Shown here: one piece after another, positions 1-64,000 of the stretch | Layout of the letters: each line of letters starts with the position of its first letter | How positions within the stretch are numbered: the stretch's first letter is position 1 | Notes under the pieces: model-generated | Told to the model about the DNA's origin: nothing | Database searches by the model: none | The model's input: only the letters and a program-made list of their open reading frames with translations | From: Arthrobacter globiformis | GTDB taxonomy: Bacteria > Actinomycetota > Actinomycetes > Actinomycetales > Micrococcaceae | Assembly (NCBI RefSeq): GCF_003261175.1 | Contig: NZ_QLNP01000099.1 | Coordinates: 84,311 to 148,310, forward strand | Direction: 5' to 3' | DNA: 64,000 bases | Made by a program: the position numbers and the translations under genes

Positions 1-646
1 CGCGCAGGTGCGTCACGGTCTTCTGCATGTCAGTGGTGGGGGCCTTCGAGGCCACGCGCTGTTCCAGCAGGACAATCTGGGCGACGATGTCGTCATACTT
101 CCGCGCGAAGTAGGCAAGTGCCTCGTCGTTGCTGACGTCCGGGTACTGACCGACCGGGTGCTCTTCGCCGTCGATGGTCAGGAAGACGTGGCCGTCGCCC
201 TCAACGCGGCCCCAGCGCGCGGCTTCAGCCAGCGAGGTGGATGGCGGTGCCTGCACCGGAACCGCTGTGGCGGCCGGACCTGCCTTGGGCCGGGCGGCAA
301 AGGCGGCCGGCGTCGGCGCGGGCCGGGGTGCCGGCGTCGGACGCGGTGACGGTGCGGGGCTGGCTTCCGGCTTTTCCTGCTCAGCCTCCGGCTGGGCGCT
401 TTCCTGCGTGGCGTCGGGCTGTGCCGCATCCCTGGGCTCTGCTGCCTCGTCGGGCTGAGCCGCATCCCCAGGCTCTACTGCCTCGTCGGACTGTACCGCC
501 TCGTCGGGCTGCGTCGCCTGCACGGGCTCGGCCGCTTCCACGGACTGTGCGCCATCCACGGCCTGTGCCGCTTCCACTGATTCCGGGGAAGCCTGGACCT
601 CGGTCACTTCGGCTGCTGTTTCGTCGGATTTCTGACTGTCTGTCAC
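1..646 (-). CDS. DUF349 domain protein, N-terminal part (cut by window edge)
   Basis: The reading frame enters from the left edge on the minus strand; only the N-terminal ~215 residues are present. It starts at a GTG (644-646) with no good Shine-Dalgarno in front; an upstream ATG in another frame runs into a stop at once. Residues ~1-110 are a low-complexity Ala/Glu/Pro/Gln stretch with loose pentads such as QPDEA and SDEAV, followed by a Pro/Ala linker. The folded part begins near ARWGRVEGDGHVFL and contains ALAYFARKYDD, which resembles the DUF349 N-terminal region of actinobacterial proteins found beside this cyclophilin and hisS. The function of DUF349 proteins is not established. The family call rests on these motifs and on neighbourhood. 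Confidence 0.75.
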   Translation of the reverse strand, partial: MTDSQKSDETAAEVTEVQASPESVEAAQAVDGAQSVEAAEPVQATQPDEAVQSDEAVEPGDAAQPDEAAEPRDAAQPDATQESAQPEAEQEKPEASPAPSPRPTPAPRPAPTPAAFAARPKAGPAATAVPVQAPPSTSLAEAARWGRVEGDGHVFLTIDGEEHPVGQYPDVSNDEALAYFARKYDDIVAQIVLLEQRVASKAPTTDMQKTVTHLR

Positions 647-718
647 CGCTAAAAGTCTTTCGCTTGGAGGAAAATACTCATTGGCAAGTCGCCGGTGGCC
701 GCTGGCGCCACAAGGTTC

Positions 719-1537
719 CTACTTCAGAGAAAATGAGTCTATCGTGACTGGTTCCGCAGGTGCGCCGTCCGTGCCGTTTTCGCCCGTCTTAAGACCTGCC
801 GCCGCAATCTTGGTTACGGTGTCCAGGCCAGAGGTCACCTTGCCCACGATGGTGTAGCCGCCGGCGGAGTCGGCCGGAATGGCGGTGTCCTTGTAGACGA
901 TGAAGAACTGCGTGCCGTTGCCGTAGGCGTTGTTGCCCGTACGGGCCACCGCGATGGTACCGGCGGGATATTTGTTGTCTGCCGGCGTGTTCTCCAGCGG
1001 CCCCCAGGTGTAGTTGGGGTCGCCCTGGCCATCGCCGGTCTTGGAGCCGCACTGCAGGACGCCGAAGTTCTCGCCAGTGGTGAGGCGGTGGCAGCTGACG
1101 CCCTTGTAGTAGCCCTGGTCCGCCAGGGACTTGAACACCGCGGCGGCCTGTGGGGCCTTGGTGCCGTCCAGCTGCACGCCGAGGGTTCCCCTGTTCAGCT
1201 TCAGTTCGCCGGTGAACGTCTTGCCGGCCGCCGTCGCCGGCTTGGGGATGTTTGCAGCATTTGTCTGGGACGCTGACGGAGTCGCGTCGGGGGATGCCGG
1301 TGCGGACGGCGTCGCCAGGTCCGCCTCGGCGGCGGCGAATTCGGCTTCGGTCGGGTTCCCGGCAAACACCGTCAGTTGAAGTACGACGGCGAGTATCACC
1401 GCTGCGGCTCCCGCACCTCCCGCTACCAGGTTGTCCCGCTTGCGGCGCTTCTCCTGGTCACGGCGAAGCTCGCGTTTGGCCTCCATCTGCTGGATGCGCC
1501 TCTTGGCTTCGCGTGTTTCGCGTGGACTGGCCGCCAC
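719..1537 (-). CDS. Membrane-anchored cyclophilin-type peptidyl-prolyl isomerase
   Basis: 272 residues. The GTG start (1537) has a strong AGGAGG eight bases upstream. Residues 1-36 are a highly charged Arg/Lys/Glu cytoplasmic segment; residues ~37-60 form one hydrophobic helix (LVAGGAGAAAVILAVVLQL), so the enzyme domain should sit outside the membrane. An Ala/Ser/Pro/Thr linker follows, then the cyclophilin fold (~110-270), with GVSCHRL, AGTIAVAR and NGTQFFIVYKD, the last two carrying the usual active-site segments. It would catalyse cis-trans isomerisation of prolyl bonds in exported proteins. It lies between the DUF349 gene and the divergent hisS, a common actinobacterial arrangement. Confidence 0.9.
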   Translation of the reverse strand: MAASPRETREAKRRIQQMEAKRELRRDQEKRRKRDNLVAGGAGAAAVILAVVLQLTVFAGNPTEAEFAAAEADLATPSAPASPDATPSASQTNAANIPKPATAAGKTFTGELKLNRGTLGVQLDGTKAPQAAAVFKSLADQGYYKGVSCHRLTTGENFGVLQCGSKTGDGQGDPNYTWGPLENTPADNKYPAGTIAVARTGNNAYGNGTQFFIVYKDTAIPADSAGGYTIVGKVTSGLDTVTKIAAAGLKTGENGTDGAPAEPVTIDSFSLK

Positions 1538-1660
1538 GGGTCCTCCTCATTGATCGTCACCGCCGGACCGGGCTAGCCCCTGAAGGCATCCCCGGCTGCA
1601 GATTGCGCTGCGGCAGCCCGCCAGCGCCCGGCCTCCGTGTTAGAGATGCAGGCGCCGAAA

Positions 1661-1692
1661 GCATAAACTGACTGCCGCACATAAGTTTATGC
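1661..1692. promoter_or_regulatory. Inverted repeat between ppiase and hisS
   Basis: GCATAAACT (1661-1669) and AGTTTATGC (1684-1692) are perfect 9-base inverted arms with a 14-base spacer. They lie in the 261-base divergent intergenic region and are AT-rich in a GC-rich setting. This could be an operator or an RNA hairpin in the hisS leader; no T-run follows, so a terminator is unlikely. Confidence 0.4.
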
Positions 1693-1798
1693 AGAACAGG
1701 CTGGACTCTCGCCGCTGCCGCCGCCGTTTGGTTCACATGTCGACGCGGAACAAGGCGCAGCGGCCCCGGCCTTCGTTTACCTGAGGAGAAACTCCACC

Positions 1799-3154
1799 AT
1801 GGCACGCACCGCCTCCCTGTCCGGATTCCCCGAGTGGCTTCCCGAGGAGCGGCTGGTGGAGCAGCATGTCCTGGACTCGCTGCGCCGCACCTTCGAACTG
1901 CACGGCTTCTCATCCATCGAGACCCGCGCCGTCGAAACCGTTGGCCAGCTGCTCCGCAAGGGTGAGATCGACAAAGAGGTGTACGGGCTGAGCCGGCTCC
2001 AGGACGACGAGGGGGAGGAAGCCGGGAAGGGCAAGCACGATCCGCATGCCCTGGCGCTGCACTTTGACCTCACGGTGCCGTTCGCCCGGTACGTCGTGGA
2101 AAACGCCGGCTACCTGGCCTTCCCGTTCCGCCGTTACCAGATCCAGAAGGTCTGGCGCGGGGAACGCCCGCAGGAAGGCCGCGCCCGCGAGTTCACGCAG
2201 GCTGACATTGACGTGGTGGGCGACGGCGAGCTCCCCTTCCGCTACGACGTCGAGATCGCCCTCGTCATCGCGGAGGCGCTTGGCGCGCTTCCGATCCCGG
2301 AGTTCCGGCTGCGCATCAATAACAGGAAGCTCGCCGAGGGCTTCTACCGCGGCATCGGTCTGACCGACACCGCCGGTGTGCTGCGCAGCATCGACAAGCT
2401 CGAGAAGATCGGCCCGGCGAAGGTAGCCGAGCTGCTCAAGGCCGAGCTAGGCGCCACCGACGAGCAGGCGCAGGCGGCGCTGAAGCTTGCCGGGATCAAG
2501 ACCGAGGACACGTCCTTCGTGGCGCAGGTCCGCTCGCTCGGGGTCAGCAACGACCTCCTGGAGGAAGGCCTGAACGAACTCGAACAGGTGATCGAGGCTG
2601 CCGTGAAGCGGGTTCCGGGCAAGGTGGTCGCGGACCTGAGCATCGCGCGCGGCCTGGACTACTACACCGGAACCGTCGTGGAGACCGTCCTGGTGGGCCA
2701 CGAGCAGCTCGGATCGATCTGCTCCGGCGGCCGCTACGACGCCCTGGCGAGCAAGGGAAACCGGAAGTTCCCCGGCGTCGGGCTGTCCATTGGCGTGACC
2801 CGGCTCGTCTCGCGCATCCTCAGCCAGGACCTGGCCAAGGCCTCCCGCTCCGTGCCCACGGCAGTGTTCGTGGCGCTCACCTCCGACGAGAGCTGGGGCG
2901 AAGCACAGGACGTGGCCACGGAGCTGCGCAGCCGCGGCATCCCCGCCGAGGTGGCCGCCAAGGCCGAGAAGTTCGGCAAGCAGATCAAGTTCGCGGACCG
3001 GCGCGGCATCCCCTTCGTCTGGTTCACGGACGAGGACGGCAAGCACCAGGTGAAGGACATCCGCTCCGGCGAGCAGGTCGACGCTGATCCCGCGACGTGG
3101 ACGCCGTCGGACGAGGACATCCGCGTCCAGGTCAACGCCGCGCCGGCGAGCTGA
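1799..3154 (+). CDS. hisS: Histidyl-tRNA synthetase
   Basis: 451 residues; cytoplasmic class II synthetase that charges tRNA-His. The ATG follows GAGGAGAAACTCCACC. Class II features are visible: motif 2 region WRGERPQEGRAREFTQADID (~122-141), the HisRS-specific RGLDYYTGTVVE (~283) and SGGRYD (~308), and a C-terminal anticodon-binding domain (~350-440). Length is normal for the actinobacterial subtype. Its stop codon directly abuts the stop of the convergent APC permease with no spacer, so the two transcripts must overlap unless termination occurs inside the coding regions. Confidence 0.97.
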   Translation: MARTASLSGFPEWLPEERLVEQHVLDSLRRTFELHGFSSIETRAVETVGQLLRKGEIDKEVYGLSRLQDDEGEEAGKGKHDPHALALHFDLTVPFARYVVENAGYLAFPFRRYQIQKVWRGERPQEGRAREFTQADIDVVGDGELPFRYDVEIALVIAEALGALPIPEFRLRINNRKLAEGFYRGIGLTDTAGVLRSIDKLEKIGPAKVAELLKAELGATDEQAQAALKLAGIKTEDTSFVAQVRSLGVSNDLLEEGLNELEQVIEAAVKRVPGKVVADLSIARGLDYYTGTVVETVLVGHEQLGSICSGGRYDALASKGNRKFPGVGLSIGVTRLVSRILSQDLAKASRSVPTAVFVALTSDESWGEAQDVATELRSRGIPAEVAAKAEKFGKQIKFADRRGIPFVWFTDEDGKHQVKDIRSGEQVDADPATWTPSDEDIRVQVNAAPAS

Positions 3155-4423
3155 TCACCGCCGCGCCGGCTTCCTGCACGCAAGCACGACGGCGCGCCCG
3201 GCGAGTCCGGCGGCCATGACGGCCGCCATGCCTAGTACCGAGGCGGCCGGCAGGGTGAAAGCCAGGACCAGGCACCCGGCAAGCCCGGCGGCGTTGAGCC
3301 ATTTGGGCGCGTGCCGGGGCCGGTCCCGGAGCGTGAAGGCGGCGGCATTCGTCACGGCGTAATACAGCAGGACGCCGAAGCTGGAAAAGCCCACCACCGT
3401 CAGCACGTCGGTGGTCAGCAACAGCAGGACGACGACGGCGGCCACCGCCAGTTCCGCGGTTACCGGCACCGGATGGCGCCCGCCCAGCCGGGCCAGGGGA
3501 CCGGGGAGGTCACGTTCGCGCGCCATCGCCATGGCCGTGCGCCCCACCCCGGTGATGAGGGCCAGCAGAGCGCCGAGCGAGGCTGCGGCGGCACCCGCCT
3601 GGACCACGGGCGCTCCGGCGGCCAGACGGGACTGTTCCACGGCGTCGAGCAGCGGCGCCGTGGAGGCGGCAAGCACATTAACCGGAAGATGCGCCAGGAG
3701 CAGCGCCCCCAGCAGCAGGTAGATGACCAGGGCGCCGGCCAGGGCTCCGAGGACCGCGCGCGGAATGACCCGCGCCGGATCCTTCACCTCCTCGCCGAGC
3801 GTGGCAATGCGCGCGTACCCGGCAAAAGCGAAGAACATCAGCCCCGCGGCGGGCAAAATGCCCCAGCCGCTGCCGGCCTGTCCGGCGACCGGTCCGGAAG
3901 CTGTCCCGCCGTCGGCTGCATGCGGCCCCACAATGCTCGCCGCAGCCACGAACACCAGGGTGGCCAGGACCACGGCCAGCAGGATGCGCGTCAGGAAGGC
4001 GGTCCGCGTAATGCCCAGCAGGTTCACGCCGGTCAGTGTGGCGACCGCGGCTACGGCCACGGGGGTGGCGAATCCCGGCGCAACGTACTGGCCGAAGGTC
4101 AGGGCCATGGCCGCACAGGAGGCTGACTTGCCCGTTACGAAACCCCAGCCGGCGAGGAAACCGGGCCATTCGCCAAGCTGCTTCCGGCCGTAGACGTAGG
4201 TGCCGCCGCTCTGCGGATACTTTGCCGCGAGCTGGGCGGAGGCGACGGCATTGCAGTACGCCACGGCGCCGGCCAGGGCTATGGCCGCGAGGAGCAGCCC
4301 TCCGGCCAGCCGGGCTGCCGGTGCGAAGACGACAAAAACGCCGGCGCCGAGCATGGATCCGAGCCCGATCGCTGTTGCGTCGGCCACACCCAGCCTTCGT
4401 TGCAGCTGCTGGTGCTTGGTCAT
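3155..4423 (-). CDS. APC-family amino acid permease
   Basis: 422 residues from the ATG at 4423 ([12 protein letters not shown]). A TTG seven codons upstream is possible, but the GAAAGG that could serve as ribosome binding site overlaps it. About 12 hydrophobic segments are visible. The N-terminal [15 protein letters not shown] carries the glycine-rich helix-1 motif typical of amino acid/polyamine/organocation antiporters, and [14 protein letters not shown] follows between helices 2 and 3. It probably moves an amino acid or amine across the cytoplasmic membrane; the substrate cannot be read from the sequence. It is a single gene, convergent with hisS and divergent from aspS. Confidence 0.88.
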
Positions 4424-4462
4424 GGCGGGGCGGGAACCTTTCAAACGGGTAAACTCGGACGG

Positions 4463-4481
4463 GATCGTTTCCGCAACGATC
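4463..4481. promoter_or_regulatory. Palindrome between APC permease and aspS
   Basis: GATCGTT (4463-4469), a 5-base spacer and AACGATC (4475-4481) form a perfect 7-base inverted repeat. It sits in the ~100-base divergent promoter region and looks like a dimeric repressor site, more plausibly for the permease than for aspS. No regulator gene lies next to it. Confidence 0.35.
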
Positions 4482-4522
4482 GTCTTTATACTTCATTCTG
4501 TCTTCCTTCTGAAAGGAATGCT

Positions 4523-6310
4523 GTGCTGCGCACACATGACCTCGGATCCCTTCGCTCCGAGCACATTGGACAAACCGTAACCCTGGCAGGCTGGGTCGGC
4601 CGCCGTCGTGATCACGGTGGTGTCGCATTCGTCGATCTGCGTGACGCCTCGGGCGTGGCGCAGGTGGTGGTCCGTGAGGAAGAGGTCTTCCACGGGCTGC
4701 GCAACGAATACGTGCTCCAGGTGACGGGCACGGTCTCCAAGCGCCCGGAAGGCAACGAGAACGCTGCCCTCGCCACGGGCGAGGTGGAGGTCATGGCGGA
4801 CAAGGTGGTCATCCTCAACACCGCCGACGCGCTGCCCTTCCAGATCGACGAGCACGTGGAAGTGGGGGAGGAGGCACGGCTCAAGCACCGGTACCTGGAC
4901 CTGCGCCGTCCCGGCCCCGCCCGCAACCTGCGCCTGCGCTCTGAGGCCAACCGCGTGGCCCGCGAACTCCTCCACCAGGACGGCTATGTGGAGATCGAGA
5001 CCCCGACGCTGACGCGTTCGACGCCGGAAGGCGCCCGCGACTTCGTTGTTCCGGCCCGTCTTGCACCGGGGTCCTGGTACGCACTGCCGCAGTCCCCGCA
5101 GCTGTTCAAACAGCTGCTGCAGGTGGGTGGTTTCGAAAAGTACTACCAGATCGCCCGCTGCTACCGCGACGAGGACTTCCGCGCGGACCGCCAGCCTGAG
5201 TTCACCCAGCTGGATATCGAGGCCAGCTTTGTGGACCAGGACGACATCATTTCGCTGGGCGAAAACATCGTCAAGGCGCTGTGGAAGCTGATCGACGTCG
5301 AGATCCCCACCCCTATCCAGCGCATCACGTACGCCGACGCCATGGCGCGGTTCGGCTCGGACAAGCCGGACCTCCGCTTTGGCGTGGAGCTGACCGAGCT
5401 GACTGAGTTCTTCAAGGACACCAACTTCGGCGTCTTCAAGGCCCCGTACGTCGGCGCCGTGGTCATGCCCGGCGGGGCATCCCAGCCGCGCCGTACGCTG
5501 GACGGCTGGCAGGAATTCGCCAAGCAGCGCGGTCACAAGGGACTGGCCTATGTCCTGTTCAAGGAAGACGGCGAGCTGGCCGGTCCGGTGGCCAAGAACC
5601 TGACGGACACTGAGCGTGAAGGCCTGGCCGGTGCCGTAGGCGCCGAGCCCGGCGACTGCATCTTCTTCGCCGCCGGCGAGAAGTCTGCAGCCCGCGCACT
5701 GCTCGGTGCCGCCCGCGTCGAGATCGGCCACCGCACCGGCCTGATCGACCCCAGCGCCTGGGCCTTCTGCTGGGTGGTGGACGCGCCGATGTTCGAGCCG
5801 GCCGCTGCAGCCGTGGCCTCTGGCGACGTGGCCGTGGGTGCCGGCAAGTGGACGGCCGTCCACCACGCCTTCACCTCGCCCAAGCCCGAGTTCCTCGACA
5901 CGTTCGACAAGGACCCGGAGTCGGCCCTGTCCTACGCGTACGACATCGTCTGCAACGGCAACGAAATCGGCGGCGGTTCCATCCGCATCCACGAGCGCGA
6001 TGTCCAGGAACGGGTCTTCGAGCTGATGGGCCTGGACCGGGCAGACGCGCAGACCAAGTTTGGCTTCCTGCTGGAAGGCTTCAAGTACGGCGCCCCGCCG
6101 CACGGCGGCATCGCCTTCGGCTGGGACCGGGTGGTGGCCCTCCTGGCAGGCGTGGAGTCCATCCGCGACGTTATCGCCTTCCCGAAGACCGGCAACGGCT
6201 ACGACCCGCTGACCCAGGCTCCCGCGCCGATCACGCCGCAGCAGCGCAAAGAGGCCGGCGTCGACTTCAAGCCCGAGGCCAAGAAGCCCGAAGAGAAGAA
6301 GGCCGACTAG
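4523..6310 (+). CDS. aspS: Aspartyl-tRNA synthetase, probably non-discriminating (Asp/Asn)
   Basis: 595 residues from GTG 4523, five bases after GAAAGGA. An ATG at 4518 is out of frame. The protein has the OB-fold anticodon domain (~1-110), the class II core with [13 protein letters not shown] (motif 2, ~219) and [11 protein letters not shown] (motif 3, ~528), and the bacterial GAD insertion (~290-420). The anticodon-domain loop reads RRRDHGG with His at position 31, and RPEG follows at 74-77; in known bacterial AspRS, His in the first position and Gly in the second mark enzymes that also charge tRNA-Asn. That would pair with GatCAB, which is not in this window. The C-terminus is Lys/Glu-rich. 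A strong terminator follows. Confidence 0.96.
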
Positions 6311-6338
6311 CTTCAACAAAGCTGGTTGGCTGAACGCA

Positions 6339-6370
6339 GCAAGAGCTCCCCGGAAACGGGGAGCTCTTGC
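6339..6370 (+). terminator. Intrinsic terminator after aspS
   Basis: A 14-base perfect stem (6339-6352 with 6357-6370) closes a GAAA tetraloop, followed by TCTTT. This is a strong terminator for aspS. It lies only ~57 bases before the GTG of the next gene, so that gene needs its own promoter or depends on read-through. Confidence 0.9.
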
Positions 6371-6426
6371 TCTTTACAGGACAGCTGCCCTTTACTGCAC
6401 AGCTGCGGCGGATGGAGGATACCCGC

Positions 6427-7221
6427 GTGGAAGTGTTGTCCGGTCTGGAAGCCTTGATGGATGCCGCCTGGCCCGCGCCCGAACGTCACGACACCGGCGA
6501 GTGGGTGCTCCGCGCGGCCGGTGGTGTAACGCAGCGGGCGAACTCCGTCTGGCCTCGGGTGCCTGCCGCAGACGACGCCGCGGCCGTCCGGGACGCCGCG
6601 TCCTGGTACCGGCTTCGGCGGCTGCCGGTGATCTACCAGATCTTCGACCATGCCGGCGCCGCCCCGCTGAATGCCGTGCTGGACAGCCTGGGTTACACCA
6701 GGCAGTCCGAAACGCTGGTCATGTCCCGGCGTGCGGAGCCGCAGGACGGTCTTCCGGCAAGTGCCGGCGTCGAAATCTCGGAGCATCCTTCAGCGGAATG
6801 GCTGGAACTGTGGTGGTCCGTGGACGGCCGCGGCGGCGCCGCCGAGCTGGAGACCGCCCGTGCCATCCTCACCGGTTGCCCGGCGCTGTACGCCCTGGTG
6901 AGGGACGACGACGGCGGGCCGGCCGCCGTCGGACGCCTTGCTGTTGTTAACGGCTGGACCGCTGATCCCGGCGGGGCTGCCAGCTGGGGCGGGCTGTACT
7001 GCATGGCCACCAGACCCGACTCCCGGCGCCGCGGCTACGCCACCCGGATCCAGCAGGCCCTGGTCCGTGCGGGTGCGGAGCGGGGACTGGCCGGCTACTG
7101 GCTGCTGGCGATGGCGTCGAACACCGCTGCCCGAGAGCTCTACTCCCGGGCAGGCTTCTCTGAGGTGTCCCGCTATTGCTACCGGCAGGAGCGGCCGCGG
7201 CGGGCCCTGACCGGCTGCTGA
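6427..7221 (+). CDS. GNAT-family N-acetyltransferase
   Basis: 264 residues if it starts at GTG 6427, eight bases after GGAGG. An ATG at 6412 overlaps that ribosome binding site and is less likely. The N-terminal half (~1-120) begins VEVLSGLEALMDAAWP and resembles the degenerate first GNAT domain of two-domain acetyltransferases. The C-terminal half has the acetyl-CoA motif A region (GLYCMATRPDSRRRGYATRI) and the closing NTAARELYSRAGF, typical of GNAT enzymes. The acceptor substrate is unknown. Confidence 0.85.
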   Translation: MEVLSGLEALMDAAWPAPERHDTGEWVLRAAGGVTQRANSVWPRVPAADDAAAVRDAASWYRLRRLPVIYQIFDHAGAAPLNAVLDSLGYTRQSETLVMSRRAEPQDGLPASAGVEISEHPSAEWLELWWSVDGRGGAAELETARAILTGCPALYALVRDDDGGPAAVGRLAVVNGWTADPGGAASWGGLYCMATRPDSRRRGYATRIQQALVRAGAERGLAGYWLLAMASNTAARELYSRAGFSEVSRYCYRQERPRRALTGC

Positions 7222-7256
7222 CTGTGCTTCCATCCCGGCGCGGAAGCTGCGGGGTG

Positions 7257-7415
7257 TTACCTGCCTTCGGGCAAGTAGTGCAGGCCCAGCCACGGGGCGG
7301 TGGTGAGCTCGCCGGGCTCCACCGCTTGTGAGGGTGCCGCAAGCGCCGGCTCGGAGGCGGACGCCTCGGCGGCTTCGTTGTCGTGGGCGTTCATGGCGTG
7401 CAGGTTAGCGCACAT
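7257..7415 (-). CDS. Small ORF after the MHS transporter (doubtful)
   Basis: A 52-codon frame begins at an ATG (7413-7415) overlapping the last codons of the transporter gene; a second ATG lies at 7394. The product is Ala/Glu/Ser-rich and ends APWLGLHYLPEGR. There is no clear ribosome binding site, no recognised domain and no membrane segment. Translational coupling to the transporter is the only support. Confidence 0.25.
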   Translation of the reverse strand: MCANLHAMNAHDNEAAEASASEPALAAPSQAVEPGELTTAPWLGLHYLPEGR

Positions 7416-8820
7416 CGACGGACGGCTGCCGCGACGGTGTTTGCTGCCCTGCTGCTTCGGCCTGCCGCCGTCGTGCGGTGCCTTCCAGGTATGGTCCTCC
7501 GAGCTCCGCAATGGGCGTGGCGGCAGTCTCCCTTGACCAGAACGCGCATCCTGCCGCAATGAGCATGCAGACGGTGCCGAAGACGGCCACCGGCACCCAG
7601 CCCCAGACTCCGGGAGCAAGCAGCATCCCGGCGATCATCGGGCCAAAGCCGGCGAGGACCAGGCCGAACTGGTTCCCCAGCGCCATTCCGGAGTACCGGA
7701 CGGGCGCCGCGAACTGTTCGGCGAAAAATGCCGGCCAGATGCCGTTGAAGCCCGAGTACAGCACCGTCATGTTCACGAAGGCTGCAAGGAAGACCAGCAC
7801 GATGTTTCCGGAGGACAGCGCCAGGAAGTAGAGGAAGATCGTGACGGAGCAGCCGATCGCGGCCGTCAGCAGGAGAGGGCGGCGGCCGACCCGGTCGGAC
7901 AGCCTGGCCGCCAGCGGCATGGCGAACATGGACAGGCCGATGGCCACTGCGTTCACGGTCAGGATGGCCGCCCGGTCAAATCCCGCGCCCGAGGTGGCGT
8001 AGGCGAGTCCAAAGACCGTGAAGATGGTCTGCATCACGGACATAATGGACATTCCCGCCACCCGTAACACGTCTGGAGCTTGGAAGCGGAGCACTTCCTT
8101 GACGGGCATGGGGGCCACCTGGCGGCGTTCCTGGGCCTCCTCGAAGACCGGTGTTTCGTCCAGATGCGTGCGGACCCAGTAAGCGATGGCCAGCACCACG
8201 ATGGAGAGCCAGAACGGGATGCGCCAGCCCCAGCTCATCATGGCCTCCCGGGGCAGTGCCGTAACTGGGATGAAGACCAGGGTGGCCAGCACCATGCCGG
8301 ACGCGTAACCCGTCATCACGAAGCTGGTGAAGAACCCGCGCCTGCCTTCGGGCGAGTGTTCCAGCGTCAGGGTGGAGGCGCCCGCCGATTCCGCGCCGGC
8401 GGAGAAGCCCTGGGCCAGCCGGCCCGCCACCAGAAGGATGGGGGCCCAGACGCCGAGCTGTTCGTAGGTGGGCAGGAATCCGATGCCGAGGGACGCCAGG
8501 CCCATGATGCCGAGCGTCAGCAGCAGGATCTTCTTGCGGCCCAGTTTGTCGCCGAAATGTCCCATCACCAGTCCGCCAACAGGCCTGGCCACGTACGCGA
8601 CGCCGAAGGTGGCGAAGGCGCCGATCAGACCGATGGCCGGGTCCGCGGAGGGGAAGAACAGGTGGGGGAACACAAGTGCGGCGGCGGTGCCGTAGATGAA
8701 GAAGTCGTAGTACTCCAGCGTGCTGCCGAGGAAGGAGGCCAGGGCTGCCTTTCGGGGCGTCTTCCGCGGGGGCGGCTGGGAAGCCTGCAGCGGAACCTGC
8801 GGTGATGGGGTAGTGGTCAC
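7405..8820 (-). CDS. MHS-family MFS transporter, likely organic-acid/proton symporter (ChcT-like)
   Basis: 471 residues from GTG 8820, preceded by AAGGAGATTCCC; this start is preferred over one ten codons upstream. About 12 transmembrane helices. STLEYYDFFIYGTAAAL in helix 1, RPVGGLVMGHFGDKLGRKK between helices 2 and 3, and GRLAQGFSAGAESAGA in helix 4 are hallmarks of the metabolite:H+ symporter branch of the major facilitator superfamily, which imports carboxylates such as dicarboxylates, shikimate and aromatic acids. It is the last gene of an SDR-desaturase-Dabb-transporter unit, which suggests uptake of the pathway substrate. In the Sinomonas chc cluster the gene chcT is placed next to chcX and chcC in the same way (recalled, not checked). 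The exact substrate is inferred. Confidence 0.87.
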   Translation of the reverse strand: MTTTPSPQVPLQASQPPPRKTPRKAALASFLGSTLEYYDFFIYGTAAALVFPHLFFPSADPAIGLIGAFATFGVAYVARPVGGLVMGHFGDKLGRKKILLLTLGIMGLASLGIGFLPTYEQLGVWAPILLVAGRLAQGFSAGAESAGASTLTLEHSPEGRRGFFTSFVMTGYASGMVLATLVFIPVTALPREAMMSWGWRIPFWLSIVVLAIAYWVRTHLDETPVFEEAQERRQVAPMPVKEVLRFQAPDVLRVAGMSIMSVMQTIFTVFGLAYATSGAGFDRAAILTVNAVAIGLSMFAMPLAARLSDRVGRRPLLLTAAIGCSVTIFLYFLALSSGNIVLVFLAAFVNMTVLYSGFNGIWPAFFAEQFAAPVRYSGMALGNQFGLVLAGFGPMIAGMLLAPGVWGWVPVAVFGTVCMLIAAGCAFWSRETAATPIAELGGPYLEGTARRRQAEAAGQQTPSRQPSVDVR

Positions 8821-8830
8821 GGGAATCTCC

Positions 8831-9160
8831 TTAAGACTGCGTTGTCTCAATGGGTGCCGGCGTAGGGTCCGGAAGGTGGAAGTCCACCGCGAGGATCTGC
8901 CGGCTGTTGGGGAACGAGTACGCCTTTAGCGGCTCGTGGAGGGGGTGCGTGTTGTAGACAGCGATGTCCTCGACGCTTTCAAAGTCGGCCACGATGGCGT
9001 AGTCGAAGGAGCGTTCGGTGTTGAGGACGTCAGGGCCGTGGCTGAGGCTGAGCATGCCGGGGATCTTTCCGGCCATGGTGTTGAGCCCGTCAATCCAGGC
9101 CTGCCGGTCGGCCGGCGGGAAGCCGGGCTTGAACTGGAAGAGCACGGTGTGGCGGATCAT
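8831..9160 (-). CDS. Dabb (stress-responsive A/B barrel) domain protein
   Basis: 109 residues from the ATG at 9160, one base after the desaturase stop codon, so translation is probably coupled. It begins MIRHTVLFQFKPGFPPADRQ, the typical first strand and helix of the dimeric alpha/beta-barrel (Dabb) fold, and includes DYAIVADFESVEDIAVY and HPLHEPLKAY, where the conserved His sits. Family members range from proteins of unknown role to small cyclases acting on polyketide rings. Here it lies between a ring desaturase and a transporter; a role in handling a cyclic keto intermediate is possible but unproven. Confidence 0.8.
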   Translation of the reverse strand: MIRHTVLFQFKPGFPPADRQAWIDGLNTMAGKIPGMLSLSHGPDVLNTERSFDYAIVADFESVEDIAVYNTHPLHEPLKAYSFPNSRQILAVDFHLPDPTPAPIETTQS

Positions 9161-9161
9161 T

Positions 9162-10868
9162 TCAGACGCCCGCCTCGACAAGCCCGGCCACCGGTGACAG
9201 GGCTGCTTGGTCCTCTGGGGACCGGTAATCCGGGGACTGGCCGGCAAGGGTGCGGCCAGCGAGGTAGCCCATGGTCATGATGGGTCCGAGGGTGGCGCCG
9301 GCGCCGGGGTAGCCTGCCGCGTAGGCGTTTTCCGTGGTGTTGCCGGCGGCGAACAGGCCCGGGATGGGGCTGTTGTCGACGTCGAGCACACGGGCTGACC
9401 CGTCGGTAGCCACGCCGCCGTTGGTGCCAAAGGCGCCGTTCACCACCTCCAGCGCGTAGAAGGGCCCGGATTCGAGCGGACCCAGGGACGGGTTCGGCCA
9501 CGGGCAGTCGGCGTCGCCCCAGTATTTGTCGTAGGCGCTTTCGCCGCGGCCGAAGTCGGGGTCCTCGCCCCGCGCCGCGAACTCGTTGAACCGGACCACT
9601 GTGGCTTCCAGGTTCTCCGCGGGAATGCTGATCTTCGCGGCGAGTTCAGCCAGCGTGGGCGCCTCGATCAGGTAACCCGGCGTCGGCTGGCCTGCGCGGT
9701 GGGCAAGGATGCCGTAGCGCTCCAGGTAGCCGTGGTCCACGATCACGTGCGCCGGGGTGTTCAGCGTGCGGTTCGCGGCGGAGTCCCAGGACTGCAGGCT
9801 GCGGGCGAGGTCATTGTAGTTCTGCGACTCGTTGGCGAAGCGGCGCCCGTGGCGGTTCACCATGATGGAGCCCGGGCCCTGCCGCTCGAACCGCAGCAGG
9901 GTGCCAACCGGCTGGCCGTCGCGGGTGTCGCCGGTGACGGACATCGGCGCCCACCAGGCCTCGCGCGTGCCGCGGGTCTGGCCGCCGATGCGCTGCGACA
10001 TCCGCAGCCCGTCACCGGTGTTCGAGGGTGGCGAGCACATGGTGTGGAGCCGGGACGCGAGCATCGAGTCGGCCAGGGCCTTGTCCCATTCGAAGCCGCC
10101 TGTCGCGAGCACCACGCCCTCGCGGGCATGGAACGCCTCACCGGTTTCCAGTTCGACGCCGGTCACCCGGCCGCCGTCGGTGAGCGGACCATCGGTGAGC
10201 AGGCGGTGCCCGCGGGCCCCGGTGACGAGTGTGGCTCCGTCGCGGACCAGGCTGGCGAGCAGCATGGAAACGAGCGCCTGCCCCTTGGCAACGAGGCCCT
10301 TCTCCTGGCGGCTGGCCAAGTCCTCCCACGGAAACTTGGTGAAGGCGCCCCACTCTTCGTATTCCTGCATGGTGAACGGGGCGCGGCCGTCACTGCGCAC
10401 GTGCACCCGGAGGGCGCCCAGCGCTTCGGTGCTGTTGAACAGCTCCGGCTCAATCGTGCGGCCGCCCGCCACTGCACCCGGGAGATCCTGCCGGTAGTCG
10501 GGGAAGTTGTCGAGGAAGATGAAGCGGACGCCGCACTCCTCCTCGACGAAGCGCAGCATCTGGTCGCCGTAGTTCAGGGCGGCGTCCAGCAGATCCTCAC
10601 GGCCCCTGCCGCGGGCGACGGCGCGCACGTACGCCGCTGCTGCTGCCTTGGAATCGGTGATCCCGGCCTTCCGTGCGTGATGGTTGTCCGCCACCCAGAG
10701 CATGCCGCCAGACACGGCCGAGGTCCCGCCCAGCAGGTCACTCTTTTCGAGGACGACGACGGACTTGCCGGCATGGGCGGCGGTGGCCGCCGCGGTGAGT
10801 GCTCCCGCACCGGAACCGACGACGACGACGTCGTAAGTGTCCGCGGGGGTGCCGTTGACGAATTTCAT
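9162..10868 (-). CDS. KstD-like FAD-dependent ring desaturase A (candidate 4-oxocyclohexanecarboxylate desaturase)
   Basis: 568 residues; ATG preceded by GAAAGG. The N-terminal dinucleotide-binding fold is VVVVGSGAGALTAAATA (~14-30), then VVLEKSDLLGGTSAVSGG (~38-55). The C-terminal flavin-binding segment is GLFAAGNTT followed by AGYPGAGATLG (~505-527). These are the signatures of the 3-ketosteroid delta-1-dehydrogenase / fumarate reductase flavoprotein group, which abstracts hydrogens next to a ring ketone. It is cotranscribed after the SDR, as expected for an enzyme using the ketone that the SDR makes. A paralogue lies at 12738-14498. Which of the two acts first cannot be told from sequence alone. 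A steroid substrate is a possible alternative, but no other steroid genes are nearby. Confidence 0.85.
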   Translation of the reverse strand: MKFVNGTPADTYDVVVVGSGAGALTAAATAAHAGKSVVVLEKSDLLGGTSAVSGGMLWVADNHHARKAGITDSKAAAAAYVRAVARGRGREDLLDAALNYGDQMLRFVEEECGVRFIFLDNFPDYRQDLPGAVAGGRTIEPELFNSTEALGALRVHVRSDGRAPFTMQEYEEWGAFTKFPWEDLASRQEKGLVAKGQALVSMLLASLVRDGATLVTGARGHRLLTDGPLTDGGRVTGVELETGEAFHAREGVVLATGGFEWDKALADSMLASRLHTMCSPPSNTGDGLRMSQRIGGQTRGTREAWWAPMSVTGDTRDGQPVGTLLRFERQGPGSIMVNRHGRRFANESQNYNDLARSLQSWDSAANRTLNTPAHVIVDHGYLERYGILAHRAGQPTPGYLIEAPTLAELAAKISIPAENLEATVVRFNEFAARGEDPDFGRGESAYDKYWGDADCPWPNPSLGPLESGPFYALEVVNGAFGTNGGVATDGSARVLDVDNSPIPGLFAAGNTTENAYAAGYPGAGATLGPIMTMGYLAGRTLAGQSPDYRSPEDQAALSPVAGLVEAGV

Positions 10869-10937
10869 GGGGTGTTGCCTTTCAAAAGGAAAATGATGGG
10901 TGCTGCCGCAGGTGGGAGCTGCTGGGGTGGTCCGGCG

Positions 10938-11699
10938 TCAGACGGCTGTGTAGCCGCCGTCGATGACCAGCTCTGAACCGGTGGTGAAGCGCGACTCGTC
11001 AGAGGCCAGGTAGAGCACGCCGTACGCGATCTCGTCCGGTTCGCCCTGGCGGGGCAGCGGGTTGGAGCCCACCAGTTGCTTGTAGTAGGCCTCGGCACCG
11101 ATGTCCGACTGCTCCGCGGAGCGGCGGCTCATCCTGGTGTTCATGGATCCGGGGTGGATGGAGTTGACCCGGATGCCGTAACCGCCGTAGGCCGCCGCGT
11201 CCGACTTGCTCAGAAGCCGCACAGCGCCCTTGGTGGCGTGGTAGAGCGGGACATTCCGGCCGCCGGTGAGGCCGTGGATGGAGGAAAAATTGACGATGCT
11301 GCCGGTGCCTTTTTCGATCATGCCGGGGACCACGTGCTTGGTCATCAGCCAGACGCCCTTGACGTTGACGCTGAAAATCGTGTCGAAGTCGGCCGTCGAG
11401 GCCGTGTGCGAGGCTCCTGCCGGGCCGATGATGCCAGCGGCGTTGACCAGGATGTCCGGTGTGCCCAGTTCGTCCCGGACCCGGCGAATGGCGTCGGCTA
11501 CGCTGGCCTCGCTGGTGACATCGACGTCGTACTCACTGATGTTTTGGTGGGCAGCGGCGGCCGGGATGCCGGCAACGTCCAGGCTGGCAACCTTCGCGCC
11601 GTGCTCGGCAAGGAGGGCGGCGGTGGCACTGCCCAGGTCTCCGCGGCCTCCGGTGACAATGGCGGTCTTTCCGGCCACGCGGTTCTGGATGGGATTCAT
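10938..11699 (-). CDS. Short-chain dehydrogenase/reductase (candidate 4-hydroxycyclohexanecarboxylate dehydrogenase)
   Basis: 253 residues from the ATG at 11699, with GAGGAG nine bases upstream. It has the classical SDR signature: cofactor motif TGGRGDLGSATAAL (~17-30; TGxxxxxG-like), DVDVTSEASV, the NAAG segment (VNAAGIIGP), the catalytic Ser in VNFSSIHG and the YHATKGA box with Tyr and Lys. Asp at the end of the second strand (VASLDVAG) favours NAD over NADP. It would oxidise a secondary alcohol to a ketone. It is the first gene of the unit that continues with the KstD-like enzyme, the Dabb protein and the transporter. In the published chc pathway, SDRs (ChcB) oxidise 4-hydroxycyclohexanecarboxylate. 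Confidence 0.88.
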   Translation of the reverse strand: MNPIQNRVAGKTAIVTGGRGDLGSATAALLAEHGAKVASLDVAGIPAAAAHQNISEYDVDVTSEASVADAIRRVRDELGTPDILVNAAGIIGPAGASHTASTADFDTIFSVNVKGVWLMTKHVVPGMIEKGTGSIVNFSSIHGLTGGRNVPLYHATKGAVRLLSKSDAAAYGGYGIRVNSIHPGSMNTRMSRRSAEQSDIGAEAYYKQLVGSNPLPRQGEPDEIAYGVLYLASDESRFTTGSELVIDGGYTAV

Positions 11700-11779
11700 G
11701 TGTTGCTCCTCGTGATCCTGCAGCCTCATCGCTGCTTCCCAGCCAGCGTGGCAGGGGACCTGTGAGGCGAACCACACAA

Positions 11780-11796
11780 TTGCCGATGAACGGCAA
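11780..11796. promoter_or_regulatory. Candidate IclR operator upstream of the SDR operon
   Basis: TTGCCG and CGGCAA are perfect 6-base inverted arms around the spacer ATGAA, 81-97 bases upstream of the SDR start. The inner 11 bases CCGATGAACGG recur at 15329-15339 upstream of the P450 gene. The position between the IclR gene and the SDR operon, plus the shared core, suggests a regulator binding site. Confidence 0.55.
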
Positions 11797-11818
11797 AACC
11801 GGATTTCAGTGGCCTTGC

Positions 11819-12604
11819 TCAGTGACTCTGGCGAAGAGTGCCCTTCAGCTCGCCCCGCCAGCCCAGCGCCCGGGAGATCCCGCGCGCCGCGGCCATCAGC
11901 ACGGGCACCCGGGCCGGGGCGTTCTCCTCGTTGCGCGGCACCACGACGCTGAGCGCGGCGCGGACGGTGTTGTCGGAGCCAAACACCGGCACGGCGATGC
12001 CGCTGGACTCGGGAACGATCACTCCCGGCATGGCAGCGAAGCCACGCTGCCGGATCTCGGCCAGGTGGCGCCGGAGCGCGGCCGGCTCGGTCAGGGTGGT
12101 CTCGGTGAACTTCGTCAGCGGCCGGGCCAGGAAGGCGTCCTGGTACGCGGCGGGGGAGTGTGCCAGCAGTACCAGTCCCGAGGATGTGGCGTGGACCGGC
12201 AGCCTGCCGGCGATCTTGGTGATGTCCACGATCGTTTTGTCCGAGCCGAGCCGCTCGATGTACAGGACCTCGTCCGAATCGAGGATGCCCAGTGTGGTGG
12301 AGTGCTGCACCACGGCCTGGATATCCTCCATGAATGGCAGCGCGGCTTCCCGCAGGCCCAGCATCTTGGAACCGCGGGAGGCCAGTTCCCACATCCGCGT
12401 GCCGACGTGGATGTCCCCGTCGGGGTCGCGTTCCAGCAGACGCTCGAGCAGCAGGTCGTTGACCAGTCGGTAGGTGGTGGTCACCGGCAGGCCGGTGCGT
12501 CGCCCCAGCTCGGCGACGCTCATGGCAGGGTGCCGGTCATCGAAGGCGCTCACGATTTTCACGAAGCGGCCGATGATCGACTCGCCGGATGCGGAGTTGG
12601 CCAC
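11819..12604 (-). CDS. IclR-family transcriptional regulator 1
   Basis: 261 residues from GTG 12604, preceded by AGGAGGAACA. The N-terminal winged helix-turn-helix (~10-70) contains MSVAELGRRTGLPVTTTYRL; the IclR effector-binding domain (~85-250) contains LHTMW-equivalent GTRMWELASRG, DEVLYIERL and HATSSGLVLLAHSP, ending in a region rich in the usual IAVPVFGSDN motif. IclR proteins bind small acids and act as repressors or activators of aromatic and alicyclic acid catabolism. It lies upstream of and in line with the SDR operon, and divergent from the second desaturase. A close paralogue is at 14519-15271; both begin with the MANS-SGES- pattern. Confidence 0.9.
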   Translation of the reverse strand: MANSASGESIIGRFVKIVSAFDDRHPAMSVAELGRRTGLPVTTTYRLVNDLLLERLLERDPDGDIHVGTRMWELASRGSKMLGLREAALPFMEDIQAVVQHSTTLGILDSDEVLYIERLGSDKTIVDITKIAGRLPVHATSSGLVLLAHSPAAYQDAFLARPLTKFTETTLTEPAALRRHLAEIRQRGFAAMPGVIVPESSGIAVPVFGSDNTVRAALSVVVPRNEENAPARVPVLMAAARGISRALGWRGELKGTLRQSH

Positions 12605-12675
12605 TGTTCCTCCTGTCGATTCCCGCTCAATGGTAATCCTCCTCCCGGGCGGCCGTGCTCCCGGCTCTACTGGGG

Positions 12676-12689
12676 GTTTGTCAGCAAAC
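12676..12689. promoter_or_regulatory. Inverted repeat in the IclR1/desaturase B divergent region
   Basis: GTTTG-TCAG-CAAAC is a perfect 5-base inverted repeat with a 4-base spacer, between the divergent starts at 12604 and 12738. It does not share the CCGATGAACGG core, so it may be a separate operator or chance. Confidence 0.3.
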
Positions 12690-12737
12690 GCCTGCCGCCG
12701 CAAAGGAGTGGCCCGCAGGCAGAACGGAGCAGGAACC

Positions 12738-14498
12738 ATGACAGAAACTTTGGCAGAAACCGCAAAGACGGCGGTCTGTGACGTCCTCGTCATCGGATCG
12801 GGTGTGGCCGGGATGGCCGCAGCATTGAAGGCCGCATCGCAGGGACTGAGCGTGATCGTCGCGGAAAAGGAGCAGCACTTCGGCGGAACCACCGCCATTT
12901 CCGCGGGCTGGGCATGGGTCCCCGGCAACAAGCACGGCGTGGCGCAGGGCGATACCCGCGGGGACGCCGAGAGCTACCTGAAGAACCTGGCGCCGGAGAC
13001 GTACAACGAGGCAGGAGTTCGGAACTTCCTGGACACCGTGCCTGAAGCGATCTCCTTCTTCGAAAACGAAACCGAGGTGAAGTTCACCTACCCGGAGAAG
13101 GCCCCGGACTACCAGATGGACCTGCCTGGCGCGAGGCTGTCCGGCCGGGCCATCCTGCCGCAGGACGTGGATGCACGGGTGCTCGGGGACAAGCGGCTCC
13201 TGATGCAGCCGTACATGAGTTCCTACACCGTCTTCGGCTACATGCCGCAGGTGGGGCCGGACATCAACGAGTTCTTCCACGTGAACCAGTCGCTTAAGTC
13301 CTTCATCTACGTGGCCAGGAAGCTGCTGCGCACCTGGGCCGATGCCGCCCGCTACAAGCGTCCGGTCCTGCGCTCCAACGGCAACGCCCTCATGACCCGT
13401 ATGGTCAAAAGCGCCGACGACCTGGGCATCCGGCTGTGGAAATGCTCACCGGCGCTGTCCCTCACCAGGGACGACGCCGGGACCGTCACCGGTGCGGTCA
13501 TCGGGGGAGAGCACGCCATCACCGTCACTGCGCGGGCGGGCGTCATCCTCGCCGCGGGCGGATTCTCCGGAAACCGGGAACTACGGCAGCGGTATTTCCC
13601 TCACGACGCCGGCGGCGACGACCACTTCACCCCCACCGTGGGCCACGGCGGCGACGCCGCCACACTGGCGATCGCAGCCGGAGGCTACATCGACGATTCC
13701 GTGTTCAGCGTTGGCTCCTGGGCCCCGGTGACCGTGTTCAAATATCTCAGCGGTGAACAGCGGCTCTTTCCGCATCTGCGGGCCATCGGCCTGCCCGGAC
13801 TGATCGCCGTCGACCGCCACGGCAGGCGCTTCGGTAACGAGGCCCTGAGCTACCACGACTTCGGCTGGGCCATGATTGAGCACAACAAGGACGAGGTCGG
13901 AACCTTCGGCTACGTGATCGGCGACGCGAAAACGATGCACAAATACGGCATCGGCTATGCCAAGCCCTGGCCGATGCCCCGCGGCTACTTCTACAGGACC
14001 GGCTACCTGGTCAAAGGGAACACCCTTGCTGAGCTCGCCGGAAAGCTCGGCATCGATGCAGCGGGCCTGGAGGCCACCGTCGCCGGATTCAACCCGGCGG
14101 CTGAACGCGGCGAGGACCCGGCGTTCGGCCGCGGTTCCACCCAGTACAACCACTTCCGGGGCGATCTCGAGCACAAGCCGAACCCGAACCTCGCGCCGGT
14201 GGGCAAGGGCCCGTACTACGCGGCGAAGATCCAAATGGGCGATCTGGGCACCTTCGCCGGCCTCGGCGTCAACGAGCACTCCGAGGTGGTCACGGCGGAG
14301 GGCTCGGTGGTGCCCGGCCTGCTGGCCGTGGGTGCGGCCGCGGTGAGCGTCTTCGGCGGCGGTTACCCCGGCTATGGCTCCCACATCGGGCCGGCCCTGG
14401 TGTTTGGCTACCGCGCGGGCCGGGACATCGCCAGGCTTGCCGCTAAGAGGAACGCGGACCAGACAGGGGCGCGTCCGGCCAACGTGGCGGGCAACTAG
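12738..14498 (+). CDS. KstD-like FAD-dependent ring desaturase B (candidate second ring desaturase)
   Basis: 586 residues from the ATG at 12738, with GGAGCAGGAACC upstream. VLVIGSGVAGMAAALKA (~15-31) and HFGGTTAISAGWAWVPGN (~48-65) form the FAD-binding start; GGGYPGYGSHIGPALV near the C-terminus is the matching end. The fold is the same as in desaturase A, but the intervening sequence differs widely, so this is an old paralogue and not a recent copy. It is followed after 20 bases by IclR regulator 2, so the pair likely forms one transcript. In the published cyclohexanecarboxylate pathway two such flavoproteins act in turn to give 4-hydroxybenzoate; this gene would supply one of them. That assignment is inferred. 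Confidence 0.84.
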   Translation: MTETLAETAKTAVCDVLVIGSGVAGMAAALKAASQGLSVIVAEKEQHFGGTTAISAGWAWVPGNKHGVAQGDTRGDAESYLKNLAPETYNEAGVRNFLDTVPEAISFFENETEVKFTYPEKAPDYQMDLPGARLSGRAILPQDVDARVLGDKRLLMQPYMSSYTVFGYMPQVGPDINEFFHVNQSLKSFIYVARKLLRTWADAARYKRPVLRSNGNALMTRMVKSADDLGIRLWKCSPALSLTRDDAGTVTGAVIGGEHAITVTARAGVILAAGGFSGNRELRQRYFPHDAGGDDHFTPTVGHGGDAATLAIAAGGYIDDSVFSVGSWAPVTVFKYLSGEQRLFPHLRAIGLPGLIAVDRHGRRFGNEALSYHDFGWAMIEHNKDEVGTFGYVIGDAKTMHKYGIGYAKPWPMPRGYFYRTGYLVKGNTLAELAGKLGIDAAGLEATVAGFNPAAERGEDPAFGRGSTQYNHFRGDLEHKPNPNLAPVGKGPYYAAKIQMGDLGTFAGLGVNEHSEVVTAEGSVVPGLLAVGAAAVSVFGGGYPGYGSHIGPALVFGYRAGRDIARLAAKRNADQTGARPANVAGN

Positions 14499-14518
14499 GC
14501 GCCGGGCCGGAGACAGCC

Positions 14519-15271
14519 ATGGCCAACTCGACATCGGGGGAATCGGTGATCAGCCGCGTGGTGCGGCTCATGAGCGCCTTCGACCGGGACCTGCCGGCCA
14601 TGACGCTCTCCGGCCTTGCCCGCCGCGCCGGCCTCCCGCTGACCACCGCGCACCGGCTCGTGGATGACCTGGTCCTCCACGGTCTGATTGAGCGGCTACC
14701 GGACGGGAACCTCTGCTCCGGGATGCGCATGTGGGAGCTCGCTGCCCGGGGCTCGCGCGCGCTGAACCTGCGCGAGCTGGCGCTGCCCTTCATGGAGGAT
14801 GTCCAGGCCGCCGTCCACCAGCACACCACCCTGGCCGTGCTGGACCACGGCACTGTGCTGTATGTGGAGCGGCTCTCCTCTCCGCACTCCAGCCTTGACG
14901 CCGCCCATATTGCCCAGCGGATGCCCATCCACGCAGCCTCGTCGGGCCTGGTGCTGCTGGCGTTCTCGCCGCCCGTTGTCCAGGCCGAGGTGCTGGCGAA
15001 GCCCCTGAAGGCGGCGACCCCTGAAACCATCACCGATTCAGCCCTCATCCGTAAGCATCTGGCCGAGATCAGGCAGCGCGGCTACGTGGCGCTGCCCGGC
15101 ATCGGAGTCACAGAGTGGACGGGCGTTGCCGTGCCTGTCTTTGGGCCCGGCAACACGATTGCTGCAGCGCTCAACGCCATTGTGCCGCGGCAGGACGCCG
15201 CGGTTCCGTTGATCGTCCCCGCCCTGCTGACCGCAGCCCACGGAATCTCCCGCGCCCTGAAATCCGCTTAG
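14519..15271 (+). CDS. IclR-family transcriptional regulator 2
   Basis: 250 residues, ATG with GGAGACAGCC upstream. The N-terminal helix-turn-helix includes MTLSGLARRAGLPLTTAHRL; the effector domain includes GMRMWELAARGSRALNL, TVLYVERL, IHAASSGLVLLAFSP and VAVPVFGPGNT. It aligns along its full length with regulator 1, including EIRQRG and ALPFMEDVQA. It is encoded directly after desaturase B and 160 bases before the P450 operon. It probably senses a cluster intermediate and controls one or more of the three transcription units. Confidence 0.9.
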   Translation: MANSTSGESVISRVVRLMSAFDRDLPAMTLSGLARRAGLPLTTAHRLVDDLVLHGLIERLPDGNLCSGMRMWELAARGSRALNLRELALPFMEDVQAAVHQHTTLAVLDHGTVLYVERLSSPHSSLDAAHIAQRMPIHAASSGLVLLAFSPPVVQAEVLAKPLKAATPETITDSALIRKHLAEIRQRGYVALPGIGVTEWTGVAVPVFGPGNTIAAALNAIVPRQDAAVPLIVPALLTAAHGISRALKSA

Positions 15272-15328
15272 TCCCCAGGCCGGACCCGCCGAATCCGCCT
15301 GGCCCGGCGAGCCGGCAAACTTTCGCAA

Positions 15329-15339
15329 CCGATGAACGG
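15329..15339. promoter_or_regulatory. Candidate IclR operator upstream of the P450 operon
   Basis: CCGATGAACGG, identical to the core of the palindrome at 11780-11796, lies 94-104 bases upstream of the P450 start, nearly the same distance as in the SDR operon. The outer arms are less perfect here (GCAA before, AAGA after). Confidence 0.5.
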
Positions 15340-15432
15340 AAGACCTGTGGGGGCGGCCGCAGCACATCCCGCAAGGTGGACTGAGAGGCGGATCACATCC
15401 GAATTCGCCGCAGCCCACCGGAAAGAAGGACG

Positions 15433-16692
15433 ATGATGTCTGCTCTACAGACGGAAATCCTGCCCCCGTACTCGCATGAACTCGACTGGCCCGAGGGTAT
15501 GGCGCCCTTCAAGGTGGTGGACGACGGGACCCAGGGCGATCCTTACCGGCACTATCAGTGGATGCGAGAGAACGCCCCGGTGCTCCGTGCCCATTCACCC
15601 GTATCGGATGTCTGGTTCATCTCCCGGTACGACGACGTACGCCGGGCCATGCGGGCACCGAAAGTCTTCTCGTCGCAGGTCGTGGACCCGGTTCCGCTGA
15701 CCTTCCTGACGCTGTTCGACGCACCCAACCACACCCGTCTGCGCCAGGTCGTGGCGCAGGCCTTCATTCCCAAGGCCATTGCCCGCTTCGAGGACCGGGT
15801 GCGGGAGAACGCGGATAAGTACTTAGCGCCGATGCTCGCCGCCGGCGGCGGTGACGCCGTGGACGACTACGCCATCCCCCTGAGCATGTCCACCATCAGC
15901 GCCCTGCTCGACGTTCCTGCCGAGGACTTCGAGAAGATGAAGTTCTGGTCGGACGAGACCTTCAGCTACTTCGGCCGGCTGGCCCGCAACGCCCAGGGCA
16001 CAGGCACCGACGAGCAGAGCACCTTCGAGTTCTTCGCCTACCTGAAGGACACGATGGAGCGCCTGTACCGCGAGGAGAGCGACTCCGTCGGCGGACACAT
16101 CGCCCGGATGTGGAAGGAAGGCCTGCTCAGCGAGAAGGAGGCCAAGGAACTCTGCGCCTTTGTCTTCGTCGCAGGCCATGACACCACCACCATTCTTTTG
16201 GCCAACGCATTCCGGATGTTCAGCGAACAGCCGGACCTGCTGGACAGGATCCGACGGAACCCCAACGACGCGAACCTCTTCGTCGAGGAGTTGGCCCGCT
16301 ACCGCGGCACCGTCCAGCGTGCCAGCCGGATCACCACAGAGGAGGTGGAGGTTTCCGGTGTGACCATTCCGGCCGGCGCCATCGTGCGCCTGCTGCCCGC
16401 CGCAGCGAACCGGGACAGCAGCAAATATCCCGACGGCGAGCGCTTCGACATCGACCGCGACACCGACGGCCACCTGGGCTTCGGGCACGGAGTCCACAGC
16501 TGCCTCGGTGCGCCCCTCGCCAGGCTTGAGGTCCTGGTGACCGTCAAGCTCCTTGCCGAAAAGCTGACGTCACTCACGCTGGATCCGGACAAGCCCATCG
16601 AGTATGTGCGCGGCAACAACCTAACAAACTCGGGCCCGGAGCACCTGCACGTGATGCTCGGACAGATCAATGCAGGGCAGACCAATGCATAG
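15433..16692 (+). CDS. Bacterial class I cytochrome P450 (candidate cyclohexanecarboxylate 4-hydroxylase)
   Basis: 419 residues, soluble. AAGGA precedes the tandem ATG ATG. All P450 landmarks are present: the oxygen-activation motif in helix I, FVAGHDTTT (~246-254); the K-helix ExxR in EELARYR (~284-290); and the haem ligand loop FGHGVHSCLGAPLAR (~346-360) with the Cys. It would insert oxygen into an unactivated C-H bond using electrons from the next two genes, with which it forms a tight operon (8-base overlap with the reductase). In the Sinomonas chc cluster the equivalent ChcAa hydroxylates cyclohexanecarboxylate. The substrate here is inferred from gene context; terpenoid hydroxylation is an alternative. 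Confidence 0.93.
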   Translation: MMSALQTEILPPYSHELDWPEGMAPFKVVDDGTQGDPYRHYQWMRENAPVLRAHSPVSDVWFISRYDDVRRAMRAPKVFSSQVVDPVPLTFLTLFDAPNHTRLRQVVAQAFIPKAIARFEDRVRENADKYLAPMLAAGGGDAVDDYAIPLSMSTISALLDVPAEDFEKMKFWSDETFSYFGRLARNAQGTGTDEQSTFEFFAYLKDTMERLYREESDSVGGHIARMWKEGLLSEKEAKELCAFVFVAGHDTTTILLANAFRMFSEQPDLLDRIRRNPNDANLFVEELARYRGTVQRASRITTEEVEVSGVTIPAGAIVRLLPAAANRDSSKYPDGERFDIDRDTDGHLGFGHGVHSCLGAPLARLEVLVTVKLLAEKLTSLTLDPDKPIEYVRGNNLTNSGPEHLHVMLGQINAGQTNA

Positions 16693-17989
16693 CCCTGAAA
16701 CCACACGCCACGAAACCGGGAACGGAACCGCAGCGCCGGTGGTCATCGTCGGCGCGGGACACTCCGGCGTCGCTGTCGCCGCGGGGCTCCGCTCCCGCGG
16801 CTGGGAAGGCGGCGTCATGCTGATCGACGCGGAGAACGAAGTGCCCTATGAACGGCCGCCGCTCTCCAAGGAACTCCTGAAGGACGGCGCCCCCGACGAG
16901 TCCGCCGTGCTCCGCAAGGAGAGGTTCTATGCGGACAAGGGCATCGGCCGCCTCGCCGGGATAACCGCGGAATCCATCGACAGGAACAGCCGGACTGTAT
17001 TGCTGTCCGACGGGACGGGGCAGGCCTACCACCGGCTGGTCATCGCCACAGGCTCGCGGGCACGGCCCCTCACCTTGCCAGGCGCCGGTCTTCCCGGCGT
17101 CAGATGCTTGCGGACCCGGGATGACGCCCTCGAACTCAAGCGGCTGCTGGTCGCGGGGGCCCGCGTGGCCATCATCGGCGCCGGGTACATCGGGCTGGAG
17201 GTGGCCGCAGCGGCGGCGGCGAGGGGCTGTGACGTCACGGTGCTCGAATTCCAGGACCGCGTGATGAGCCGGGTAACGTCAGCCCCCGTCTCGCGCTATT
17301 TCGAGCAGCTGCACGGGCGCCACGGGGTCCGGTTCGTCTTCGGCGCCGCCGTAACGTCGATCGACGGCGGACAACGGGCCGAGCGCGTGACCGTCGCCGA
17401 CGGCACCGTCTTTCCTGCCGACGTCGTCCTCGCCGGGATCGGCGTCCTGCCCAACCAGGAGCTGGCCGCGGACGCCGGCCTGGAGTGCCGGGACGGCATC
17501 CTCGTTGACGGGGATGGCAGGACGTCCGATTCCGCCGTCTATGCCAGCGGGGACGTCACGCGCTTCACCAGTCCCGTCGACGGCGCCAGCCAGCGGCTCG
17601 AGTGCATCCAGAACGCGCAGGCACAGGCAGACCGGGTGGCAGCGCACATCACCGGCCAGGCCGCCGCTGAACCGGAAATCCCCTGGTTCTGGACCGTCCA
17701 GCACGGTGTACGGCTGCAAACCGCGGGCGTCCGCCAGCCGGAGGACGAGGCGATCGTCCGCGGAGAACCCTCCGGCGGCAAATTCTCGGTGGTCTACCTC
17801 CGCGACGGCCGCCTCGCCGCCGTCGACACCATCGCGAACCTGGCCGACTTCCGCACGGCCAAACGGCTGATCGCCCAGGGAGCCCGGATCGACCCGGTGT
17901 TGGCCGCGGACCCCGGCATCCCCCTCGCCGAAGCCACTTCCAGCACACCCAACCACTCCGACGCTGACCTTGCAGCAGCGCGATCCTAA
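16685..17989 (+). CDS. FAD-dependent ferredoxin reductase for the P450
   Basis: 434 residues from ATG 16685, overlapping the P450 stop by 8 bases. It has two nucleotide-binding folds: FAD site VVIVGAGHSGVAVAAGL (~19-35) and NAD site VAIIGAGYIGLEVAAAAA (~161-178). PYERPPLSKELL and the C-terminal YASGDVTRF are typical of the putidaredoxin reductase/rubredoxin reductase group. It passes electrons from NAD(P)H to the ferredoxin encoded 10 bases downstream. It corresponds in type to one of the electron-transfer partners in the chcAaAbAc unit. Confidence 0.92.
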   Translation: MHSPETTRHETGNGTAAPVVIVGAGHSGVAVAAGLRSRGWEGGVMLIDAENEVPYERPPLSKELLKDGAPDESAVLRKERFYADKGIGRLAGITAESIDRNSRTVLLSDGTGQAYHRLVIATGSRARPLTLPGAGLPGVRCLRTRDDALELKRLLVAGARVAIIGAGYIGLEVAAAAAARGCDVTVLEFQDRVMSRVTSAPVSRYFEQLHGRHGVRFVFGAAVTSIDGGQRAERVTVADGTVFPADVVLAGIGVLPNQELAADAGLECRDGILVDGDGRTSDSAVYASGDVTRFTSPVDGASQRLECIQNAQAQADRVAAHITGQAAAEPEIPWFWTVQHGVRLQTAGVRQPEDEAIVRGEPSGGKFSVVYLRDGRLAAVDTIANLADFRTAKRLIAQGARIDPVLAADPGIPLAEATSSTPNHSDADLAAARS

Positions 17990-17999
17990 GGAAACCGAC

Positions 18000-18338
18000 A
18001 TGAGCAACACCAGCATGAGCAGCAATACACTGACCGTCGTCGACCGCGATGGCGCCACCCACGACCTTGAATGGGAACCGGACCAGAGCATGATGGAAGC
18101 CCTCCGGGACAACGACCTGCCCGTGCTGGCATCGTGCGGCGGCACCGCCTCCTGCGCCACCTGCCACGTGTTCGTGGAGCAGGAAGTCTTCGACACCCTG
18201 GAAGAACGCAGCGAGGACGAACTCGAGCTCCTCGTGGAGGCCGAGGGGTACCGGGAATGCGGCTCGCGGCTCTCCTGCCAAGTGGCCTTCAGCCGCGACC
18301 TCAACGGTGTCACCGTGACGCTGGCACCAGAGGGGTAG
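18000..18338 (+). CDS. [2Fe-2S] ferredoxin for the P450
   Basis: 112 residues from ATG 18000, with AAGGAAACCGAC upstream. The cluster ligands are Cys in the pattern SCGGTASCATCHVF (CX5CX2C, ~42-52) and a fourth Cys in SRLSCQVAF (~91), as in vertebrate-type/putidaredoxin-like ferredoxins. It completes a self-contained three-component monooxygenase with the preceding two genes and is followed by a long hairpin. Confidence 0.93.
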   Translation: MSNTSMSSNTLTVVDRDGATHDLEWEPDQSMMEALRDNDLPVLASCGGTASCATCHVFVEQEVFDTLEERSEDELELLVEAEGYRECGSRLSCQVAFSRDLNGVTVTLAPEG

Positions 18339-18352
18339 ACTGCTGCGCTCCG

Positions 18353-18414
18353 TTTCGACGGTTCCCTGCCCACACGTCGTTGCGAAGCGTCTAACGGGCG
18401 GGGAACCGTCGAAA
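18353..18414. terminator. Long hairpin between ferredoxin and the convergent gene
   Basis: TTTCGACGGTTCCC (18353-18366) pairs perfectly with GGGAACCGTCGAAA (18401-18414), with further GCCC/GGGC pairing inside the 34-base loop. It lies just after the ferredoxin stop and just before the stop of the convergent gene, so it probably acts as a two-way terminator. T-runs are short. Confidence 0.65.
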
Positions 18415-18437
18415 TGGCGGTGGCTCCGGCGGCAGGG

Positions 18438-19127
18438 CTACCAGGGAGGCGGGTCCGTCACCGTTACCCGCACCGCGCAGGCGTCCGCCGCGGCCTTCTT
18501 CAGGACGGCGGCCCGGGGGTCGGGAACATCGAGGTAGGCCAGGCGCGGCAGGCCTGCCCAGGGCTTCAGAGCAGGGTGCGCCAAAACTTCGTCAGCCAGG
18601 CCGCGGTCGCCGCCCGGGAGGATGTACCCGAAGACCTGGCCACCGAAGACCAGCCGCGCCTGCTCCGCCACCGCCTCCACCATGGCGTCCGCCTGGTTGG
18701 CGCGGCGCCGGGCGAACCGCTGCTGCGACTGGCCGCCGGCCGCGGTCCGGGACTGCACATACTTGGAACCGGTCTTGGCGGCGAGGATGACCCCTTCACT
18801 GGCGACGGCCACTCCGTATCCTCCGCGGCGGACCAGGAGCAGGCCGACCGTGCGCGGCTGGGAAGCCAGGGAAGCCAGCCGTTCCACGAGGCCGGATCCG
18901 CGCCCCGGCCGCCCGTCGTCGGGCCACGGCGCCACCAGCAGCGCGGTGGCGCCGTCCGCGGCGGCCAGCCGTACGCCGTCGTCGTGGTCCTCATACCCCA
19001 GGTCACCGTGGCTGGCGGCGAACCGTTCAACCCAGCCGGCCAACCGCGGGCCGGGGATGAACGCGGTCCTGGTGGACCCCACACGTCCCTGCGCTGCATG
19101 TCCCTGTTCCGGACGGCTGCCTGGCAT
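18438..19127 (-). CDS. acVLRF1-type peptidyl-tRNA hydrolase
   Basis: 229 residues from ATG 19127; a GTG at 19082 (AGGGA upstream) would give the more usual N-terminus VGSTRTAFIPGPRLAGW. The central segment GSKYVQSRTAAGGQSQQRF (~121-139) followed by ARRRANQAD is the hallmark of the Vms1-like release-factor fold found in actinobacteria (acVLRF1). Members of this family release nascent chains from tRNA on obstructed large ribosomal subunits; the GGQ-like loop with Gln is the catalytic element. The C-terminal YLDVPDPRAAVLKKAAADA is also typical. It is transcribed divergently from rarA. The specific in-cell role in this organism is inferred from the family. Confidence 0.82.
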   Translation of the reverse strand: MPGSRPEQGHAAQGRVGSTRTAFIPGPRLAGWVERFAASHGDLGYEDHDDGVRLAAADGATALLVAPWPDDGRPGRGSGLVERLASLASQPRTVGLLLVRRGGYGVAVASEGVILAAKTGSKYVQSRTAAGGQSQQRFARRRANQADAMVEAVAEQARLVFGGQVFGYILPGGDRGLADEVLAHPALKPWAGLPRLAYLDVPDPRAAVLKKAAADACAVRVTVTDPPPW

Positions 19128-19176
19128 TCCCGATTCCCTGCTTTCGTGGCCGGATTTATCCTGCTGAATCTAGAAG

Positions 19177-19182
19177 TAGCCT
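19177..19182 (+). promoter_or_regulatory. -10 element of a likely leaderless rarA transcript
   Basis: TAGCCT ends six bases before the GTG at 19189, and no Shine-Dalgarno is present. Transcription would begin at or next to the start codon. Confidence 0.5.
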
Positions 19183-19188
19183 ATCTAT

Positions 19189-20682
<1,494 letters not shown>

Positions 20683-20690
20683 GGTTCTGG

Positions 20691-20852
20691 TAAGCTTGAT
20701 CGTTGTCTGGCAAGGCGCGGACGCACAATCCACCGAATTTCTTATTTGATGAGGTTATGCCTGTGCCCAGTAGCAAAAGGCAGCGGTTGGCCGATGCTCT
20801 CCATCTTGGAGGCCAGTAACACTGACACACCGCAGATATTGGAAGGACACAA
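20691..20852 (+). promoter_or_regulatory. rpsD leader region
   Basis: The 170-base stretch before rpsD begins with a possible -10 (TAAGCT, 20691-20696) and contains the hairpin CTCCA-TCT-TGGAG (20799-20811), extended outward by TGGC/GCCA with a bulge. Ribosomal protein S4 often represses its own mRNA through leader structure, so this may be an autoregulatory site; no known consensus could be matched by eye. Confidence 0.3.
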
Positions 20853-21479
20853 GTGGCTAACAACACTCGTGCTCGCCGTACCGCACGCCTCTCGCGTGCA
20901 CTCGGCATCGCTCTGACCCCCAAGGCCGCCAAGTACATGGAGCGCCGTCCGTACGGCCCCGGCGAGCATGGCCGTGCCCGCAAGAAGCAGGACTCCGACT
21001 ACGCCGTACGTCTGCGCGAAAAGCAGCGTCTGCGCGCCCAGTACGGCATCCGCGAAGCCCAGATGACCCGTGCCTTCGAAGAAGCACGCCGCACCAAGGG
21101 CCTGACCGGTGAAAACCTGATCGAACTGCTCGAAATGCGTCTCGACGCCCTCGTGCTGCGTGCAGGCTTCGCCCGCACCATCGCACAGGCCCGCCAGCTG
21201 GTTGTGCACCGCCACATCCTGGTTGACGGCATCCGCGTTGACCGCCCGTCGTTCCGCGTCGGCGAAGGCCAGCTCGTTCACGTGCACAGCCGCAGCGAGA
21301 CCATGGTCCCGCTCCAGGTTGCAGCAGCCGGCGCACACCGCGACGTCCTGCCCCAGGTTCCGGCCTACCTGGACGTCAAGCTTGACGCCCTGCAGGCCCG
21401 CCTGGTTCGCCGCCCGAAGCGCTCCGAGGTCCCCGTGACCTGCGAAGAGCAGCTCGTCGTCGAATTCTACGCACGCTAA
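20853..21479 (+). CDS. rpsD: 30S ribosomal protein S4
   Basis: 208 residues from GTG 20853, with GGAAGGACACAA upstream. It begins ANNTRARRTARLSRALG and carries the S4 signature of the two-domain protein: MERRPYGPGEHG in the N-terminal domain and the S4 RNA-binding domain with LDALVLRAGFARTIAQAR (~91-108) and VVHRHILVDGIRVDRPSF. It is the primary 16S rRNA-binding protein of the small subunit body. The N-terminal zinc-binding cysteines are absent (C-minus form). It is monocistronic, outside the usual alpha operon, as in other Arthrobacter relatives, and ends in a clear terminator. Confidence 0.97.
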   Translation: MANNTRARRTARLSRALGIALTPKAAKYMERRPYGPGEHGRARKKQDSDYAVRLREKQRLRAQYGIREAQMTRAFEEARRTKGLTGENLIELLEMRLDALVLRAGFARTIAQARQLVVHRHILVDGIRVDRPSFRVGEGQLVHVHSRSETMVPLQVAAAGAHRDVLPQVPAYLDVKLDALQARLVRRPKRSEVPVTCEEQLVVEFYAR

Positions 21480-21496
21480 ATTCCGGCAGCGTATCC

Positions 21497-21530
21497 AAAG
21501 AAGCCCGTGGCAAGCGCCGCGGGCTTCTTT
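21497..21530 (+). terminator. Intrinsic terminator after rpsD
   Basis: AAAGAAGCCCG (21497-21507) pairs with CGGGCTTCTTT (21520-21530), ending in TTTG. It lies 18 bases after the rpsD stop. Confidence 0.88.
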
Positions 21531-21624
21531 GTATGTAAGGTACTTGGGGGACATTTGCGGCTGCAGTACTTTGGCCGCCGCGCTCCCGGTACGGTTCCAC
21601 GGAGTTTCAAGGAGATGAACGTCT

Positions 21625-21999
21625 ATGTCTGGTGGCGATATTGCCGGCCTGATCGCGGCCGGGGTATTTGCGCTCCTGGTCCTGTTGCTTGCTGTGCCCA
21701 TCCTCAAGTTGGGGCGGGTGTTTGACGAAGTGCGGACATCCATCCGCTCCATCAGCGACGGCGCCACCCCGCTCATGGACGAGGTCACCGCAACGGTCTC
21801 CACCACCAACCAGCAGCTGAAGAAGGTGGATGGCATTGCCTCCAACGTTTCGGATGCCTCGGCCAACATCTCCGCGCTGTCCTCCCTCGTGGCCGCGACC
21901 GTCGGTTCGCCGCTGATCAAGGTGGCCGCGTTCAGCTACGGCGTCCGTTCCGCGTTCGCCGCCCGCAAGAAGCCCGCCACCGGCCGCCGCAGCCGCTAA
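21625..21999 (+). CDS. DUF948 family membrane-anchored protein
   Basis: 124 residues; ATG with AAGGAGATGAACGTCT upstream. A single N-terminal transmembrane helix (IAGLIAAGVFALLVLLLAVPI, shown partly; ~5-26) is followed by an extended helical region rich in Val/Thr/Ser (VRTSIRSISDGATPLMDEV) that looks like a coiled coil, as in DUF948 proteins. The C-terminus is basic (AARKKPATGRRSR). Function unknown. It sits 19 bases before the next small gene and both precede alaS, an arrangement repeated in many actinobacteria. Confidence 0.8.
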   Translation: MSGGDIAGLIAAGVFALLVLLLAVPILKLGRVFDEVRTSIRSISDGATPLMDEVTATVSTTNQQLKKVDGIASNVSDASANISALSSLVAATVGSPLIKVAAFSYGVRSAFAARKKPATGRRSR

Positions 22000-22018
22000 G
22001 CCCACCCGGAGAACTGAA

Positions 22019-22249
22019 ATGAAACGACTTGTCTGGATGGGAATCGGCGTGGCCATCGGGGTCATCGCGTTCCGCAAGGTCACCGAGGCGCAGTCCGCGC
22101 TTGGTCCCGAAGGCCTGAACCGGGCCGTGGGCCGCCTCGCCGACGGCGTCTACGACTTCGCCGACGCCGTCCGCGCCGGCATGCGCGAACGGGAAACGGA
22201 CCTTCGCTCCGCGCTGGGCGTTGAATCCCAGGACCTCGCCCGCCGCTAA
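22019..22249 (+). CDS. Small DUF6167-like protein upstream of alaS
   Basis: 76 residues; ATG with CCGGAGAACTGAA upstream. It begins MKRLVWMGIGVAIGVIAFRK, a short hydrophobic helix, then an amphipathic helical part containing GLNRAVGRLADGVYDFADAV and RERETDLRSALG. The size, start and position between the DUF948 gene and alaS fit the DUF6167 family of actinobacteria. No function is known; it probably works with the DUF948 neighbour at the membrane. Confidence 0.7.
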   Translation: MKRLVWMGIGVAIGVIAFRKVTEAQSALGPEGLNRAVGRLADGVYDFADAVRAGMRERETDLRSALGVESQDLARR

Positions 22250-22355
22250 ACGCGCGAGAATTAAAACCTGCAGTGCCGTCCAACACCGGGACTGCCTTTG
22301 AATCAAACTGTCACGCGCCAGCATGCGTGAACCAAGAAGGGTAAGTAATCAGCTC

Positions 22356-25034
22356 ATGAAGTCGCAGGAGATCACAAAGCGCTGGGTCGATTTTTTCGTC
22401 AGCAAAGGCCACACAGCGGTTCCCTCCGCATCGCTGGTCTCCAGCGACCCCTCCCTGCTGTTCACGGTTGCCGGCATGGTTCCGTTCATCCCTTACCTGA
22501 CCGCGCGCGAGGAACCGCCCTACTCCCGGGCCACCAGCGTCCAGAAGTGCATCCGCACCGGTGACATTGAGGAAGTGGGCAAGACCGCCCGCCACGGCAC
22601 CTTCTTCCAGATGTGCGGGAACTTCTCCTTCGGGGACTACTTCAAGGAAGACGCCATCAAGTTCGCCTGGGAGCTGCTCACCACGAGCGTTGCCGACGGC
22701 GGGTACGGACTTCCGCCTGAGCTGCTGTGGGTGACGGTCTACGAAGAGGACGACGAAGCCGAGGAACTCTGGCTCAAGAACACCGGAGTCCCCGCCGAGC
22801 GCATCCAGCGCATGGGCAAGTCGGACAACTACTGGTCCACCGGCCAGCCCGGCCCGGCCGGCCCCTGCTCGGAGATCTACTACGACCGCGGCCCGGCCTA
22901 CGGCGCCGAGGGCGGGCCCGTCGCCGACGAGAACCGGTACGTGGAGATCTGGAACCTCGTGTTCATGCAGTACCAGATCGACAACGTCCGCTCGAAGGTC
23001 GAGTTCGACATCGTGGGCGAACTGCCCAAGAAGAACATCGACACCGGCCTGGGCATGGAACGCCTCGCCATGATCCTGCAGGACGTCGAGAACATGTACG
23101 AGACCGACCAGGTGCGCCCGGTCATCGACATGGCCGCCAAGCTCTCCGGCAGGGAATACACCTCCGCGGAGACCGAAGACGATCCGCACCACACCGACGA
23201 CGTCCGCATGCGCGTCGTTGCCGACCACATCCGGTCCTCCCTGATGCTCATCGCCGACGGCGTCACGCCCTCCAACGAGGGCCGCGGCTACGTGCTGCGA
23301 CGCCTCATCCGCCGGGCGGTCCGCTCCATGCGCCTGCTGGGCGTGGAACAGGCCTGCCTGCCGGACCTGCTGCCCGCCTCGCGCGACGCCATGAAGGGCG
23401 TGTACCCCATCGTGGACACGGACTTCGACCGCATCAGCCGGATCGCCTACGCCGAAGAAAAGGCGTTCCTGCGCACCATCGCCTCCGGCACGGCCCGTCT
23501 TGAGGATGCCGTCAACGAATCGAAGGCTGCCGGGCGTGCCCTCTCCGGCGCTGACGCGTTCGCGCTGCACGACACCTACGGCTTCCCCATCGACCTGACG
23601 CTCGAAATGGCCGAGGAAGCCGGCCTCAAGGTGGACGAGCCCGGGTTCCGCAAGCTCATGCTCGAGCAGCGCCAGCGCGCCCAGGCCGACGCCAAGGGCA
23701 AGAAGGGCGGCCACGCCGACCTGTCCGCCTTCCAGGAACTCCTGGCAGAAGGCGAAACCGTCTTCACTGGCTACACCGACCTCGAGGGCGAATCCCGGGT
23801 CCGAGGAATCCTCAGCGCCGGCAGCAAGGTGTCCCAGGCAGCCACCGGCGACGAGATCGAACTGGTGCTCGCCGAGACCCCGTTCTACGCCGAGGCCGGC
23901 GGCCAGGCAGCCGACACCGGCCTCATCACCGGTGACGGATTCGTCGTCGAGGTCCTGGACGTCCAGCGTCCGATCAAGGGCCTGAGCGTGCACAAGGCCA
24001 TCGTCCGCGAAGGTGAGATCGCCTCTGACGCACTGGTCCGCGCCGCGGTGGACCGCGAACGGCGCCACGCTGCACAGCAGGCGCACACCGGAACGCACAT
24101 CGTGCACGCTGCGCTTCACCAGATCCTCGGCCCGCAGGCCACCCAGCGCGGTTCGTTCAACAAGGCCGGGTACCTCCGGTTTGACTTCGCCTGGGGTGAA
24201 GGGCTGAGCGCCGCCACCAAGTCCGAGGTCGAGGAAGTCTCCAACCTGGCCATCCGCAACAACTTCCAGGTGGACACGAAGGTCATGGGACTCGCCGAGG
24301 CGAAGGCCCTCGGCGCCATGGCGCTGTTCGGCGAAAACTACGGCAGCGAGGTCCGGGTTGTGGAGATCGACGGCGCGTGGTCCCGCGAGCTGTGCGGCGG
24401 CACCCATGTGTCCAACACCTCCCTGATCGGCAGCCTGTCCCTGCTCGGCGAGCAGTCCGTCGGATCCGGAAACCGCCGCGTCGAGGCCTTCGTCGGCATG
24501 GACGCCTTCCGGCACCTGGCCGCTGAACGCGCCCTCGTGACCGAACTGACCGAGATGCTGAAGGTGCCCTCCGGACAGCTGGCGGACCGCATCTCCGCGA
24601 CCCTAACCAAGCTGAAGGCCACGGAAAAGGAACTCGAGCGGCTCCGCAAGGAACAGCTCGCGGCCGCCGCGGCCCAGCTCGCCGGAACCGCCGTGGACGC
24701 CGCCGGCGTCCGGGTCATTGCGCACGACGCCGGCCAGGTCAGCGGTGCCGACGACATCCGCGGCCTGGCCCTGGACCTGCGCAACCGGCTCGGCTCCGAA
24801 GCCTCCACGGTTGCCGTGGCCGGCGTCAGCAACGACCGCCCCGTCATCCTGGTGGCCACCAACGAAGCCGCCCGTGCAGCCGGAGTCAAGGCCGGCGCGC
24901 TGGTCCGGCTCGCTGCCGGGATCCTCGGCGGCGGCGGTGGCGGCAAGGACGACGTGGCCCAGGGCGGCGGCACCGACGCCTCCAAGGTCGGCGCCGCACT
25001 GTCCGCCGTCGTCGATTCAATCACCAGGCGCTAA
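22356..25034 (+). CDS. alaS: Alanyl-tRNA synthetase
   Basis: 892 residues from ATG 22356 (MKSQEITKRWVDFFVSKGH); an in-frame ATG 11 codons upstream lacks a ribosome binding site and the family N-terminus. The class II catalytic core (~1-250) includes RNMGD-type FQMCGNFSFGDYFK; the editing domain has HTGTHIVHAAL (HxxxH zinc site, ~580) and CGGTHVSNT (~685); a C-terminal C-Ala domain follows (~770-892) with a Gly-rich GGGGGGKDDVAQGGG. It charges tRNA-Ala and clears Ser/Gly mischarges. It heads a run with ruvX, mltG and aro genes. Confidence 0.97.
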   Translation: MKSQEITKRWVDFFVSKGHTAVPSASLVSSDPSLLFTVAGMVPFIPYLTAREEPPYSRATSVQKCIRTGDIEEVGKTARHGTFFQMCGNFSFGDYFKEDAIKFAWELLTTSVADGGYGLPPELLWVTVYEEDDEAEELWLKNTGVPAERIQRMGKSDNYWSTGQPGPAGPCSEIYYDRGPAYGAEGGPVADENRYVEIWNLVFMQYQIDNVRSKVEFDIVGELPKKNIDTGLGMERLAMILQDVENMYETDQVRPVIDMAAKLSGREYTSAETEDDPHHTDDVRMRVVADHIRSSLMLIADGVTPSNEGRGYVLRRLIRRAVRSMRLLGVEQACLPDLLPASRDAMKGVYPIVDTDFDRISRIAYAEEKAFLRTIASGTARLEDAVNESKAAGRALSGADAFALHDTYGFPIDLTLEMAEEAGLKVDEPGFRKLMLEQRQRAQADAKGKKGGHADLSAFQELLAEGETVFTGYTDLEGESRVRGILSAGSKVSQAATGDEIELVLAETPFYAEAGGQAADTGLITGDGFVVEVLDVQRPIKGLSVHKAIVREGEIASDALVRAAVDRERRHAAQQAHTGTHIVHAALHQILGPQATQRGSFNKAGYLRFDFAWGEGLSAATKSEVEEVSNLAIRNNFQVDTKVMGLAEAKALGAMALFGENYGSEVRVVEIDGAWSRELCGGTHVSNTSLIGSLSLLGEQSVGSGNRRVEAFVGMDAFRHLAAERALVTELTEMLKVPSGQLADRISATLTKLKATEKELERLRKEQLAAAAAQLAGTAVDAAGVRVIAHDAGQVSGADDIRGLALDLRNRLGSEASTVAVAGVSNDRPVILVATNEAARAAGVKAGALVRLAAGILGGGGGGKDDVAQGGGTDASKVGAALSAVVDSITRR

Positions 25035-25040
25035 CAAGCC

Positions 25041-25640
25041 GTGACTTCTTCCGCTGAGCCGCACGTCCACCCCCGGGGCATCAAACTGGGGGTGGACGTG
25101 GGGACCGTCCGCGTTGGCGTCGCCATCTGCGACCGGGACGAGATCCTGGCCACACCGCTGAAGACGCTGGACCGCAACCCCAAGAAGAATTTGGATGTCC
25201 GAATCATTGCCGCCCTGGCCGCGGACCGGGGAGCGGTGCAGATTTTCGTGGGCCTGCCGCGGACCATGAAAGGCGAGGAACACGCCTCAGCCCGGATGGC
25301 CACGGAATACGCACAGCTGCTGGCTGACGCGCTGGAGCGGGCCGGTTCGGACGTCCCGGTACACCTGGTCGACGAACGGCTCAGCACCGTCACGGCCCAC
25401 CGCAACCTTCACGAAGCTGGCATGAGCAGCAAAAATCACCGTAAAGTGGTGGATCAGGTTGCGGCTGCGGGAATCTTGCAGCACGCCATCGACATGCAAA
25501 AAGCCAGGGGAACGGATGTGGGGAGCCGTGTGCGCGCGCTTCCCCTTACGGGGCTGCCCGGACAAGCCGCCGCAGATACTGCCGAACGGCCTGACCCGGA
25601 AAAGGAAACACGATCTTCAGAGGATGGAAAGCTACAGTGA
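25041..25640 (+). CDS. ruvX: Putative pre-16S rRNA nuclease / Holliday junction resolvase (YqgF/RuvX)
   Basis: 199 residues from GTG 25041, 6 bases after alaS. The RNase H-like fold shows LGVDVGTVRVGVAICD (~17-32, first catalytic Asp), FVGLPRTMKGEE (~73-84), and VHLVDERLSTVTAHRNL (~110-126, Glu/Asp). The YqgF family processes pre-16S rRNA in E. coli; a resolvase role was also proposed. The C-terminal ~45 residues are a low-complexity tail. Its stop overlaps the start of mltG by 4 bases. Confidence 0.92.
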   Translation: MTSSAEPHVHPRGIKLGVDVGTVRVGVAICDRDEILATPLKTLDRNPKKNLDVRIIAALAADRGAVQIFVGLPRTMKGEEHASARMATEYAQLLADALERAGSDVPVHLVDERLSTVTAHRNLHEAGMSSKNHRKVVDQVAAAGILQHAIDMQKARGTDVGSRVRALPLTGLPGQAAADTAERPDPEKETRSSEDGKLQ

Positions 25641-27259
25641 GCCCGGTCAATAGCGACGACTCCTCCGGCGACCCCTTCACGGACGCCGGACTGCCCCTGA
25701 CACGCAAGGAGATCCGCGCCCGCGAGAAGGCCGTCACCTCCGAGTCCGGCGATGCCGTGCCCGAGCAGGCCTACGAGTCCGGCGAAGAGGTGCACGTTGA
25801 GGAGGGGGCTGCACAGCAGCCGGGGGCTTCGGCTTCTGACTCTGCCCGGACGGCGGCCATGCCGGCTGCTCCGGCGGCGAAGCCGGTTCCTGCTGCCGAG
25901 CCTCTTGCACCCGATGAGGTTCCCGACGTTCCGCCGGTCCCGCCCACCATCCACGGCCCCGTCGCAGATGCAGACGCTGGGCCTGAGGTCCACGACGCCG
26001 AGTCGGAAGATGCGCCGCAATTCGCCCAATTCGCGCAGGGCCACCATGCCGAGTTTGAGCCCGGCCACCATTACGAGGATGGCCACGACTACGACGAGCA
26101 CCACGAAACTTACGAGGACCACACGCCCTACGAGCAGCAGGCCGTGGGGCACCAGCTCCTGGCCGGCGCCGAAGACGTAGCCCCGGCGGCCCGGCCATCC
26201 AAGAAAGTCCGGCGCCGCCGCCGCCTTGTGGCGCTGCTGCTGACGCTTGCGCTGTTCGTCACCGCCACCGTCGTCGGGGCGCAGTTCCTGAAGCCGCTGC
26301 TGGGGAACGACAAGCCTGGCGACTTCCCCGGGCCCGGCACCGGCCAGGTCAAGGTTTCGGTCGATCCGGGCGAAGGTCCGGTGTCCGTTGCTGCCAAGCT
26401 GGAAGACGCCAAGGTGGTGGCCAACGCAGAAACCTTCATGGCAGCCCTGACCGCATCGGGCGGCACCCTGTCGCCGGGGGAGTACGACTTCAAACAGGAA
26501 ATGAAGAACTCCGACGCCGTCTCCGTACTTCTCAACGAGGGACAGGCGAAGGTCATGTACTTCGCCCTCAACGCAGGCCTGCGCATCGATGAATCCCTGC
26601 AGGCGATCTCGGAGGGCTCCGGTCTTTCGCTGGCGCAGCTGAAGGCACTCAGCGACGCGCCCAAGCAGTTCGGACTGACGGCGAAGGCGAAGAACCTGGA
26701 AGGGTTCCTGGCGCCGGGGGAGTACCGTTTCCCGCTGGGAACCACCGCCAGGGAGATCCTTACTAAGCTGGTGAAGACCACCCAGGACGAACTGAAGGCT
26801 CAGGGCGTCACGGACGCCGCCAAACAGTACGACGTTGTCACCGTTGCGAGCATCGTGCAGGCAGAGGGCGGCCAGGCCGAGTACAAGGACGTGGCGGGCG
26901 CCATCTACAACCGGCTGAAGCCCACCAACACCGAGACCAATGGCCTGATCCAGTCGGACGCCACAGTCACGTACGGCCTGGGCAAGAAGACCTTCCACAT
27001 CGACGAGGCCGAGAAGGCCGACAAGTCCAACCCGTACAACACCTACGCCATCCAGGGCCTGCCCGCCGGGCCCATCGGATCGCCGGGCAAGAATGCCATC
27101 GACGCGGCAGCCAAGCCGAACGACAACGATTACCTGTACTGGGTGACCATCAACCTCGACACCAAGGAGACGAAGTTCTCCAAGACGCTTGCCGAGCACA
27201 ACGGCTACGTCGAGCAGTACAACGCCTGGTGCGAGGCCAACCCGGGCCGCTGCGTATGA
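25637..27259 (+). CDS. mltG: Endolytic murein transglycosylase MltG
   Basis: 540 residues, GTG start in a GTGA overlap with ruvX. Residues ~1-190 are cytoplasmic and disordered, with an Ala/Pro part and a striking His/Asp/Glu/Tyr-rich part (~133-172). A basic stretch (KKVRRRRRLV) leads into one transmembrane helix (~199-218). The extracellular YceG domain follows, with a LysM-like subdomain (~235-330) and the catalytic core: VASIVQAEGGQAEYKDVAG (~410-428, catalytic Glu) and LIQSDATVTYGLG. It cleaves nascent glycan strands next to synthesis complexes. The long charged N-terminus is typical of actinobacterial versions, but the His content is notable. Confidence 0.95.
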   Translation: MSPVNSDDSSGDPFTDAGLPLTRKEIRAREKAVTSESGDAVPEQAYESGEEVHVEEGAAQQPGASASDSARTAAMPAAPAAKPVPAAEPLAPDEVPDVPPVPPTIHGPVADADAGPEVHDAESEDAPQFAQFAQGHHAEFEPGHHYEDGHDYDEHHETYEDHTPYEQQAVGHQLLAGAEDVAPAARPSKKVRRRRRLVALLLTLALFVTATVVGAQFLKPLLGNDKPGDFPGPGTGQVKVSVDPGEGPVSVAAKLEDAKVVANAETFMAALTASGGTLSPGEYDFKQEMKNSDAVSVLLNEGQAKVMYFALNAGLRIDESLQAISEGSGLSLAQLKALSDAPKQFGLTAKAKNLEGFLAPGEYRFPLGTTAREILTKLVKTTQDELKAQGVTDAAKQYDVVTVASIVQAEGGQAEYKDVAGAIYNRLKPTNTETNGLIQSDATVTYGLGKKTFHIDEAEKADKSNPYNTYAIQGLPAGPIGSPGKNAIDAAAKPNDNDYLYWVTINLDTKETKFSKTLAEHNGYVEQYNAWCEANPGRCV

Positions 27260-28116
27260 GCCTGCGGGCGGCCGTCCTGGGGCACCCCATCGGCCATTCG
27301 AAGTCACCGGCGCTCCACCTTGCCGCCTACGCGCGGCTCGGTGCGGACATCGGCTACAGCGCCATCGATGTGACTGAAGAGTCACTGCCGGCGTTCATGG
27401 ACTCCGTCCGCGCCGAAGCCGGCTGGCGGGGACTGTCCGTCACCATGCCGCTGAAGAAGGCCATGGTCTCCGAGGTGGACGAGGTCCGCGGCGTGGCCCG
27501 GGTCCTGGGCGTCATCAACACCGTGGTCTTCGAAGGTGCCGGGGAGGCCACCCGGCGGGTCGGCTACAACACCGACGTCGCGGGGATCGTCAACGCCCTC
27601 CGCAACGCCGGGGCCGGCGACGCCCCCTCGGGCGTCATCCTTGGCGGCGGCGGAACCGCCGCCGCGGCAGTGGCTGCCCTGCAGGAGCTTGGCGCCGTGT
27701 CCGTGGACCTGTACGTCCGGAACACCGCCCGGGCTGAAGAAGCCAAGGCCGCAGCCAGCGGGCTCGGCATGGACATCACCGTCCACGCCCTCGACGGTGC
27801 CGTCGAACGGATGGCCGGTGCCGGCGTCGTAATCTCCACGCTGCCGCCCCGGGCGGCCGACGGCATGGCAACAGAGCTGGAGGCGCTGGGGCGGCGCACT
27901 GACGGCGTCCTGCTGGACGTCGCCTACGATCCCTGGCCCAGCCGGATAGCCGCCGCCTGGCACGCCGGCGGCGGAACAGTGGTCCCCGGCCTTGAGATGC
28001 TGCTCTACCAGGCGGTGGAGCAGGTCCGGCATTTCACCGGCCTGGCAGAGGCCGGCAGTGCCGACGTCATAGATGTGATGTGCGACGCAGTCGGGGCACC
28101 CCGGCGGGTGTCCTGA
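27256..28116 (+). CDS. aroE: Shikimate dehydrogenase
   Basis: 286 residues from the ATG in an ATGA overlap with mltG. The N-terminal substrate domain starts [18 protein letters not shown] with the Ser-Lys shikimate-binding motif; VTMPLKK holds the catalytic Lys (~65). The cofactor domain has [17 protein letters not shown] (~127-143; GGGGTA nucleotide loop), and the closing [12 protein letters not shown] is conserved. It reduces 3-dehydroshikimate to shikimate. It opens the aroE-aroC-aroK-aroB set. Confidence 0.95.
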
Positions 28117-28142
28117 CCGCCAGACATGGCAGGATGGTTTTT

Positions 28143-29341
28143 ATGTTGCGTTGGTTGACCGCCGGTGAGTCCCATGGCCCGGCACTGGTCGGAATTATTG
28201 AAGGCGTCCCCGCAGGTGTTGAACTCACCAGCGGGCAGATCGCCGATGCCCTTGCCCGCCGGCGGCTCGGTTACGGCCGCGGGGCACGGATGAAGTTTGA
28301 GCAGGACGTCGTCACGATCCTCGGCGGTGTTCGCCACGGCATCACCCAGGGCGGCCCCGTCGCCATCCAGGTGGGCAACACCGAATGGCCCAAGTGGGAA
28401 CAGATCATGTCAGCCGATCCCGTGGCCCCTGAGGAACTCGAGGGACAGGCCCGCAACGCCCCGCTGACCCGGCCGCGCCCGGGACACGCCGACTTTACCG
28501 GCATGCAGAAGTACGGCTTCGACGAGGCTCGTCCCGTGCTTGAGCGCGCCAGCGCCCGGGAAACCGCCACGCGTGTTGCCATGGGCACCGTTGCCGCACA
28601 GTTCCTGAAGCACCTGGGCATTGAGCTAGTGAGCCACACGGTCTCCATCGCCAGCGTGACCGTTCCCGAGGGCCGGCCGCTGCCGATGCCGGACAACGTG
28701 ATCGCGCTCGACGCCGATCCGCTGCGCTGTTTCGACCGGGAAACGTCCGACGCCATGGTTGCGGAGGTGGACGCCGCCCACAAGGAAGGCGAAACCCTCG
28801 GCGGCGTGGTGGAGGTGCTTGCCTACGGCCTGCCCCCGGGACTCGGCAGCTACGTCCACTGGGACCGCCGCCTCGATTCCCGCCTGGCCGCCGCCCTGAT
28901 GGGCATTCAGGCCATCAAGGGCGTTGAGGTGGGCGACGGTTTCCTCACCGCCGCACGCCGCGGGTCTGCCGCCCACGACGAGATCGTCAAGGAAGCCGGC
29001 GGCAGGATCATCCGCACCAGCAACCGCGCCGGCGGCATCGAAGGGGGCATGAGCATTGGCGACGTCCTGCGCGTCCGCGCCGCCATGAAGCCCATCGCCA
29101 CCGTGCCGCGCGCCCTGAAGACCATCGACATCAGCACCGGCGAGGCGGCCAAGGCCCACCACCAGCGCTCGGACGTCTGTGCGGTTCCGGCCGCCGGCGT
29201 GGTGGCGGAGGCCATGGTTGCCCTGGTCCTGGCTGAGGCCGTGACCGAAAAGTTCGGCGGCGATTCCGTGGCCGAAACCGCCCGCAACATCAGGGGCTAC
29301 CTCGAGAGCATTCCGGCGTCGCTGGATACGATCGGACTCTA

Positions 29342-29342
<1 letters not shown>
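28143..29342 (+). CDS. aroC: Chorismate synthase
   Basis: 399 residues from ATG 28143 ([15 protein letters not shown]), 26 bases after aroE; the AGGA ten bases upstream is a weak ribosome binding site. The three family signatures are present: [34 protein letters not shown] and [20 protein letters not shown]. The enzyme uses reduced FMN to convert 5-enolpyruvylshikimate 3-phosphate into chorismate. Its TAG shares one base with the GTG of aroK. Confidence 0.97.
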
Positions 29343-31067
<1,725 letters not shown>

Positions 31068-31068
<1 letters not shown>

Positions 31069-31586
31069 TGCGCGACGACCAGGGCGGAACGACCGAATGG
31101 CCCGACGGCGGGTTCCCGGGAATCCGGATCAACCCTCAAACCCTGCTCCCTGAAATCACCAGTGAGGACGCGTGCGCCGCCGCTCTCGAGGCGTCCACCG
31201 ACCCCGCCGACCGGGTCCTGGTGCTGCTGGTAGAGGGGCACGCCGCCGACGCGGCCGAACTGCTGGCCGAGGCCCGCTACAGGGACCCCGAATCTTTCCG
31301 GCTCCGGGCCTACGAGGCTGACGTCCTGCGGGTGGCCCACCGCTACGACCGCGCCATTGAGCTCTTCCGGCAACTCCTCGGAGAGGCGCACGGCACGGCC
31401 AACGAGGACCTCGCCCACCAGTACCTCGGAAGGATGTACTTCGTCGCGGGGAACATCGGTGCCGCAGTGGAATCCTTCGCCCGGGCGCTCGACCTGCGCG
31501 TAGCGCAGTCCGCCGATGCGGCGCTCATCTATTCCTCCACGGTGGCCCTGCAGCGGGCGCGTGACGTCCTCGAACTGGCTTCCTGA
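31068..31586 (+). CDS. Tetratricopeptide-repeat protein at the end of the aro operon
   Basis: 172 residues; ATG shares one base with the aroB stop. After a ~40-residue N-terminal segment there are about three helical repeats of TPR type: AAELLAEARYRDPESFRLRA, RVAHRYDRAIELFRQLL, and LAHQYLGRMYFVAGNIGAAV with SFARAL, the last pair fitting the TPR pattern best. It probably mediates protein contacts. Its position suggests cotranscription with aroB, but there is no reason from sequence to link it to shikimate chemistry. Confidence 0.75.
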
Positions 31587-31596
31587 CAGGTCTTCC

Positions 31597-31627
31597 GGCG
31601 CGGCCGGAGCGGTCCTCCGGCCGCGCC
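31597..31627 (+). terminator. Hairpin terminating the alaS-aro operon
   Basis: GGCGCGGCCGGA (31597-31608) pairs perfectly with TCCGGCCGCGCC (31616-31627) around a 7-base loop, 10 bases after the TPR stop. No T-run follows, so termination may be weak. Confidence 0.6.
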
Positions 31628-31664
31628 GCCGGGCGGCCCCGAAAACTGTGCCTGCCTTATCCGC

Positions 31665-31670
31665 TAGAAT
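31665..31670 (+). promoter_or_regulatory. Probable -10 of the efp-nusB promoter
   Basis: TAGAAT lies in a locally AT-rich stretch after the preceding hairpin and about 105 bases before the efp start. The -35 is poor. Confidence 0.5.
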
Positions 31671-31774
31671 AGTTTCTGGATTTTTGATAACTACACGCTG
31701 GCGCGCCGTTCGGCATGCCTGCTTGAAATAACAGCTGGCAGCCAGAACCAGTCAGACACAACCAGAGGAAACCA

Positions 31775-32338
31775 GTGGCAACCACAAACGACATCAAGAA
31801 CGGAACTGTCCTGAAGCTTGAGGGCCAGCTCTGGAACGTCATCGAGTTCCAGCACGTCAAGCCGGGCAAGGGTGGCGCGTTCGTGCGCACCAAGATGCGC
31901 AACGTCATGTCCGGCAAGGTCGTCGACAAGACCTTCAACGCCGGCCTCAAGATCGAGACCGCCACCGTGGACCGCCGCGACTACCAGTACCTGTACCAGG
32001 ACGGCGCCGACTTCGTCTTCATGGACACCTCGGACTACGACCAGATCACCGTTTCCGGTGCCACGGTGGGCGATGCCACCAACTTCATGCTGGAAAACCA
32101 GATGGTCAACATCGCCATCCACGAAGGCAACCCGCTGTACATCGAGCTGCCGCCGAGCGTTGTCCTTGAAATCACCTACACCGAGCCGGGCCTGCAGGGC
32201 GACCGCTCCTCCGCCGGCACCAAGCCCGCCACCCTGGAGACGGGCTACGAGATCCAGGTGCCCCTGTTCGTCGAGAACAACACCAAGGTCAAGGTCGACA
32301 CCCGCGACGGCAGCTACCTGGGCCGGGTCAACGACTAG
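31775..32338 (+). CDS. efp: Elongation factor P
   Basis: 187 residues from GTG 31775, with AGAGGAAACCA upstream. Three beta-barrel domains; the tip loop of domain I is [13 protein letters not shown], with the Lys that can be modified in other bacteria. [19 protein letters not shown] and the C-terminal [18 protein letters not shown] are conserved. EF-P relieves ribosomes stalled at polyproline. No lysine-modifying enzyme genes (epmA, ymfI) lie nearby. It overlaps nusB by one base. Confidence 0.97.
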
Positions 32339-32748
32339 TGAGCGCCCGCGGTAAAGCCCGCAACAGGGCTCTTGAGGTCCTCTTCGAAGCCGAGCAGCGC
32401 TCTGTCTCGGCCTTCGACGTGCTGCGTGCGCGCCGCGAGAGGACCGACCAGATCGTCAATCCGTACACCCTCGAGATTGTTGAAGGCGTGGTGTCGATGC
32501 AGGCCACCATCGACGAATTCCTGGAGACCTACTCGCAGGGCTGGACCCTTGAGCGGATGCCGTCCGTGGACCGCATCATCCTGCGGATCGGCACCTGGGA
32601 GCTGCTCTACAATGACGACGTTCCCGACGGCGTCGCCGTCAGCGAGGCTGTCGCTCTCGCCAAGACGCTCTCCACCGACGAGTCGCCGTCGTTCATCAAC
32701 GGCCTCCTGGGACGCCTTCAGCAGCTGAAGCCGTCCCTGCTCGCCTGA
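32338..32748 (+). CDS. nusB: Transcription antitermination factor NusB
   Basis: 136 residues, GTG start sharing a base with the efp stop. All-helical NusB fold: ARNRALEVLFEAEQ (~6-19), ERMPSVDRIILRIGTWELLY (~75-94) and GVAVSEAVALAKTLSTDESP with FINGLLGRL. It binds boxA RNA with S10 in rRNA antitermination. The efp-nusB pair is standard for actinobacteria. Confidence 0.96.
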   Translation: MSARGKARNRALEVLFEAEQRSVSAFDVLRARRERTDQIVNPYTLEIVEGVVSMQATIDEFLETYSQGWTLERMPSVDRIILRIGTWELLYNDDVPDGVAVSEAVALAKTLSTDESPSFINGLLGRLQQLKPSLLA

Positions 32749-32768
32749 GCTGAGTACCACTACGCAGA

Positions 32769-32798
32769 AAGCCCCTGCCGGGTTCCCGGCAGGGGCTT
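32769..32798 (+). terminator. Intrinsic terminator after nusB
   Basis: AAGCCCCTGCCGGG pairs with CCCGGCAGGGGCTT (32785-32798), with the innermost pairs opening into the loop. It also serves the convergent PrsW gene. Confidence 0.85.
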
Positions 32799-32828
32799 CC
32801 TGCGTCTCTGATGCTGTTGGACCGGACC

Positions 32829-32882
32829 TTACTGCTGGACTGTTCCCTACTGCTGGACTGTTCCCTACTGCTGCACTGCGGC
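32829..32882. repeat. 18-base tandem repeat spanning the stop codon of the PrsW gene
   Basis: Two near-identical 18-base units (32829-32846, 32847-32864) and a diverged third (32865-32882). On the minus strand each unit carries the codons for V-Q-Q followed by a stop, so the gene's stop is followed in frame by GTVQQ-stop twice more. Confidence 0.85.
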
Positions 32883-34109
32883 CCGAAGCTCGGTCAGGTG
32901 GCGCAGCTGCTGCACCTCGTCCTGCTGGTGGGACCGCACATCCCTGCCGCTGAGGATCCGCTGCCGGGTGAATGCCAGGCGCGTCGCCGCCTTAACGAAC
33001 TCCTTCATCTGATCGGCCCGGTTGTAGGACGCCGCCCAGCGCACAGCCTGCCGGCGGCCTCCGGGAGTGGACAGCAGCTCCACCTCGGCCGGCGCGAACC
33101 ATCCCGCTGCGGCGTACTCCTGGAGGCGCTGCCGCGTGAGGCGCGTTTCCGCCACCCTCAGTACCACGATGCAGGCCACGGCGAGCAGGAAGATGGGGAC
33201 CTGCACCAGCACGTACTGGGCAAGGAAATCCTGTCCCATGCTGTTCCACCTGTTGTGCAGGATCATGGCGGGAACCAGGCCCACGACGAAGGCGAGCACG
33301 GAGACGCCGGAATGCCAGCGCCGGGCGGCCAGGCCCATGATCAGGCCCGTGGTCCCGGTGAAGATGGCGTGCGCAAACGGCGACATCACCCCGCGCAGGA
33401 AGAAGATCTGGACCAGGTCGCTGCCGGGCGTGCTGGACTCGGCGATCGCCCGGCCGAAGTACAGGATGTTCTCGGTGAAGGCGAAGCCGCCCGCGATGGT
33501 GAAGGCAAACACCACCCCGTCCACGGGGCCGTCAAAGTTGCGGCGGGCGAAGAGGAGAAGCAGCAGCAGGCCCAGGGACTTCGCGAATTCCTCCACCACC
33601 GGCGCTTGCACGGTGGTCATGAAATCGCGGAAGGACGCCTCATCGGTGGCCGGGGCCGCGAGGGCAAAGACCGGCTGAATGAGCAGTGTCACGGCAATGG
33701 ACACAGCCGCTCCCCAGGTGAAGGCAAACAGCAGCAGGCGCTTTGGCTCGGGTTCCCAGCGGTCAATGACGGCGACGGCGAACAGCACCACCGCCAGCGG
33801 GATGAGGGAGGCAACAAAACCGATGACGAAGCCGGTGACGCCGGTGCTGGACAGGAGGAACGGCACCACGAGGAAAAGGCTGACGAAGGCAAGGATCCCG
33901 CCGCCCACCACGAGCCCCAGCGTCCCTGCCCCCGGGCGGGCGGCCACCGTGGACGCGGCCTCCGGGATGACCTGGTGCACGGCACCGCCGCGGTGCCCGG
34001 GCGCCGGCCGGTAGTTCTGCGGCTGGACGTGGCCCATCCAGCTTGGATTCGCGGGCTGCCCGTTGAACTCTGGTCCGGGGAACTGCCTCTGCTGCGGGTT
34101 CATCGACAT
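32865..34109 (-). CDS. PrsW-family intramembrane metalloprotease
   Basis: 414 residues from ATG 34109 (MSMNPQQRQF); another ATG lies two codons on. The N-terminal ~55 residues are Pro/Gln-rich. Then ~8-9 transmembrane helices with the PrsW motifs: VVEEFAKSLGLLLL (EExxK), GFAFTENILYF and RGVMSPFAHAIFTGTTGL (His), plus ILHNRWN. In Bacillus PrsW cleaves an anti-sigma factor; related actinobacterial proteins have unknown substrates. A cytoplasmic helical tail (~330-414) carries many charged residues. Single gene, divergent from pyrR. The 3' end lies within an 18-base repeat. Confidence 0.88.
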   Translation of the reverse strand: MSMNPQQRQFPGPEFNGQPANPSWMGHVQPQNYRPAPGHRGGAVHQVIPEAASTVAARPGAGTLGLVVGGGILAFVSLFLVVPFLLSSTGVTGFVIGFVASLIPLAVVLFAVAVIDRWEPEPKRLLLFAFTWGAAVSIAVTLLIQPVFALAAPATDEASFRDFMTTVQAPVVEEFAKSLGLLLLLLFARRNFDGPVDGVVFAFTIAGGFAFTENILYFGRAIAESSTPGSDLVQIFFLRGVMSPFAHAIFTGTTGLIMGLAARRWHSGVSVLAFVVGLVPAMILHNRWNSMGQDFLAQYVLVQVPIFLLAVACIVVLRVAETRLTRQRLQEYAAAGWFAPAEVELLSTPGGRRQAVRWAASYNRADQMKEFVKAATRLAFTRQRILSGRDVRSHQQDEVQQLRHLTELRAAVQQ

Positions 34110-34213
34110 AGACACGAGCCTAGTCTGGTGTGACGGACGACGCCCTCTGCGGGGGCCGGGGGCTGACGCCCGTGTGGTAATTTTGGAAGGCAAATGTTCC
34201 TTTTTTAATTCCG

Positions 34214-34224
34214 TCCCGTGAGGC
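34214..34224 (+). promoter_or_regulatory. PyrR-binding loop in the pyr leader
   Basis: TCCCGTGAGGC matches the known PyrR RNA consensus UCCNGNGAGGY at all defined positions. It ends 6 bases before the AGGGGAG ribosome binding site of pyrR and is flanked by TTCC and GGAA that can close the stem. The placement fits translational repression by PyrR, as reported for mycobacteria, and not a terminator switch. Confidence 0.8.
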
Positions 34225-34244
34225 GGGGAAAGGGGAGACGAGCG

Positions 34245-34829
34245 ATGACTTCTGTCACGCAGGCACCGGTTCCGGCCAGGGTTGTACTCAACCAGGCGGA
34301 CATTGACCGTGCCCTCACTCGGATCGCCCATGAAATCCTCGAGGCCAACAAGGGCTCCCAGGATCTGGTGCTGCTCGGCATTCCCCGCCGCGGCTACCCC
34401 CTTGCAGTCCGGCTCGCCCATAAAATCGCCGCCGCCGATCCCGCCGTGGACGCCGCCGCCATCGTCGGCCAGCTGGACGTCACCATGTTCCGGGACGACC
34501 TTTCCCACCAGCCCACACGGCCGCCGCACCGTACACAGCTGCCGCTGACGGGCATCGACAACAAGGTGGTCGTGCTGATCGACGACGTCCTGTACTCGGG
34601 CCGGACCATCCGCGCCGCCCTGGACGCGCTCGTGGACCTCGGCCGGCCGCGCATTGTGCGCCTCGCCGTCCTGATTGACCGGGGCCACCGCGAGCTTCCC
34701 ATCCGCGCCGACCACGTGGGCAAGAACCTGCCCACGTCCTCCGCCGAAAAGGTCCGGGTCCGGCTCGAGGAGACCGACGCCGTCGACGGCCAGACTGTCA
34801 ACGAAGTGGTAATCGAGGGCGGCGCATGA
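34245..34829 (+). CDS. pyrR: PyrR: pyr operon RNA-binding regulator / uracil phosphoribosyltransferase
   Basis: 194 residues from ATG 34245, 7 bases after AGGGGAG. The phosphoribosyltransferase fold has the PRPP loop [19 protein letters not shown] (~106-124), [14 protein letters not shown] and [10 protein letters not shown]. With UMP or UTP bound it represses the pyr operon by binding the leader loop at 34214-34224; it usually has modest uracil phosphoribosyltransferase activity. It overlaps pyrB by 4 bases and opens the pyr operon. Confidence 0.96.
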
Positions 34830-35821
34830 AGCACCTGCTCTCCACCGAAGACCTTAGCCTGGCCAACGCCGTCCGCATCCTCGACACCGCCGAAGAAATG
34901 TCGAGCGTGGGGGAGCGCGAGGTCAAGAAACTCCCCGCCCTGCGCGGACGGACCGTGGTGAACCTCTTCTTCGAGGATTCGACCAGGACCCGCATTTCCT
35001 TCGAAGCCGCCGCCAAGCGGCTCTCCGCCGACGTCATCAACTTCGCCGCCAAGGGATCGTCGGTCTCCAAGGGCGAGTCACTCAAGGACACCGCCCAGAC
35101 GCTGTCCGCCATGGGTGCTGACGCCGTCGTGATCCGCCACTGGGCCTCCGGTGCACCGCACCGGCTGGCAGCCACGGACTGGATCGACGCCGCAGTCATC
35201 AACGCCGGCGACGGCACCCACGAACACCCCACCCAGGCGCTGCTGGACGCCTTCACCATGCGCCGGCACTGGACCAAGCTCTCCGGCCTGCCCTCCGCAG
35301 GGGCGGACCTGCGCGGCATGCGCGTCGCCATCGCCGGCGACGTCCTGCACTCCCGCGTGGCCCGTTCCAACGTCTGGCTGCTGCGCACGCTCGGAGCCGA
35401 CGTGACCCTGGTGGCGCCACCCACCCTGCTGCCTATCGGCGTCGAACGCTGGCCCTGCAGCATCAGCTACGACATGGACGAAACCCTGGAAAAGGGCGTC
35501 GACGCGGTGATGATGCTCCGCGTCCAGGGCGAACGCATGAACGCCTCGTTCTTCCCGTCCACCCGGGAGTACTCCCGGCGCTGGGGTTTCGATGACAACA
35601 GGCTCCGTGCGCTGGACAGCCTGGGCCTGAAGGACACCATCATCATGCACCCCGGTCCCATGAACCGGGGCCTGGAAATTTCCGCGGCCGCCGCCGATTC
35701 GCCCCGTTCCACCGTGCTCGCGCAGGTGAAGAACGGCGTGTCGATCCGCATGGCCGCCCTGTATTTGCTGCTCTCCGGGGATACCCGTGAACCAGCCGCC
35801 ACCCTGAAGGAGAGCAACTGA
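34826..35821 (+). CDS. pyrB: Aspartate carbamoyltransferase catalytic subunit
   Basis: 331 residues, ATGA overlap with pyr[14 protein letters not shown] (~50-62) is the carbamoyl-phosphate loop; [14 protein letters not shown] (~130-143) and [11 protein letters not shown] (~273) complete the active site with the aspartate domain between. It commits carbamoyl phosphate to pyrimidines. No regulatory subunit gene (pyrI) is present, as usual in Gram-positives. Its stop shares one base with the pyrC start. Confidence 0.97.
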
Positions 35822-37194
35822 TGGCTGAAGAAACCACGTACCTTATCCGCGGCGCTGCAATCCTTGGCGGCGACGCCGAGGATCTGCTCATCCGCGACGG
35901 CGTCATCGCGGCCCGCGGAGCCGACCTGTCGCAGACAGACGCGGCCGCAGACATGGCAGCCCGTGCCATCGTGATCGCCGCCGACGGACTCGTCGCGCTG
36001 CCGGGCATGGTTGACGTCCACACCCACCTCCGCGAACCGGGCCGCGAAGACGCCGAAACGGTGGAAACCGGCACCCGCGCCGCAGCCCTCGGCGGCTTCA
36101 CGGCCGTGCACGCCATGGCCAACAGCACCCCGGTGGCGGACACCGCCGGCGTCGTGGAACAGGTCTACAGCCTGGGCCGTGCCGCCGGCTGGGTGGACGT
36201 CCGCCCGGTGGGCGCCGTCACCGTGGGTCTTGCCGGCGAGCAGCTCGCGGAGCTCGGCGCGATGGCCGACTCCCGTGCCCAGGTCCGGATGTTCTCCGAC
36301 GACGGCATCTGCGTCCACGATCCCGTCCTGATGCGCCGCGCCCTCGAGTACGTCAAAGCGTTCGACGGCGTGGTGGCCCAGCATGCGCAGGAGCCGCGCC
36401 TCACCGCCGGGGCCCAGATGAACGAAGGCGAAGTGTCCGCTGTCCTCGGCCTGACCGGCTGGCCGGCAGTGGCCGAGGAAAGCATCATCGCCCGCGACGT
36501 CCTGCTGGCCCAGCACGTGGGTTCCCGGCTGCACGTCTGCCACGTGTCCACCGCAGGCTCGGTCGAGATCATCCGCTGGGCCAAGAGCCGCGGCATCAAC
36601 GTCACTGCCGAAGTGACCCCGCACCACCTGCTGCTCACCGATGACCTCGTCCGCAGCTACGACCCCGTCTACAAGGTCAACCCGCCGCTGCGCACCAACG
36701 ACGACGTCCAGGCCCTGCGCGCGGCCCTCGCAGACGGCACCATCGACGTCGTCGGCACCGACCACGCCCCGCACCCCAGCGAGCACAAGGAATGCGAGTG
36801 GGCGCAGGCGGCCATGGGCATGACGGGGCTGGAAACCGCGCTGTCCGTGGTCCAGCACGCCATGATCGAGACCGGCCTGATGACCTGGGCCGACTTTGCC
36901 CGGGCCACCTCCACCGCCCCGGCCGGCATCGGACGCCTGGCAGACCAGGGTCGGCCGCTCGAAAAGGGCGAACCCGCCAACATTGTCCTCGTGGACCCGG
37001 CCGCACGCTGGACCGTGGACCCTTCCGTGATGGCCACCATGGGACGCAACTCGCCGTTCCGCGGCATGGAACTCCCGGGCAAGGTGGTGGCCACATTCTT
37101 CAAGGGCCACCCCACGGTCCTGGACGGCAAGCTGAACACGCCCTACCGCTACCCCTCGGAAGCGCCGGTTGCCGGCGCCGCGGGTGCGAACTGA
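35821..37194 (+). CDS. pyrC: Dihydroorotase
   Basis: 457 residues, ATG in TGATG overlap with pyrB. Class I amidohydrolase: MVDVHTHLREPGRED (~61-75; HxH metal site and substrate Arg), HVCHVSTAGSVE (~238-249), and DVVGTDHAPHPSEHK (~310-324, metal Asp). It cyclises carbamoyl aspartate to dihydroorotate. The metal-bridging carboxylated-Lys position could not be assigned safely by eye. Confidence 0.97.
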   Translation: MAEETTYLIRGAAILGGDAEDLLIRDGVIAARGADLSQTDAAADMAARAIVIAADGLVALPGMVDVHTHLREPGREDAETVETGTRAAALGGFTAVHAMANSTPVADTAGVVEQVYSLGRAAGWVDVRPVGAVTVGLAGEQLAELGAMADSRAQVRMFSDDGICVHDPVLMRRALEYVKAFDGVVAQHAQEPRLTAGAQMNEGEVSAVLGLTGWPAVAEESIIARDVLLAQHVGSRLHVCHVSTAGSVEIIRWAKSRGINVTAEVTPHHLLLTDDLVRSYDPVYKVNPPLRTNDDVQALRAALADGTIDVVGTDHAPHPSEHKECEWAQAAMGMTGLETALSVVQHAMIETGLMTWADFARATSTAPAGIGRLADQGRPLEKGEPANIVLVDPAARWTVDPSVMATMGRNSPFRGMELPGKVVATFFKGHPTVLDGKLNTPYRYPSEAPVAGAAGAN

Positions 37195-37703
37195 TGGAAA
37201 AAGTCCTTCCCGGGCTGGCGATGCTGGCGGTGGTCGCCGTCGTTTTTGTCCTGATCTGGATCGGCTGGCGCAGCCGGCTCCGGCGGCAGTCCGACATCGA
37301 ACAGCTGCCGGCGGTACCTGCCGGGCTGGGCGAGCCGCTGGTTTCGGCGGAGGGCCAGTACGTGGCCTCCACCACGGCGGGGGACTGGCTGGACAGGATT
37401 GCCGTGCATGGCCTCGGCATCCGCACCAACGCGCAGATCGCCATCCACCCGGAGGGCGTGCTTCTGGACCGCTCGGGTGCGCGGCCGCTGTTCATCCCGG
37501 CGTCCTCGCTGGCCGGTGTTCGGCAGGACAGCGGCATGGCCGGTAAATTCGTGGAAAAGGACGGCCTGCTGATCCTTAGCTGGTCGCTCGGAACCCACGC
37601 CCTGGACACCGGCTTCCGCACCCGCCGCGCCGCGGACAAGCCGGCCGTCCTCCAACAACTTCAGGAAATGATCTCCCCAGGCCCCCAGGCGGGTGCCCAA
37701 TAG
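37194..37703 (+). CDS. Membrane-anchored PH-like protein between pyrC and carA
   Basis: 169 residues; ATG shares a base with the pyrC stop and its stop shares a base with the carA GTG. One N-terminal transmembrane helix ([16 protein letters not shown], ~9-24) is followed by a basic stretch and a ~130-residue soluble domain with beta-rich sequence ([38 protein letters not shown]), consistent with the PH-like domain proteins annotated at this place in actinobacterial pyr operons. Function unknown; the tight coupling suggests it is made along with the UMP pathway. Confidence 0.75.
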
Positions 37704-39009
37704 TGGAAAGTAATAAAGTGACGGAAACCGAAGTGACAGTAAACGCAGGAACTGCGCCGCAGGCCGCAGCATCCGCCCCCGCCGTCCTGGTGCTCGAGGA
37801 CGGCCGCATCTTCCGCGGCCGCAGCTACGGCGCGCAGGGCACCGCCCTCGGGGAAGCGGTCTTCGCCACCGGCATGACCGGCTACCAGGAGACCATTACC
37901 GACCCGTCCTACGCACGCCAGCTGGTGGTGCAGACCGCCCCGCACATCGGCAACACCGGTGTAAACAGCGAGGACGCGGAATCCCGCCGCATCTGGGTGG
38001 CCGGCTACATCGTCCGTGACGCCGCCCGCCGCCCGTCGAACTGGCGCTCGGAGCGATCTCTCGACTCCGAGCTCGTCGAGCAGGGCATCGTCGGCATCCA
38101 GGGCGTGGACACCCGGGCCATCACCCGCCACCTGCGCGAGCACAAGACCATGCGCGCGGGTATCTTCTCCGGCGAGGCGGCCAAGGCCACGGACAAGGAA
38201 CTCGTCGACGCCGTGCTCGCCAGCGAGCCGATGGAAGGCGCCCGGCTTGCCGAGGAAGTCAGCATCGACGAAGCCTATGTCGTGGAGCCGAAGGACCACG
38301 GCTGGGACGGTGACGCGCGCTTCAGCATCGCGGCGATCGACCTCGGCATCAAGGCCATGACGCCGGTGCGCTTCGCCGAGCGCGGCGTCCGCGTGCACGT
38401 GCTGCCCGCCACGGCCACCATCGACGACGTCAAGGCCGTCAGCCCCGACGGCTTCTTCATGTCCAACGGCCCCGGCGACCCCGCCACCGCCGACAACCAG
38501 GTCAAGCTGCTCCGCACCGTCCTGGACGAGAAGCTGCCCTACTTCGGCATCTGCTTCGGCAACCAGATCCTGGGCCGCGCACTCGGCTTCGGCACCTACA
38601 AGCTGCGGTACGGCCACCGCGGCATCAACCAGCCGGTCATGGACCGCCGCACGGGCAAGGTGGAGATCACCTCGCAGAACCACGGCTTCGCCGTCGACGC
38701 CCCGCTGGACGGCCCCACCAACGCCCCCGAAGAGCGCTACGGACGGGTCGAGGTCAGCCACGTCAGCCTGAACGACGAGGTCGTGGAAGGCCTGGCCTGC
38801 CTGGACATCCCTGCGTTCTCCGTCCAGTACCACCCGGAAGCTGCCGCCGGCCCGCACGACGCCGCCTACCTCTTTGATCGCTTCATCGAGCTGATGGAAG
38901 GAACCCGGGACGGCCGCACCGCCAACCTGTCCAAGGAACCCGTGGACGCCCAGCACCCCGCAGAGGCCCCGCAGAACACGACTGACAACAAGACTGAGGA
39001 CAAGAAGTA

Positions 39010-39010
<1 letters not shown>
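37703..39010 (+). CDS. carA: Carbamoyl-phosphate synthase small (glutaminase) subunit
   Basis: 435 residues from GTG 37703; a second GTG at 37718 with GGAAAG upstream is a reasonable alternative. The N-terminal CPSase domain starts [16 protein letters not shown]; the class I glutamine amidotransferase domain has the nucleophile loop [15 protein letters not shown] (Cys ~280), and YHPEA (~377) with the catalytic His and Glu. The C-terminal ~40 residues are an added polar tail. It supplies ammonia to CarB. TAATG overlap with carB. Confidence 0.96.
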
Positions 39011-42346
<3,336 letters not shown>

Positions 42347-42354
<8 letters not shown>

Positions 42355-43207
42355 GGCAACCCCAGGTACCGGCCGGGAGTCGTTCGGCTCCCGGCTGGGC
42401 CGCGCCATGGTGGACCGCGGTCCACTGTGCGTCGGGATTGATCCCCACCCTGCGCTTCTGGCCAGCTGGGGCCTGAACGACGACGTCGCCGGCCTGAGGC
42501 GCTTTTCGCTCACCGCCCTGGAGGCCGTGGCTTCGCTCGCTGCCGCGGTCAAGCCGCAGGTGGCGCTGTACGAACGGCACGGGTCGGCCGGAATGGCAGT
42601 CCTCGAAGAGGTTCTCGCCACCGCCCGGGACGAGGGCGTGCTGACAATCGCCGACGCGAAGCGCGGCGACATCGGGTCCACCATGGCCGCATATGCGGAT
42701 GCCTGGCTCCGGGACGGCTCTGCCCTCGCCGCGGATTCCGTGACGCTGAGCCCGTACCTGGGTTTCGAGTCGCTCCGGCCGGCACTGGATCTCGCTGCCG
42801 AACACGGCCGGGGCGTGTTTGTCCTGGCGCTGACCTCCAACCCGGAGGGAGCTTCGGTGCAGCACGTGGGCGGAAGCGATTCCGTGGCACGCCGGATTGT
42901 CCAGGCCGCCGCGGGGGAGAACGAACGCTACTCCGGCGCCATGGGCTCGGTGGGCCTCGTGGTGGGGGCCACCGTGGGCACGGCTCTGGCGGACCTGCAG
43001 CTTGACCTGGGTACCGTCCGCGGGCCGATCCTGGCCCCGGGCCTGGGCGCGCAGGGGGCGACACCCGCAGACCTGCGGAAGACGTTCGGTGCCGCCTATC
43101 CCCAGGTTTTGGGAACGTCCAGCAGGGACATCCTCAAGGCCGGCCCGGGCGTCCGGGAGCTGACCGAGGCGGCGGCGCGCGCCCTCGCCGGACTCCGCTC
43201 GGAATAG
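42347..43207 (+). CDS. pyrF: Orotidine-5'-phosphate decarboxylase
   Basis: 286 residues from ATG 42347, inside the last codons of carB. It is the longer type II form of actinobacteria: [16 protein letters not shown] (~24-39), [20 protein letters not shown] (~96-115, catalytic Asp-Lys-Asp set) and the C-terminal [14 protein letters not shown] phosphate loop. It makes UMP. pyrD and pyrE are not in the window. Confidence 0.96.
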
Positions 43208-43311
43208 TCCATTGATTTCTCCGGCCGGCAGGGAGTAGGTTCAGGACAAATCCGTGGCTGCTCCAACGCCGCCGGCTGCGGATCCGTTGGCTGACCCCAG
43301 GGGAATTGACC

Positions 43312-43629
43312 GTGAGCTTGCGACCCTTGTCTCCGCAGGAACGTTCCGATGCACTCAGGAAGGCCGCGGCGGCAAGGGCTGCCAGGGCCTCGGCCAAGGA
43401 GCGGCTCAAATCCGGAGAGCTGACCGTGGCCCAGATCCTGGACTCCGGCGGCACCGAGGAGGCCATCGCGCGGATGCGCGTTTCGGAACTCCTCGAGGCC
43501 CTGCCGGGGATCGGGAAGGTCCGGGCCGCGGCCATCATGGACAGCCTCGGCATCGCCGCGTCACGCAGGGTCCGGGGCCTGGGCATTCACCAGCGCCGGG
43601 CGCTGGTAGATTTTATGAACGAGAAATAG
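43312..43629 (+). CDS. mihF: Actinobacterial integration host factor (mIHF)
   Basis: 105 residues from GTG 43312, 8 bases after AGGGG; an in-frame TTG two codons earlier is less well placed. It is helical: [20 protein letters not shown], a basic helix ([14 protein letters not shown]), and the DNA-binding helix-two-turn-helix with [19 protein letters not shown] (~57-75), [17 protein letters not shown], typical of mIHF. It is an essential nucleoid-associated protein in mycobacteria and Streptomyces, unrelated to E. coli IHF. Located between pyrF and gmk as usual. Confidence 0.94.
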
Positions 43630-43672
43630 CTTTATCCGAACAGAGTTATCTGTAGACCGTCCAAAGGAATAC

Positions 43673-44269
43673 GTGAGCAACAAACCCGGACTGACAGTCC
43701 TCGCTGGTCCTACGGCTGTTGGCAAAGGCACCGTGTCCACCTATATCCGCGACACTTACCCCGAGGTCTGGCTGTCCGTCTCGGCCACCACCCGGGCCCC
43801 GCGGCCCGGTGAGATCGACGGCGTGCACTACTACTTCAAGTCCAAGGAAGAGTTCGAGTCCCTCGTGGCCGCCGGCGAATTCCTTGAATGGGCAGTGGTG
43901 CACGGACAGAACACCTATGGGACCCTGAAGAGCACCGTCAACGAGGCCATCGCCGAAGGCCGGTCGGTGCTGCTGGAGATCGACCTGCAGGGCGCACGCC
44001 AGGTCAAGCAGGCCGTTCCGGATGCCCAGTTCGTGTTCCTGGCACCGCCCAGCTGGGAAGAACTGGTGCGCCGGCTGGTCGGCCGGGGCACCGAATCGGC
44101 CGAGGAACAGCAGCGCCGGCTGGAAACCGGTAAAGTAGAACTTGCTGCTGAACCGGAGTTCGACCACACCGTCATCAATGACGACGTCCGCCGGGCAGCG
44201 GACGAGCTTGTTTCACTCATGGGGCTGACCCCGCACCCGCGCCAGACGCAGACGCCGTCAGCCCGTTAG
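43673..44269 (+). CDS. gmk: Guanylate kinase
   Basis: 198 residues from GTG 43673, with AAAGGA upstream. P-loop [16 protein letters not shown] (~9-24), GMP-binding [20 protein letters not shown] (~36-55), [16 protein letters not shown] and [14 protein letters not shown]. It phosphorylates GMP/dGMP. The P-loop has TAV where many enzymes have SGV, within the normal range. Followed after 15 bases by rpoZ. Confidence 0.97.
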
Positions 44270-44284
44270 AAATTTGGAGAATTC

Positions 44285-44545
44285 GTGTCCACGAACCTTG
44301 AAGGCATCATCAACCCGCCGATCGATTCGCTGCTCGAGGCGGCTGATTCCAAGTACGGCCTGGTGATCTTCGGTGCCAAGCGTGCACGCCAGATCAACGC
44401 GTACTACGCCCAGCTGCACGAGGGCCTGTTCGAGTATGTTGGCCCGCTGGTCGACACCAAGCTGAACGAGAAGTCGCTGTCCATCGCCCTGCGCGAGATC
44501 AACGAGGGCAAGCTGGTTTCCACGCCGATCGAAGCTGCAGAGTAA
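44285..44545 (+). CDS. rpoZ: RNA polymerase omega subunit
   Basis: 86 residues from GTG 44285, with GGAGA upstream. It contains [20 protein letters not shown] and [14 protein letters not shown], the conserved omega helix motif, and ends in the Glu-rich [17 protein letters not shown]. It aids beta-prime folding and assembly. The gmk-rpoZ-coaBC-metK-priA order is typical of actinobacteria. Confidence 0.96.
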
Positions 44546-44585
44546 CTTCCGCAGAGTAAACAGACTGCCTGCTGACGGAGTTCAC

Positions 44586-45884
44586 GTGCGCATAGTCCTC
44601 GGAGTCGGGGGAGGGATCGCCGCCTACAAGGTGGCATCGCTCCTCCGGCTTTTTACTGAAGCCCGTCATGACGTCACCGTCATCCCCACGGAGGCGGCCA
44701 CGCGCTTTGTCGGCGTGGCCACCTGGGAGGCGTTGTCCGGAAACCCGGTGACCAACAGCGTCTTCGACGACGTCGACCAGGTGAAGCACGTCCGGCTGGG
44801 CCACGAGGCAGACCTGATCGTGGTTGCACCGGCCACCGCCGACCTCCTGGCCCGTGCCGCCACCGGACAGGCCAACGACCTGCTCACCAACACACTGCTC
44901 ATGGCGAGCGGCCCGGTGCTGTTCGCCCCCGCCATGCACACCGAAATGTGGCAGCATGCGGCCACCCAGGCCAACGTCGAAACACTGCGCAGCCGCGGCG
45001 TGACGGTCCTGGAACCCGCTAGCGGGCGGCTGACCGGCAGCGACTCCGGCCCAGGACGCCTGCCCGAGCCTGAAGCCATCTTCGAAGCGGCCATGGCATT
45101 GGCCCACGGCCTTCAGGCGGAGGCCCCGCTGTCCCCGGCGGCAACCGTAACCGCAGGCGGAATCGCTGCCGGAACCAGCGGCGCGCGGCTCTTCCCGCTG
45201 GCCGGCCGCACCGTGACCATCAGCGCGGGCGGCACCCGGGAGCCCCTGGATCCCGTCCGGTTCCTGGGCAACCGCTCCTCGGGCAAGCAGGGCGTGGCAC
45301 TGGCCGCCGCCGCCCGCGACGCCGGAGCCACCGTGCGGCTCGTGGCCGCCCACATGGAGGTGCCCGCCCCGGAGGGTGTCGAACTGATCGCCGTCGAAAC
45401 GGCCTTGCAGCTCCGCGAAGTCATGCTGACAGCGGCAGCCGGGTCCGACGTCGTCATCATGGCGGCGGCGGTGGCCGACTTCCGGCCGGCGGAGGTGTCC
45501 GGAAGCAAAATCAAGAAGCGGGACGACACCGCCGACCCCGTCATCACGCTGGTCCGCAACCCCGACATCCTGCACGAGCTCGTGGAAGTCCGTGACGCCG
45601 CGGGCAGCAGCCAGCTCGTGGTGGGCTTTGCCGCCGAGACCGGCGATGAGCAGGGCGATGTGCTGTCCTACGCCGAGGCGAAGCTGAAGCGCAAGGGCTG
45701 CGACCTGCTGGTAGTGAACCACGTGGGCGCTGACAAGGTGTTCGGCCAGGACAACAACTCCGTGGTTATCCTCTCGCGGGCCGGTTCCGAACCCCAGTCG
45801 GCGTCCGGCTCCAAGCAAGACGTCGCCGCCATTGTCATTGACCGCGTCGGCTCCGAACTAAGCCGGGTCTTTCCGCGAACCTGA
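44586..45884 (+). CDS. coaBC: Bifunctional phosphopantothenoylcysteine decarboxylase / phosphopantothenate-cysteine ligase
   Basis: 432 residues from GTG 44586, with GACGGAGTTCAC upstream. CoaC domain (~1-180): RIVLGVGGGIAAYKVASLLR, an HFCD-type FMN site and APAMHTEMW, which is the form of the PxMNxxMW substrate motif seen in relatives. An Ala/Gly-rich linker leads to the CoaB domain (~210-430): VTISAGGTREPLDPVRFLGN, SSGKQGVALAAAA, AAVADFRP and KIKK. It performs two steps from phosphopantothenate to phosphopantetheine in coenzyme A synthesis. Confidence 0.96.
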   Translation: MRIVLGVGGGIAAYKVASLLRLFTEARHDVTVIPTEAATRFVGVATWEALSGNPVTNSVFDDVDQVKHVRLGHEADLIVVAPATADLLARAATGQANDLLTNTLLMASGPVLFAPAMHTEMWQHAATQANVETLRSRGVTVLEPASGRLTGSDSGPGRLPEPEAIFEAAMALAHGLQAEAPLSPAATVTAGGIAAGTSGARLFPLAGRTVTISAGGTREPLDPVRFLGNRSSGKQGVALAAAARDAGATVRLVAAHMEVPAPEGVELIAVETALQLREVMLTAAAGSDVVIMAAAVADFRPAEVSGSKIKKRDDTADPVITLVRNPDILHELVEVRDAAGSSQLVVGFAAETGDEQGDVLSYAEAKLKRKGCDLLVVNHVGADKVFGQDNNSVVILSRAGSEPQSASGSKQDVAAIVIDRVGSELSRVFPRT

Positions 45885-45948
45885 TGGGCGTAAGCAACGT
45901 CTCCTTAGCATGGGGACACACGCCGCCGCCCCGCCGTTTGCCAACCAG

Positions 45949-45954
45949 TAAGGT
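45949..45954 (+). promoter_or_regulatory. Possible -10 of a leaderless metK transcript
   Basis: TAAGGT ends six bases before the metK GTG (45961). The same bases could act as an AAGG ribosome binding site in a longer transcript, so the reading is ambiguous. Confidence 0.35.
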
Positions 45955-45960
45955 AGTTGA

Positions 45961-47196
45961 GTGACTTTACCGCTGCACATTCCAGAATCCCACGGGTCCG
46001 CACCCGCCGCGCTTCGGCTCTTCACCTCGGAGTCGGTCACTGAAGGGCACCCGGACAAGATCTGTGACCAGATCAGTGATGCGATCCTGGACGCACTGCT
46101 GGACAAGGACCCTGAGTCCCGCGTCGCCGTCGAGACCATGGCCACCACCGGCCTGGTCCACGTGGCCGGCGAAGTGACCACGGACGCCTATGTCGAAATC
46201 CCGCAGATCGTCCGCGAGACCATCCTGGGCATCGGCTACGACTCCTCTGCCAACGGCTTCGACGGCGCACGCTGCGGCGTTTCCGTGTCCATCGGGCAGC
46301 AGTCCAACGACATCGCCGGCGGCGTCTTCAATTCCCTGGAGGCCCGCGAAGGCCGCCAGGAGGACGATTACGACCTGCAGGGCGCCGGCGACCAGGGCCT
46401 CATGTTCGGCTACGCCAGCGATGAGACCCCGTCCTACATGCCCACGCCGATCTGGATCGCGCACCGCCTCTCGGAGCGCCTCACCGAGGTCCGCAAGAAC
46501 GGCGAACTCGCCTACCTCCGCCCGGACGGCAAGACTCAGGCCACCATCGGGTACGACGGCGACCGGCCGGTTTCCGTGGAAACCGTCGTGATCTCCAGCC
46601 AGCACGCCGACGGCTTCAGCCTCGACCAGCTGCGGGCCGACCTCGCGACGCACGTCATCGACCCCGTCCTCGCCCTCGCGGACCTCGACATTTCGCGCAC
46701 CAACAACATCCTGAACCCCGCCGGCGCCTTCGTCATCGGCGGCCCGGTGGGCGACGCCGGACTCACCGGCCGCAAGATCATCGTGGACACCTACGGCGGC
46801 ATGGCCCGGCACGGCGGCGGCGCCTTCTCCGGCAAGGACCCGTCCAAGGTGGACCGCTCCGCGGCGTACGCCATGCGCTGGGTTGCCAAGAACGTGGTGG
46901 CCGCGGGACTCGCCAAGCGCGCCGAGATCCAGATCGCTTACGCGATCGGCCAGGCCCGCCCGGTGGGAACCTACGTGGAAACGTTCGGGACCGAGACCGT
47001 GGACCCGGCAAAGATCAGCGCCGCGATTGCGGAGATTTTCGATCTGCGCCCCCGCGCCATCATCGACGCCCTGGACCTCAAGCGTCCCATCTACGCCAAG
47101 ACCGCAGCTCACGGCCACTTCGGCCGCGATGATCCGGACTTCACCTGGGAGCGCCTGGACCGCGTGGACGACCTGAAGGCGTACTTCAACGCCTGA
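45961..47196 (+). CDS. metK: S-adenosylmethionine synthetase
   Basis: 411 residues, GTG start. [20 protein letters not shown] (~21-40) is the ATP/methionine motif with the catalytic His; [12 protein letters not shown] (~141-152) and [19 protein letters not shown] (~277-295) are the two PROSITE signatures. It forms SAM from methionine and ATP. It is separated from coaBC by 76 bases; no SAM riboswitch is visible there. Confidence 0.97.
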
Positions 47197-47224
47197 TTCG
47201 GCCCGTCCGCACCCGTGCGGGAGG

Positions 47225-47254
47225 AATGTCAGACCCGTGTGGTTGGCTGACATT
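47225..47254 (+). terminator. Hairpin between metK and priA
   Basis: AATGTCAG (47225-47232) and CTGACATT (47247-47254) are perfect 8-base inverted arms with a 14-base loop, 26 bases before the priA start. With only TTT after the stem it may be a weak terminator or a structure controlling priA. Confidence 0.45.
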
Positions 47255-47279
47255 TAACCCAGGACGGAGGTGAGGCGCC

Positions 47280-49415
47280 ATGTCTTCGCACCCCGCGCCG
47301 GAGCCGCTGCAGCTGTCACTGCTGCAGGGGTTCCCGGCCACGGCCAGGACAGCTGGCGGCCCCCCGCTCGCTGCCGTCCGCCCGGTGGCGCGCGTGCTCA
47401 TCGAGTCCCCGCTGCCACACCTGGACCGGCCGTTCGACTACAGCGTGCCCGTCGACCTGGATGATGACGCCCAGCCGGGCGTCCGCGTCCGGGTCAAGTT
47501 CAGTGGCCAGGAGCTCGGCGGCTACATCCTGGACCGGGTTGAGGAGTCCGACGCCGGTCAGCCCCTAGTACCGCTGCACAAGGTCGTCTCGCCGGTCGCC
47601 GTGCTGACCCCTGCCATGCAGGAACTCACCGGGCGCGTGGCCGCACGTTACGCGGGCACCGTCAGCGACGTGCTCCGCGTGGCCATCCCGCCGCGGGTGG
47701 TCAAGGTGGAGAAGGAACTTGCCGGCGCCGAGCCGGCCGCTTCTCCTGGACCGGCAACACAGCCCGGGGCGGCCCATGACCTGTCCGGCTCCGCGTGGAC
47801 CAGGTACCGGAACGGCGCCGCCTTCCTCCGTCATCTCGCATCGGGAGGTTCGCCCCGGGCTGCCCTCAGTGCCCTGCAGGGGTTCGGCCCGGACGCCTGG
47901 CCGCGGCTCATTGCGGACGCTGTGGCGGCGGTCCGGCAATCGGGACGTGGCGCCGTCGTCGTCGTTCCCGATTACCGCGACCTCGACCGGGTCCAGGCTG
48001 CCCTCGAGGACATCCTGCCCGCCGATGATGTTGCCCGGCTGACGGCCGACGACGGCCAAACACCCCGGTACCGCAACTATCTTAGGATCCTCAAGGGCGC
48101 CGCGGGCGTCGCCGTGGGCACCCGCTCGGCGGCCTATGCCCCCGTGCGGAACCTGGGTCTCGTGGTGTGCTGGGATGACGGCGACGACCTGCATGTGGAG
48201 CAGCGTTCCCCGTACGCCCACACCCGGGAGGTGCTGCTGCTGCGTGCCGAACAGGAGGGGGCTGCCTGCCTGCTGGCCGGGCACGCGCGCAGCACGGAGG
48301 TGCAGCGGCTGGTGGACGCCGGCTGGGCGATGCCCGTGGAAGCCGAACGTACGGTGCTCCGCCGCACGGTTCCGCGGGTCCTCAATACTGCGGACAGCTT
48401 TGAACAGGAGCGCGACCCGCTTGCCCGGCTCGCGAGGCTGCCGGGGGCGGCGTGGCGCACGGCCAAGGAGGCCCTCGAACGCGGCCCGGTGCTGGTGCAG
48501 GTTGCCCGTGCCGGCTATGCGCCGTCGCTGGCGTGCGAAACCTGCCGGGAACCTGCGCGCTGCCCGTCCTGCCAGGGGCCGCTCGCCATCGCAGGCAGCG
48601 CAGCTGTGCCCCAATGCCGCTGGTGTTCGACGCCGGCACCTACCTGGCGCTGCGCGCACTGCCAGGGCACCCGGCTGCGCCGCGGCGCGGCCGGTGTTCT
48701 CCGCACGGCGGAGGAATTGGGCAGGGCGTTTCCCGGTAAACCCGTGGTCACCTCCTCCGGCCAGAACGTCAAAGCCACGGTGCCGGATGCCGGCGCGCTG
48801 GTGGTGGCCACGGTGGGTGCCGAGCCTGTGGCGCCCGGCGGGTATGCCGCGGCGCTGCTGCTCGACGGCGATTCACTCCTGCGCCGGGAGAACCTCCGCG
48901 CGGGCGAAGACGCCGTGCGGCGCTGGTTCAATGCCGCTGCCCTGGTCCGGCCAGCCACCGAGGGCGGGATGGTCGTCATCACCGCGGACGACACCGCCGC
49001 CGTCGGAGCACTGCTGCGGTGGGACCCTTCGGGATATGCCCAGCGGGAGCTGGGCCTGCGTACTGAGCTGCAGCTGCCCCCGGCGGTGCGGGTCGCCGCC
49101 GTCACCGGCGGCAGCACCGCCGTCGGCCATTTCACGGCCTCGGCCACAAAGTTACTGGCCGCCGAGGGCGTGGAGCTGCGCATTGCGGGCCCGGCGCCGG
49201 TGCTCCAGACCGCAAGCATCCAGACCCCGGGCACCCAGACTCCGGGCGTTCAGGCACCGGGCCCGGACAGTGTGGACGTTCGCACGCTGCTGTTCATCCC
49301 GTACGCGCAGGCCGCCACCGTGACCAGGGTGCTTCGGGCTGCGAAAGCCGCAGGCGCGGCAAAGCGAACCGAGGATCCGGTGCAGCTGCGGCTCGACGGC
49401 GTGGACGTGCTCTGA
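47280..49415 (+). CDS. priA: Primosomal protein N' (PriA), helicase motifs degenerate
   Basis: 711 residues; ATG with GGAGGTGAGGCGCC upstream. The N-terminal 3'-DNA-binding domain is present (RVLIESPLPHLDRPFDYSVP, ~40-60; VRVRVKFSGQELGGYIL). The region that should hold Walker A (GxxGSGKT) instead reads ADAVAAVRQSGRGAVVVVPD, and the DEAH-type box is replaced by VVCWDDGDDLHVEQRSPY (~295-312). Eight Cys in CxxC pairs (~420-461; CETC, CPSC, CRWC, CAHC) keep the zinc-binding insert. It should therefore bind forks and load other proteins but not hydrolyse ATP, as in other actinobacterial PriA proteins. A QTPG-type repeat lies at ~645-662. Confidence 0.92.
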   Translation: MSSHPAPEPLQLSLLQGFPATARTAGGPPLAAVRPVARVLIESPLPHLDRPFDYSVPVDLDDDAQPGVRVRVKFSGQELGGYILDRVEESDAGQPLVPLHKVVSPVAVLTPAMQELTGRVAARYAGTVSDVLRVAIPPRVVKVEKELAGAEPAASPGPATQPGAAHDLSGSAWTRYRNGAAFLRHLASGGSPRAALSALQGFGPDAWPRLIADAVAAVRQSGRGAVVVVPDYRDLDRVQAALEDILPADDVARLTADDGQTPRYRNYLRILKGAAGVAVGTRSAAYAPVRNLGLVVCWDDGDDLHVEQRSPYAHTREVLLLRAEQEGAACLLAGHARSTEVQRLVDAGWAMPVEAERTVLRRTVPRVLNTADSFEQERDPLARLARLPGAAWRTAKEALERGPVLVQVARAGYAPSLACETCREPARCPSCQGPLAIAGSAAVPQCRWCSTPAPTWRCAHCQGTRLRRGAAGVLRTAEELGRAFPGKPVVTSSGQNVKATVPDAGALVVATVGAEPVAPGGYAAALLLDGDSLLRRENLRAGEDAVRRWFNAAALVRPATEGGMVVITADDTAAVGALLRWDPSGYAQRELGLRTELQLPPAVRVAAVTGGSTAVGHFTASATKLLAAEGVELRIAGPAPVLQTASIQTPGTQTPGVQAPGPDSVDVRTLLFIPYAQAATVTRVLRAAKAAGAAKRTEDPVQLRLDGVDVL

Positions 49416-49478
49416 CAGTTGGGGGCCACCAGGTCAGCGCCGGCCGGTTTGGGGCTGCCCGGTCCGGGGCTGCCCGGG

Positions 49479-50555
49479 TTACCGCCGGCGGAGTGCCATG
49501 ACCTCTGCCGCCACGTCCACCAGCTGGCGGGCGGATTCGTCCCAGCTGAACTGCTCTGCCCGCCTCACGGACCGCCGCGAGACGTCCTGCCAGTGCCGCC
49601 CGTCGCCCAGGCTGCGGACGGCGGCGGCGAACTCCGTCGCCGACTCCGGATTGACGTAGGTGGCGGTGTCCGCCCCCACCTCGCGGAAGATCGGAATGTC
49701 GCTGGCGATCACCGGTGTGCCCAGCGCCATCGCCTCCACCAGGGGCAGGCCGTAGCCCTCGGCCTTGGACAGGGTGACGAGTGCGGTGGTGCGGTTCAGG
49801 AGCGCGGTGTATTCGTCGTCGGTGACGCCGTTATGGAACACCACGCTGGCTCCGGAGGGGATCTGCGCTTCAAGCTCGGCGCGGCGGTGCGGGGTGACCC
49901 GGCTGAGCAGGTGCAGCGTGTAGCCAGGGAGTTCGGCCATCCCGGCGAGCATGGTTTCGACGTTCTTGTAGGGCATGAACGAACCCATGTAGAGCAGCGT
50001 CTTCTCCGGCGCCGCCGCCGGGTCGCGGGGCTGCTGGGCCGGCTGCGGAGCATTGCTGACGATGCGCACCGGACGGCTGGTCAGGCGGTACTTGGCCATC
50101 AGCGCCTCCGTGGTCCTGCTGATGGTGGCGACGACGTCGGCCCGGTTCAGCAGCAGGCGCTGGGGCCAGAACGCCTTGTGGTACAGGCGCCACAGGATCC
50201 GGACCGGGGCCGGCAGGAAGCCCGGAGGTGCCGGGTGTTCGTAGTAGATGAGGTCGTGCAGGGTGAGCACCAGGCCGTACTTGCGTCCCCACGTGCCCAT
50301 CGTCTGCATCGGGCAGACCACCACGTCCGCGCCGAGCCGGTTGACCTTCCGGGCCACGAAAAGCTCGGCGGGGGAGAGCGGGCTGCTGATCAGCGTGTAC
50401 GGAACGTCGGGAAGCAGGGCCAGCTGCCGGAGATCACTGATCAGCATGGACACATCCGCGATCTTTGAGACGGCGGCAATAAGGCTGGAGCCGTAGCGGC
50501 TGATTCCGTCATGGTGGTCCGTCCGGGTGAAGCGGGCATCGATGACTATCTTCAC
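49479..50555 (-). CDS. Family GT4-type glycosyltransferase
   Basis: 358 residues. It begins MKIVIDARFTRTDHHDGISRY, the N-terminal GT-B half; the acceptor side includes LTLHDLIYYEHP and ADVVATISRTTEALM. The C-terminal nucleotide-sugar half has LLYMGSFMPYKNVETML (~190-206) and the EX7E motif within KAEGYGLPLVEAMALGTPVI. It would transfer a sugar from an NDP- or GDP-donor to an unknown acceptor. Its start overlaps the stop of the alpha/beta hydrolase gene by 4 bases, so the two are cotranscribed. Confidence 0.9.
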   Translation of the reverse strand: MKIVIDARFTRTDHHDGISRYGSSLIAAVSKIADVSMLISDLRQLALLPDVPYTLISSPLSPAELFVARKVNRLGADVVVCPMQTMGTWGRKYGLVLTLHDLIYYEHPAPPGFLPAPVRILWRLYHKAFWPQRLLLNRADVVATISRTTEALMAKYRLTSRPVRIVSNAPQPAQQPRDPAAAPEKTLLYMGSFMPYKNVETMLAGMAELPGYTLHLLSRVTPHRRAELEAQIPSGASVVFHNGVTDDEYTALLNRTTALVTLSKAEGYGLPLVEAMALGTPVIASDIPIFREVGADTATYVNPESATEFAAAVRSLGDGRHWQDVSRRSVRRAEQFSWDESARQLVDVAAEVMALRRR

Positions 50556-51481
50556 GCGGGGTGGTCCTTAAGGAAGCGGCGGATGAATCCTGCGGCAGGC
50601 TCGGGCGTTTCGTAGTGGATCAGGTGGCCGACGCCCGGGATGACGTCGAGCCTTGCGTTCGGGAGCAGCCCGGCCAGGCGGTGCTGGTCCCGCAGCAGGG
50701 CGATTTCATCCTTTTCGCCGGCGATGAGCAGCACGGGCAGGGTGAGCCTGGGCGCGACTTCGGCCACGTTGCTGCTGACGGACGCCGTGAACGATTCCAG
50801 CAGGCTGTCCCGGCTGGCGAACGCACTGAAGTACGCGTGGTGCTGCCCGTGGATGAACCGCAGCAGGTCCTTGTCCTTCGTTTTGGCCATGGCCATGCTC
50901 ATCACCCGCACAATGAGCGGGCTGCGTAGCAGTGCCAGGCCAAGGGCGCGGGGGAGGCGCGCGGAGAGGCGGTAGTACAGCACGGCCAGCCGGGTCATGA
51001 GGCCTTTCGGGCCTTCGAGCGCGGGCGCCGCGATGGGGTTGACCAGGATCAGCGGGCGGACCGCGTCCGGATGGGCCGCGGCGAAATGGGCGGCCACGAT
51101 GGAGCCGAAGGAGTGTCCCAGCAGGACGGTGTCCGGCCCGAGTCCGAGCGACTCCATGAAGTCGCTGATGAACCTTCCGTAGCGCTCCACACTGTGGGCG
51201 CCGTCGGTGAAGGCGCCGGAGCTGCCAAACCCGGGGAGGTCCGGCATGATCAGGCGCATCTCGGGCAGCAGGTCGGCCACCCGCAGCAGACCGTGATGGT
51301 CGCCGCGGAAGCCGTGGATGACCAGGATGGTCCGGGTTTCAGCCGTGGTCTTTTCCGGTTCGTAGACCCAGTAGGCGACGTTGCTGCCCGCCAGCTGCAA
51401 GGTGGATGCACGGGTGCGGGCGGCAAGTCCGCTGCTGACGAAGGATGGTGCTGTGGCGGGCTCGGAGTCGGCTGTTCTCAT
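50552..51481 (-). CDS. Alpha/beta-fold hydrolase
   Basis: 309 residues. The oxyanion segment VIHGFRGDHHG (~54-64), nucleophile elbow LGHSFGSIVA (Ser124), and the closing VIPGVGHLIHYETPE with the catalytic His show a functional hydrolase; DLPGFGSSG is also typical. There is no signal peptide. Substrate unknown. It is cotranscribed with the glycosyltransferase and lies 13 bases after the aldo/keto reductase gene. Confidence 0.9.
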   Translation of the reverse strand: MRTADSEPATAPSFVSSGLAARTRASTLQLAGSNVAYWVYEPEKTTAETRTILVIHGFRGDHHGLLRVADLLPEMRLIMPDLPGFGSSGAFTDGAHSVERYGRFISDFMESLGLGPDTVLLGHSFGSIVAAHFAAAHPDAVRPLILVNPIAAPALEGPKGLMTRLAVLYYRLSARLPRALGLALLRSPLIVRVMSMAMAKTKDKDLLRFIHGQHHAYFSAFASRDSLLESFTASVSSNVAEVAPRLTLPVLLIAGEKDEIALLRDQHRLAGLLPNARLDVIPGVGHLIHYETPEPAAGFIRRFLKDHPA

Positions 51482-51494
51482 GTGCTGGGGAGTC

Positions 51495-52361
51495 CTAGTT
51501 GACGTTGTCGGGGTGGGAGCCTGTGCGGTGGCCGCGCTCCAGGGCTTCGATGTCGGCCATGTCCAGGGCTGAGAGCTCGAAGCCGAAGACGTCGAGGTTC
51601 TCGCGGATCCTGGCGGCGGTGCTTGCCTTCGGGATGGTGACGTTGCCCAACTGCAGTTGCCAGCGCAGGATAATCTGCGCGGCGCTCACCTTGTGCTCGG
51701 CCGCGAGGGCGCCGATGACGGGATCCTCCAGTACCTGGCCGCGGCCCAGCGGGCTCCACGCCTCGGTGAGGATCCCCAGCCCGCGGTGCTTCTCCCGGAG
51801 CTCGGCCTGCTGCAGCCACGGATGCAGCTCGATCTGGTTCACGGCGGGCACCACCTCGGCTGTTTCCAGCAGCTGGTCCAGGTGCTGGGGCTGGAAGTTG
51901 GACACGCCGATGGCCCGGACTTTGCCCTCGCGGTACAGCGTCTCCATGGCCCGGTACGTTTCCTGGAAAAGTCCCCGCTTCGCGCACGGCCAGTGGATCA
52001 GGTACATGTCCACATATTCCAGCCCGAGGTTGATCATGGACCTGTCGAAGGCCCGGAGCGTCGCGTCATAGCCGTGGTCGTCGTTCCACACCTTGGTGGT
52101 AATGAAGAGGTCCTCGCGCGAGGTGCCGGCGGCCTCGCCGGAACCGCCGGTGGTGGCTTCCGCGGCGAACACCCCGACCAGGCCGCGCGCCACCCCGGAT
52201 TCATTCCCGTACATGGCCGCTGTATCGAAATGGCGGTACCCGGCTTCCAGGGCTGTGGCCACCAGATTGGCGGTGTCTTTCGCCGGAACCTTGTAAAGCC
52301 CGAAACCCAACTGGTCAATCAGCACGCCGTTGTTCAGGCTGAGCCGGGGTGAGGTCATCAT
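51495..52361 (-). CDS. Aldo/keto reductase
   Basis: 288 residues; two adjacent ATG codons at the start. Family signatures: GYRHFDTAAMYGNESGVARG (~41-60, catalytic Asp and Tyr), the catalytic Lys in ITTKVWND (~89), the His in LIHWPCA, GVSNFQPQHLDQL (~151-163) and the C-terminal NADPH-binding IPKASTAARIREN. It reduces aldehydes or ketones with NADPH; 2,5-diketogluconate reductase-like enzymes are the nearest look. The insert AEATTGGSGEAAGTSRED after the first signature is longer than usual. Confidence 0.92.
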   Translation of the reverse strand: MMTSPRLSLNNGVLIDQLGFGLYKVPAKDTANLVATALEAGYRHFDTAAMYGNESGVARGLVGVFAAEATTGGSGEAAGTSREDLFITTKVWNDDHGYDATLRAFDRSMINLGLEYVDMYLIHWPCAKRGLFQETYRAMETLYREGKVRAIGVSNFQPQHLDQLLETAEVVPAVNQIELHPWLQQAELREKHRGLGILTEAWSPLGRGQVLEDPVIGALAAEHKVSAAQIILRWQLQLGNVTIPKASTAARIRENLDVFGFELSALDMADIEALERGHRTGSHPDNVN

Positions 52362-52449
52362 GGCTACGACTCTACCGACACTGCGGCGCGCCGCGTGTGA
52401 CCGGCAGGCGCAGTTTCAGTCCGGCGCGGGCCCGGCCCGAAGAGGTTCG

Positions 52450-52812
52450 TCAGCCCCAGCAGAGGCAGAAGGGGTGGCCGGCGGGGTCCGCGTAGACCTG
52501 GAAGCCCTCGGCGGAAGTGATGTCCTCGGCGGGCTTCAGCAGGCGTGCACCGAGGGACAGGGCCTCGTCGTGGGCAGATGCGACGTCCTCAACATACAGG
52601 TCGAGGTGGATCTGCTGTGGGTTCCCATCGGGCCATTCCGGCGACACGTGGTTGGGTGCGAGCTGAAAGCCGAGGCGCGGTTTCCCGTCGACACTGACGG
52701 TGTGCCAGTCGTCCTCTGCGTCCACGGTGCCGCCCAGGAGGCCGGCCCAGAAGGCGCTCTCGGCAGGAAGGTCGGCGGCGTCGAACACAACGATCTCTCT
52801 GGTGATTTTCAT
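52450..52812 (-). CDS. VOC-superfamily (glyoxalase/bleomycin resistance-like) protein
   Basis: 120 residues from ATG 52812, with AAGGAT upstream. A two-module beta-alpha-beta-beta-beta pattern: TREIVVFDAADLPAESAFWA with LLGG, WHTVSVDGKPRLGFQLAPN, then IHLDLYVEDVASAHDEAL and YADPAGHPFCLCW. The His and other metal-ligand positions of active members are partly present (IHLDL). Function cannot be set further. Confidence 0.85.
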   Translation of the reverse strand: MKITREIVVFDAADLPAESAFWAGLLGGTVDAEDDWHTVSVDGKPRLGFQLAPNHVSPEWPDGNPQQIHLDLYVEDVASAHDEALSLGARLLKPAEDITSAEGFQVYADPAGHPFCLCWG

Positions 52813-52896
52813 GCGGTCATCCTTGCACGGCCGTACTGACATTCCGAGAGTTTCACACCAGTTTTTTGCGGGTGGTCCCGGCTGGCAAGGCGTCGC

Positions 52897-53859
52897 TCAG
52901 TTCCCATTTTTCAAGCTGACCAGCCGCCGGGCGGAGGCCTCATCAAGGATCAGATCCGTAGCCAGTCCGGCCACCAGCGCCCCCCGGAGCCCATTGATCT
53001 TGGACGCGCCGGACACCACACAGATCCGCCGGCGCACCTGGCGGAGCTGGTCCAGCGAAGGTCCCGTGGAGCGTTCATTCAGCGTGATGCCGTCAGAGGA
53101 GCCGTCGCCGCGGAAGAAGACCGTGGCCACGTCGCCGACGACGTCGGACTTCGCCAGAGTGACCAGGTCGTCCTCGTCGAGGTAGCCGCCGGCGTACACG
53201 TGGCTGGGGTAGTCGGCATCCACCGAACCCACGCCAAAGATCGCAATACTCATGCGGGACTGCAGATCGAGGATGCGCTGAACGCTCCGCTCATTCCACA
53301 TCGCGGTCTTCGTGGCGGCGTGGTCGAAGAAGGCCGGCACGGGAAACTGTTCAACCCGGGCCCCGTAGGCACTGCCGAAGCGCCTCATGATGTCGCTGGC
53401 GTAGGTGATGCCGGTGGTCTGCATGTTGCCCGCGCCGTTGAGCTGCACCACCACGCTGTCGTGGGTGATCTTCCGCGTCAGATGCCGGCTCACCGCGCTG
53501 AGGGTGGAGCCCCACGCCACGCCGATGATGGCGTTGGAGTCCACGAGCGGTCCGATGGTGCGCGCGGCCTGCATGGCCACGCGGTCCAGCGTCTCCGCCT
53601 CATTCAGGGTGTCCAGGACCGGTACTACGTGCACATCCACCTTGTATTGAGCGCGGATCAGCCGCTCCAGTTCCGGCCCTGTGTCCAGGGGGCTGCGGAT
53701 CTGGATCTGGACCAGGCCGGTCTCCCTCGCCGCGGAGAGCAGCCGGGAAACCGTGGACCGGGAGGTCCGTAATTCGCGGGCGATGGCGTCCATGGTGAGG
53801 TCCTGCATGTAGTACAGCTGGGCGGCGCGCAGTGCTTCGGAATGTCGGGGACCGGGCAT
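52897..53859 (-). CDS. SorC/DeoR-type sugar-binding transcriptional regulator of the glycerol locus
   Basis: 320 residues from ATG 53859 (MPGPRHSEALRAAQLYY). The N-terminal helix-turn-helix is YMQDLTMDAIARELRTSRST (~17-36); the large C-terminal domain (~60-320) has the SorC sugar-phosphate isomerase-like fold: VAWGSTLSAVSRHL, VVQLNGAGNMQTTG, AIFGVGSVDAD and GDVATVFFRGDG. These regulators bind phosphorylated sugars or polyols. It is divergent from glpD-glpF-glpK and most likely controls them in response to glycerol 3-phosphate or a related ligand (inferred). Confidence 0.9.
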   Translation of the reverse strand: MPGPRHSEALRAAQLYYMQDLTMDAIARELRTSRSTVSRLLSAARETGLVQIQIRSPLDTGPELERLIRAQYKVDVHVVPVLDTLNEAETLDRVAMQAARTIGPLVDSNAIIGVAWGSTLSAVSRHLTRKITHDSVVVQLNGAGNMQTTGITYASDIMRRFGSAYGARVEQFPVPAFFDHAATKTAMWNERSVQRILDLQSRMSIAIFGVGSVDADYPSHVYAGGYLDEDDLVTLAKSDVVGDVATVFFRGDGSSDGITLNERSTGPSLDQLRQVRRRICVVSGASKINGLRGALVAGLATDLILDEASARRLVSLKNGN

Positions 53860-53873
53860 GCATCGTTCCGTTC

Positions 53874-53887
53874 TGCACGTTTGTGCA
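53874..53887. promoter_or_regulatory. Candidate operator of the glycerol regulator
   Basis: TGCAC-GTTT-GTGCA is a perfect 5-base inverted repeat 15 bases upstream of the regulator start, just ahead of a TTGACG (53894-53899) that could be the -35 of glpD. The position would let the regulator control both directions. Confidence 0.45.
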
Positions 53888-53998
53888 TAGTGCTTGACGT
53901 TATTTTCCAATAATTCAAACAATAGTGGTGAACGGTCCCGCACCATCCGGTGCGCGGCCTGCAACAAGCCATTTCGAACCAAACCCAAAGGAGCAGAT

Positions 53999-55771
53999 TT
54001 GGGACTCAAGGATCCATCCGGCCATACCAACAGCGCTGCTGCACCCGGTGCGGAGCGCGAGTCCGTCTCCCGGTTGCACCGGCGGCCCAACGCGCGGGTC
54101 CTGGTCATCGGCGGCGGCATCAACGGCGTCGGAACATTCCGGGACCTCGCCCTGCAGGGCGTCGACGTGGCACTCGTGGAGCGCGGCGATTACTGCCAAG
54201 GCGCCAGCGGCGCCTCGTCGCACATGATTCACGGCGGCATCCGTTACCTGGAAAACGGCGAGTTCCGCCTGGTCCGGGAATCCGTTGTTGAGCGCAACAG
54301 GCTCCTGCGGATCGCACCCCACTACGTCAAGCCGCTGCAGACCACCATTCCGATCTTCAGCACATTCTCTGGTGTGCTGGCCGCGCCCCTGAGGTTCCTG
54401 ACCCATAAGCAGCAGGGCAAGCCCAAGGAGCGCGGTGCGTTCCTGATCAAGCTGGGACTGAGCCTCTACGACTCCTTCTCCCGCGATGGCGGCAGCGTCC
54501 CGCGCCACCAATTCCGCACCCGGCAAAAGGCGCTGGCCGAACTCCCGATGCTGCACCCTGGGGTCAGATACACCGCCACGTACTTCGACGCGTCGGTGCA
54601 CAACCCGGAGCGGCTCACCCTGGACGTCCTGCAGGACGGCGAGAAGGCGGGCGGCCGGGCCAGCAACTACCTGTCCCTGGTGTCCGTCAGCTCCAACGCA
54701 GACGGATCCAGCACCGCAGGTCTCCGTGACGAGGTGACCGGTGAGGAGTTCAGCTTCACTGCGGACGTCATCGTCAACACCACCGGCGCGTGGGTGGACC
54801 TCACCAACCAGGCCATGGGTGCGCCCACCACGTTCATGGGCGGGACGAAGGGCTCACACATCGTCCTTGACCACCCCGGCCTGCTGGCTGCTTGCAAGGG
54901 GCGCGAGATCTTCTTCGAACACACCGACGGCCGGATAGTGCTGATCTATCCCATGGGCGACCGCGTGCTGGTGGGAACCACCGACGTCGACGCCGACATG
55001 TCGGAAGACGCCGTCTGCACCGACGGTGAGATCGACTACTTCTTCGACCTCATTGGCCACGTCTTTCCTGACATCGCGGTGGACCGCGGCCAGATCGTCT
55101 ACACATTCTCGGGCGTGCGTCCGCTGCCGCGGCACGACGCCACCCAGCCCGGGTTCGTGTCGCGGGACTACCGCATCGAACGGCGCGGCCCGGACGCCGG
55201 CACGCGGGAAGGCGGCGCCGTCGTGCTTAGCCTGGTGGGCGGCAAGTGGACCACCTTCCGTGCCTTGGCCGAACACCTCACCGACGACGTCCTCGCCGAA
55301 CTGGGAATGGAACGGAAGATTTCGACGGCGAAGCTCGCCATCGGCGGCGGCGCCGGGTTCCCGGACAGCGACGCCGGGATCCAGAAGTGGATCAAGGCGC
55401 ACATGACCTCCACGCGCGACGCCGGCCGGACAGCGGGTCTCCTCACCAGGTACGGCACCCGCGCCGGGGAAGTCATCAGCTATCTCGACGCCGCCCACGA
55501 CCGCCTGCTGCGCTCCACCCGGGAGTTGAGCGTCAGGGAACTGCAGTTCATGGCCGCGCACGAACAGGTCGGGCACCTCGTGGACGTGCTGATCCGCCGC
55601 ACGTCGCTGGCGTTCCGCGGCCTGGTTACTGGAGAGCTCCTGAACGAGGTGGCCGAGGCCTTGGCCGACCCGCTCGGCTGGGATGCGGCAACGGTTGCCG
55701 CCGAGATCCACCACGCACAGGAGGTGCTGAAGCGATACCACGGCGTCGAGGTCCACAGCCTCGTCGCTTAG
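53999..55771 (+). CDS. glpD: Aerobic glycerol-3-phosphate dehydrogenase
   Basis: 590 residues from TTG 53999, 5 bases after AAAGGAG. An in-frame ATG at 53894 would place the whole promoter region in the coding sequence and is rejected. FAD-binding RVLVIGGGINGVGTFRD (~33-49), GASGASSHMIHGGIRYLE (~71-88), the substrate region LVGTTDVDADMSED (~322-335) and ALAEHL with GGKWTTFR identify GlpD; a C-terminal DAO_C domain (~430-560) follows. It oxidises glycerol 3-phosphate to dihydroxyacetone phosphate and feeds electrons to quinone at the membrane. Confidence 0.96.
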   Translation: MGLKDPSGHTNSAAAPGAERESVSRLHRRPNARVLVIGGGINGVGTFRDLALQGVDVALVERGDYCQGASGASSHMIHGGIRYLENGEFRLVRESVVERNRLLRIAPHYVKPLQTTIPIFSTFSGVLAAPLRFLTHKQQGKPKERGAFLIKLGLSLYDSFSRDGGSVPRHQFRTRQKALAELPMLHPGVRYTATYFDASVHNPERLTLDVLQDGEKAGGRASNYLSLVSVSSNADGSSTAGLRDEVTGEEFSFTADVIVNTTGAWVDLTNQAMGAPTTFMGGTKGSHIVLDHPGLLAACKGREIFFEHTDGRIVLIYPMGDRVLVGTTDVDADMSEDAVCTDGEIDYFFDLIGHVFPDIAVDRGQIVYTFSGVRPLPRHDATQPGFVSRDYRIERRGPDAGTREGGAVVLSLVGGKWTTFRALAEHLTDDVLAELGMERKISTAKLAIGGGAGFPDSDAGIQKWIKAHMTSTRDAGRTAGLLTRYGTRAGEVISYLDAAHDRLLRSTRELSVRELQFMAAHEQVGHLVDVLIRRTSLAFRGLVTGELLNEVAEALADPLGWDAATVAAEIHHAQEVLKRYHGVEVHSLVA

Positions 55772-55829
55772 CGGGAAACCGTCCTTCAAACAAGCGAAGG
55801 ACTTACAACAGAAAATAGAGGAGTCAAAG

Positions 55830-56576
55830 ATGTCTCTTGGATTGGTTTTTCTTTCCGAAGTTTTCGGAACCGCCATGCTGACCCTGCTGGGTTGTGGTGT
55901 GGTGGCCAACGTTGCGCTCAAAGGCACGAAGGGCAACAACGGAGGATTCCTGATGGTTACGTGGGGGTGGGGGATCGCCGTCTTCGCCGGCGTCTATGTC
56001 GCTGCCCGGTCGGGATCGCACCTGAACCCGGCCGTCACGCTGGGCCTTCTCGTGAACGGCAAACCGGAGTACGCGGCGGGCGTTCCAGTGGACTTTGCCT
56101 CCACGCTCACTTACTTCGGCGGAGAGCTTACCGGCGCATTCCTTGGAGCCGTGGTCGCCTGGCTGGCGCACAAGCAGCATTTCGACGCCGAACCCGAGCC
56201 CGCGAACAAACTCGGCGTCTTCTCCACCGGCCCGGCGATCCGCTCCACGCCCTGGAACCTGATCACGGAAATCATCGGCACGTTTGTTCTTGTCTTCGTC
56301 ATCCTCACCTTCGGCGGGACGCCGTCGGGGCTTGGCCCGCTGGCAGTGGCGCTTCTGGTCGTCGGCATCGGCGTGTCTCTGGGCGGTCCCACCGGCTACG
56401 CCATCAACCCCGCGCGGGATCTCGGACCCCGCATCGCGCACGCCGTCCTGCCCATCAAGGGCAAGGGATCCAGCGACTGGAGCTACTCCTGGATTCCGGT
56501 GGTCGGCCCGCTCATCGGCGGCACGCTGGCCGGCCTTGTGGGGCTGCTTCCCATCGTGTTCACAGCAGCCACCTGA
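55830..56576 (+). CDS. glpF: Glycerol uptake facilitator (aquaglyceroporin)
   Basis: 248 residues; ATG with AGGAGTCAAAG upstream. Six transmembrane helices and two half-helices with NPA motifs: GSHLNPAVTLGL (~66-77) and GYAINPARDLGPR (~190-202). The Asp after the second NPAR is the marker of glycerol channels over water channels. It lets glycerol enter down its gradient, where GlpK traps it. Confidence 0.95.
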   Translation: MSLGLVFLSEVFGTAMLTLLGCGVVANVALKGTKGNNGGFLMVTWGWGIAVFAGVYVAARSGSHLNPAVTLGLLVNGKPEYAAGVPVDFASTLTYFGGELTGAFLGAVVAWLAHKQHFDAEPEPANKLGVFSTGPAIRSTPWNLITEIIGTFVLVFVILTFGGTPSGLGPLAVALLVVGIGVSLGGPTGYAINPARDLGPRIAHAVLPIKGKGSSDWSYSWIPVVGPLIGGTLAGLVGLLPIVFTAAT

Positions 56577-56667
56577 GCCCCCGGCGTCTGCGTTCGAAGA
56601 GCACCTTTCAAAACCAAATCCATAACCACATCTGTTAACGCACAAGCACAACGACAAGGACGTCATC

Positions 56668-58182
56668 ATGAGCCAATACGTAATCGCCGTCGACCAGGGC
56701 ACCACCAGCACCCGCGCCATCGTCTTCGACCAGAGCGGCAACATCGTGTCCTCCGGCCAGATGGAACACGCGCAGATCTTCCCGCAGGCCGGCTGGGTGG
56801 AGCACAATCCCACGGAAATCTGGGACAACACCCGCGAGGTCATCGGTTCCGCGCTGTCCAAGGCGAACCTGACCCGGCACGACATTGCCGCCGTCGGCAT
56901 CACCAACCAGCGCGAAACAGCGGTGGTCTGGGACAAGACCACCGGCAAGCCGATCTACAACGCGATCGTGTGGCAGGACACCCGGACCCAGCCCATCGTG
57001 GATGAACTGGCGCGGGACGGGGGAGCGGACCGGTTCAAGCAGAAGGTGGGGCTGCCGCTGGCCACGTACTTCTCCGGGACCAAGATCAAGTGGATCCTGG
57101 ACAACGTCGACGGCGCAAGGGAGAAGGCCGAGGCTGGGGACCTGGTGTTCGGCAACACCGACTGCTGGGTGCTGTGGAACCTCACCGGCGGCGTGGACGG
57201 CGGAGTCCACGTCACCGATGTCACCAACGCCTCGCGGACCATGTTCATGGACCTCGACACGCTGCAGTGGGACGAGGAGATCCTGGGCGTTTTCGGTGTT
57301 CCGGCGTCCATGATGCCGGCCATCAAGTCCTCCTCGGAGGTCTACGGCACGGTCCACACCTCGCAGCTGCTGCGGGAGGTTCCGGTGGCGGGAATCCTCG
57401 GAGACCAGCAGGCGGCCACCTTCGGCCAGGCGGCCTTCGAGACAGGCGAAGCCAAGAACACCTACGGCACCGGGTGCTTCCTGATCTTCAACACGGGCGA
57501 GGAAATCGTCCACTCGAAGAACGGGCTGCTGACCACTGTCGGTTATAAGCTGGGCGACGCGGCCCCGCACTATGCGCTGGAAGGGTCGATCGCCGTCACC
57601 GGTTCGCTTATCCAATGGCTGCGCGACAACCTCAACATGATCGGCAGCGCCCCCGAGGTCGAGTCCCTCGCCGCTTCCGTGAAGGACAACGGTGGCGTGT
57701 ACATCGTGCCCGCGTTCTCGGGACTCTTCGCGCCCTACTGGCGCTCGGACGCACGCGGTGCCATCGTGGGCCTGACCCGGTTCGTCAACAAGAGCCACAT
57801 TGCCAGGGCCGCGCTTGAGGCCACTGCCTTCCAGACCCGCGAGGTTCTGGATGCGGTTAACGCCGACTCAGGCGTTCCGCTCACGGAACTGAAGGTCGAC
57901 GGCGGCATGGTGGCCAACGATGCCCTCATGCAGTTCCAGGCGGACATCCTCGGCGTCCCGGTTATCCGCCCCAAGGTCGTGGAAACCACCGCTCTGGGCG
58001 CAGCGTACGCGGCGGGCCTTGCCGTCGGTTTCTGGAAGGACCTTGGCGAGCTGTCCGCCAACTGGTCTGAGGACAAGCGCTGGGAGCCGAACCTGGATAC
58101 CGAGGAGCGGGAGAGGCAACTGCGGCTCTGGAAGAAGGCCGTCACCAAGTCCATGGACTGGGTCGACGAGGACGTGCGGTAA
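56668..58182 (+). CDS. glpK: Glycerol kinase
   Basis: 504 residues. FGGY-family signatures: [19 protein letters not shown] (~4-22), [19 protein letters not shown] (~78-96), [17 protein letters not shown] and the C-terminal [20 protein letters not shown] (~408-427). It makes glycerol 3-phosphate, the substrate of GlpD. The 91-base gap after glpF has no terminator, so glpD-glpF-glpK are probably one operon. Confidence 0.97.
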
Positions 58183-58262
58183 CGGCGTGTTCAGCGATCC
58201 TTGCCTGCTGTCCCGGGAACTCTCTGCCGGCACCTGAACTTCCGGACAGTTCGGAAAACAGG

Positions 58263-58301
58263 ACGGCCCGGACACCGTGAACGCCACGGGTTCCGGGCCG
58301 T
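58263..58301 (+). terminator. Intrinsic terminator after glpK
   Basis: ACGGCCCGGA (58263-58272) pairs with TCCGGGCCGT (58292-58301), continued inside by CCGTG/CACGG. It lies between glpK and the convergent secreted-protein gene and can serve both. Confidence 0.82.
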
Positions 58302-58318
58302 TGCCTGTGCGGGCGACC

Positions 58319-59233
58319 TTAGTCGTCGTCGCCGCCCGGTGTGGCAACTTCGGCGCGCGGAGTCTTGGCGTAGACGGACTTGCTGACCGAGTACGCATGT
58401 TTGTCGATCATGAGGGCCTGCCGGTTGATTGCCCGAAGCTGGTCTGTGCTGAGTTTCTTGATCTTGACGAGGTCCATGGTTTCCTGTTCAGCCCCGCCCA
58501 CGGCCGTCACTTTCACCAGCCCCGTGCCCGGTGAATAGAACTTCCGCTGATGGCCCGCGCTGGCCGGTTCCAGTGGATTGTATTCATCGACAACCAGCAC
58601 GTCCTTGTAATTGCCGGTGGGCACCCGCACCTGCTGGTCCCTTTTGATGACGTCCCCGCAATCCAGGAAATCGACTTTCGGGGCATGAGCCTGGATGTAG
58701 TGAGGGCCGCTGATCCGGGGCTTGGCCTTCATGGCTATGCCCGCCTTCGCCTTGTCCAGCCCGCTGATGAAGGTGCTGGGGGCGCCCGCGAACTTTCCGT
58801 TCTCAAACTCTTCCGGGTACTCCCCAAGCAGCCAGACGTCACCCGTTCTGGTTTGGGCGAAGAAGGCAAGCTCGGACTCAACCAGCTCGCCGTCGTTGTA
58901 GTCCCTGTCCCACATCACCAGGGTTCTCACGCCGTCGATTACTTTGGTCAGTCCCGTTATGGTGTGGACCACGGTCCGCTTGGTGGTTTCCGAGGCTGTC
59001 TTGGCAGTGCCGGTGGTCGTATATTGCATGCCCGGCTTCAGGGGGAACCACATGTTGGTGACCTTCGGCTTCTTTGGGAAGTCGGCCCTGTGGAACGTCG
59101 TGGCAGAGCCTGGCCCGCACAGGTCCTGGGGCGCCCTGGACGCCGCGGCTGCCCCGGACGTCGATGTGAACGTAGCCAGGCACAGCATGAGCACCGAACC
59201 CAGCGCCGTCAGGTGTTTCTTGTAAATGAGCAT
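58319..59233 (-). CDS. Secreted protein of unknown function
   Basis: 304 residues from ATG 59233, 8 bases after AAAGG. A clear Sec signal peptide: MLIYKKHLTALG, a hydrophobic core (SVLMLCLATFTS) and a probable cleavage after SGAAAA. The mature part has two lone Cys (LCGPGS, LDCGDV), which may form one disulfide, and beta-rich segments such as MWFPLKPGMQYTTTGTAK, YNDGELVESELAFFAQ and VWLLGEYPEEFENG. The C-terminus is acidic (GGDDD). No lipobox or catalytic motif was recognised. It is a single gene beside the glycerol operon with no visible functional link. Confidence 0.8.
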   Translation of the reverse strand: MLIYKKHLTALGSVLMLCLATFTSTSGAAAASRAPQDLCGPGSATTFHRADFPKKPKVTNMWFPLKPGMQYTTTGTAKTASETTKRTVVHTITGLTKVIDGVRTLVMWDRDYNDGELVESELAFFAQTRTGDVWLLGEYPEEFENGKFAGAPSTFISGLDKAKAGIAMKAKPRISGPHYIQAHAPKVDFLDCGDVIKRDQQVRVPTGNYKDVLVVDEYNPLEPASAGHQRKFYSPGTGLVKVTAVGGAEQETMDLVKIKKLSTDQLRAINRQALMIDKHAYSVSKSVYAKTPRAEVATPGGDDD

Positions 59234-59249
59234 TTTTGTTGCCTTTCTC

Positions 59250-59596
59250 TGACGTGTGTTCGGCTGATGCCGCACTCAGAGCAGCGCGTGGCCAGGCGAT
59301 GCAGGCTTGATGCGCTGCACACGCTTTTGATGTGGGACCTGGCGTTGGGCCTGACTTGCCCGGGGACATGGCGTCCTGGGCAGGTAGCTGGTCCACTGCA
59401 GGCTCCTCAAGCCGAGACCGCCGCCCTGCCCCCAAGCGCCTGGGCTCGATCCCATGCGCTTGGGTAAATGGTGGACCTGCTCCCAGGGTTTGGCAATGGT
59501 GAATTCCTGCGAAGCCGCCGCGCCTTCTACCTCCGTTCTCCGCCCTTCTCGGTGGGCCGGAGCGATGCCTGTTTCAGCATGGACCAGCAGAGACGC
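59250..59596. other. Intergenic stretch without a recognisable gene
   Basis: Between the secreted-protein gene and the leuS leader. I see no convincing coding frame, tRNA or repeat. It should hold the promoter of the secreted-protein gene near its left end and the leuS promoter at its right end. Confidence 0.6.
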
Positions 59597-59602
59597 TAAA
59601 GT
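59597..59602 (+). promoter_or_regulatory. -10 element of the leuS leader transcript
   Basis: TAAAGT ends six bases before the leader-peptide ATG (59609), the spacing expected for a leaderless start. A weak -35 (TTTCAG, 59572-59577) lies about 19 bases upstream. Confidence 0.55.
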
Positions 59603-59608
59603 AGGTGT

Positions 59609-59635
59609 ATGCGTGCGGTCCTTCTGCTTAGCTAG
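59609..59635 (+). CDS. leuS leader peptide (attenuator)
   Basis: An 8-codon frame encodes M-R-A-V-L-L-L-S then TAG, with three consecutive Leu codons (CTT CTG CTT). It is placed between a -10 element and, further down, a hairpin plus terminator ahead of leuS. This is the arrangement of ribosome-mediated attenuation: a ribosome slowed by lack of charged tRNA-Leu would change folding of the downstream RNA. It has no Shine-Dalgarno and is probably translated leaderless. Confidence 0.7.
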
Positions 59636-59674
59636 CCGCTTGGTATCCTGAACAAATACGGATTACCGAGCGGC
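59635..59674 (+). promoter_or_regulatory. Hairpin following the leuS leader peptide
   Basis: CCGCTTGGTATCC (59636-59648) pairs with GGATTACCGAGCGG (59660-59673) with one bulged T and one G-U pair. It begins at the leader-peptide stop codon, so a ribosome at the stop would block it, while a ribosome held at the Leu codons would block less of it. Confidence 0.6.
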
Positions 59675-59675
59675 C

Positions 59676-59700
59676 GCCCCTCCATGTCGAGGGGCTTTTG
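59676..59700 (+). terminator. Terminator in the leuS leader
   Basis: GCCCCTC (59676-59682) pairs with GAGGGGC (59689-59695), followed by TTTTG. It stands 64 bases upstream of leuS with no gene ending in front of it other than the leader peptide, so it is best read as the attenuator. Confidence 0.7.
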
Positions 59701-59763
59701 TGTGTCCGGGGAGACCTTCCCGGCGGGCGGCGGGGATCAGACCGTTATGACAGGACAGAGGTC

Positions 59764-62313
59764 ATGACAGAACAGAAGAGGGCAGCAGTGAGCGTTCAGC
59801 CGGAAACCGAAACCGGAACAGCAGCAGGTGGAGCCGAGACGCCCGAAGAGGGCGCGTACAGCTTCGCGGCGATGGAGGCCCGGTGGCCGCAGGTGTGGGA
59901 AGACCTGAAGGTCTTTACCCCCGCCGACGACGGTTCCCGGGAGCGCCGCTACGTCCTGGACATGTTCCCCTACCCGTCCGGCGACCTTCACATGGGCCAC
60001 GCCGAAGCGTTCGCCATGGGCGACGTGGTGGCGCGGTACCTGCGCCAGCAGGGATACGACGTGCTGCACCCGATCGGCTGGGACTCCTTCGGGCTTCCCG
60101 CGGAAAACGCGGCCATCAAGCGCAACGCCCACCCGAGCGAGTGGACTTACGCCAACATCGATACCCAGGCCGCCTCCTTCAAGCGTTACGCCATCTCCGC
60201 CGACTGGTCGCGCCGGCTGCACACTTCCGACCCGGAGTACTACCGCTGGACTCAGTGGCTGTTCAAGCGCTTCTACGAACGCGGCCTCGCTTACCGCAAG
60301 GACTCACCGGTCAACTGGTGTCCCAAGGACCTGACCGTGCTGGCCAACGAGCAGGTTGTCAACGGCGCCTGCGAACGCTGCGGCACGGCCGTGACCAAGA
60401 AGTCGCTGAACCAGTGGTACTTCAAGATCACCGACTATGCCGACCGGTTGCTGGACGACATGACCGAGCTGCAGGGGCATTGGCCCGAGCGGGTACTGGC
60501 GATGCAGCGAAACTGGATTGGCCGCTCGGAAGGGGCGCATGTCCGGTTCGTGATCGAGGCATCTGACGGACGTGCCGAGCGCGAAGTCACAGTCTTCACC
60601 ACCCGTCCGGACACCCTGTACGGGGCCACGTTCTTCGTGGTGGCCGCGGACGCGCACCTGGCCCTGGACCTGGTCACGCCTGAACACCACGACGCTCTCA
60701 TGGCCTACCGTGAAAAGGTCAAGGCCCTTTCGGACATCGAACGCCAGTCCACCGAGCGGGAAAAGACCGGTGTGTTCACCGGCCGCTACGCCATCAATCC
60801 CCTCAACGGTGAAAAGCTGCCCGTCTGGGCAGCGGACTACGTCCTGGCCGACTACGGTACGGGCGCCATCATGGCCGTCCCGGCGCACGACCAGCGTGAC
60901 CTCGACTTCGCCAAGGAGTTCGGCTTGCCTGTGCGCGCGGTGCTGGACACCGGTGAGGAGGATCCCGCCGTCTCGGGTAAGGCAACAGCGGGCGAGGGCA
61001 CACTGATCAACTCCGGTGCGCTCAACGGCCTACCCAAGGCAGAGGCCATTCCGGCGGCCATCGAAATCCTCGGCAAGCAGGGCACCGGGGAGAAGTTCGT
61101 GAACTTCCGGCTGCGTGACTGGCTCCTGAGCCGCCAGCGCTTCTGGGGCACCCCGATTCCCATCATTCACTGTGCCGAGTGCGGTGAAGTACCGGTACCC
61201 GACGAGCAGCTGCCGGTGACGCTGCCCGAGAACCTGCGTGGTGAGGCGCTGTCCCCGAGGGGCACGTCTCCCCTGGCCGCAGCCGCCGAGTGGGTCAATG
61301 TCGAGTGCCCGAACTGCGGACGTGCCGCCCAGCGGGACACGGACACCATGGATACCTTCGTGGACTCGTCCTGGTACTTCCTGCGTTTCGTCTCCCCGCA
61401 GTACACAGAGGGTCCGTTCGATCCGGCGAAGATCAACGAATGGATGCCGGTGGGACAGTACGTGGGCGGCGTGGAGCACGCCATCCTGCACCTGCTGTAC
61501 GCCCGCTTCTTTACCAAAGTCATTCACGACATGGGTCTGTTGGCTGCGGATGAGCCCTTCAGCGCCCTGCTCAACCAGGGCCAGGTCCTGAACGGCGGCA
61601 AGGCCATGAGCAAGTCGCTGGGTAACGGCGTGGACCTGGGCGAGCAGTTGGATAAGTATGGCGTCGACGCCGTCCGGCTCACCATGATCTTCGCTTCCCC
61701 GCCCGAGGACGACGTCGACTGGGCGGACGTTTCGCCGTCGGGCTCCGCGAAGTTCCTGGCGCGCGCCTGGCGCCTCGGCCAGGACGTCTCGAGCGCCCCG
61801 GGGGTTGACTTCAGCAGCGGTGACCGGGCGCTGCGCTCGGTCACGCACCGGACCATCGCGGACGCTGCGGAGCTGCTGGACAACAACAAGTTCAACGTGG
61901 TGGTGGCCAAGCTGATGGAGCTGGTCAACGCTACCCGCAAAACCATCGACTCCGGTGCCGGCGGCGCGGATCCGGCAGTGCGTGAAGCCGCCGAGGCAGT
62001 GGCCGTCATCCTGAGCCTCTTTGCGCCCTACACGGCGGAAGACCTGTGGAACGTCCTGGGACACCCGGCGTCGGTGGCCAACGCGGGTTGGCCTTCGCAC
62101 GACGAGTCCCTTCTGGTGCAGGAGACCATCACGGCGGTGGTCCAGGTCCAGGGCAAGGTCAGGGACCGGCTCGAGGTTTCACCGGCCATCTCCGAGGACG
62201 AACTGCGCGAGCTTGCGTTGGCCTCCGAGAATGTCCAGCGTGCGCTCGATGGCCGGGGCATCCGGACCGTGATCGTGCGCGCACCTAAACTGGTGAACAT
62301 CGTCCCGGCCTAG
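59764..62313 (+). CDS. leuS: Leucyl-tRNA synthetase
   Basis: 849 residues from ATG 59764 ([16 protein letters not shown]), with AGAGGTC just upstream. Class I signatures: the HIGH motif as LHMGHAEAF (~75-83) and KMSKS as [10 protein letters not shown] (~613-622). The CP1 editing domain (~240-430) has [17 protein letters not shown]. The C-terminal anticodon domain ends [14 protein letters not shown]. It charges tRNA-Leu. It is preceded by its own attenuator. Confidence 0.97.
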
Positions 62314-62347
62314 CGCATTTTGAATAGCGGGGGCGACTGACCGGGCT

Positions 62348-62374
62348 CCGGCCGCCGGCATTGCCGGCGGCCGG
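62348..62374 (+). terminator. Hairpin between leuS and degV
   Basis: A perfect 12-base stem (62348-62359 with 62363-62374) closes a 3-base loop. No T-run follows, so it may reduce rather than stop transcription into degV. Confidence 0.55.
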
Positions 62375-62396
62375 AAACAACTGCAGGAGGTGTGCC

Positions 62397-63440
62397 GTGA
62401 TAGACCGCGAGCCGGCAGCCTGGCTGTGGTTAAAAGAGCATCTGGTCCGTCTCCGCCAGGCCACCAGGCCGGGCCAGGTCCCGCCCACGGGCGAGCCCGC
62501 CGTCGTCGTCCGTACCGCAGTGGTGACGGATTCCGCTGCCGCTCTGCCGGCCGACTGGGTGCGGGCCTTCTCCATCAACGGCCGGCTGGCCGTCATTCCA
62601 ATGCCCGTCATGGTGGGCGAGGAGATCTACGGCGAGGGCGAGGACGACATCACCGGGACCATCGCCGTGGCCATGGCCGCCGCGACGCCGGTTAAGACCT
62701 CCCGCCCGTCGCCGGGACAGTTTGAGCAGGCTTATCTCGCCGCCGAACGGCAGGGCTTCGAGTCCGTCGTATCCATCCATATCTCCGGTGGCCTTTCCGG
62801 CACCGCTGACGCCGCCCGCCTCGCGGCCGGCCGGGTCAGGATCCCTGTGGAGGTGCTGGACACCCGCACCGTCGGAATGGCGCAGGGACTGGCCGTGCAG
62901 AGTGCCGTGGTGGCGGCGGCGGACGGCCGTGGTGCCGGCGACGTGCGCCGGCTCGCCGAGGAACGCGCGGAAAGGACCAAGGTGTATTTTTACGTGCCCA
63001 GCCTGGAGCAGTTGCGGCGCGGCGGACGCATCGGCGCCGCAGCTTCGCTGGTCGGAGCCATGCTGTCCATCAAGCCGATTCTCGCGGTCGACGGCGGCAA
63101 GATCGTTCCGCTGGAAAAGGTCCGCTCAGCGGTGAGAGCCGTAGCCCGGCTTGAGGAGATCGTGGTGGCGGACGCTGCGGGGCGGCCATCGGGGGAGGCC
63201 CGGCTGGCCATCCACCACTTCGGCAACCGGCCCGAGGCCGAGTTGCTTGCGGCCCGGCTGGCAGCGAAGCTCCCCGCCTGCCCGCCGGCGCAGATCAGCT
63301 CACTGCCCGCAGTCCTGGCGGCCCACGCCGGGCTGGGCGTCCTCGCCGTGATCGTGGGGGAGAGCAGCTCGTCCGTGGCCGGCTGCCTCGCCGCCCCATC
63401 CAAGGCAGCCGGCACCAGCGGTGGTGAGCCCGCCACCTAG
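62397..63440 (+). CDS. DegV family fatty-acid-binding protein
   Basis: 347 residues from GTG 62397, 6 bases after GGAGG; a TTG 12 codons upstream lies inside the hairpin and is rejected. After a ~35-residue N-terminal segment the DegV fold starts with TAVVTDSAAALPADWV (~40-55). VKTSRPSPGQFEQAYLAA, VVSIHISGGLSGTADAAR (~122-139, lipid-contacting Ser/Gly loop), DTRTVGMAQGLAV and SLEQLRRGGRIGAAASLVG are conserved in the family. DegV proteins bind fatty acids; in firmicutes (FakB) they work with the kinase FakA. A DAK-phosphatase (FakA-like) gene is not in the window. Confidence 0.92.
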   Translation: MIDREPAAWLWLKEHLVRLRQATRPGQVPPTGEPAVVVRTAVVTDSAAALPADWVRAFSINGRLAVIPMPVMVGEEIYGEGEDDITGTIAVAMAAATPVKTSRPSPGQFEQAYLAAERQGFESVVSIHISGGLSGTADAARLAAGRVRIPVEVLDTRTVGMAQGLAVQSAVVAAADGRGAGDVRRLAEERAERTKVYFYVPSLEQLRRGGRIGAAASLVGAMLSIKPILAVDGGKIVPLEKVRSAVRAVARLEEIVVADAAGRPSGEARLAIHHFGNRPEAELLAARLAAKLPACPPAQISSLPAVLAAHAGLGVLAVIVGESSSSVAGCLAAPSKAAGTSGGEPAT

Positions 63441-63481
63441 GCCTCGCAGGCGGCACTTGATGCGAGCCTGCTCGGCTCTAT

Positions 63482-63508
63482 GCCGTGTTTCCTTGCCACG
63501 GCGTTTTT
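63482..63508 (+). terminator. Intrinsic terminator after degV
   Basis: GCCGTG (63482-63487) pairs with CACGGC (63497-63502), followed by GTTTTT. Confidence 0.75.
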
Positions 63509-63535
63509 GTCGGAGCCCCCTGTCATGCTGTGGGT

Positions 63536-64000
63536 ATGGATAGCGCAGTAGTTGCGGAGACGTTGGAGGCCATCGGTGCCTCCGCTCTTTCGCTGGCTGC
63601 TGAGCTCCGCCGGGTGGCTGATCCGGGCCGGGCCGGCGCGGACGTGCTGCCTTATAACTTGGAATCGCTGCAGGATGAGGCCGATCCGCTGGGGGATCTG
63701 GCGGATGCGTGCCTGGACGGTCTGGCTGGGGTGGCCAGGATGGAGGCGCGGCTGGCGGCGGTGAAGGTGAACCTGGCCGCCGGTTTCGCTGCTGCTGAGG
63801 CGGCTTTGGCTGCTCCTGATGCGTCCCGGTCGGAGCGGGACGTGTTGCAGATGTCGGTGACGGCGGAGGTTGCTGGTGCGCTGACTGTGAGTGAGGGGTC
63901 GGCGGCACGGTTTCTGGAGGAATCGGCGAGGCTGAGCGGGGATCTGCCGTTGACGCTGGCCGCGCTCGGGGCGGGAACAATCTCGTGGCAGCACGTGCGC
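63536..64000 (+). CDS. DUF222/HNH endonuclease-type protein, N-terminal part (cut by window edge)
   Basis: 155 codons from ATG 63536 run off the right edge. The start lacks a Shine-Dalgarno; CATGCT ending six bases before it suggests a leaderless transcript. The visible part is helical and includes LGDLADACLDGLAGVARMEA, RLAAVKVNLAAGFAAAEAA, SVTAEVAGALTVSEGSAARF and LPLTLAALGAGTISWQHVR, which match the N-terminal DUF222 region (13E12-repeat family) that usually precedes an HNH nuclease domain in actinobacteria. Codon third positions include more T and G (GCT, CTG, GTG, GCG runs) than in neighbouring genes. This multi-copy family is often linked to mobile DNA; the nuclease domain itself is not visible here. 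Confidence 0.82.
   Translation, partial: MDSAVVAETLEAIGASALSLAAELRRVADPGRAGADVLPYNLESLQDEADPLGDLADACLDGLAGVARMEARLAAVKVNLAAGFAAAEAALAAPDASRSERDVLQMSVTAEVAGALTVSEGSAARFLEESARLSGDLPLTLAALGAGTISWQHVR

Follow-up and report, generated by a model that had tools for sequence, protein, structure and literature searches.

Within the stretch of Arthrobacter globiformis DNA analysed here (64,000 nucleotides, in the following called the window), ten adjacent genes raise the question whether they encode a route from cyclohexanecarboxylate to 4-hydroxybenzoate and which enzyme would oxidize the hydroxylated intermediate. This pathway is stated in PMC9795900, where Arthrobacter is among the reported converters. 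In the passages concerned, that paper cites one gene cluster for the conversion, which comes from Sinomonas cyclohexanicum ATCC 51369 and is known as the chc cluster (Yamamoto et al., 2021, J Biosci Bioeng 132:621). We consider it probable, with good though not full confidence, that the block is an Arthrobacter chc cluster for this conversion, in which an SDR, here called B3 (a label coined in this analysis), takes the place of ChcB1. The route itself is known; here, as judged from sequence, one enzyme of different lineage seems to have been swapped in, and the genes are rearranged.

Gene content and chromosomal site

All ten genes that the first-pass annotation had grouped together are present at positions 7405-18338. 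Encoded on the minus strand are T (7405-8820), an MHS-type MFS proton symporter with an MFS_1/Sugar_tr domain match, X (8831-9160), a Dabb (alpha/beta barrel) protein (PF07876, 69.4 bits), the KstD-like FAD flavoprotein C1 (9162-10868), the SDR B3 (10938-11699) and R1 (11819-12604), a PcaR/PobR-like regulator of the IclR family (IclR_C, 109 bits). The plus strand carries C2 (12738-14498), likewise a KstD-like FAD flavoprotein, the second IclR-family regulator R2 (14519-15271; domain and profile matches), the cytochrome P450 Aa (15433-16692; PF00067), the ferredoxin reductase Ab (16685-17989; FAD/NADH, Pyr_redox_2 and Reductase_C) and the [2Fe-2S] ferredoxin Ac (18000-18338; Fer2, cysteine motif CGGTASCATC).

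The assignment is carried by the two desaturases. C1 reached 1012.3 bits with the NCBI curated equivalog model for ChcC1 (NF053676, 4-oxocyclohexanecarboxylate 2-dehydrogenase), which exceeds the cut-off of 1000 by 12 bits only; for scale, C1 of the Sinomonas genome G119 scored 1019.8 bits. C2 obtained 1013 bits with the ChcC2 model (NF053677, 4-oxocyclohex-2-ene-1-carboxylate 5-dehydrogenase) at a cut-off of 900. Since both enzymes pass their curated cut-offs, the block is assigned to the chc-type clusters, and the earlier chc-type reading is thereby supported.

The block is located between aspS/GNAT and acVLRF1/rarA. To its left lie hisS, aspS and a GNAT gene (the latter two named by eye), to its right the release factor gene acVLRF1, rarA/mgsA and alaS, all of which look like core genes. 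Sixteen genomes of the same genus were examined at this site; ten are empty there and two contain half-clusters. The G+C content of the block (67.0%) is close to that of the flanks (67.8% and 67.0%), so that the composition bears no sign of recent acquisition. Between the ferredoxin gene and acVLRF1 a strong hairpin was found (18350-18417, arms 18350-18371 and 18396-18417), the fold of 18339-18437 amounting to -62.9 kcal/mol; it is absent from the T-run terminator matches and is possibly a terminator common to both sides.

Comparison with Sinomonas and other chc loci

For comparison 44 named loci were fetched with C2. S. cyclohexanicum is not among the 44, and three Sinomonas loci (L053, L055 and L057) were used as proxies. 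Their genes lie on one strand in the order R1-C1-X-T-C2-B1-B2-R2-P450-FdR-Fd, which agrees with the order given in the first-pass annotation (C1-X-T-C2-B1-B2-R-Aa-Ab-Ac) except for an additional IclR gene in front. Counterparts of C1, C2, X, T, both IclR regulators and the P450-reductase-ferredoxin trio are all found in the Arthrobacter block, and the trio has the same order. The identities for these nine of the ten genes range from 56 to 79%: C2 79%, C1 75%, P450 74-77%, T 70-74%, X 67-69%, R2 62-66%, ferredoxin 61-64%, ferredoxin reductase 58-62% and R1 56-58%. R2 corresponds to the regulator preceding the P450 in Sinomonas. In contrast to the single-stranded Sinomonas arrangement, the Arthrobacter block is split onto two strands with T-X-C1 inverted relative to C2, is located between aspS and rarA, and has, where Sinomonas carries ChcB1 and ChcB2, a single SDR belonging to a third lineage; the nearest SDR in the three Sinomonas loci is only 37-39% identical to B3.

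The complete set of ten genes, with order and strands unchanged, recurs in 13 of the 44 loci (L034-L039, L041-L043, L045, L049, L065 and L072), whereby L065 carries an insertion before the P450 gene, and T and the ferredoxin reductase of L072 each match as two pieces. Because order and strands are kept in these 13 loci, the grouping is not a product of chance.

The SDR B3 and its distribution

The first-pass annotation had listed one SDR among the parts of the cluster but recognized neither its separate lineage nor the repeated site described below. One SDR is indeed present, but it fails the cut-offs of both known types: 163.2-164.4 bits were obtained with the ChcB1 model (NF053702, cut-off 400) and 149.5 bits with the ChcB2 model (NF053701, cut-off 350). 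Both SDRs of L055 pass (ChcB1 451.9/400, ChcB2 408.2/350), and three relatives of B3 fail both models. In the tree B3 forms a third SDR clade, separate from ChcB1 and ChcB2 (100/100), and its identity to five B1/B2 representatives is 35-43%. Common to B3, ChcB1 and ChcB2 are the SDR family, the catalytic Ser140-Tyr153-Lys157 and Asp41 after strand 2 (B3 numbering), which are invariant across nine aligned SDRs. The predicted fold is that of an ordinary SDR and does not discriminate between the readings; a plasmid-borne relative (L123) is annotated as glucose 1-dehydrogenase. The best matches among solved structures are 5itv (1.2e-40), the dihydroanticapsin dehydrogenase BacC, and 7djs (1.2e-39), an isopiperitenol dehydrogenase, whose substrates we take to be six-ring alcohols. 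BacC (dihydroanticapsin 7-dehydrogenase), whose target is presumably the ring hydroxyl in para position to the side chain, leads these matches by a narrow margin over other SDRs; it is only 33% identical to B3 across an alignment of 242 residues.

Within 43 C2-bearing genomes ChcB1 was detected in 13 and B3 in 26, and in no genome together. ChcB2 is accompanied by ChcB1 in ten genomes, by B3 in two and by neither in one. As ChcB1 and B3 never coincide, while ChcB2 occurs with either, B3 probably replaces ChcB1, also in the cluster described here. The hypergeometric value for this exclusivity (6.5e-8) ignores kinship, by which the pattern is confounded because most B3 genomes are Arthrobacter. 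In the C2 tree the B1/B3 label switches four times, at least two of these switches being forced by well-supported branches. The B3 count includes genome G131, with a 62% match on a contig different from that of C2; this genome also has a ChcB1-like protein of 337.8 bits, below the cut-off of 400. Two further genomes of the same genus (G011 and G058) carry B3 and ChcB2 within one locus, and G047 carries them in two loci.

It is also conceivable, though unlikely, that the core pathway is the same and another SDR of the genome performs the 4-hydroxyl step, B3 then serving a different or extra substrate such as a ring carrying a second hydroxyl. The ChcB1 model has 49 matches in the own genome, and three of them outscore B3 (284.9, 207.5 and 167.6 bits), but none of the 49 reaches the cut-off of 400, and the best-scoring SDR (C42:157230) lies in surroundings that look unrelated by eye (ABC transporter, luciferase-like and NADP-binding proteins). 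A search of the same genome for ChcB2 at 1e-85, in which 47 of 58 candidates were scored, found none. B3 adjoins C2 in Rhodococcus jostii (G134) and Amycolatopsis (G132), in which C1 was not found at 1e-130, so that the substrate of B3 could differ there. Against the alternative that another SDR performs the 4-hydroxyl step stand the exclusivity described above and the fact that B3 adjoins C1 in all 13 complete loci. We propose that B3 is a trans-4-hydroxycyclohexanecarboxylate dehydrogenase in place of ChcB1.

Proposed substrate, route and regulation

The P450 contains FGHGVHSCLG (residues 350-359), which we take to be the heme-Cys motif. It matched nine NCBIfam models; none is a chc model and none of the matches comes near its cut-off, and the solved relatives are spread over many functions. 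The best models for T both remained below their cut-offs (2A0106 metabolite/H+ symporter 371.6/443.45, shikimate transporter 320.7/538). We propose the P450 as a candidate cyclohexanecarboxylate 4-hydroxylase and T as the probable importer of the alicyclic acid. That a different alicyclic or terpenoid acid is converted by the same logic of hydroxylation, ketone formation and desaturation, with cyclohexanecarboxylate as an incidental substrate, appears quite improbable: the substrate of a P450 cannot be read from its sequence, and the top solved matches of B3 presumably act on other six-ring alcohols, but both desaturases exceed specific equivalog cut-offs, and the nine genes with Sinomonas chc counterparts include P450 and transporter.

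C1 and C2 share with KstD (3-ketosteroid delta-1-dehydrogenase) the flavoprotein superfamily and the aligned tyrosines; Tyr351, Tyr520 and Gly524 of C1 align with KstD positions that are presumably catalytic. KstD desaturates beside a ring ketone, the chemistry proposed for C1 and C2. A fragment of steroid degradation, with KstD enzymes and a steroid P450, is nevertheless scarcely credible, for although a sequence comparison of C1 and C2 with solved structures places 3-ketosteroid dehydrogenases nearest, the best KstD model yields just 399.7 and 388.6 bits, respectively, at a cut-off of 789, where the chc models are passed, and among the matches listed no steroid model exceeds its cut-off for any of the ten genes. 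Steroid or terpene affiliations of the P450 and the flavoproteins, named beforehand as speaking against a chc cluster, were thus not encountered for the flavoproteins, whereas the P450 has scattered solved relatives and no chc-model match.

For the Arthrobacter chc cluster we infer substrate, reaction order, activity and stereochemistry of B3 and the function of X as follows. T would take up cyclohexanecarboxylate, which the P450 with reductase and ferredoxin would hydroxylate at C4; B3, instead of ChcB1, would use NAD+ to convert the 4-hydroxyl group into the ketone. Next to this ketone, C1 followed by C2 would abstract two pairs of hydrogens, and the resulting dienone would tautomerize to 4-hydroxybenzoate, perhaps assisted by X as a proposed tautomerase/isomerase helper. 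The degradation would be completed by a PobA-like hydroxylase together with the protocatechuate pathway, both encoded at other sites of the genome; the PobA-like protein scores 417.2 bits, below the cut-off of 538.7, and PcaH (protocatechuate 3,4-dioxygenase) on the same contig 349.6 bits, above the cut-off of 296.4.

R1 scored 113.1 bits with TIGR02431, under the cut-off of 284.75, and R2 is 57% identical to R1. The near-palindromic, operator-like site CCGATGAACGG precedes both the B3-C1-X-T unit (11783-11793, plus strand, between B3 and R1, 84 bases upstream of B3) and the P450 unit (15329-15339, plus strand, 94 bases upstream of the P450). Its degenerate form CCGWTSAWCGG is enriched between chc genes: 46 sites fall within these 22,636 bp, against 13 in the remaining 861,786 bp of the loci, the reversed-pattern control giving none and one, respectively. 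The degenerate site is missing between chc genes in 12 of the 44 loci, and the exact CCGATGAACGG was not found before the P450 of the three Sinomonas loci, where versions with one to two mismatches are located at -60. R1 and/or R2 may bind to sites of this type and would thereby co-control both units.

A broader reading, which we offer only tentatively and as a whole, is that C1, C2, X, T and R1 form a portable cassette for the aromatization of ring ketones, to which exchangeable ketone-forming modules are added: a P450 with ChcB1, ChcB2 or the B3 of different lineage, a lone SDR, or, as is perhaps the case in Mycobacterium adipatum (L124), an aminotransferase whose substrate would be an amino-ring acid. 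X (Dabb; YciI in Rhodococcus) would then be the tautomerase completing the aromatization, and one conserved IclR operator would hold the regulon together through rearrangement, splitting and partial loss.

The window provides likely Arthrobacter genes for the conversion of cyclohexanecarboxylate to 4-hydroxybenzoate and leads to the prediction of an enzyme so far unassigned, a third-lineage 4-hydroxycyclohexanecarboxylate dehydrogenase. If this is true, degraders without ChcB1 and ChcB2 would become recognizable from their sequences, and the pathway would be a clean test case for repeated non-orthologous displacement.

Gene content and desaturases of the chc block

The window carries ten catabolic genes at 7405–18338, in agreement with the gene list of the first-pass annotation. 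R1 (IclR regulator), B3 (our label for the SDR), C1 (KstD-like flavoprotein desaturase), X (Dabb protein) and T (MHS/MFS transporter) are transcribed leftward on the minus strand in that order, and C2 (the second desaturase), R2 (the second IclR regulator) and then the genes of the P450, the ferredoxin reductase (FdR) and the ferredoxin (Fd) lie on the plus strand. The block is flanked by hisS/aspS/GNAT on the left and acVLRF1/rarA/alaS on the right, and its base composition gave nothing pointing to recent arrival. Its right edge is the acVLRF1 gene (18438–19127, minus strand), encoding an actinobacterial VLRF1-type release factor protein. A very stable hairpin with 22-base arms (18350–18417), located 3' of the ferredoxin gene and between it and the convergent acVLRF1 gene, represents a possible two-way terminator.

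The earlier assignment to a chc-type system (cyclohexanecarboxylate to 4-hydroxybenzoate) is supported by the two desaturases. C2 scored 1013 bits on NF053677 (4-oxocyclohex-2-ene-1-carboxylate 5-dehydrogenase, cut-off 900) and C1 1012.3 bits on NF053676 (4-oxocyclohexanecarboxylate 2-dehydrogenase, cut-off 1000), the latter a thin margin; for scale, the C1 encoded by G119, a Sinomonas genome in which the cluster is complete, reached 1019.8. Scores of C1 and C2 on steroid models were far below the cut-offs of those models. Among solved structures, 3-ketosteroid dehydrogenases are the nearest in sequence, and the tyrosines that we take to be the catalytic residues are aligned with theirs.

When C2 served as the query in a single pattern-based scan of the collected genomes, 44 loci were obtained, 13 of which show the complete ten-gene order of the window. 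S. cyclohexanicum is absent among these loci and Sinomonas congeners serve as proxies. Unlike the window, the Sinomonas loci L053, L055 and L057 are arranged as R1-C1-X-T-C2-SDR-SDR-R2-P450-FdR-Fd, all on one strand, and the SDR pair of L055 passed the models of the trans- and cis-4-hydroxycyclohexanecarboxylate dehydrogenases ChcB1 (451.9 bits, cut-off 400) and ChcB2 (408.2, cut-off 350). The window proteins are 56–79% identical to their Sinomonas counterparts, with the exception of the SDR (37–39%).

The own genome encodes a PobA-like protein that scored 417.2 bits, below the cut-off of 538.7, and is adjoined by an IclR gene, and, on the same contig, a PcaH over its cut-off. This agrees with the route on to protocatechuate as given in PMC9795900, which also lists Arthrobacter among the bacteria reported to use it.

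The SDR lineages and the P450

Across the retrieved loci there were 71 SDR hits, which sorted into three groups (35, 18 and 13) and five singletons. Each group is one side of a branch (support: B3 100/100, ChcB1 100/99, ChcB2 100/97) in a test comprising the grouped rows; among the ungrouped long-branch SDRs, L001 of the own genome falls among ChcB1 rows and L051_other with ChcB2 rows. Four B3 proteins scored 157–166 on the ChcB1 and 149–175 on the ChcB2 model. Because Ser140, Tyr153, Lys157 and Asp41 are kept, B3 should be an active SDR, probably preferring NAD. A further own-genome SDR (L091, 9225–9971; C42:157230) reached 284.9 bits on the ChcB1 model (cut-off 400) in surroundings that look ABC-transporter and luciferase-like.

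Judged from sequence, B3 probably takes the place of ChcB1. In a whole-genome survey of 43 genomes (that of L053 lying outside the set; B3 threshold E<=1e-60), ChcB1 was over cut-off in 13 and B3 in 26, neither in four, and both together in none among the best candidates, of which at most 47 or 61 were scored in each genome, leaving a small blind spot. ChcB2 occurred in 13 genomes, ten with ChcB1, two with B3 and one with neither; the same-genus genomes G011 and G058 carry B3 and ChcB2 within one locus, and in G047 they occupy two loci, one holding ChcB2 and the other B3-C1-X adjoining the P450. Mapped onto the C2 tree, the B1/B3 label switches four times, at least two switches being forced by starred branches, one of which joins Arthrobacter sp. 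SDTb3-6 (ChcB1) to 24 B3 rows. Kinship among the genomes still weakens this exclusivity test. G131 cuts the other way: its B3 call comes from a 62% match on a contig other than that of C2, and it also has a ChcB1-like protein at 337.8 bits. Replacement of ChcB1 is also counted against by Rhodococcus jostii and Amycolatopsis, where B3 adjoins C2 and C1 was not found at 1e-130.

Relatives with other gene sets were also detected. L123 (Rhodococcus sp. ZPP pRZP2, 5619–10712) and L070 show the minimal set transporter-IclR-C2-YciI-B3, with no C1 within view; X is replaced by an annotated YciI protein in L123 and a similar small frame in L070. On M. adipatum pMYC1 (L124, 6844–14854) a 58% identical C2-like flavoprotein neighbors IclR, YciI, an aspartate aminotransferase family aminotransferase and pcaHG/pcaC, which suggests that an amino-ring acid feeds protocatechuate.

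The P450 is optional among chc clusters. Matches at 1e-90 were present in 23 of the 43 genomes (19 of 26 with B3, two of 13 with ChcB1, two with neither) and in L053, known as a locus alone; in G127, G132 and G133 even the best match shows only 50–62% identity. Clusters lacking it would begin from 4-hydroxy or 4-oxo acids.

A putative shared control site

Two copies of the operator-like site CCGATGAACGG lie in the window, one 84 bases upstream of B3 and the other 94 upstream of the P450, against a shuffle expectation of 0.07 (two copies in 0 of 100 shuffles). The whole own genome holds 12 exact copies versus three of the reversed control; therefore ten lie outside the chc block, some of which could be further targets of IclR regulators. 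The degenerate near-palindrome CCGWTSAWCGG, fitted after these loci had been seen, has 46 matches in the 22,636 bp that separate chc genes, versus 13 in 861,786 bp elsewhere (reversed control: 0 and 1). It is present in 32 of 44 loci, many being near copies of each other, but Sinomonas and Tersicoccus also have it between R1 and C1, and Kocuria, Glutamicibacter and Microbacterium next to R1. Upstream of the P450, the three Sinomonas loci have just versions with one or two mismatches, at -60. The putative shared site would be bound by R1 or R2.

Presence and absence at the aspS-rarA interval

Among 99 genomes, the own one included, 14 have a C2 above the cut-off, all of them within the genus. 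Of the 47 same-genus genomes lacking such a C2, 16 were sampled for this interval. Ten read aspS-GNAT-acVLRF1-rarA with no further gene of at least 80 codons called between GNAT and acVLRF1, three contain other genes and one ends at a contig edge; the half-clusters are G026 with only T-X-C1-B3-R1 and G028 with only R2-P450-FdR-Fd. These empty intervals and half-clusters suggest that the locus comes and goes module by module at one fixed site.

Non-chc genes between GNAT and acVLRF1 were seen at L114, L115 and L118 (G010, G012 and G004), and the interval is perhaps a small insertion hot spot. At L088 (G020) the cluster looks decayed, since C2 (10140–11921) is interrupted by one stop into two pieces; as in L040, five other genes occupy the expected place of the P450 unit.

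The pathway itself is already known; what is added here is a dehydrogenase that was probably displaced, a putative shared site, and an apparent gain and loss in modules.
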